This document shows, in pieces, positions 1 through 23,443 of a DNA stretch of 23,443 bases. Source of the stretch: Deltaproteobacteria bacterium (GTDB lineage: Bacteria; Desulfobacterota_B; Binatia; UBA9968); NCBI GenBank assembly GCA_016193385.1, contig JACPSF010000481.1, positions 1-23,443 on the forward strand, read 5' to 3'. The notes under the pieces are model-generated. The model was not told the DNA's origin, ran no database searches, and saw only the letters and a list, made by a program, of their open reading frames with translations. How positions within the stretch are numbered: the first letter of the stretch is position 1; the number at the start of each line of letters is the position of its first letter. Position numbers and translations under genes: made by a program.

Positions 1-201
1 GGCTCTACTAAGTCTCACTTGGAGTGGCCTCCTTGTAGGGTGATTTGGTTGGTGTTGCAACTGCTTTATCCCCTACAATGGCAGGCCATTTCAAGTTTTA
101 AGGCCATTAGAAAAGAAAAATTTTTGTCGGATTAGGGCTAATTGCCGGTTCAATTCACGCCTTGGGATTAGCTCTGCTCCAACGAACACGTGGGGGTGCG
201 T
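1..201. other. Left-end stretch without a gene
   Basis: No coding sequence is apparent. It lies downstream of the minus-strand ATPase/DUF4276 pair and contains only small dyads: TTGTAGGG at 33-40 with CCCTACAA at 71-78, and AATGGC/GCCATT at 77-90. These could be transcript-end structures, but no convincing T-run follows on the minus strand. Confidence 0.4.
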
Positions 202-822
202 TTATTTTGACCCCTTCACAAGCCGCCGGAGACAACGCAAGCAGCGGTCAAGACTGTCCGACGACCTAGCGGCGACCGAGGGCCGCCATCCAGTTGCACC
301 GCCTAGTACAAACTCGACGAGCCGCGAAGTGTAAGCTGGCCCGACCATTCGACCGCTCCCTGGTCGCGGGACCATATCCTCACGGATTTCTCGCCGCCGC
401 GAAATTCTTGCAAGTTCGACCATGGTGTGTTTGGGGTCATCCACGGCTTCAGGGTTGAGCGGGACCTGAGAGGCATCCAGATTGAAGAAGCGGGCAAGAC
501 GCTCCCGATCCGCGAGCAACCACGCTTCTACTTCCCGCACTGCAACTCGGAAACACATGTAGGGTGCCGGGTTGGGCAACCAGGATACCTGTAAGGGCGG
601 CGCGCACTCCGCATCGTGATTCAGATCCACCAAAACAACCCACGGGGACAGACGCGCTGCTTGGTTATATCCACGAAGTCGCTGTCGAAGATGTGCCTTG
701 CCGTTCCTGCCATGAACCGGGCCAGGCTTAGCCCCAACGTGTTCAACGAGACGTCGCGCCACCGCTTCATCCAGGTCCCCCTCCACAGCTCCGGTAATAA
801 CAACAAGATTCAGGCCTGGCAT
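202..822 (-). CDS. DUF4276-family (Toprim-like) protein, partner of the upstream ATPase
   Basis: This 206-residue protein matches the DUF4276 pattern. An early acidic motif (E14-G-D-x-D18) follows the first beta strand, a DxxxD motif (D66, D70) follows a second hydrophobic strand, an R-E-V-E-A-W stretch lies near the middle, and the C-terminal part has YTSRLVEF and WRPSVAARSSDSL. The E and DxD arrangement is what Toprim nuclease/primase folds use to bind Mg2+. The start lies 3 nt after the stop of the ATPase gene, so the two are almost certainly co-translated. ATPase plus Toprim-like pairs (OLD nucleases, PARIS, AbiL-type) act in phage defence. A nuclease role here is inferred from that context and not shown by the sequence alone. 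Confidence 0.75.
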   Translation of the reverse strand: MPGLNLVVITGAVEGDLDEAVARRLVEHVGAKPGPVHGRNGKAHLRQRLRGYNQAARLSPWVVLVDLNHDAECAPPLQVSWLPNPAPYMCFRVAVREVEAWLLADRERLARFFNLDASQVPLNPEAVDDPKHTMVELARISRRREIREDMVPRPGSGRMVGPAYTSRLVEFVLGGATGWRPSVAARSSDSLDRCLRCLRRLVKGSK

Positions 823-825
823 TCA

Positions 826-1986
826 TCAGTCCCCAAAAAGGGTTAATTGCTCAGCTCTCTGTGGCCGGGTTCGAGGTATAACTGCTTCGGCAAGATTCAA
901 ACCACCTTGGAGAAGCTCCCTGACCTCAGCATAGCTGCTTGCTGGCTGCACAGACGTCCCTTCAGTCCTGGGCTCCAGGAGAAGCACTTCATCAAGACCG
1001 ATCCCATCGTCTCGCAACAGATCAGTCGAATGTGTGCTAATGAATATTTGCCGGCCAGAGCGACGCTGGATACGCGCAAACATCTGAGGAATAAATCTAA
1101 CCACGTCTGGGTGGAGGGAGAGTTCGGGCTCCTCAAGGAGTAATGGTCCGCTTCCGGCCAGGCTAGCCCAAAGCAGACCCATTAGCCTGAGCGTACCGTC
1201 CGAGAAGCGCTCCTCAGTCTGCCATGCTCCCTGGGGGCGCCAGTGTTCGTACTTACCACGCAGATGTGGGGTGCCCCGCACATCTCTCCATAATTCGAGC
1301 TCATTCAGCTGCGGCACCGCTACCCGTAAGGCATCACGGATGCGCCGCAGCCAAGCATTTCGAGTCTTCTCAGCCGTGCGGGCAAGCTGCTCCAGAAAGT
1401 CCCCACCGAATGGGTCGTCCCTCCGGCCAACCGAGCGATCCGGGTCCCGGACTAATTGGGGAACGATGTGGAGATAACGAACCGACGCAAAAAAGTCAGC
1501 CACCTCACGAAAATCCTGATTCACATTCACCTGTTCGAGGTACGTTTGAGTCAAACGCTGAGGGTCCCGTTGGTCTTGGTCTATTGGGCGACTCAGGAGT
1601 TCGCTTCCTTGTCTTGAGACTTGCTCCTTCTTAATCACTGGTCGTTGCCGCTTGTCCTGGGTGAAGCGAAGCTCGTACTGCCATGCTGATAGGTCTTCCT
1701 CGCCACCGATGCCCACGCGCACCACGAGGTCGGAATAACGGCGAGCTGCCAAACAGCGAAGGCTAGATACTCCGCCCCGTCTACGGACTGCTTCTTGAAA
1801 ACCCCCGCCCACGGAGACTATGTCGTGAAGGAAGCGAAAAACATCCAGAAAGTTCGACTTGCCAGAAGCGTTGGGCCCGACCAGAAAGACGCGACGTTGG
1901 AGGTCCACTTCTACCAGGGCAAAGTTTCGCCAATTTTCCAGATGGATAGATGTAAACCGAAGTGCCCTGCTCCCAGTTTCTCTCAA
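826..1986 (-). CDS. AAA/ABC-type ATPase, OLD/RecF-like, putative phage-defence ATPase
   Basis: This 386-residue protein opens with the typical SMC/RecF-like strand (FTSIHLENWRNF, from residue 11). It has Walker A GPNASGKS at 37-44, Walker B LLLEE at 282-286 followed by PELSLHP, and a switch histidine in STHSTDLL at 317-323. That order matches AAA_21/OLD-type ATPases without a fused Toprim domain; the Toprim-like part is the separate gene immediately downstream. The start is taken as TTG, because the frame is closed by a stop shortly upstream and no ATG or GTG precedes the conserved N-terminal strand. It likely senses DNA ends or phage components and controls the partner, by analogy with split OLD systems. 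This is inference. Confidence 0.8.
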   Translation of the reverse strand: MRETGSRALRFTSIHLENWRNFALVEVDLQRRVFLVGPNASGKSNFLDVFRFLHDIVSVGGGFQEAVRRRGGVSSLRCLAARRYSDLVVRVGIGGEEDLSAWQYELRFTQDKRQRPVIKKEQVSRQGSELLSRPIDQDQRDPQRLTQTYLEQVNVNQDFREVADFFASVRYLHIVPQLVRDPDRSVGRRDDPFGGDFLEQLARTAEKTRNAWLRRIRDALRVAVPQLNELELWRDVRGTPHLRGKYEHWRPQGAWQTEERFSDGTLRLMGLLWASLAGSGPLLLEEPELSLHPDVVRFIPQMFARIQRRSGRQIFISTHSTDLLRDDGIGLDEVLLLEPRTEGTSVQPASSYAEVRELLQGGLNLAEAVIPRTRPQRAEQLTLFGD

Positions 1987-2025
1987 AATAGTGCTCGAAC
2001 TTCTCGGATCCTGAAAGAGGTAACC

Positions 2026-2346
2026 TCAGGAGATTTTAGCCCCTGGCATCACCGGTTTTTCCGGGGTTAATACCACGATGCGATTGCCATCGCTGGCAGC
2101 GAGAAGCATGCCCTGGCTCTCCACACCCCTGAGTTTGGCTGTCTCCAGATTCGCCACGACCACGATCTGCCTACCCACGAGCTCCGCGGCTTCATAATGC
2201 CCCTTGATCCCGGCGACGATCTGGCGCTCTTCCGAACCTAAATCCACTCGCAGGACCAAGAGCTTGTCGGCATTGGGATGAGGCCCGGCGCTCTTCACGG
2301 TTCCGACCCGCAGATCCATTTTTCTAAACTCATCAATCGTGATCAT
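2026..2346 (-). CDS. Stand-alone tRNA-binding domain protein (MetG C-terminal / Trbp111 / CsaA-like)
   Basis: The 106 residues form a single OB-fold EMAP/Trbp111 tRNA-binding domain: IDEFRKMDLRVGTV, then HPNADKLLVLRVDLG, then QIVAGI, then IVVVANLETAKLRGVESQGMLLAA. The same domain is appended to the C-terminus of many methionyl-tRNA synthetases, where it dimerises and binds tRNA; alone it resembles Aquifex Trbp111 or CsaA. The chosen ATG has AAGGGG about 9 nt upstream, and the domain begins right at this start, so a longer reading frame upstream was not used. The gene ends 39 nt before the ATPase start on the same strand, so cotranscription is possible but functionally unexplained. Confidence 0.85.
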   Translation of the reverse strand: MITIDEFRKMDLRVGTVKSAGPHPNADKLLVLRVDLGSEERQIVAGIKGHYEAAELVGRQIVVVANLETAKLRGVESQGMLLAASDGNRIVVLTPEKPVMPGAKIS

Positions 2347-2514
2347 CCTCAAGAACCCCTTCTCGTAAGCCCTACTTCGACGAAGATAGCAGATGCGCAC
2401 AGCCAAAGGAAGAATCACATGAGAAGTGCAACTTGAGGGCGAGCCCTGATCTCCTCTGAGCAGTAAGACCTTCCTCGAATTGATGCAAGAAACACAAAAA
2501 AACCAGCGACCCTC

Positions 2515-2577
2515 TTGACAAGGGTTGCAGAAGTGGATAGTAACGATAATAATTACTGCTAAAAAGGAGGGGTTTTT
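2515..2577 (+). promoter_or_regulatory. Rubrerythrin promoter with Fur/PerR-like operator and strong RBS
   Basis: A consensus -35 TTGACA lies at 2515-2520. A weak -10 candidate (TAGTAA, 2538-2543, 17-nt spacing) overlaps a 19-bp imperfect palindrome at 2539-2557, AGTAACGATAATAATTACT. That palindrome agrees with the Fur consensus GATAATGATAATCATTATC at 13 of 19 positions and has perfect 5-bp outer arms. A strong Shine-Dalgarno AAGGAGG (2564-2570) precedes the ATG by 7 nt. A PerR-type gene closes the operon, so peroxide-responsive autoregulation is the natural reading. Confidence 0.6.
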
Positions 2578-3027
2578 ATGGCTAAAAATTTAAAGGGGAC
2601 AAAAAGTGAAGACAACCTCAAGGCTGCCTTCGCCGGTGAATCCCAGGCGAACCGCCGTTATCTCTACTTCGCTCGCGTCGCTGACATCGAGGGGTATCCG
2701 GATATTGGCGGGCTCTTCCGTGACACCTCGGAGGCAGAGACGGGCCATGCCTTCGGCCATCTCGATTTCCTGAAAGAAGTGGGAGATCCCGTAACGGGCG
2801 TGCCTATCGGCAGCACGGATAAAAATCTCAAATCAGCCATCGAGGGGGAGACCTACGAATACACGGAGATGTATCCGGGCATGGCCAAGACGGCACGACA
2901 AGAAGGGTTGCAAGAATTAGCCGAATGGTTTGAAACCCTGGCCAAAGCGGAGAAGTCGCATGCCGGAAGGTTCACCAAAGGGCTTGAAAAAATTGCCGGG
3001 AAGGAACCGGCCGACGCTGCAAGCTAA
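2578..3027 (+). CDS. Rubrerythrin-like diiron peroxidase lacking the rubredoxin domain
   Basis: The 149-residue protein is a four-helix ferritin-like domain. The diiron ligand pattern of rubrerythrin is present: E21 ([10 protein letters not shown]), E54 and H57 ([10 protein letters not shown]), E91 and E94 ([11 protein letters not shown]), E125 and H128 ([10 protein letters not shown]). The usual C-terminal CxxCG rubredoxin domain is absent; the protein ends soon after helix 4. Rubrerythrins reduce hydrogen peroxide in the cytoplasm. Without its own rubredoxin this one must take electrons from another donor, possibly the Fe-S protein encoded next. It leads the operon with Fe-S oxidoreductase, DUF3501 and perR genes. 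Confidence 0.9.
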
Positions 3028-3039
3028 CCTCATTCTACC

Positions 3040-3073
3040 CTGTTAGGGCTGGGAGACCTCCCAGCCCTAACAG
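3040..3073 (+). other. Perfect 16-bp hairpin between the rubrerythrin and Fe-S oxidoreductase genes
   Basis: Arms 3040-3055 and 3058-3073 are perfectly complementary, separated by 2 nt. The structure starts 12 nt after the rubrerythrin stop and ends 12 nt before the next start codon. No T-run follows, so it is not a standard intrinsic terminator. It is more likely a processing, stabilising or attenuating structure that sets more rubrerythrin than downstream product. Confidence 0.7.
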
Positions 3074-3085
3074 CAGCGCTGCCTC

Positions 3086-4363
3086 ATGGCCTTTGAGTTG
3101 GACAGCAATACTTTTTGGGATCAGGCTCACGCCGAGCGCGAGCTCAAGCGGGTTTTCGATATCTGCAATGGATGCCGCCGCTGCTATAACCTTTGCCCGT
3201 CGTTCAACGATCTTTTCGCTCGCCTGGATGTCGAGTCAGTGGACGGCGACGCGGAGAAGCTCGCCGGGACCGACCTGAGAAGCGTCACGGACCTTTGCTA
3301 TCAATGCAAGCTCTGCTTCAACCACTGTCCTTACACGCCCCCGCACCGCTGGGAAGTGGACTTTCCACGCTTGATGTTGAGGTCCAAGGCGGTCCAGGTG
3401 CGACGGGAGGGCCAGCCCCTGCACGACCGCATGCTGGGCAAAGTGGAGCTGATGGGACGGATCGGAACCGTCTTTGCTCCGCTGTCGAACTGGGCAATCC
3501 GCCACCCGCCCTGCCGGTGGCTCCTGGAGAAGATTTGCGGCATCCACCGCGAGCGGCTGCTCCCCGAATACGCGTCGGAAACCTTTCGCCGGTGGTTCGA
3601 TAGACGCTCACGTGCCGAACTGCCTCGAGGAGATAAAAAGATCGCCCTGTTCTACACCTGCAGCGTGAATTTCAACGACCTGGAGGTGGGCAAGGCATGC
3701 ATCCGGGTGATCGAGAAAAATGGCGTCCGCGTGGCCTGCCCGGAGCAGCGCTGCTGCGGCATGCCGTTTCTTGACGGCGGAGACCTCGACGCCACCCGAG
3801 CCAATGCCCGAGCAAACATCGAATCACTCTACCCTCTGGTCCGAGAAGGCTACGACGTCGTGGTTCCCGGTCCGACTTGCAGCTACATGCTCAAGCGGGA
3901 ATATCCGGCGCTCCTCGACGGGCAACAAGTCCGGACCGTGGCCAGCCGGACATTCGACGTGTGCGAATATCTCATGGGTCTTCACAGCGAGGGCAAGCTT
4001 GACACCAGCTTCGTTCGCGGCCTTGGACGCGTCGCCTACCAGATTCCGTGCCACCTGAGGGCGCAAAACATCGGCTACAAATCGCGCGACCTCATGCAGC
4101 TCATCCCCGATACCAGCGTGCGTCTGATAGAGAAATGTTCGGCGATCGACGGCACCTGGGGGCTCAAGCGGCAATATTACGATCTCTCGCGGAAGGTGGC
4201 CGAGCCGCTCCTGCGCGAAGTGCAGGAGAGCCAGCCCGATCTTACCGTATCGGACTGCCCCTTAGCGGGGCTGCAGATTCGGGAAGGAACCGGAAAGCGA
4301 ACTCTCCATCCCGTTCAGGTGTTGGCGATCGCCTACGGCTTGGAAGAGAGCCCCGCAAAATGA
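3086..4363 (+). CDS. Fe-S oxidoreductase with two [4Fe-4S] motifs and CCG domains (HdrD/GlpC-like)
   Basis: This 425-residue soluble protein has two N-terminal ferredoxin-type motifs (C27/C30/C33/C37-P and C71/C74/C77/C81-P). Two CCG-type domains follow: a full C223-C224-G with C192 and C265, and a degenerate one around C322-H323, C351 and C391-P. This is the architecture of GlpC, HdrD and LutA-type electron carriers. In this rubrerythrin-DUF3501-PerR neighbourhood it probably passes electrons to the peroxide-reducing rubrerythrin, but the donor and acceptor cannot be read from sequence. The RBS is weak, and the start lies just after the 16-bp hairpin. The stop overlaps the next start as ATGA, indicating translational coupling. 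Confidence 0.85.
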   Translation: MAFELDSNTFWDQAHAERELKRVFDICNGCRRCYNLCPSFNDLFARLDVESVDGDAEKLAGTDLRSVTDLCYQCKLCFNHCPYTPPHRWEVDFPRLMLRSKAVQVRREGQPLHDRMLGKVELMGRIGTVFAPLSNWAIRHPPCRWLLEKICGIHRERLLPEYASETFRRWFDRRSRAELPRGDKKIALFYTCSVNFNDLEVGKACIRVIEKNGVRVACPEQRCCGMPFLDGGDLDATRANARANIESLYPLVREGYDVVVPGPTCSYMLKREYPALLDGQQVRTVASRTFDVCEYLMGLHSEGKLDTSFVRGLGRVAYQIPCHLRAQNIGYKSRDLMQLIPDTSVRLIEKCSAIDGTWGLKRQYYDLSRKVAEPLLREVQESQPDLTVSDCPLAGLQIREGTGKRTLHPVQVLAIAYGLEESPAK

Positions 4364-4938
4364 AAAAAGTCACGCTGGAAGACATTCGGGGTCTCACGGC
4401 CTACGAAAAGGTACGCGAGGAATTCCGCCGCGGTATCATCGAGCTAAAGAAAACCCGGCGGCTCGCCGTTGGGGATAAAGTGTCGCTCCTGTTCGAAAAT
4501 CGGGATACTGTCATTTTCCAGATCCAAGAGATGCTCAGGGCGGAAAGGATTACGGATCTGGATAAGATCCGCGAAGAGATCGAGGTCTACAACGGCTTGA
4601 TCTCCGGTCCAGACGAACTCAGCGCCACGCTCTTTTTAGAAATCGAAAATCAGAACCGAATCCGCGAGGAGCTGCTTAAATTTCTCGGCATCGACGAAGT
4701 TGTCTACCTCAATTTCGGCAACTGTTCCATTCATGCCCGCTTTGAACCCGGCCACAGCAAAGAAGATAAAATCGCCGCGGTACAGTACGTGCGGTTCCCC
4801 TTCAACCAGCAAGAGCTCCGGGTCTTCGTCCGGGGGGAAGAGACTGCGAAGATGATCATCGATCACCCGAACTACAAGGCCCAGGCAACCCTCGGCGCGG
4901 AGATGAGGAAAGCTTTGATCGAGGACCTGACGGCCTAG
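4360..4938 (+). CDS. DUF3501 family protein
   Basis: The 192-residue product begins MKKVTLEDIRGL and has the family's conserved features: YEKVREEFRRGIIELKKTRR, the FENRDTVIFQIQEMLR block at roughly residues 47-62, an EIEVYNGLISGP block, and LSATLFLEIEN. No catalytic motif is recognisable, and the family has no proven function. It is repeatedly found between a rubrerythrin/Fe-S oxidoreductase pair and a Fur-family regulator, which suggests a role in peroxide or iron stress. A longer frame opening far upstream inside the Fe-S gene was rejected; the ATG in the ATGA overlap with the preceding stop fits both coupling and the family's N-terminus. Confidence 0.85.
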   Translation: MKKVTLEDIRGLTAYEKVREEFRRGIIELKKTRRLAVGDKVSLLFENRDTVIFQIQEMLRAERITDLDKIREEIEVYNGLISGPDELSATLFLEIENQNRIREELLKFLGIDEVVYLNFGNCSIHARFEPGHSKEDKIAAVQYVRFPFNQQELRVFVRGEETAKMIIDHPNYKAQATLGAEMRKALIEDLTA

Positions 4939-4948
4939 AGGGATCTCG

Positions 4949-5332
4949 ATGGAAAAAGCGCGCCGGAATACCCGCCAGCTCGAAGTCATCTTGGATGCCA
5001 TCAGGAATGAGACCTCCCACCCGACAGCCGACCAGATTTATGAGAAAGTCCGGGAGATTATTCCAAAAATCAGTTTGGGCACCGTCTACCGCAACCTGCA
5101 GAAGCTTGTCGCCGACGGCGAGTTGCAGGTGTTAACCCTCGGCCGCACGCAACATTTCGATCCGCTCGTTCGGAACCACCACCATTTTATTTGCCAAAAG
5201 TGTAAGACGGTCTACGATGTATTTCTCGACTCGAAGGCGGATTCTCTTCCGTCCTTTTTTACCGAGGAAGGATTCACGGTAACCTCCCATCAGTTGGCCC
5301 TGTACGGCACCTGCAAGAACTGCTCGGCCTAA
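4949..5332 (+). CDS. perR: Fur-family repressor of PerR type
   Basis: This 127-residue protein has a winged-helix DNA-binding half (TADQIYEKVRE, then ISLGTVYRNLQKLVADGE, residues 26-58). The dimerisation half has a structural zinc site from C82-x2-C85 and C122-x2-C125. The regulatory metal ligands of Bacillus PerR (H37, D85, H91, H93, D104) align with H24, D71, H77, H79 and D90. Aspartate at the second position is the usual PerR rather than Fur signature. Iron-bound PerR is inactivated by peroxide through histidine oxidation. The gene ends the rubrerythrin operon and probably represses it through the palindrome at 2539-2557. PerR rather than Fur is well supported by these residues but is unproven. 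Confidence 0.85.
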   Translation: MEKARRNTRQLEVILDAIRNETSHPTADQIYEKVREIIPKISLGTVYRNLQKLVADGELQVLTLGRTQHFDPLVRNHHHFICQKCKTVYDVFLDSKADSLPSFFTEEGFTVTSHQLALYGTCKNCSA

Positions 5333-5365
5333 ATTTCCTCCGATGGCATCGCTGACTCCCCGCCC

Positions 5366-5394
5366 GCCGGGACAGTCCGCCCGGCAAATTTTTC
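5366..5394 (+). terminator. Putative intrinsic terminator after perR
   Basis: A GCCGGG/CCCGGC stem (5366-5371 and 5380-5385) with an 8-nt loop is followed by AAATTTTTC. The stem is short but GC-only, and it sits 33 nt after the perR stop, which would end the peroxide operon there. Confidence 0.5.
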
Positions 5395-5449
5395 TCCCTT
5401 GTCAAGCCCGATAGCCGGATATAGACTCGGGCTGGTCCGGGGGCTACAA

Positions 5450-6010
5450 ATGGAAGACGTTTATCTTCCTCCCGACTCCCAGAAAAGGCTCATCCAACTA
5501 TCCCGCAACGCTCTGGAGGGCTTCGTGCGCCGGGATGGGATAGAGACTTGCCCGGTCGACGACCCTCACCTTCACACGTCGCAATTCGGCGCCTTCATCA
5601 GCCTGCATAAGGGCGAGGAGTTGAGAGGCTGCATCGGAACCTGTTTCCCCACACGCCGCCTCTACGAAACCGTCATCGAAATGACCGAGGCGGCAGCCTC
5701 GCACGATCACCGCGTCCCGCCGATCTATGTCAGTGAGCTGCCGCAAATTCATATCGATATCTCGGTCCTGTCTCCCTTGCATCCGGTCGATGACCCACTC
5801 ACCTTGAAGGTGGGCAAACACGGCCTTCACGTGGCGCGAGACGATAACTGCGGTGTCCTGCTTCCTCAGGTGGCCACCCAATATGCATGGGACCTGAAGA
5901 CCTTTCTGGAGCAGGCCTGCCTCAAGGCGGGGCTGCCCAAAGCCGCATGGAGATGGCCGGAAACCAAGGTGTCAAGTTTCAGCGCCTTGATCATCGAGGA
6001 GGGGAAATGA
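5450..6010 (+). CDS. AMMECR1-domain protein (AmmeMemoRadiSam system protein A)
   Basis: The 186 residues form an AMMECR1 domain with the hallmark LRGCIGT at 58-64, a GAFISLHK strand before it and ISVLSPLHPVDDP after it. The catalytic role is unknown. In bacteria and archaea the domain often travels with Memo-like and radical-SAM proteins, neither of which is seen in this window. The ATG at 5450 follows GGGGG by a few bases and matches the family N-terminus; the frame also allows a TTG at 5399 with 17 extra residues. The stop overlaps the next gene's start (ATGA), so the two are coupled. Confidence 0.85.
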   Translation: MEDVYLPPDSQKRLIQLSRNALEGFVRRDGIETCPVDDPHLHTSQFGAFISLHKGEELRGCIGTCFPTRRLYETVIEMTEAAASHDHRVPPIYVSELPQIHIDISVLSPLHPVDDPLTLKVGKHGLHVARDDNCGVLLPQVATQYAWDLKTFLEQACLKAGLPKAAWRWPETKVSSFSALIIEEGK

Positions 6011-6822
6011 AACGACGTGGCTTCCTGGGGTTTTTGGCAGGATCCTTTCTGCTGCCGCTCGGCCGCACGGTCCATGCCATTTGCAATCCCTCGCTGGCGC
6101 GGCTGTTGGGCGAGAGACGCGATCTGGCGCAGGTCCGTGCCGGAAAGGGGCCTCGCTTGGGCCAGTATTTTGTCCAATGGTTTGGCCATTCGAGCTTTCT
6201 CATCCATTCGGGCAGCCAAACGAAAGTGGTCACGGATCCCAATTTGAATGTGACCCCCGGGATCGCAGCCGACGCGGTGACCGTGAGCAACGACCATTTC
6301 ACCCACAACAACGTCGGCGCCGTCTCCGGCAACCCTCTGATCTTGAGAGGGATCACGCTGCGGCAGACCTGGAACCCCATACGAACCAGCGTGAAGGACA
6401 TCGCCATCGTCAACATCCCGAGCCAGCGCGGGTTGGGATGGGGTGGCGTAGCCAATTCGATCTTCATTTACGAGATGGGCAGCCTGTGCCTTGCCCACCT
6501 GGGCAATATCGGGCATCTGTTGAGTCCTGAACAAGAAAAGGTTCTCCAAAGGGTTGACGTCATGATGACCCCCATCGATGCGATGACCAATCTGGGCTTT
6601 GAGGATCTGCTGCGGGTGATCGAGCAGGTCAGACCCCCGATCGTGATACCGATGCATTACGATGACCCGCGCCAGGCCGAGTTGTTTGCCAGGTTCGTAG
6701 ATGGGCGGTATCCGGTACGCCGCATTCAGGGCTCGCAACTCGTCTTGAGCCGCGCCAGGCTTCCTAAATCGACCGAGATCTTGATCCTCACCCACCCTCG
6801 CCCGGCCCTTCTCCGGGAGTAA
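6007..6822 (+). CDS. Tat-exported metallo-beta-lactamase-fold protein with a degenerate metal site
   Basis: The 271-residue product starts MKRRGFLGFLAGSFLLPLG, a twin-arginine-type signal ending near A24. The mature part resembles the UlaG/MBL-fold group: GHSSFLIHSGSQTKVVTDPNL, a motif at 94-102, GVANSIFIYE, HLGNIGH at 164-170 and IPMHYDD at 214-220. Key metal ligands are altered. The HxHxDH motif reads N95-x-H97-x-T99-H100, and the usual HLGDLGH aspartate is N167. It may bind one metal, use other ligands, or be a non-catalytic binder. It has a good GAGGAGGGG ribosome site and is translationally coupled to the AMMECR1 gene. Its substrate is unknown. The mobile element is inserted about 20 bp after its stop. 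Confidence 0.75.
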   Translation: MKRRGFLGFLAGSFLLPLGRTVHAICNPSLARLLGERRDLAQVRAGKGPRLGQYFVQWFGHSSFLIHSGSQTKVVTDPNLNVTPGIAADAVTVSNDHFTHNNVGAVSGNPLILRGITLRQTWNPIRTSVKDIAIVNIPSQRGLGWGGVANSIFIYEMGSLCLAHLGNIGHLLSPEQEKVLQRVDVMMTPIDAMTNLGFEDLLRVIEQVRPPIVIPMHYDDPRQAELFARFVDGRYPVRRIQGSQLVLSRARLPKSTEILILTHPRPALLRE

Positions 6823-6843
6823 ACGGGAGGGGCTGCGGCGCCG

Positions 6844-6851
6844 ATTTTTCC
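6844..6851. repeat. Target-site duplication, left copy (ATTTTTCC)
   Basis: These 8 bp directly abut the left terminal inverted repeat and are repeated exactly at 9415-9422, directly abutting the right one. An 8-bp duplication fits DDE transposition by IS1/IS1595-type enzymes. Confidence 0.9.
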
Positions 6852-6868
6852 GGCGGTGTCCTAATTTG
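6852..6868 (+). repeat. Left terminal inverted repeat of the element
   Basis: GGCGGTGTCCTAATTTG is the exact reverse complement of 9398-9414. The TAG stop codon of the minus-strand gene ending at 6861 lies within it. Just inside, an 11-of-12-bp dyad (ATTTGGAATAAG with CTTGTTCCAAAT) spans about 6864-6898. Confidence 0.92.
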
Positions 6869-7124
6869 GAATAAGTTTTATGCGTTCCTTGTTCCAAATC
6901 TGCTCGCATCTTTCGTGGAACGAAATCTTCTCACGTGAAGGTCTTGTATATGTGTGATGAGGATTGGCGCCATCACAAGCAGAACATTGGTTACCGCCCA
7001 TGCTAATCGAGCCCAAGTCACCAAGTTGACCTGATTCACGCGGAAGTCGAGTAGGTAAATGTCTAGGCAACTTACCATCTTTCAATCGCTCAATAATTTT
7101 AGACCTAATTTCCGCATCGGTCAT
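6861..7124 (-). CDS. Small CxxC/HxxC putative zinc-binding protein, transposon cargo
   Basis: The 87-residue product has a helical N-terminus (MTDAEIRSKIIERLKDGKLP). A putative metal site follows: C47-x2-C50, then H70-x2-C73 in FHERCEQIWNKER. This layout resembles widespread small uncharacterised bacterial proteins with a Cys4/Cys3His finger, but I do not know a function. The start has a clear AAAGGAGA ribosome site. It follows the 100-residue gene by 12 nt, so it belongs to the transposase transcript. Its stop codon, TAG, lies inside the terminal inverted repeat. Confidence 0.65.
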   Translation of the reverse strand: MTDAEIRSKIIERLKDGKLPRHLPTRLPRESGQLGDLGSISMGGNQCSACDGANPHHTYTRPSREKISFHERCEQIWNKERIKLIPN

Positions 7125-7136
7125 AAGTATCTCCTT

Positions 7137-7439
7137 TCATGACGGCCTAAACTGCTTTCGAGACTCCGAAACAACATATGACCGCACAGCATCCTCCGCC
7201 GAATTAACCGGCGGCACACCTAACACGGCAACATAGTGCGTCTTGGCATCGTCGCCCTTATAGCTCCATGCGTAGGCAATCTTAGCTTGCGGATGATTTT
7301 CTAAGTTAAATACTTCAACCACGCCCTGCCAGACGGTTTGGCCCTCGAAGGTTTCATGGATAGGCACAGAGCGAGCGTGTTTGCCCTTGCAGCCGTGCAA
7401 ATCCAAAATGGCCTTTTCTAACCGCTCGATCTCAGTCAT
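7137..7439 (-). CDS. Hypothetical protein translationally coupled to the transposase
   Basis: The 100-residue product starts MTEIERLEKAILDLHGCKGKHARSV at an ATG that overlaps the transposase stop (ATGA). The body has strand-like segments (TVWQGVVEVFNLE, KIAYAWSYKG, HYVAVLGVPPV) followed by a charged helix. I recognise no family. Coupling to the transposase suggests either an accessory transposition factor or a passenger gene expressed only with it. The frame is open upstream inside the transposase gene, but that extension is only the shadow of the transposase 3' end. Confidence 0.65.
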   Translation of the reverse strand: MTEIERLEKAILDLHGCKGKHARSVPIHETFEGQTVWQGVVEVFNLENHPQAKIAYAWSYKGDDAKTHYVAVLGVPPVNSAEDAVRSYVVSESRKQFRPS

Positions 7440-8260
7440 TGCGCCATTTCCACTAGATCCTTGACCGTCATTGGGCTTTTCGTAACTCCGGCTTCCATTG
7501 CCGGTGTCATTCGGATTGTACGATGGAAGCGCACGAAATTGTAATAGCAAAAGTATAAATCCATTGCCCGCTTAAAATTTTCTAACTTCTTGCTGAATGC
7601 ATTGGTGAGTCGGGTGAGGCGGCGGCAATGCATTCTGATGGTCAAATTCGAGCACTCAACGTAGGACGTGGACACAAGATCCATATTAGGAAAGCCGATC
7701 ACATCATTTTTTTCGACGCTGGATACTCTAGGCGGACTATAACGGCCACGGTCCGCCGGATCTTGTCTATACTCCTTTACGATAGTCGCATAATCGACCT
7801 GATGACCAAACTTCCGTTCAATGGCGTTAACGTATGGGGCAAAAGCATCACTCGAAAGCTGAATGCGGTTATGGAGGCGAGAGGCTAAATCGTCTACAAA
7901 TTCCTGCGTAGTTTCTGCTGTGCGCTTGCCGACTAGATATGAGGGAATCAATTTCGATTCAGCATCAAGGGCAACGAAAGTGTATTGATCGCCAACCTCT
8001 GACGGATTATCCTCATCGGTAACGTTCTTATTTTTCTTTCCGACGAATCCCCAAATCTCGTCAACCTCGATTCTCTTGCAGTTTAGATCACGGAGAGTCT
8101 TGTCACTGAAAGCCGCGCAGGATTCACCGACGCGCTGCATTAGACGAATGATTGTATCTCGATGAATGCCGGTAATTCTCTCTGTGCTTCTCACGCTAGA
8201 GCCTTCCGCCAACATCGCGATTGCGGCCACCTGTTTTCCCAGCTTAAGTATGTTTGCCAT
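7436..8260 (-). CDS. IS1-like DDE transposase
   Basis: The 274-residue protein has an N-terminal helix-turn-helix region (about 8-45, EGSSVRSTERITGIHRDTI). An RNase H-like catalytic core follows, with acidic residues at D67 (EVDEIW), D138 (LSSDAFAPY) and E202 (STSYVE), then NLTIRMHCRRLTRLTNAFSKK and a C-terminal YYNFVRFHRTIRMTPAMEAG. This block order is that of the IS1-family-annotated transposases common in environmental genomes. The gene is full length without frameshift. AAGGGAGAG precedes the ATG. Immediately upstream lies the divergent ribbon-helix-helix gene and a large operator-like palindrome, so the repressor probably controls transposase expression. Confidence 0.88.
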   Translation of the reverse strand: MANILKLGKQVAAIAMLAEGSSVRSTERITGIHRDTIIRLMQRVGESCAAFSDKTLRDLNCKRIEVDEIWGFVGKKNKNVTDEDNPSEVGDQYTFVALDAESKLIPSYLVGKRTAETTQEFVDDLASRLHNRIQLSSDAFAPYVNAIERKFGHQVDYATIVKEYRQDPADRGRYSPPRVSSVEKNDVIGFPNMDLVSTSYVECSNLTIRMHCRRLTRLTNAFSKKLENFKRAMDLYFCYYNFVRFHRTIRMTPAMEAGVTKSPMTVKDLVEMAQ

Positions 8261-8288
8261 TAGACTCTCCCTTGTATTTGATCTGAAA

Positions 8289-8339
8289 TTAATGTATCAC
8301 AACAACTGTAAGTTGTCAAGCATTATTGTGATACATTAA
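8289..8339. promoter_or_regulatory. Operator-like nested inverted repeats between transposase and RHH genes
   Basis: Perfect 14-bp arms TTAATGTATCACAA (8289-8302) and TTGTGATACATTAA (8326-8339) enclose a smaller dyad ACAACT-GTA-AGTTGT (8302-8316). The right arm ends 5 nt before the RHH start codon, leaving no room for a normal ribosome site. A related half-site (GTAACACAACAAC, 8539-8551; 12 of 13 identical to 8294-8306) lies just after the RHH gene. RHH proteins bind such repeated short sites, so autoregulation and transposase repression are likely. Confidence 0.7.
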
Positions 8340-8344
8340 GTCAC

Positions 8345-8542
8345 ATGGCCGAAAAGAAGAAAAAACCTGGCAGGCCCTTTTTGCCGAAAGATCAAGCCAA
8401 GAAGCAAGTCGTTCACGTACGACTACAGCCCGACGAAAGAGCACTTTTCGAACAAGCGGCCCAAAAAGCTGGGTTAAGATTATCTGAATGGATTAGACGG
8501 GCCTTGAAATCAGCACTTGACAAAGGTATAGTATTATTGTAA
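8345..8542 (+). CDS. Ribbon-helix-helix DNA-binding protein, putative element regulator
   Basis: The 65-residue protein has a basic N-terminal arm with an AT-hook-like KPGRP (7-11). A beta strand (QVVHVRLQ, 21-28) and two helices (PDERALFEQAAQKAG and LSEWIRRALKSALDKG) give the MetJ/Arc ribbon-helix-helix pattern. It is transcribed divergently from the transposase. The start lacks a Shine-Dalgarno and sits directly after the operator palindrome, so the message may be leaderless. Its stop is TAA, the codon that the element's own tRNA-like RNA would read; read-through would add 16 residues to a TGA at 8591-8593. Confidence 0.75.
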   Translation: MAEKKKKPGRPFLPKDQAKKQVVHVRLQPDERALFEQAAQKAGLRLSEWIRRALKSALDKGIVLL

Positions 8543-8555
8543 CACAACAACACAG

Positions 8556-8652
8556 TGGCGGAGGGTGTGGGAGTCAAACCCCATCGCTGCTGACACAGCG
8601 CGCCCTTGGGGTGTAAAGCCCCTTTATCGGCTCGGCCTACGGGACACCCTCC
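8556..8652 (-). tRNA. Unusual 9/3-type tRNA-like gene, anticodon UUA (reads UAA), class II
   Basis: Read on the minus strand from 8652, a 9-bp acceptor stem GGAGGGTGT/ACACCCTCC (8652-8644 with 8568-8560) is followed at the 3' end by G73 and an encoded CCA (8558-8556). The T-arm is a 3-bp GGG/CCC stem around TTTGACT (8581-8569). A 4-bp GGGG/CCCC anticodon stem (8622-8619 with 8611-8608) holds the 7-nt loop CTTTACA with U33 and anticodon TTA (8616-8614). A long variable region (8607-8582) can form GCTG-TGT-CAGC. The 9+3 acceptor branch totals 12 bp, as in the non-canonical 9/3 tRNAs described in bacteria. G73 plus a long variable arm suggests serine identity. Oddities are C37, U56 instead of C56, and a D-arm (8643-8623) without an obvious standard stem. 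Confidence 0.72.
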
Positions 8653-8676
8653 GTCTTTTCACACAAGCGCATAAGG

Positions 8677-8759
8677 TGCTTGCCACGACCCACTCTTGGT
8701 TCCCCGCTAAGGTCCCTAGAGTGGGTCTTCTGGTTTTAGGCCCCCTACATCGGCAAGCA
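8677..8759 (-). ncRNA. Structured hairpin RNA candidate next to the tRNA-like gene
   Basis: Nested perfect inverted repeats TGCTTGCC/GGCAAGCA (8677-8684 with 8752-8759) and GACCCACTCT/AGAGTGGGTC (8687-8696 with 8718-8727) form a long interrupted stem-loop. No coding sequence is convincing here. It lies 24 bp upstream of the tRNA-like gene on that gene's strand, so it may be the 5' part of the same primary transcript or a separate small RNA. The strand assignment rests on that proximity only. No known RNA family is recognised. Confidence 0.5.
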
Positions 8760-8835
8760 TGGACGCAAGAGGCGATACCCTCCTCATAACATCACCCCCG
8801 ATCACATTATCATACGTAGACTTAGGCTATTTTTT

Positions 8836-9261
8836 TCATAATAGAGACGATTCCGTCTTTCTAGGCCTACCAGGTTTCCGTAGCTGCGGTTGTTTACTTT
8901 CTAGCCCGTCCGATGTTATCTCGATTTCTAGCATTTTCTCTTTCGGATTCCATTCCGCAGCAAAAGATCGAGTTTTGGAAAAATCGTAATTAATATGCAC
9001 AAAGAATGTTTTCGCAGAAAAACTCGCGCCGCTGCCTTTTTTACTAAAAGCAAGACGATAGGCTCTCGTATCGGTCTTTGGTCCTTGCTGAATACCTATT
9101 TTGAGTTCATCCTTGTCCCAAAGTAATAGCACGTACTCGACCCCATTTTTTCGTAGAATCGCAGTCGCTGATTGATTAATCCCTACTCTACCGAACGAAT
9201 TTATACTTATTGCAGGGGTTCCCGTACGAACTACTTTTCGGGCAAACACTTCATATCCCAT
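8836..9261 (-). CDS. Hypothetical protein with C-terminal AT-hook, transposon cargo
   Basis: The 141-residue product is unrecognised. It has alternating strand-like segments (ATAILRKNGVEYVLLLWDKDELKIGI broken by turns, AYRLAFSK, KTFFVHINYD, MLEIEITSDG). It ends with a basic AT-hook-like tail, KPGRPRK at 129-135. The same KPGRP element occurs at the N-terminus of the ribbon-helix-helix protein in this element. A good GGGAGGT ribosome site supports the ATG. It may bind AT-rich DNA as an accessory of transposition or regulation; this is inferred from the tail only. Confidence 0.65.
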   Translation of the reverse strand: MGYEVFARKVVRTGTPAISINSFGRVGINQSATAILRKNGVEYVLLLWDKDELKIGIQQGPKTDTRAYRLAFSKKGSGASFSAKTFFVHINYDFSKTRSFAAEWNPKEKMLEIEITSDGLESKQPQLRKPGRPRKTESSLL

Positions 9262-9397
9262 ATAGATCTACCTCCCTGTCAATGCCATACTAGCATACTG
9301 AGCCGCCGTGTCAAGTCCCCTCGCTGTTCCAGAGCCAGCGTCACTTGTCACACTTGTATCGTGTTTTAAAAGAAAGGTCAAATGGGTAAGAGTTAGG

Positions 9398-9414
9398 CAA
9401 ATTAGGACACCGCC
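9398..9414 (-). repeat. Right terminal inverted repeat of the element
   Basis: CAAATTAGGACACCGCC is the exact reverse complement of 6852-6868. About 136 bp between the neighbouring gene start (9261) and this repeat hold no gene that I can support. Confidence 0.92.
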
Positions 9415-9422
9415 ATTTTTCC
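9415..9422. repeat. Target-site duplication, right copy (ATTTTTCC)
   Basis: It is identical to 6844-6851 and directly abuts the right terminal repeat. Removing the element plus one copy restores a continuous spacer between the MBL-fold gene and dksA. Confidence 0.9.
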
Positions 9423-9430
9423 CCGCTTGT

Positions 9431-9459
9431 TTTACTTCGCCGCCCACAAGTGTTATAAA
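9431..9459 (+). promoter_or_regulatory. Candidate promoter for dksA-galU
   Basis: TTTACT (9431-9436) and TATAAA (9454-9459) are separated by 17 nt, 9 bp inside the chromosome from the transposon junction. The match is moderate. The insertion left this promoter intact but may have removed any read-through from the upstream genes. Confidence 0.4.
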
Positions 9460-9494
9460 AACGGGGATCGACTCTTTACTTGCAAAGCGCTTTC

Positions 9495-9860
9495 GTGAAT
9501 CAGAGGGAAATCAACTTTTTCCGCCGGCTCCTCAGACGGCGGATGCAGGAACTCCTTTCCGAGGCGGGCAAGACGGTTGAGGGGATGGATCAAGTGGAGC
9601 ACTTTCCTGACCCAACAGACCGAGCGTCGCTGGAGGCTGACCGCAACTCCATCCTGCGCATCCGTGATCGGGAGCGCAAGCTCATGCTCAAGATACAGGA
9701 AGCCCTCAGGCGTTTGGACCGGGGGGAATATGGGATCTGTGAGGCCTGCGGCGAAAAGATCGGCATAGACCGTTTGAAGGCTCGCCCTGTCACCACGCTT
9801 TGCATTGATTGCAAGTCAACTCAGGAAGTCGAAGAGAGAAAATCCAGGCGCCTAGTCTAG
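9495..9860 (+). CDS. dksA: DksA/TraR-family zinc-finger transcription factor
   Basis: The 121-residue protein has a coiled-coil N-terminal half and the conserved block FPDPTDRASLEADRN (37-51) followed by LRIRDRERKLMLKIQEALRRLDRGEYG. A C4 zinc finger is made by C82-x2-C85 and C103-x2-C106 with RLKARPVTTLCIDC. DksA binds the RNA polymerase secondary channel and works with ppGpp. The GTG start at 9495 is chosen because it gives the usual eight residues before the FF/YF of the first helix; a TTG at 9480 would add five residues. No clear Shine-Dalgarno is seen. galU follows 16 nt after the stop, so the two are likely cotranscribed. Confidence 0.88.
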   Translation: MNQREINFFRRLLRRRMQELLSEAGKTVEGMDQVEHFPDPTDRASLEADRNSILRIRDRERKLMLKIQEALRRLDRGEYGICEACGEKIGIDRLKARPVTTLCIDCKSTQEVEERKSRRLV

Positions 9861-9876
9861 CATTTCCTCCTTTCGG

Positions 9877-10743
9877 ATGAAGATCAAAAAGGCTGTCATA
9901 CCCGTGGCCGGTTTGGGCACGCGTCTTCTGCCAGCCACCAAAACAGTGCCGAAGGAACTCCTGCCGATCGTCGACATCCCGGCCGTCCAGTACGTCGTCG
10001 AGGAGGCGGTCTCAGCCGGCATCAACGAGGTTATCTTCGTAACCGGAAGAGGAAAGGACAGCATCGAGGATCATTTCGACTTTGCCCCGGAACTGGAGCA
10101 AGTCCTTGAGGAACGGGGGCAGAAAGAGACTGTGGAAGCGATCAAGCGGATTTCCGAGATGATCGAAGTCGTCGCCGTCCGGCAGAAAAGGCCGTTGGGT
10201 CTGGGACACGCCATTCTCTGCGCGCGGGATCTGATTGGAGACGAACCTTTCGCAGTCCTGCTCGCGGATGACCTTATCGATGCCCAGGTCCCCTGTGTCC
10301 GACAGCTCCTGAACGTCTTCGAAGAGAGGGGAGAGTCTGTGGTCGCCCTCATGCAGGTGGCCTCGGAAGAGGTCCATCGATACGGCGTCATCGGTGGCCC
10401 TCAAATCCAGTCACGCTTGTACGAAATCGAAACCATGGTGGAAAAACCGTCTCGCCAGGAGGCTCCTTCTCGACTCGCGATCATCGGTCGCTATGTCCTC
10501 CGGCCGGAGATCTTCTCCCAGCTCGGGCGACTCGTGCCCGGCAGAGGCGGTGAGATCCAGCTAACCGACGGGCTTGTCAGCTTGCAGCAGGAACGGAAAG
10601 TCTACGGATACGAGTTCATGGGGGAAAGGTACGACGTCGGAGACAAGTTAGGCTTTGTGATGGCCAATGTGGCCTACGCCTTGAAAAGACCGGAACTCCG
10701 TGGTGAGATGAAAAACTATCTCCGATCCGTGATCGACGTCTAG
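9877..10743 (+). CDS. galU: UTP--glucose-1-phosphate uridylyltransferase
   Basis: The 288-residue protein makes UDP-glucose from UTP and glucose 1-phosphate for envelope polysaccharides. The nucleotidyltransferase signature GLGTRLLPATK lies at residues 12-22, followed by KELLP at 27-31. Next come the GalU-specific VTGRGKDSIEDHFD, a QKRPLGLGHA substrate loop, LLADDLI with metal-binding aspartates, and EKP around residue 190. The length is normal for bacterial GalU. The start ATG lacks a strong Shine-Dalgarno (upstream is TTTCCTCCTTTCGG), suggesting coupling to dksA translation. Confidence 0.95.
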   Translation: MKIKKAVIPVAGLGTRLLPATKTVPKELLPIVDIPAVQYVVEEAVSAGINEVIFVTGRGKDSIEDHFDFAPELEQVLEERGQKETVEAIKRISEMIEVVAVRQKRPLGLGHAILCARDLIGDEPFAVLLADDLIDAQVPCVRQLLNVFEERGESVVALMQVASEEVHRYGVIGGPQIQSRLYEIETMVEKPSRQEAPSRLAIIGRYVLRPEIFSQLGRLVPGRGGEIQLTDGLVSLQQERKVYGYEFMGERYDVGDKLGFVMANVAYALKRPELRGEMKNYLRSVIDV

Positions 10744-10785
10744 GCCGTGGTCGGGTCTTTCCCAGTTTCCGGAATTCGGTTTTGT

Positions 10786-10861
10786 GGGGCCGTAGCTCAG
10801 CTGGGAGAGCGTCGCGTTCGCAACGCGAAGGTCGGGGGTTCGACTCCCCTCGGCTCCACCA
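10786..10861 (+). tRNA. tRNA-Ala (CGC)
   Basis: This is a canonical 76-nt cloverleaf with encoded CCA. The acceptor GGGGCCG pairs with CGGCTCC and has the alanine identity wobble G3-U70. The D-arm is GCTCAGCTGGGAGAGC, the anticodon stem TCGCG/CGCGA with loop TTCGCAA gives anticodon CGC, and the T-loop is TTCGACT. A small GCGGCG-CTT-CGCCGC hairpin follows at 10870-10884. Confidence 0.97.
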
Positions 10862-11063
10862 TTCGACTCGCGGCGCTTCGCCGCTCGCTCATGGCAGGCC
10901 ACACCCGTTCCCGGACTCGACGATCTAACGAGCACATCCGCCCTCTTCCCAAGGATTGGTAACGACACCGCGATCTAGACGAATAATAGAGACAACGGCA
11001 GACTTTGGACAAATTGCTGGATCAGGACTTCCATGAGAGCACCCGTCGGCCGGCCCTAACGGT

Positions 11064-11699
11064 TCATCTATTGCGGTTGGGTTGATGCTCAGCGCGCCCG
11101 CCCGCGCCTCCGTTAACCTGCACGACAGCCCACCCGGCGGCTGGGTGGTAGCTGACCGTGCTGATGCCGCAGGGATCGACGTGAAAGGTGCGGTAGCTGT
11201 TGAGCGGAGTGTCGGTAATCCGGCAGAGGACGGCGAGTATCGGAAAGTTGTGGCTGACGATGACCACATTCTCTTCAGGCTCGTGGCGCCGCACGATACG
11301 GTTCACGCCGTCCCATGCCCTCGCATCGACCTCGATCAGTCTCTCTCCCCCGGGAACGGCGGCTTCCGCTGGCTGGTCCCTCCACTGTTCGATGAAGTCG
11401 GGAAAGCCGGCGCGAATTTCGGCGAACGTCAAGCCTTCGAGCGCGCCGTGATCGAGCTCGCGCAAGCTCGCCTCGATAGCCACCTCGAGGCCATGGGGTT
11501 GGCCGATAAAGTGCGCCGTCTGCACCGCCCGTTTGAGATCGCTGGAATAGATCGCACGGATGCTCTGCCCGCTGAGATGCGCAGCGATCTCCTGCGCCTG
11601 TCGAATACCGGTTTCGTTGAGTTCGAGATCCGTGGCGCCCTGGCACCGCCCTTGAAGGTTCCAGTCGGTCGCACCGTGCCGCAAGAGTAAGAGTCGCAT
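11064..11699 (-). CDS. Histidine phosphatase superfamily protein (phosphoglycerate-mutase-like)
   Basis: The 211-residue protein starts MRLLLLRHGATDWN, with catalytic H8 in the RHG motif. It also has YSSDLKRAVQTA (R57), an ELDHGALEG acid motif (E81 onward) and the second histidine H150 in VIVSHNF. This set of four residues defines the branch that includes cofactor-dependent phosphoglycerate mutases, CobC and broad phosphatases. The protein is shorter than GpmA, so a phosphatase such as CobC/PhoE-type is more likely than a glycolytic mutase. The substrate cannot be read. It follows ppiD on the same strand after 66 nt and may be cotranscribed. Confidence 0.88.
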   Translation of the reverse strand: MRLLLLRHGATDWNLQGRCQGATDLELNETGIRQAQEIAAHLSGQSIRAIYSSDLKRAVQTAHFIGQPHGLEVAIEASLRELDHGALEGLTFAEIRAGFPDFIEQWRDQPAEAAVPGGERLIEVDARAWDGVNRIVRRHEPEENVVIVSHNFPILAVLCRITDTPLNSYRTFHVDPCGISTVSYHPAAGWAVVQVNGGAGGRAEHQPNRNR

Positions 11700-11765
11700 C
11701 TTTCCAATAGCTGAAACCAGGCGCCGACACCCGCTACACCAGGTCTCCCTTCGTATCCCTCGCCG

Positions 11766-13676
11766 TCATTTCTGTTCCAGGTATTCCGGGCTAATCTCGA
11801 TTCGCGCCTTCGCCTTGAGGGCCTCGAGGAATTTTTCCAGCGCTCTTTGGCGCTTCTCAGTGAGCAGCTCTCCCCTCAGGCGTTGCTCTTCCTTGGGGAA
11901 AAGCGCCATATCCGCCTCCTCGCTGTCTTTCAAGGCGAAAACGAAGGCGGCACTCCCCTGCGTGTAGATCCGCTGAGCGATCGGCTGATAGCGAGACAAG
12001 GAGAGCGCGGCGGGCCGCACTTCCTGTAGGGCTCCAATCTTGGGAATTTCGCTCGCGCCGCGACGAAACCGGCCGGTCTCTTCCAAACGCAGTCCGTGCT
12101 GATGGGCAAGCCTCCCTGGGTCTTTTTCTTTCCTGAGCTCTTCCAGCAACACCTTGGCCTTCTGGAGGGCCAACTCAAAGGCCTTGGTCTCCCGAAGCTT
12201 TCTTTCGATCTGCGGACGCACCGCCTCCAGGGATGGAATCGAAGGCTCTCTCCTCCCTTTGCTCCTCAAGAGATAATAGGCCTTCGGCCCTTCGACAACG
12301 GGCCCGAGCTCCTTCGCGCCGAGGGCGAGGGCGGTTTTGATGAACCCCTCCACTGGCCCGACCTCCGGCACTCCCTCGGAACGAGAAAACCATGGACTCA
12401 CCCTCGACGGGACCCCTCTCGCTTGGGCAAGGGCCGAAAAATCCGCACCCGAGAGCGCCTTCGCCCGGTCCTCATCGACGGCTTTCCCCGCTTCTCGCAT
12501 TCCCTTTTCCACCTTGATCGCCCGGACGATCTCAGCTGTAGCTTCCTTGAGGCTTCTGGTTTTCTCTTCCCTGGTCTCCTCCACTCTCAGAATGTGAATT
12601 CCCAACGGCGATTCCAGAAGGTCGCTGATCTCTCCCTGCTTCAAGCCGAACGCCACCCTGTCCAACGCGGGCAACATCTGCCCCTGTGTCAACCAGCCAA
12701 TATCTCCGCCCTGGGAAGCGCTCGCCTCCTCGGAATATTCCTTCGCCAGTTGAGCGAAATCCTTTCCGCTGCGGACCTCGCGCAGCACGCTCTGCGCCTT
12801 CTGACGGATCAGCTCCTTTTGCTCCCGCTCCGCCTGCTCCGGGACACGTAAAAAAATGTGGCGCAGGCGCGCCGCCCTGGGCTGGCGAAATTTCGTCTCT
12901 TTGTTGACTTTGTAGTAATCCTCGATTTCGGCCTGGCTGACCTCGACTTTAAACGCGAACCGTTCAAACGGATACGTCAGGTATTCCACCTGAACCCGCA
13001 AGGGCTCTTTGAGCGACTCCCGATTGCGCTCGTAATAACTCTTGACCTCCTCCGGCGCGACCTTGACTTCGCCCAAAAAGTGGTCGGCCGCCAAGCGGAT
13101 GAAGGCGAGATTCAAGCTTTCCCGCTCAAAGCGATAGCGGTCTTTGAGTTCCCTCTCCGTGACCTGCACGCCGTCCTGCACGATAGCGTAAAGCCTTTGA
13201 ATGGTCATCTGTTCCCTCTGCTCGGCTTCAAATTGCCCCGGGATCAGGCGGTTGGTGCGTAGCGCCTGACGGTAGCGGTCTTGGCTAAAGCGTCCGTTGA
13301 CCTGGAAGACCGGGACACGAGCGATCGCGTTGGCGAGCTCTTCATCGCTGACCAGCATGCCGAGCCTTTCGGCCTCCTGCAGCAACAGCCGCTTTTGGAT
13401 CAGATCCTCTAAAACGGCACCCCGCAGGTTGAGATTTCTAATCATCTCCTCAGTCAGAGCGTCCCGGAACAGGTTGCGGTAGTTCTCAAGAAGGCGCTGA
13501 TAATGGAGCTCAAATTCTCTCGGGGTCAGGGCCTCGCCATTGATGGTGGCGACGCTGGCGCGCCGGGGATCATTAACATAACTGCCGACCCCCCAGAGCG
13601 CGAACACGACCACGATGATGCCGACGAGAAAGACGATGACCCAGGATCTTTTGCGCTTACGAAGTACATCAAGCAT
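11766..13676 (-). CDS. ppiD: PpiD/SurA-type membrane-anchored peptidyl-prolyl isomerase
   Basis: The 636-residue protein has a basic cytoplasmic tip (MLDVLRKRKR), one membrane helix at about 11-33, and a SurA_N-like chaperone region (about 36-200). A parvulin domain at about 268-367 has the expected RLRHIFLRV, FAQLAKEYSEEASASQGGDIGWL and GLKQGEISDLLESPLGIHILRVEE motifs. A long C-terminal region follows, as in PpiD. The orientation places the chaperone in the periplasm, where it would help outer-membrane and secreted proteins fold. Its length matches PpiD. It is transcribed divergently from mreB across a 203-bp spacer. Confidence 0.88.
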   Translation of the reverse strand: MLDVLRKRKRSWVIVFLVGIIVVVFALWGVGSYVNDPRRASVATINGEALTPREFELHYQRLLENYRNLFRDALTEEMIRNLNLRGAVLEDLIQKRLLLQEAERLGMLVSDEELANAIARVPVFQVNGRFSQDRYRQALRTNRLIPGQFEAEQREQMTIQRLYAIVQDGVQVTERELKDRYRFERESLNLAFIRLAADHFLGEVKVAPEEVKSYYERNRESLKEPLRVQVEYLTYPFERFAFKVEVSQAEIEDYYKVNKETKFRQPRAARLRHIFLRVPEQAEREQKELIRQKAQSVLREVRSGKDFAQLAKEYSEEASASQGGDIGWLTQGQMLPALDRVAFGLKQGEISDLLESPLGIHILRVEETREEKTRSLKEATAEIVRAIKVEKGMREAGKAVDEDRAKALSGADFSALAQARGVPSRVSPWFSRSEGVPEVGPVEGFIKTALALGAKELGPVVEGPKAYYLLRSKGRREPSIPSLEAVRPQIERKLRETKAFELALQKAKVLLEELRKEKDPGRLAHQHGLRLEETGRFRRGASEIPKIGALQEVRPAALSLSRYQPIAQRIYTQGSAAFVFALKDSEEADMALFPKEEQRLRGELLTEKRQRALEKFLEALKAKARIEISPEYLEQK

Positions 13677-13879
13677 GGAATGGCAATGCCTCTCCGCTCA
13701 AGTCCTCATTTCATGAGCTGCAAAATATCATAGGGAATGCCCTCAGCCTTTGCAACCATGGCGCAAAAACCCGTGCCCAAACAGCGTCCCGCGCAGGGTT
13801 ATTCTTGCTTGCAAACAGCAAATCTGGTATTTTTTGCGTGTTAAACCCTGAGTTTGCCGGGGTGAAAAGGAGCCTGTAG
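13677..13879. promoter_or_regulatory. Divergent spacer between ppiD and mreB
   Basis: No gene is seen. A weak plus-strand promoter candidate, TTGCTT (13805-13810) and TATTTT (13828-13833) with 17-nt spacing, could drive the mre operon. AAGGAG lies 8 nt before the mreB ATG. Confidence 0.35.
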
Positions 13880-14914
<1,035 letters not shown>

Positions 14915-14962
14915 GCACTCCCCTCGCCGGTGATTCTCTTCGAGGCCCAGTTTGAGCGCCCC

Positions 14963-15808
14963 ATGCTGGCTTTCCTTCGCAAAAATCAAGTCCTTTTCAG
15001 CTCGTTCCTTTGCGTCTTTCTCTCCCTCACCATCTTGGCCGCGGCCGCCAAGGGTCATCTCAAATCAGACCCGATCGGCCCCCTACTAGTAACGCTGATG
15101 CGGCCTTTGCAAATCGGCGCTCAAGCCATGGTCCTTTGGATTGGAGATATCGGAGAGGTCTCTGCTCGGCTCGTCAGATTGGCTGGGGAAAACCAGCAGT
15201 TGAGGCAGCACCTCCAGGAGCTCGAGGCAGAAAGGAACCGGCTGTTGGAGGTTGAAGCGACCAACCGCCGCCTGCGCGAGATCTTGGACTTCCGGTCTCA
15301 GCTGCCGTCGGAGTCGCTGACCGCCGGGATCATAGGAAACAGCGCGAGTACCTGGTTTCGCAGCCTTACCCTGGATAAAGGGAGCAACGATGGGGTTTCC
15401 AAGGGAATGGCCGTGGTCTCGCCCGCGGGCGTGGTGGGCCAGGTGGTCGCGGTAACGGCGCACGGCGCTAAAGTCTTGCTCCTCACCGATCCCCACAGCG
15501 GTGTCGACGTCATCAATCAGCGAAGTCGGGCGCGAGGGATCGTTGCCGGCTCGCTTGACGAAGGGCCGATCGTAAAGTACGTGAAGCGAAGCGAGGACGT
15601 CCAGACCGGTGACCGTTTGATCACCTCAGGCTTGGATGGCGTCTTCCCTAAAGGCCTGCTGGTCGGCACCGTCACCAAGATTCGTAAAAAGAGCTTCGGC
15701 TTGTTCCAATATGTAGGGGTAGAGCTGGCTGCGGACCCCTCGAGAATTGAGGAGGTTCTGTTGGTGGCGCCGGAGGCGACGCCACTGAAAGAGAAGAATC
15801 TTTCTTGA
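14963..15808 (+). CDS. mreC: Rod-shape-determining protein MreC
   Basis: The product has 281 residues from this ATG. A short cytoplasmic start is followed by one membrane helix (about 8-27). A coiled coil (LAGENQQLRQHLQELEAERNRLLEVEATNRRLREIL) comes next, then the two periplasmic beta domains with VSKGMAVVSPAGVVGQVV and LLTDPHSGVDVINQRSRARGIVAG. It links MreB filaments to PBP2 in the periplasm. A GTG at 14930 in the same frame would add 11 residues, but the ATG gives the usual short N-terminus before the helix. mreD follows after 7 nt. Confidence 0.93.
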   Translation: MLAFLRKNQVLFSSFLCVFLSLTILAAAAKGHLKSDPIGPLLVTLMRPLQIGAQAMVLWIGDIGEVSARLVRLAGENQQLRQHLQELEAERNRLLEVEATNRRLREILDFRSQLPSESLTAGIIGNSASTWFRSLTLDKGSNDGVSKGMAVVSPAGVVGQVVAVTAHGAKVLLLTDPHSGVDVINQRSRARGIVAGSLDEGPIVKYVKRSEDVQTGDRLITSGLDGVFPKGLLVGTVTKIRKKSFGLFQYVGVELAADPSRIEEVLLVAPEATPLKEKNLS

Positions 15809-15815
15809 AATCCCA

Positions 15816-16319
15816 ATGAAGCTTTCCCTGCTTTTTTTGGCGGTCGGTTTTCTCCTGGTGCTTTTGCAAACGACGGCGCTGCATCTCCTTCCGCTCGGTC
15901 CCATCGTTCCGGACCTGATGCTAGTGCTTTGCGTGTATTGGGGACTGAACCATCCGACGGTCGCAGCCGTCCTGGGCTCTTTCATCCTGGGTTACTCTGT
16001 GGATGTTTTCTCCAGCCCGCTTTTGGGACTTAACGCCTTTGCCATGTCGCTCGTGTTTCTAGCTGTCTATTTGAGCTCACGCTGTATCTGGATCCATGAC
16101 TCGCTGCTCAGCGCTGCCGTCGTGTTCGCCGCCTCATTGATTAAAGGGCTCGCCTTATTGACGGCCTCGTCGCTCTTCTTGACGGCAGATGGCCTCTGGC
16201 GCGGGCTCGTCCACTATATGCTCCTGGATGCCCTGGCGGCTGCGGCTCTGGCGCCAGTGCTCTTCTTCCTTCTCCGCCGCGGCCAGCGTTACATGGAGGC
16301 AGCCGAGATGCCCTCGTAG
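15816..16319 (+). CDS. mreD: Rod-shape-determining membrane protein MreD
   Basis: The 167-residue, strongly hydrophobic protein has about five predicted membrane segments, beginning with LLFLAVGFLLVLLQTTALHLLPLG. It then has the MreD-typical PDLMLVLCVYWGLNHPTVAAVLGSFILGYSVDVFSSPLLGLNAF, split by short loops. MreD is an inner-membrane partner of MreC in the elongasome. It is placed tightly between mreC and mrdA (4 nt to the next start), which supports the assignment despite the low conservation typical of this family. Confidence 0.9.
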   Translation: MKLSLLFLAVGFLLVLLQTTALHLLPLGPIVPDLMLVLCVYWGLNHPTVAAVLGSFILGYSVDVFSSPLLGLNAFAMSLVFLAVYLSSRCIWIHDSLLSAAVVFAASLIKGLALLTASSLFLTADGLWRGLVHYMLLDALAAAALAPVLFFLLRRGQRYMEAAEMPS

Positions 16320-16323
16320 GAAC

Positions 16324-18207
16324 ATGATGTTACCCCTTTCATTCCGCAAAGAAGTCGACCCGCACATACGCTCCCGCGTTCATCTCCTCGTCATGCTGGT
16401 CACGGTGGCGTTTGTTTCTTTGATCGGCCGTCTGTTCCTGCTCCAGGTCATGCACGGGGATTGGTATACGTACTTGTCGGAAAACAATCGGATCCGAATC
16501 AAAAAAGTCCCCGGGGCCAGAGGGATGGTTTTTGACCGCAGGGGTAACCTGGTGGTCGACAATCGCCCCTCGTTTGACCTGCTCTTCGTGGCCGAAGACG
16601 CCGCGGAGCCCGAGGTCACGCTAAAGCATTTGGCCCATGTCCTCGGCCGAGAGGAAAAGGATTTCGTGAAGCTCCTCGAGGATAACAAAACGCGTCCTGC
16701 CTTTGGCGAGATTGTGCTGGGCCGAGACATCGACTGGCGCACGGTCGTGGCCGTAGAGACCCACCAGCTTGATCTTCCGGGGGTAACGCTCTGGATCCGT
16801 CCACGGCGCAGCTACCTTGCGAACAGCGCGGGCGCCCATTTGCTGGGGTACATAGGAGAGGTCAATCCGCGACAGCTCAAAGCCCAGCGCGGCAAAGGCT
16901 ACCTCATGGGAGATGAAATTGGACAATTCGGCCTGGAGAAGAACTGGGAGGAGTATTTACGCGGGCGCAGCGGCGGGCAGCAAGTGGAAGTGGATGCGCT
17001 GGGACGTCGGGTCAGGATCCTCCACGCCGTGGAAGACGCTCCCGGGCAGAACGTCTATTTAACCTTGGACCTGGATCTGCAGGAAACCGCTCATCAGGCG
17101 CTCGAAGGAAAGCACGGCACGATCGTGGCCCTTGACGTCAATAGCGGGGCGGTCCTGACCATGGTGAGTACGCCGGGATTCGATCCGAACGTCTTCGCGC
17201 GCGGAGTCAGCGCCGAAGAATGGCGCGACCTGGTGCGGGATCCGGCGAATCCCCTGAACAACCGGGCCATCCAAGGGCAATACCCTCCAGGCTCCACTTT
17301 CAAGATCGTGCTAGCCATAGCGGCCCTGGAGGAGGGGGTGATCCAACCCGAAACGAATCTGCTCTGCCATGGTTCCCTGGCCGTTGGCAATCGGACCTTT
17401 CGCGATTGGAAAAAGGAAGGCCACGGCGCGGTGAATCTCCATAGGGGGATCGTGGAGTCGTGTGATGTGTACTTCTACCAGCTCGGGCAGAAGCTCGGCG
17501 TTGACCGCATCGCACGCTACGCGCGAGACCTTGGCCTCGGGCAAATCGGCGGCATCGCGCTGGACCACGAAAAGCCGGGGCTGATTCCCGATAGCGAGTG
17601 GAAGCAGCGGCGCTTCGGCCAGCCCTGGTTCCCCGGTGAAACGCCCTCGATTTCTATAGGCCAGGGCTATGTCACGGTCACGCCGCTCCAGATGGCGAAT
17701 CTGATCGCGACCGTGGCGAACGGCGGTACGCTTTATCGACCCTGGTTTGTGCGCAAGGTAGAATCCCTGGATGGCAGACTGATCCGCGAGTACGGCCCCG
17801 CAGCCATCCGGTCGTTGAAGTTAAAAGAAAACACCCTGGAACTGGTTCGCCGCGCCCTACAAGATGTGGTCAACACCGGCTCGGGGACCGGCACCCGAGC
17901 GCGCTCCGAGCTGGTCCGTATTGGCGGTAAAACGGGAACCGCCCAGGTGGCCGAGATGCGGGGGGCCATCGTCAAAAGCGAGCATCTCCCCTACGCCCTG
18001 CGCGACCACGCCTGGTTTGTTGCGTTCGCCCCGGCGGAGAAACCCGAGATCGCGGTGGCGGTTTTGGTCGAACATGGCGGCCACGGTGGCTCCGCGGCGG
18101 CTCCCCTGGCGAAAAAGGTCATCGAAAAGTATTTCCTGCTTGCGAACGAACCCACGCTATCGGAACCCAAACTGGCGAGCCTTCTAGGAGCACCTCGTGC
18201 AGATTGA
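16324..18207 (+). CDS. mrdA: Penicillin-binding protein 2 (elongation transpeptidase)
   Basis: The 627-residue protein has a membrane anchor at about 19-42 and a dimerisation/pedestal domain starting IKKVPGARGMVFDRRGNLVVDNRPSF (from about 59). The transpeptidase domain has S324-T-F-K327 (nucleophile motif SxxK), S379-C-D381 in the SxN position and K536-T-G538. Aspartate at the SxN position is usual for PBP2. It crosslinks new peptidoglycan during elongation, working with the RodA polymerase encoded next. Frames further upstream run inside mreD; the ATG-ATG at 16324-16329 after TAGGA is the sensible start. Its 3' end overlaps rodA by 11 nt. Confidence 0.95.
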   Translation: MMLPLSFRKEVDPHIRSRVHLLVMLVTVAFVSLIGRLFLLQVMHGDWYTYLSENNRIRIKKVPGARGMVFDRRGNLVVDNRPSFDLLFVAEDAAEPEVTLKHLAHVLGREEKDFVKLLEDNKTRPAFGEIVLGRDIDWRTVVAVETHQLDLPGVTLWIRPRRSYLANSAGAHLLGYIGEVNPRQLKAQRGKGYLMGDEIGQFGLEKNWEEYLRGRSGGQQVEVDALGRRVRILHAVEDAPGQNVYLTLDLDLQETAHQALEGKHGTIVALDVNSGAVLTMVSTPGFDPNVFARGVSAEEWRDLVRDPANPLNNRAIQGQYPPGSTFKIVLAIAALEEGVIQPETNLLCHGSLAVGNRTFRDWKKEGHGAVNLHRGIVESCDVYFYQLGQKLGVDRIARYARDLGLGQIGGIALDHEKPGLIPDSEWKQRRFGQPWFPGETPSISIGQGYVTVTPLQMANLIATVANGGTLYRPWFVRKVESLDGRLIREYGPAAIRSLKLKENTLELVRRALQDVVNTGSGTGTRARSELVRIGGKTGTAQVAEMRGAIVKSEHLPYALRDHAWFVAFAPAEKPEIAVAVLVEHGGHGGSAAAPLAKKVIEKYFLLANEPTLSEPKLASLLGAPRAD

Positions 18208-19297
18208 TCGCAGGCTCATTTCCCATTTCGACTGGGCGCTTTTCGGTCTGACGCTCGGGATTACCTTCCTGGGAATCCTCACCATCTACAGCGCCACCTA
18301 CAGTGTCACGGGTGAACAGGCCAACTTGGCTTCGAAACAGTTCTCCTGGTTTGTGATCGGCGGGCTGGCTATGATCGTGACCATGACCATGGATTATCAC
18401 GTCATCGACCGGCTCGCCTATCCCTTCTACGCGGGCGCGCTCGGGCTTCTGGTGCTCGTCCTTTTTGTCGGCTCCTTTGGCGGAGGATCTCAGCGCTGGA
18501 TCAACCTCGGGTTTTTCACCCTACAACCCTCCGAGCCCGCCAAGTTGGCCACCGTCTTGGTCCTGGCCAAATATTTCCAATACGATGAGCCCGCCGGGGG
18601 CTATCGCTTGCGCGATCTCCGGTGGCCAGCCGCCGTCGTGGCTCCGTTGATGCTTTTGACGCTCGTACAGCCCGACCTGGGGACTGCGGTAGTTCTCTTT
18701 CTTATTTTAATGAGCGTGGTCTTAATGGGGGGACTGCGCCTCAGGTCGTTTTCCTACCTGGTCGCAGCGGGGATGATATTCTTACCCGTCGCCTGGCACT
18801 TTCTCAAGCCCTACCAGCAAAGACGCGTCTTGACTTTTCTCAATCCGGATCTCGACCCCCTGGGAGCCGGTTATCACATCATTCAATCCAAGATCGCTAT
18901 CGGCTCGGGTAGGCTGTTCGGAAAAGGTTACCTCAGAGGCACCCAGAATCAGCTTGATTTTTTGCCCGCGCAGCATACCGACTTCGTCTTCTCCGTCTTC
19001 GCCGAAGAGTGGGGATTTGTCGGCGGCCTGCTGTTGCTCGCGCTTTACTTTTTGTTGATCGCCTTTTCTCTCAGTGTGGTAGCGCGCGCCAAAGATCGCT
19101 TCGGGTCCCTGTTGGTCTTCGGAATGTTGAGCATCGTTTTCTGGCAGGTCATCATCAACGTCGCCATGGTGGCCGGCCTCTTGCCCGTGGTGGGCATTCC
19201 ACTGCCGATGTTCAGCTACGGGGGCTCATCACTGGTTTGCATGATGACGGCCATCGGCCTCATGATGAATGTCAGCATGCGTCGCTTCATGTTTTAG
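18197..19297 (+). CDS. rodA: SEDS-family peptidoglycan glycosyltransferase RodA
   Basis: The 366-residue protein has about ten membrane segments. SEDS hallmarks include SFGGGSQRWINLGFFTLQPSEPAKLATVL split across residues 90-120, LVQPDLGTAVVLFLI, a conserved polar loop GSGRLFGKGYLRGTQNQLDFLPAQHTDFVFSVFAEEWGF, and a C-terminal GIPLPMFSYGGSSLVCMM. RodA polymerises glycan strands at the inner membrane with PBP2. The GTG start has TAGGAG 6 nt upstream within the end of mrdA, so the genes are coupled. The stop overlaps the convergent trxA stop by 4 bp. Confidence 0.95.
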   Translation: MQIDRRLISHFDWALFGLTLGITFLGILTIYSATYSVTGEQANLASKQFSWFVIGGLAMIVTMTMDYHVIDRLAYPFYAGALGLLVLVLFVGSFGGGSQRWINLGFFTLQPSEPAKLATVLVLAKYFQYDEPAGGYRLRDLRWPAAVVAPLMLLTLVQPDLGTAVVLFLILMSVVLMGGLRLRSFSYLVAAGMIFLPVAWHFLKPYQQRRVLTFLNPDLDPLGAGYHIIQSKIAIGSGRLFGKGYLRGTQNQLDFLPAQHTDFVFSVFAEEWGFVGGLLLLALYFLLIAFSLSVVARAKDRFGSLLVFGMLSIVFWQVIINVAMVAGLLPVVGIPLPMFSYGGSSLVCMMTAIGLMMNVSMRRFMF

Positions 19298-19620
19298 GCA
19301 AGCGCCCTCTCGATCGCCTCCACCAGCCGCGCCTTGGGAACCGCGCCCACGATCTGCTCTTTCACCTGACCCCGTTTAACGATGAGAAGATTGGGGATGC
19401 CGCGTATCCCGTAGTGCGACGGGGTGACCGGGTTTTCGTCGACATTAACCTTGGCGACCTTAAGCTTGCCCTCGTACTCGCGCGCCAACTCCTCGATCAC
19501 CGGCGCGATCGATTTGCACGGGCCGCACCAGGGGGCCCAAAAATCGATCAAGACGGGCAAATCCGAACGGATCACCTCGGCCTCAAAGTTACTGTCTCCC
19601 ACTTGAGTAATACTTGCCAT
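19294..19620 (-). CDS. trxA: Thioredoxin
   Basis: The 108-residue protein has the WCGPC active site (W31, C32, C35) inside LPVLIDFWAPWCGPCK. The thioredoxin fold is completed by KVNVDENPVTPSHYGIRGIPNLLIVKRG, with the cis-proline before NLLI. It is the cytoplasmic disulfide reductase, with no signal peptide. GGGAGGA lies 9 nt before the ATG; the frame continues upstream into pepA but without biological sense. It is the third gene of a folE-pepA-trxA run, starting 14 nt after the pepA stop. Confidence 0.95.
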   Translation of the reverse strand: MASITQVGDSNFEAEVIRSDLPVLIDFWAPWCGPCKSIAPVIEELAREYEGKLKVAKVNVDENPVTPSHYGIRGIPNLLIVKRGQVKEQIVGAVPKARLVEAIERALA

Positions 19621-19634
19621 CGATTCGGTCCTCC

Positions 19635-21107
19635 CTAAAAAGTCGCGAGAAACTTGAGCAGCGTGCGCACGCCGAACCCGGTCCCACCCTTGGGGCAGGT
19701 GGGCATCTCCTTTTCCGCGAAGGATGGTCCGGCAATATCCAGATGGGCCCACGCAACGCCGTCGACAAACTCCTGGAGCATCAGAGCGGCCGTGATGGCC
19801 CCCCCGTACGAGCCGCCGACGTTCTTTAGATCCGCTACGCTGCTCTTGATTTCTTCGCGGTACTCCTTCACGAGGGGTAGCTGCCACAGCTTTTCCCCGG
19901 CCTCTCGACCTGAGCGAATGAGGCTGTCCACCAGGGGCTGGTCGTTGCCGAAGATACCCGCCACCTCGGTCCCCAGGGCGACCATGCAGGCGCCGGTCAG
20001 AGTCGCCAAGGTGATCATGCAGTCGGGTTTCTGCTTGGCGGCGTAGGCCAAGGCATCGGCCAGGATCAATCTTCCTTCCGCGTCCGTGTTCAACACCTCC
20101 ACGGTCTTGCCGTTGAGATAACGAATGATATCCCCCGGTTTCTGCGCGCTGCCGCTCGGCAAGTTGTCGGTCGTGGGGATATAGCCGGTGACTTCGGTCT
20201 CGGGGCGGAGATACGGCAGCCGGCTCATCGCGCCTATGATAGCGGCGCCGCCAGCCATATCCAGTTTCATCGTCTCCATGGACTTGGCCGGCTTCAGAGA
20301 CAGGCCTCCCGAATCGAAGGTAATCCCTTTACCGATCAGGGCCACCCTCTTGCGCGCCCGCGAAGGCTTGTAGCGAATGATTATGAAGCGGGGCTCTTCG
20401 GTGCTACCGCGGTTGACCGCCAAAAGACCGGCCAGGTTCATCGCTTGAATCTTTTTCTTCCCCCAAATCTCGACACTCAGCCCACGACCACGACAGAATC
20501 GTCCGGCCTGGTCGGCCAAGAAGCGGGCCGTGGTCACGGAAGGAGGCTCGTTCACAAGGTCACGGGCGAGAAATACTCCAGGACCGAGATCCAAAGCCAA
20601 ACGCGCACTGCGCTCCATCGCCGCGCTCCGTTTGAGCCCGGACCGAAACAGGGTAATGGCGCGCACGGCTGGCGGCGGCTTGCTGTTGGAGCGATATTTA
20701 CGAAATTGGTACGAGGCGAACAATGTTCCCTCGACGATAGCCCCCGTCGCCCCTTCCGGATCTCGCTCCGGTGCAAAGTAGAATGCGATCTCCTCGGCGC
20801 CGATCCCGGAAGCTTCTTTCTTGGCCCGCGCCGCAGCCTTTCTCCACGAATCGGTTTCAATCTCCTCTTTTCCCAACCCCACCAGGAGCAGGTAAGTTGC
20901 CGGTAGGAGCCCGCCCGTAGCATGAAGCAGCGCTGTCCCTTCCGCGCCTGTGAACTGGCTCTTTTCGATCCGTTCAGAAAGGCTCCGCTTCAGGCGCCGG
21001 TCCAACAGCCGAACCGTCGGGTCTTCCAACCGTTTTTCCCTGACGGGAAGAACCAACAGATCCGCTTTGATTCGATCCGGGCTTAGATCTCTGAATCTGA
21101 CTTCCAT
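19635..21107 (-). CDS. pepA: Leucyl aminopeptidase, M17 family
   Basis: The 490-residue cytosolic metalloprotease removes N-terminal residues from peptides. The two-metal active site is visible: K260, D265 and K272 in GKGITFDSGGLSLKP, D283 in MKLDMAGG, and D342, E344 and R346 in the NTDAEGRL signature. The N-terminal macro-like domain is less conserved, as usual. In some bacteria PepA also binds DNA in site-specific recombination; nothing here tests that. It starts 10 nt after the folE stop. Confidence 0.95.
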   Translation of the reverse strand: MEVRFRDLSPDRIKADLLVLPVREKRLEDPTVRLLDRRLKRSLSERIEKSQFTGAEGTALLHATGGLLPATYLLLVGLGKEEIETDSWRKAAARAKKEASGIGAEEIAFYFAPERDPEGATGAIVEGTLFASYQFRKYRSNSKPPPAVRAITLFRSGLKRSAAMERSARLALDLGPGVFLARDLVNEPPSVTTARFLADQAGRFCRGRGLSVEIWGKKKIQAMNLAGLLAVNRGSTEEPRFIIIRYKPSRARKRVALIGKGITFDSGGLSLKPAKSMETMKLDMAGGAAIIGAMSRLPYLRPETEVTGYIPTTDNLPSGSAQKPGDIIRYLNGKTVEVLNTDAEGRLILADALAYAAKQKPDCMITLATLTGACMVALGTEVAGIFGNDQPLVDSLIRSGREAGEKLWQLPLVKEYREEIKSSVADLKNVGGSYGGAITAALMLQEFVDGVAWAHLDIAGPSFAEKEMPTCPKGGTGFGVRTLLKFLATF

Positions 21108-21117
21108 GGTTGCCTCT

Positions 21118-21678
21118 TTAACTCTTTCGCCGGATTAGGTTCATGAATTCATTGCGCGTTTCCTGCCGGCTCCTGAAGGCGCCCAGCAGCGTGCTCGTGA
21201 TGATCTGTGAATTCTGCTTCTCCACTCCCCGCATCCTCATACACAGATGCTCGGCCTCGATCACCACCGCGACCCCCAGGGGGTTCAACTTCTCCATGAT
21301 CGTGGTGGCAACCTGGTTGGTAAGCCTTTCCTGGACCTGAAGCCTGCGGGCGTAGACATCGACCAGCCGCGCCAGTTTGGAGACACCGATGATCTTCTGG
21401 TGCGGGATGTACGCGACGTGGGCCTTGCCGAAAAAGGGAAGCAGGTGATGCTCGCATAGAGAAAAAAAATCGATGTCCTTCTGAACAATCATCTCTTGGT
21501 AGTCTTCCGTAAAGACCGCATCGTTGATGACCTTGTCCGGATCCATCCGGTAGCCTCGGGTCAGGAATGTCAGCGCCTCGGCGACCCTGAATGGGGTTTT
21601 TCTGAGACCCTCCCGGTCAGGGTCTTCTCCGATCGATTTCAGGATAAAGCGAATATGTTCTTCCATTCCTGGTTTCAC
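21118..21678 (-). CDS. folE: GTP cyclohydrolase I
   Basis: The 186-residue enzyme converts GTP to dihydroneopterin triphosphate, the first step of folate/pterin synthesis. Zinc ligands C75, H78 ([10 protein letters not shown]) and C146 ([12 protein letters not shown]) are present, as are [29 protein letters not shown] (split near 92-120) and the C-terminal [10 protein letters not shown]. The GTG start is used; an ATG four codons later is equally possible. The length is that of short bacterial FolE. It leads the folE-pepA-trxA run. Confidence 0.95.
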
Positions 21679-21782
21679 GGGATCTTAGGGTCTCCGTCTA
21701 ACCGTTGAACGTGGACTTCACCATTTTGGGATTTAAAAAAAACTACCATTTACCCCGCGGGAGGTCAAACCACGCCTTTGTC

Positions 21783-21845
21783 GTTCGAAACGTTCAGGCC
21801 GTTCAACCCGTTAGAACCATTCGAACGATTTAAACGACTTAAACG
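21783..21845. repeat. Seven degenerate 9-bp tandem repeats
   Basis: Seven units of exactly 9 bp are read on plus: GTTCGAAAC, GTTCAGGCC, GTTCAACCC, GTTAGAACC, ATTCGAACG, ATTTAAACG, ACTTAAACG. Most units are near-palindromic around a central YRAA-type core. The array is downstream of ccdA and upstream of folE, with both transcripts reading away from or into it only at their ends. It is non-coding; the short plus-strand frame through it is only the repeat translated. Confidence 0.75.
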
Positions 21846-21867
21846 GTCTTGTCTTGGATCAGTTAGG

Positions 21868-22614
21868 CTAGAGCCTTTTCAACAACCATGCGGGGGTGAG
21901 ACGGATAGCATAGATGTTAAGCACGGTAATATAGTCTGTGATGAGAAGGATCCCGACACCTACCAGCAGAATACCGGCGCTCATATGGACCGCACCAACA
22001 TAGCGCCGAAAGCCGCTAAAAAACTGGAAAAATGAATTTAACGCCACCGCACTAAGGAAAAACGGAAAGGCTAGGCCTAAAGCATAAGTGGCAAGAAGAA
22101 AGATACCTTTTTCAACGTCCGCAGAAGTCCCGGCCAGTGTGAGAATCGCCCCCAAGATTGGCCCAACACACGGCGTCCATGCCACAGCAAAAGTAATTCC
22201 TACTAGAATCGATCCGCAATAACCCGCAGGCTTATCCTTGAGTTGATTCAACTGCAACTGGAGGTAGCGATCCAAAAGAGGGATTTTAAAAAGCCCCGTG
22301 AGATAACCCCCTACGAGGACAATGAGGATTCCACCCAAGACACGGATGAAACTGCGGTAACCTAAAAAAAGGCTGCCTAAAAAGCTAGCCGAGACACCGA
22401 GAGAGACAAAGACTAGAGAGAAACCAAAGATGAATGCCAGCGAGTTCAAGACCACGCGCCGGCGCACACGACTGTCAACCTGAGCCGCACGCATCTCCTC
22501 CAACGAGACGCCCGAGACAAAAGACAGGTAGGAAGGGATCAAGGGCAAAACACAAGGGGAAAGGAAGGAAAAGATTCCCGCCGTGAAAGCGACCAGGATA
22601 TTGAGGTCGGTCAT
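21868..22614 (-). CDS. ccdA: Cytochrome c biogenesis protein CcdA (thiol electron transporter)
   Basis: The 248-residue protein has six membrane segments and the paired cysteines of the family, C21 (FLSPCVLPLIPSY) and C149 (AWTPCVGPILG). CcdA carries electrons from cytoplasmic thioredoxin to periplasmic thioredoxin-like proteins. Its ATG overlaps the stop of the TlpA-like gene by one base, so it is coupled to its likely substrate. The frame runs further upstream inside that gene, but the membrane protein starts here. The last ~20 residues are downstream of the sixth segment. The gene is complete. Confidence 0.95.
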   Translation of the reverse strand: MTDLNILVAFTAGIFSFLSPCVLPLIPSYLSFVSGVSLEEMRAAQVDSRVRRRVVLNSLAFIFGFSLVFVSLGVSASFLGSLFLGYRSFIRVLGGILIVLVGGYLTGLFKIPLLDRYLQLQLNQLKDKPAGYCGSILVGITFAVAWTPCVGPILGAILTLAGTSADVEKGIFLLATYALGLAFPFFLSAVALNSFFQFFSGFRRYVGAVHMSAGILLVGVGILLITDYITVLNIYAIRLTPAWLLKRL

Positions 22615-23198
22615 CAACTGGCCTCCAATAGCGTCCTGATGAGCTCCCTCGCCCCGGGACTGTACCACTGAGCTGGACCCCAAATTCTGGCCAAACCGGT
22701 ACCGTCGCGTCCAATCAGATAGGTGGTCGGCAATCCCCAAGCGCCGTACAGGAGCCCAACCTGGCCGTCCGAATCAAGGGCTATAGGGTAGGTCAGTTTG
22801 AGTTCTTTGACGAAATCCAAGGCCTTGGTCCGGTTGTCCTTCACGTTGACCGCGAGAATCACCAACCCCCGGTTCTTATACTCCTGGTAGAGCCGCTCCA
22901 TTGCCGGCATTTCCTCCCGGCAGGGAAGGCACCAGCTGGCCCAAAAATTCAGGAAGACGAGCTTCCCCTTGAAGTCCTGCAGAAAAACCTTTTTGCCCGC
23001 TGGCGTTGGAAGGCCAAAATCAGGTGTGGGGCCGCGCTCTTTCAGCGGCTCCAGATTCGGAACCAATTTGTAGTTGATCTGGCTCCGAGAAGTTTGGGCC
23101 CAGCCAAGCCCACCCCCCGGTTTTAGCGCAAAAGGCAGGTTCGGAGAGAGAAAAAAGAAAACACCGAGCAGGACAGAAAAAAAACTCATGGTTCTCAT
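22614..23198 (-). CDS. TlpA/ResA-like periplasmic thioredoxin
   Basis: The product has 194 residues from this ATG. The N-terminal hydrophobic segment (about 4-25) looks like a signal peptide or anchor. A thioredoxin/redoxin domain follows, with active site WASWC90-L-P-C93 and the partner loop GLPTTYLIGRDG. The family reduces disulfides in apocytochrome c or other periplasmic proteins, re-reduced by CcdA, whose gene directly follows. ATG codons at 23249 and 23321 in the same frame would lengthen the N-terminus; the chosen start puts the hydrophobic segment at the end, as expected for a signal. The start is uncertain. Confidence 0.88.
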   Translation of the reverse strand: MRTMSFFSVLLGVFFFLSPNLPFALKPGGGLGWAQTSRSQINYKLVPNLEPLKERGPTPDFGLPTPAGKKVFLQDFKGKLVFLNFWASWCLPCREEMPAMERLYQEYKNRGLVILAVNVKDNRTKALDFVKELKLTYPIALDSDGQVGLLYGAWGLPTTYLIGRDGTGLARIWGPAQWYSPGARELIRTLLEAS

Positions 23199-23382
23199 GA
23201 TCTTACGTTCAGCGGGCCTACATAACCTGGTTAACTTTAACGGACTCATAACCCGGAAGCAATAGCCCTTTCTAATGGGAACGGGCGTTGGGGCCTCAGA
23301 GTTCCGGCCCGCGACGGCCAAAGTTCTTCATCCCCTGAATCCATTTTTCCATGGTGTTTTCATCGGGTGCACTCGGCGACGC

Positions 23383-23429
23383 AAAAAAACAAGGCCCTCC
23401 TGGCTTCATTACCGGAGGACCTGTTTTTT
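23383..23429. terminator. Bidirectional terminator-like hairpin at the right end
   Basis: AAAAAAAC-AAGGCCCTCC (23383-23400) and GGAGGACCTGTTTTTT (23414-23429) form an imperfect GC-rich stem with an A-run before and a T-run after, so it could stop transcription in either direction. It probably ends a minus-strand gene lying beyond the window. Confidence 0.6.
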
Positions 23430-23443
23430 AGGCAGCTAGAACA

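What the first reader, a model, noticed from the sequence alone, without database searches (positions are those of the whole stretch)
8556..8652. Transposon-borne 9/3 tRNA with a UUA (stop-reading) anticodon
Seen: on the minus strand, a 9-bp acceptor stem plus a 3-bp T-stem (12 bp in all), G73, encoded CCA, long variable region, 4-bp GC anticodon stem and loop CTTTACA with U33 and anticodon UUA, which pairs with the stop codon UAA. Known: bacterial tRNAs with 8/4 or 9/3 acceptor branches have been reported and some are thought to act as missense or nonsense suppressors. Inference: this is such a tRNA, probably charged with serine (long variable arm, G73), carried as cargo inside a transposable element. 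C37, U56 and an atypical D-arm could mean either an exotic tRNA or a tRNA mimic used in regulation.
Basis: partly seen in the sequence, partly recalled or inferred. Interest (0 to 1): 0.95.

Follow-up and report, generated by a model that had tools for sequence, protein, structure and literature searches.

The report
Jumping gene carrying stop-reading tRNA
A bacterial jumping gene carries a tRNA gene of unusual shape whose anticodon matches the stop signal UAA, and a number of its relatives carry other tRNA genes with stop-matching anticodons at the same place, so these elements likely spread tRNAs that would make ribosomes read through stop signals.

Summary
In detail: minus strand 8652-8556 is a 9/3, long-variable-arm tRNA gene with G73, CCA and a UUA (ochre) anticodon. 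It lies inside a complete IS1-family element, 6852-9414, with perfect 17-bp terminal repeats and an 8-bp target duplication. It is not alone. In 37 of 155 distinct related transposase loci I count 40 tRNA genes just upstream of the transposase (strict finder, ARAGORN and eye combined): 27 have a stop anticodon (22 UUA, 4 CUA, 1 UCA), 4 are UUA or UAC depending on register, 9 read sense codons that by my judgement do not fit the tRNA body. Bodies differ (Ala-, Leu-, Ser-, Gln-, Arg-like). In the transposase tree the window falls among elements with Ala-type tRNAs, yet has a Ser-type 9/3 body with the same anticodon, which points to selection for stop reading. Charging, readthrough and the benefit are untested; recoding of the element's own transposase was tested and not supported; a crude test for host dependence was inconclusive. 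The 9/3 shape and ochre anticodon are known from allo-tRNAs; a transposon family built around miscoding tRNAs I did not find in eight open-licence paper searches.

The parts
6852..9414 (.). complete IS1-family element, 2563 bp
   Evidence: 17-bp perfect terminal inverted repeats, 8-bp target duplication 6844-6851 / 9415-9422
6852..6868 (.). terminal inverted repeat, transposase-end side
9398..9414 (.). terminal inverted repeat, other side
8556..8652 (-). 9/3 tRNA gene with long variable arm, G73, CCA, anticodon UUA at 8616-8614
   Evidence: relative L032 84% identical
8345..8542 (+). ribbon-helix-helix (NikA-like) protein gene, convergent with the tRNA
   Evidence: Pfam PF21983 34.1 bits, cut-off 27
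8288..8339 (.). inverted operator-like pair around the transposase promoter (8289-8305, 8323-8339; promoter-like site 8319-8291 on minus)
8533..8551 (.). further operator-like copy, 4 nt behind the tRNA's CCA
   Evidence: 89% to 8288-8306; the same layout in 11 of 18 elements tested
7436..8260 (-). IS1-type transposase, 274 aa
   Evidence: Pfam DDE_Tnp_IS1 33.9 bits, cut-off 24.1; NCBIfam IS1 model 67.1 bits, below its cut-off 100
7137..7439 (-). 100-aa accessory ORF from the ATG at 7439 that overlaps the transposase stop; relatives beside related transposases
   Evidence: found in 32 of 55 loci listed, window included; no Pfam or NCBIfam family
8836..9261 (-). 141-aa ORF upstream of the tRNA, no known family
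6861..7124 (-). 87-aa ORF ending in the terminal repeat, no known family

Best explanation
This is a nonsense-suppressor tRNA gene built into an IS1-family transposon: its transcript is predicted to be charged with serine and would insert it at UAA stop codons, so that the element likely brings weak stop-codon readthrough into each host. Shown: the 9/3 tRNA architecture, the UUA anticodon, the intact element around it, and the recurrence of tRNA genes of different bodies with stop anticodons at the same slot in related elements. Inferred: expression, charging by SerRS, decoding of UAA (perhaps UAG by wobble), control of the region by the ribbon-helix-helix protein. Inferred with less certainty: the element gains because hosts that live with a suppressor come to hold suppressed nonsense mutations and can no longer lose it (addiction by suppression).
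For: Stop bias: 27 of 40 tRNA genes in 37 of 155 loci have a stop anticodon, 4 more may (assignments by eye); ARAGORN alone: 13 of 24 calls within 600 nt upstream are Stop(tta), all 24 on the transposase strand, against 1 of 18 elsewhere, Fisher p 0.001. All three stop codons are matched (UUA, CUA, UCA). The bodies are those of charged tRNAs: 24 of the 29 genes with a short variable region have G3:U70, the alanine determinant (20 of 20 scored, 4 more read), a feature the finder did not ask for; the long-variable-arm ones have Leu- or Ser-type ends. Same slot, other body: the window and L055 (Ser-type 9/3) fall among Ala-type elements in the transposase tree. In L034 and L062 tandem Leu(UUA) and Ser(UUA) tRNAs keep identical anticodon arms while D-, T- and V-stems differ mostly by paired changes, and the tRNAs persist in L062 though its transposase has lost its 3' end. 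The tRNA is inside terminal repeats with a target duplication in 11 of 29 loci examined. Known 9/3 allo-tRNAs insert serine in E. coli (PMC7609411, PMC7590224, passages). Precedent for dependence: a chromosomal amber suppressor in Aeromonas salmonicida, with 21 genes that appear to use it (PMC2556355, passages).
Against: No expression, charging or readthrough data. The window's tRNA has C37, U56 and an odd D-arm; Ala-type relatives often have mismatched anticodon stems or C33, and some lack a normal D-arm and match Rfam's tmRNA model weakly (L005 29.4 bits, L003 18.7 bits, cut-off 47), all of which may weaken decoding. The only close relative, L032, has no CCA and a weaker T-stem. Nine of 40 read sense codons, and the review reports that UAU allo-tRNAs of this general kind did not work in E. 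coli translation. Of 155 loci, 118 show no tRNA by these methods. No gene of the element that needs suppression was found. Host dependence: 320 kb of one carrier genome gave coding-like single-stop joins TAA 12, TAG 9, TGA 12 of 33, against 204, 194 and 403 ends of long open stretches; no clear excess.
Confidence: 0.6

Rival explanations
1. The RNA is a tRNA mimic used in regulation: it folds, is processed and perhaps charged, but serves with the ribbon-helix-helix protein to control the transposase rather than to decode.
For: Operator-like site right behind the tRNA in 11 of 18 elements tested, 0.77 expected from shuffles; tRNA on the transposase strand in 38 of 40; weak anticodon stems in Ala-type members; weak tmRNA-model matches.
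Against: Does not explain why bodies of different identity share stop anticodons, including all three stops, nor why most short ones keep G3:U70; tRNAs remain where the transposase is broken (L062).
Confidence: 0.22
2. The tRNA lets the element translate its own genes, which carry the matching codon.
For: It would explain linkage and the anticodon bias; L037's transposase has one in-frame TAG.
Against: Stops in and around transposase, RHH gene and 100-aa ORF show no relation to the anticodon. In nine transposases of sense-reading members plus L037, only 1 of 57 cognate codons lies in a column whose commonest residue is the tRNA's presumed amino acid; the L037 TAG is at an invariant lysine. No TAA-interrupted cargo in the window.
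Confidence: 0.06
3. Neutral passenger: host tRNA genes captured by chance and drifting.
For: Present in only 37 of 155 loci; several bodies; some copies degenerate (L032).
Against: Constant slot and strand, stop bias, about 16-fold higher tRNA density near the transposase (24 in 91 kb, 18 in 1.1 Mb), and by my reading no member with the anticodon that belongs to its body, which captured host tRNAs would have.
Confidence: 0.06

Closest known systems
allo-tRNAs with 9/3 or 8/4 acceptor branches (Mukai et al. 2017, NAR, doi 10.1093/nar/gkw898; paper not held, seen through passages of PMC7609411 and PMC7590224)
   Same: 12-bp branch as 9/3, long variable arm, serine-type features, ochre anticodon reported among 9/3 species; a transposon-overlapping allo-tRNA pseudogene and a guess at transposable elements were reported
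   Different: here the gene is inside a delimited IS1-family element, in a slot that related elements fill with tRNAs of other shape (mostly 7/5) and mostly stop anticodons
chromosomal amber suppressor tRNA-Trp of Aeromonas salmonicida A449 (PMC2556355, passages)
   Same: natural nonsense suppressor; [quoted passage not shown]
   Different: reads UAG, ordinary body, not reported as part of an insertion sequence in the passages seen
suppressor tRNAs of phages that reassign a stop codon (for example PMC10607447, search listing only)
   Same: mobile-element suppressor tRNAs
   Different: there the phage's own genes use the codon; here no element gene was found to need it
IS1 family insertion sequences
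   Same: DDE_Tnp_IS1 transposase, terminal inverted repeats, 8-bp duplication
   Different: single-frame transposase with accessory RHH gene, 100-aa ORF and tRNA; classical IS1 features are recalled, not fetched

Membership tests
9/3 allo-tRNA | 9-bp acceptor stem and 3-bp T-stem | tested here: met
9/3 allo-tRNA | long variable arm and serine-type identity (G73) | tested here: met
   sequence; V-arm stem with one paired change in L032 (by eye)
9/3 allo-tRNA | sequence relationship to the published allo-tRNA set | not tested
   the 2017 paper is not held
9/3 allo-tRNA | charging by SerRS | not testable with these tools
   needs an aminoacylation assay
nonsense-suppressor tRNA | anticodon complementary to a stop codon in a 7-nt loop with U33 | tested here: met
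   CTTTACA closed by four G-C pairs
nonsense-suppressor tRNA | causes readthrough in cells | not testable with these tools
   needs a reporter assay
tRNA-Sec | Rfam tRNA-Sec cut-off | tested here: not met
   26.2 bits against 47
tRNA-Sec | UCA anticodon | tested here: not met
   anticodon is UUA; sense anticodons are known in some tRNA-Sec
IS1 family element | IS1-type DDE transposase | tested here: met
   Pfam PF03400 above cut-off; NCBIfam IS1 equivalog below its cut-off, so a divergent member
IS1 family element | terminal inverted repeats and 8- to 9-bp target duplication (sizes recalled) | tested here: met
toxin-antitoxin or regulatory tRNA mimic | regulator binding next to the RNA gene | tested here: inconclusive
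   operator-like repeats only

The most novel reading that the evidence does not exclude
IS1-family elements have evolved a class of mobile mistranslation genes: by repeatedly taking up tRNAs of different identity and turning their anticodons to stop (sometimes other sense) codons they install low-level suppression in their hosts, and hosts become addicted because their own nonsense mutations are then masked.
Probability: 0.3. Interest if true: 0.95.

Novelty: new variant of a known kind. Interest (0 to 1): 0.86.

Why it matters
It gives the puzzling allo-tRNAs a genomic home and a testable reason to exist, and ties scattered odd tRNAs into one pattern: a transposon family whose accessory gene is a miscoding tRNA. 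If confirmed, transposons can carry changes of decoding between genomes, a possible first step towards stop-codon reassignment, and the set is a natural collection of suppressor tRNAs on several scaffolds for genetic-code work.

Tried and rejected
Readthrough of the RHH stop: it is TAA, TGA or TAG without relation to the anticodon. Readthrough before or after the transposase: no relation. Hidden TAA-interrupted cargo in the window: none seen. Transposase recoding by sense-reading members: not supported. In-frame stops in a carrier genome: crude and inconclusive; my notebook entry gives TAG 8 and TGA 13, a recount of the printed rows gives 9 and 12. L062's in-frame stops lie in foreign sequence after a 3' truncation, not in the transposase. 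Exact-pattern searches for more 9/3 relatives of the window: none in genome contigs or viral contigs. A DNA search of 395 genomes gave matches in 32; one is a true relative (G022, the genome of L032), the others are pieces of 19-32 bases judged from the table only.

Rows dropped: of 33 loci with strict-finder hits, six were set aside by eye as chance (L083, L084, L058, L095, L151, L031). L083 does hold an Ala-type Stop(tta) tRNA, but 2.5 kb upstream on the other strand, so it is not in the 40. Four Ala-type genes (L165, L169, L040, L175) missed the scoring script. Limits: the strict finder demands a nearly paired 12-bp branch, and the scoring script demands at least 6 of 7 acceptor pairs and A73, so the 80 of 80 paired cells are in part built in; what was not demanded is G3:U70, the slot, the strand and the anticodon. 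But the label 'Ala-type' was itself given for G3:U70, hence the count 24 of 29 short-variable-region genes. Anticodons and body types were assigned by eye from stems and recalled identity elements; ARAGORN agrees on 13 Stop(tta) but calls L001 tac, L019 and L186 ttac and L096 ta. Some carriers are close relatives (L186/L059, L164/L175, L041/L185, L046/L029), so the p-value is a guide only. MAFFT misplaces 5' strands in A3 and V-arms in A2; neither was used for counts. One fold (L068) used wrong limits and is ignored.

Full report
Observation. On the minus strand, 8652-8556 reads as a 97-nt gene with a 9-bp acceptor stem, a 3-bp T-stem, G73 and CCA, a 5-bp variable-arm stem, and four G-C pairs closing CTTTACA, anticodon UUA. 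It is the only perfect 9/3 or 8/4 branch in the window and the first 33 related loci. ARAGORN and Rfam at default cut-offs miss it. ARAGORN at a lowered threshold returns exactly these limits as tRNA-Stop(tta), with chance calls beside it. The best Rfam model is tRNA-Sec at 26.2 bits, below its cut-off. Allo-tRNAs were themselves found in a search for tRNA-Sec (PMC7609411, passages).

Element. The gene lies within 6852-9414, which has perfect 17-bp inverted repeats and an 8-bp duplication ATTTTTCC. Along the minus strand follow a 141-aa ORF, the tRNA, a convergent ribbon-helix-helix gene (NikA-like), the IS1-type transposase, a 100-aa ORF and an 87-aa ORF; the three ORFs match no Pfam or NCBIfam family. 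The transposase promoter region holds an inverted operator-like pair, and a further copy lies 4 nt behind the tRNA's CCA.

Relatives. A scan of genome contigs with the transposase gave 33 loci, 23 of them titled as Verrucomicrobia and allied groups. Handle, phylum, class and family searches (matches in 22 of 22, 4 of 387, 7 of 148, 16 of 286 and 11 of 200 genomes), viral contigs (79 loci kept of 203 relatives) and plasmids (4 records) brought this to 155 distinct transposase loci, window included. A strict 12-bp-branch finder on up to 900 nt upstream found candidates in 33 of 155 loci, and in 1 of 155 after shuffling; I accept 27 of the 33. ARAGORN at default settings adds nine loci, and L032 (L055) was seen by eye: 37 of 155 loci and 40 tRNA genes, 38 of 40 on the transposase strand. 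Anticodons: UUA 22, CUA 4, UCA 1; four are UUA with C33, or UAC in the other register (L171, L082, L128, L040); nine are UAU 2, GCU 2, UUC, AUA, UCC, UGC and CGU. By recalled identity elements none of the 40 seems to carry the anticodon that belongs to its body: Leu-like bodies with UUA or UCC, Arg-like with GCU or CGU, Glu-like with UGC. With ARAGORN alone, 13 of 24 tRNAs within 600 nt upstream are Stop, 1 of 18 elsewhere (Fisher p 0.001), and the tRNA density is about 16 times higher there (24 in 91 kb, 18 in 1.1 Mb). Loci share ancestry, so the p-value is a guide. In a check of 20 loci, 11 element tRNAs pass Rfam's tRNA cut-off; in nine of the 20 no element tRNA does, and a twelfth hit (L096 3255-3326) is a different tRNA outside that element.

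Selection. Of the 29 genes with a short variable region, 24 have G3:U70, the alanine determinant (rule recalled; named also in PMC7609411): 20 of 20 scored and four read. In the 20 scored genes pairs 1-3 never vary while pairs 4-7 change type and pair in 80 of 80 cells, against a mean of 42.8 and a maximum of 58 when 3' halves are dealt out anew. The finder asks for pairing, so the 80 of 80 is partly built in; G3:U70 is not. L034 and L062, two elements of one genome, carry tandem Leu- and Ser-type UUA tRNAs with identical anticodon arms; by eye the D-stem and T-stem of the Leu type and the V-arm of the Ser type differ by paired changes, with one V-arm mismatch. The L062 transposase has lost its 3' part, the tRNAs have not. 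L032, the only close relative of the window's tRNA (84%), keeps UUA, changes the closing anticodon-stem pair from G-C to U-G and one V-arm pair from C-G to G-C, but has no CCA and a weaker T-stem. Of 29 loci examined for ends, 11 show terminal repeats with a target duplication around the tRNA (window, L005, L013, L014, L021, L096, L125, L127, L001, L070, L167); several others were fetched too short to hold both ends. The smallest, L127, is 1,323 bp: a tRNA-Leu(UUA) and the transposase, no RHH gene and no 100-aa ORF.

Same slot, other body. In the transposase tree (149 sequences, midpoint root, supports not examined) carriers are scattered among elements without a tRNA, and the window with L055 falls among Ala-type elements. 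A Ser-type 9/3 tRNA with the same anticodon thus stands where neighbours have an Ala-type one. In 11 of 18 elements given to the test, the 40 nt behind the tRNA share an 11-mer (at least 10 of 11) with the 90 nt before the transposase, 0.77 expected. The letters differ between elements, as a co-evolving repressor site would. So the tRNA looks like part of the element's architecture.

Function. The anatomy argues for a miscoding tRNA: charged by its body, decoding by an altered anticodon. For the window this means serine at UAA; an 8/4 and a 9/3 allo-tRNA from Silvibacterium inserted serine in E. coli (PMC7609411, passages), and amber variants of 9/3 allo-tRNAs did so at TAG (PMC7590224, passages). 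Against this, UAU allo-tRNAs of Edaphobacter type did not work in E. coli. None of this is measured here. Why an element should carry it is open. Own-gene recoding is not supported. I favour addiction by suppression, after the A. salmonicida amber suppressor with 21 genes that appear to use it (PMC2556355, passages); a crude look at 320 kb of one carrier genome showed no clear excess of TAA-broken genes. The chief rival is a regulatory tRNA mimic: weak anticodon stems, weak tmRNA-model matches and the operator-like site speak for it, the stop anticodons on several bodies against it.

Known or new. Eight paper searches (open-licence PMC only, listings capped) showed no report of insertion sequences carrying suppressor tRNAs; Mukai et al. 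2017 itself was not held. [quoted passage not shown] New here, to my knowledge, are the delimited IS1-family element, the pattern of stop anticodons on several bodies, and the recurrent slot.

Noticed in passing
window 8687-8727: A 13-bp inverted repeat (92% complementary, 15-nt spacer) just upstream of the tRNA on its own strand; part of a longer leader or a second structured RNA?
   Followed up: no
element ends, e.g. L005 1440-1458; window 6852-6868: The common terminal repeat GGTAGTGTCCTAATTTGA holds TAG, TAA and TGA, one in each frame; the window's variant keeps TAA only. Whether suppression of end-borne stops matters to genes with an insertion was not tested.
   Followed up: no
L070 1277-1350, L104 4801-4873, L116, L195: Elements whose tRNA reads a sense codon that does not seem to fit its body (Arg-like with GCU or CGU, Glu-like with UGC; bodies judged by eye): possible missense suppressors.
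   Followed up: partly
L034 2595-2773, L062 1056-1234: Two elements of one genome with tandem Leu-type and Ser-type tRNAs, both UUA.
   Followed up: partly
L083, about 2.5 kb upstream of the transposase, opposite strand: A further Ala-type Stop(tta) tRNA outside the usual slot, not in the count of 40.
   Followed up: no
L005 3251-3321, L003 4675-4747: Element tRNAs with reduced D-arms match Rfam's tmRNA model weakly (29.4 and 18.7 bits, cut-off 47).
   Followed up: no
window 7137-7439: A 100-aa protein without known family whose relatives lie beside many related transposases (32 of 55 loci).
   Followed up: partly
window 10786-10861: An ordinary tRNA-Ala(CGC) about 1.4 kb outside the element.
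   Followed up: no
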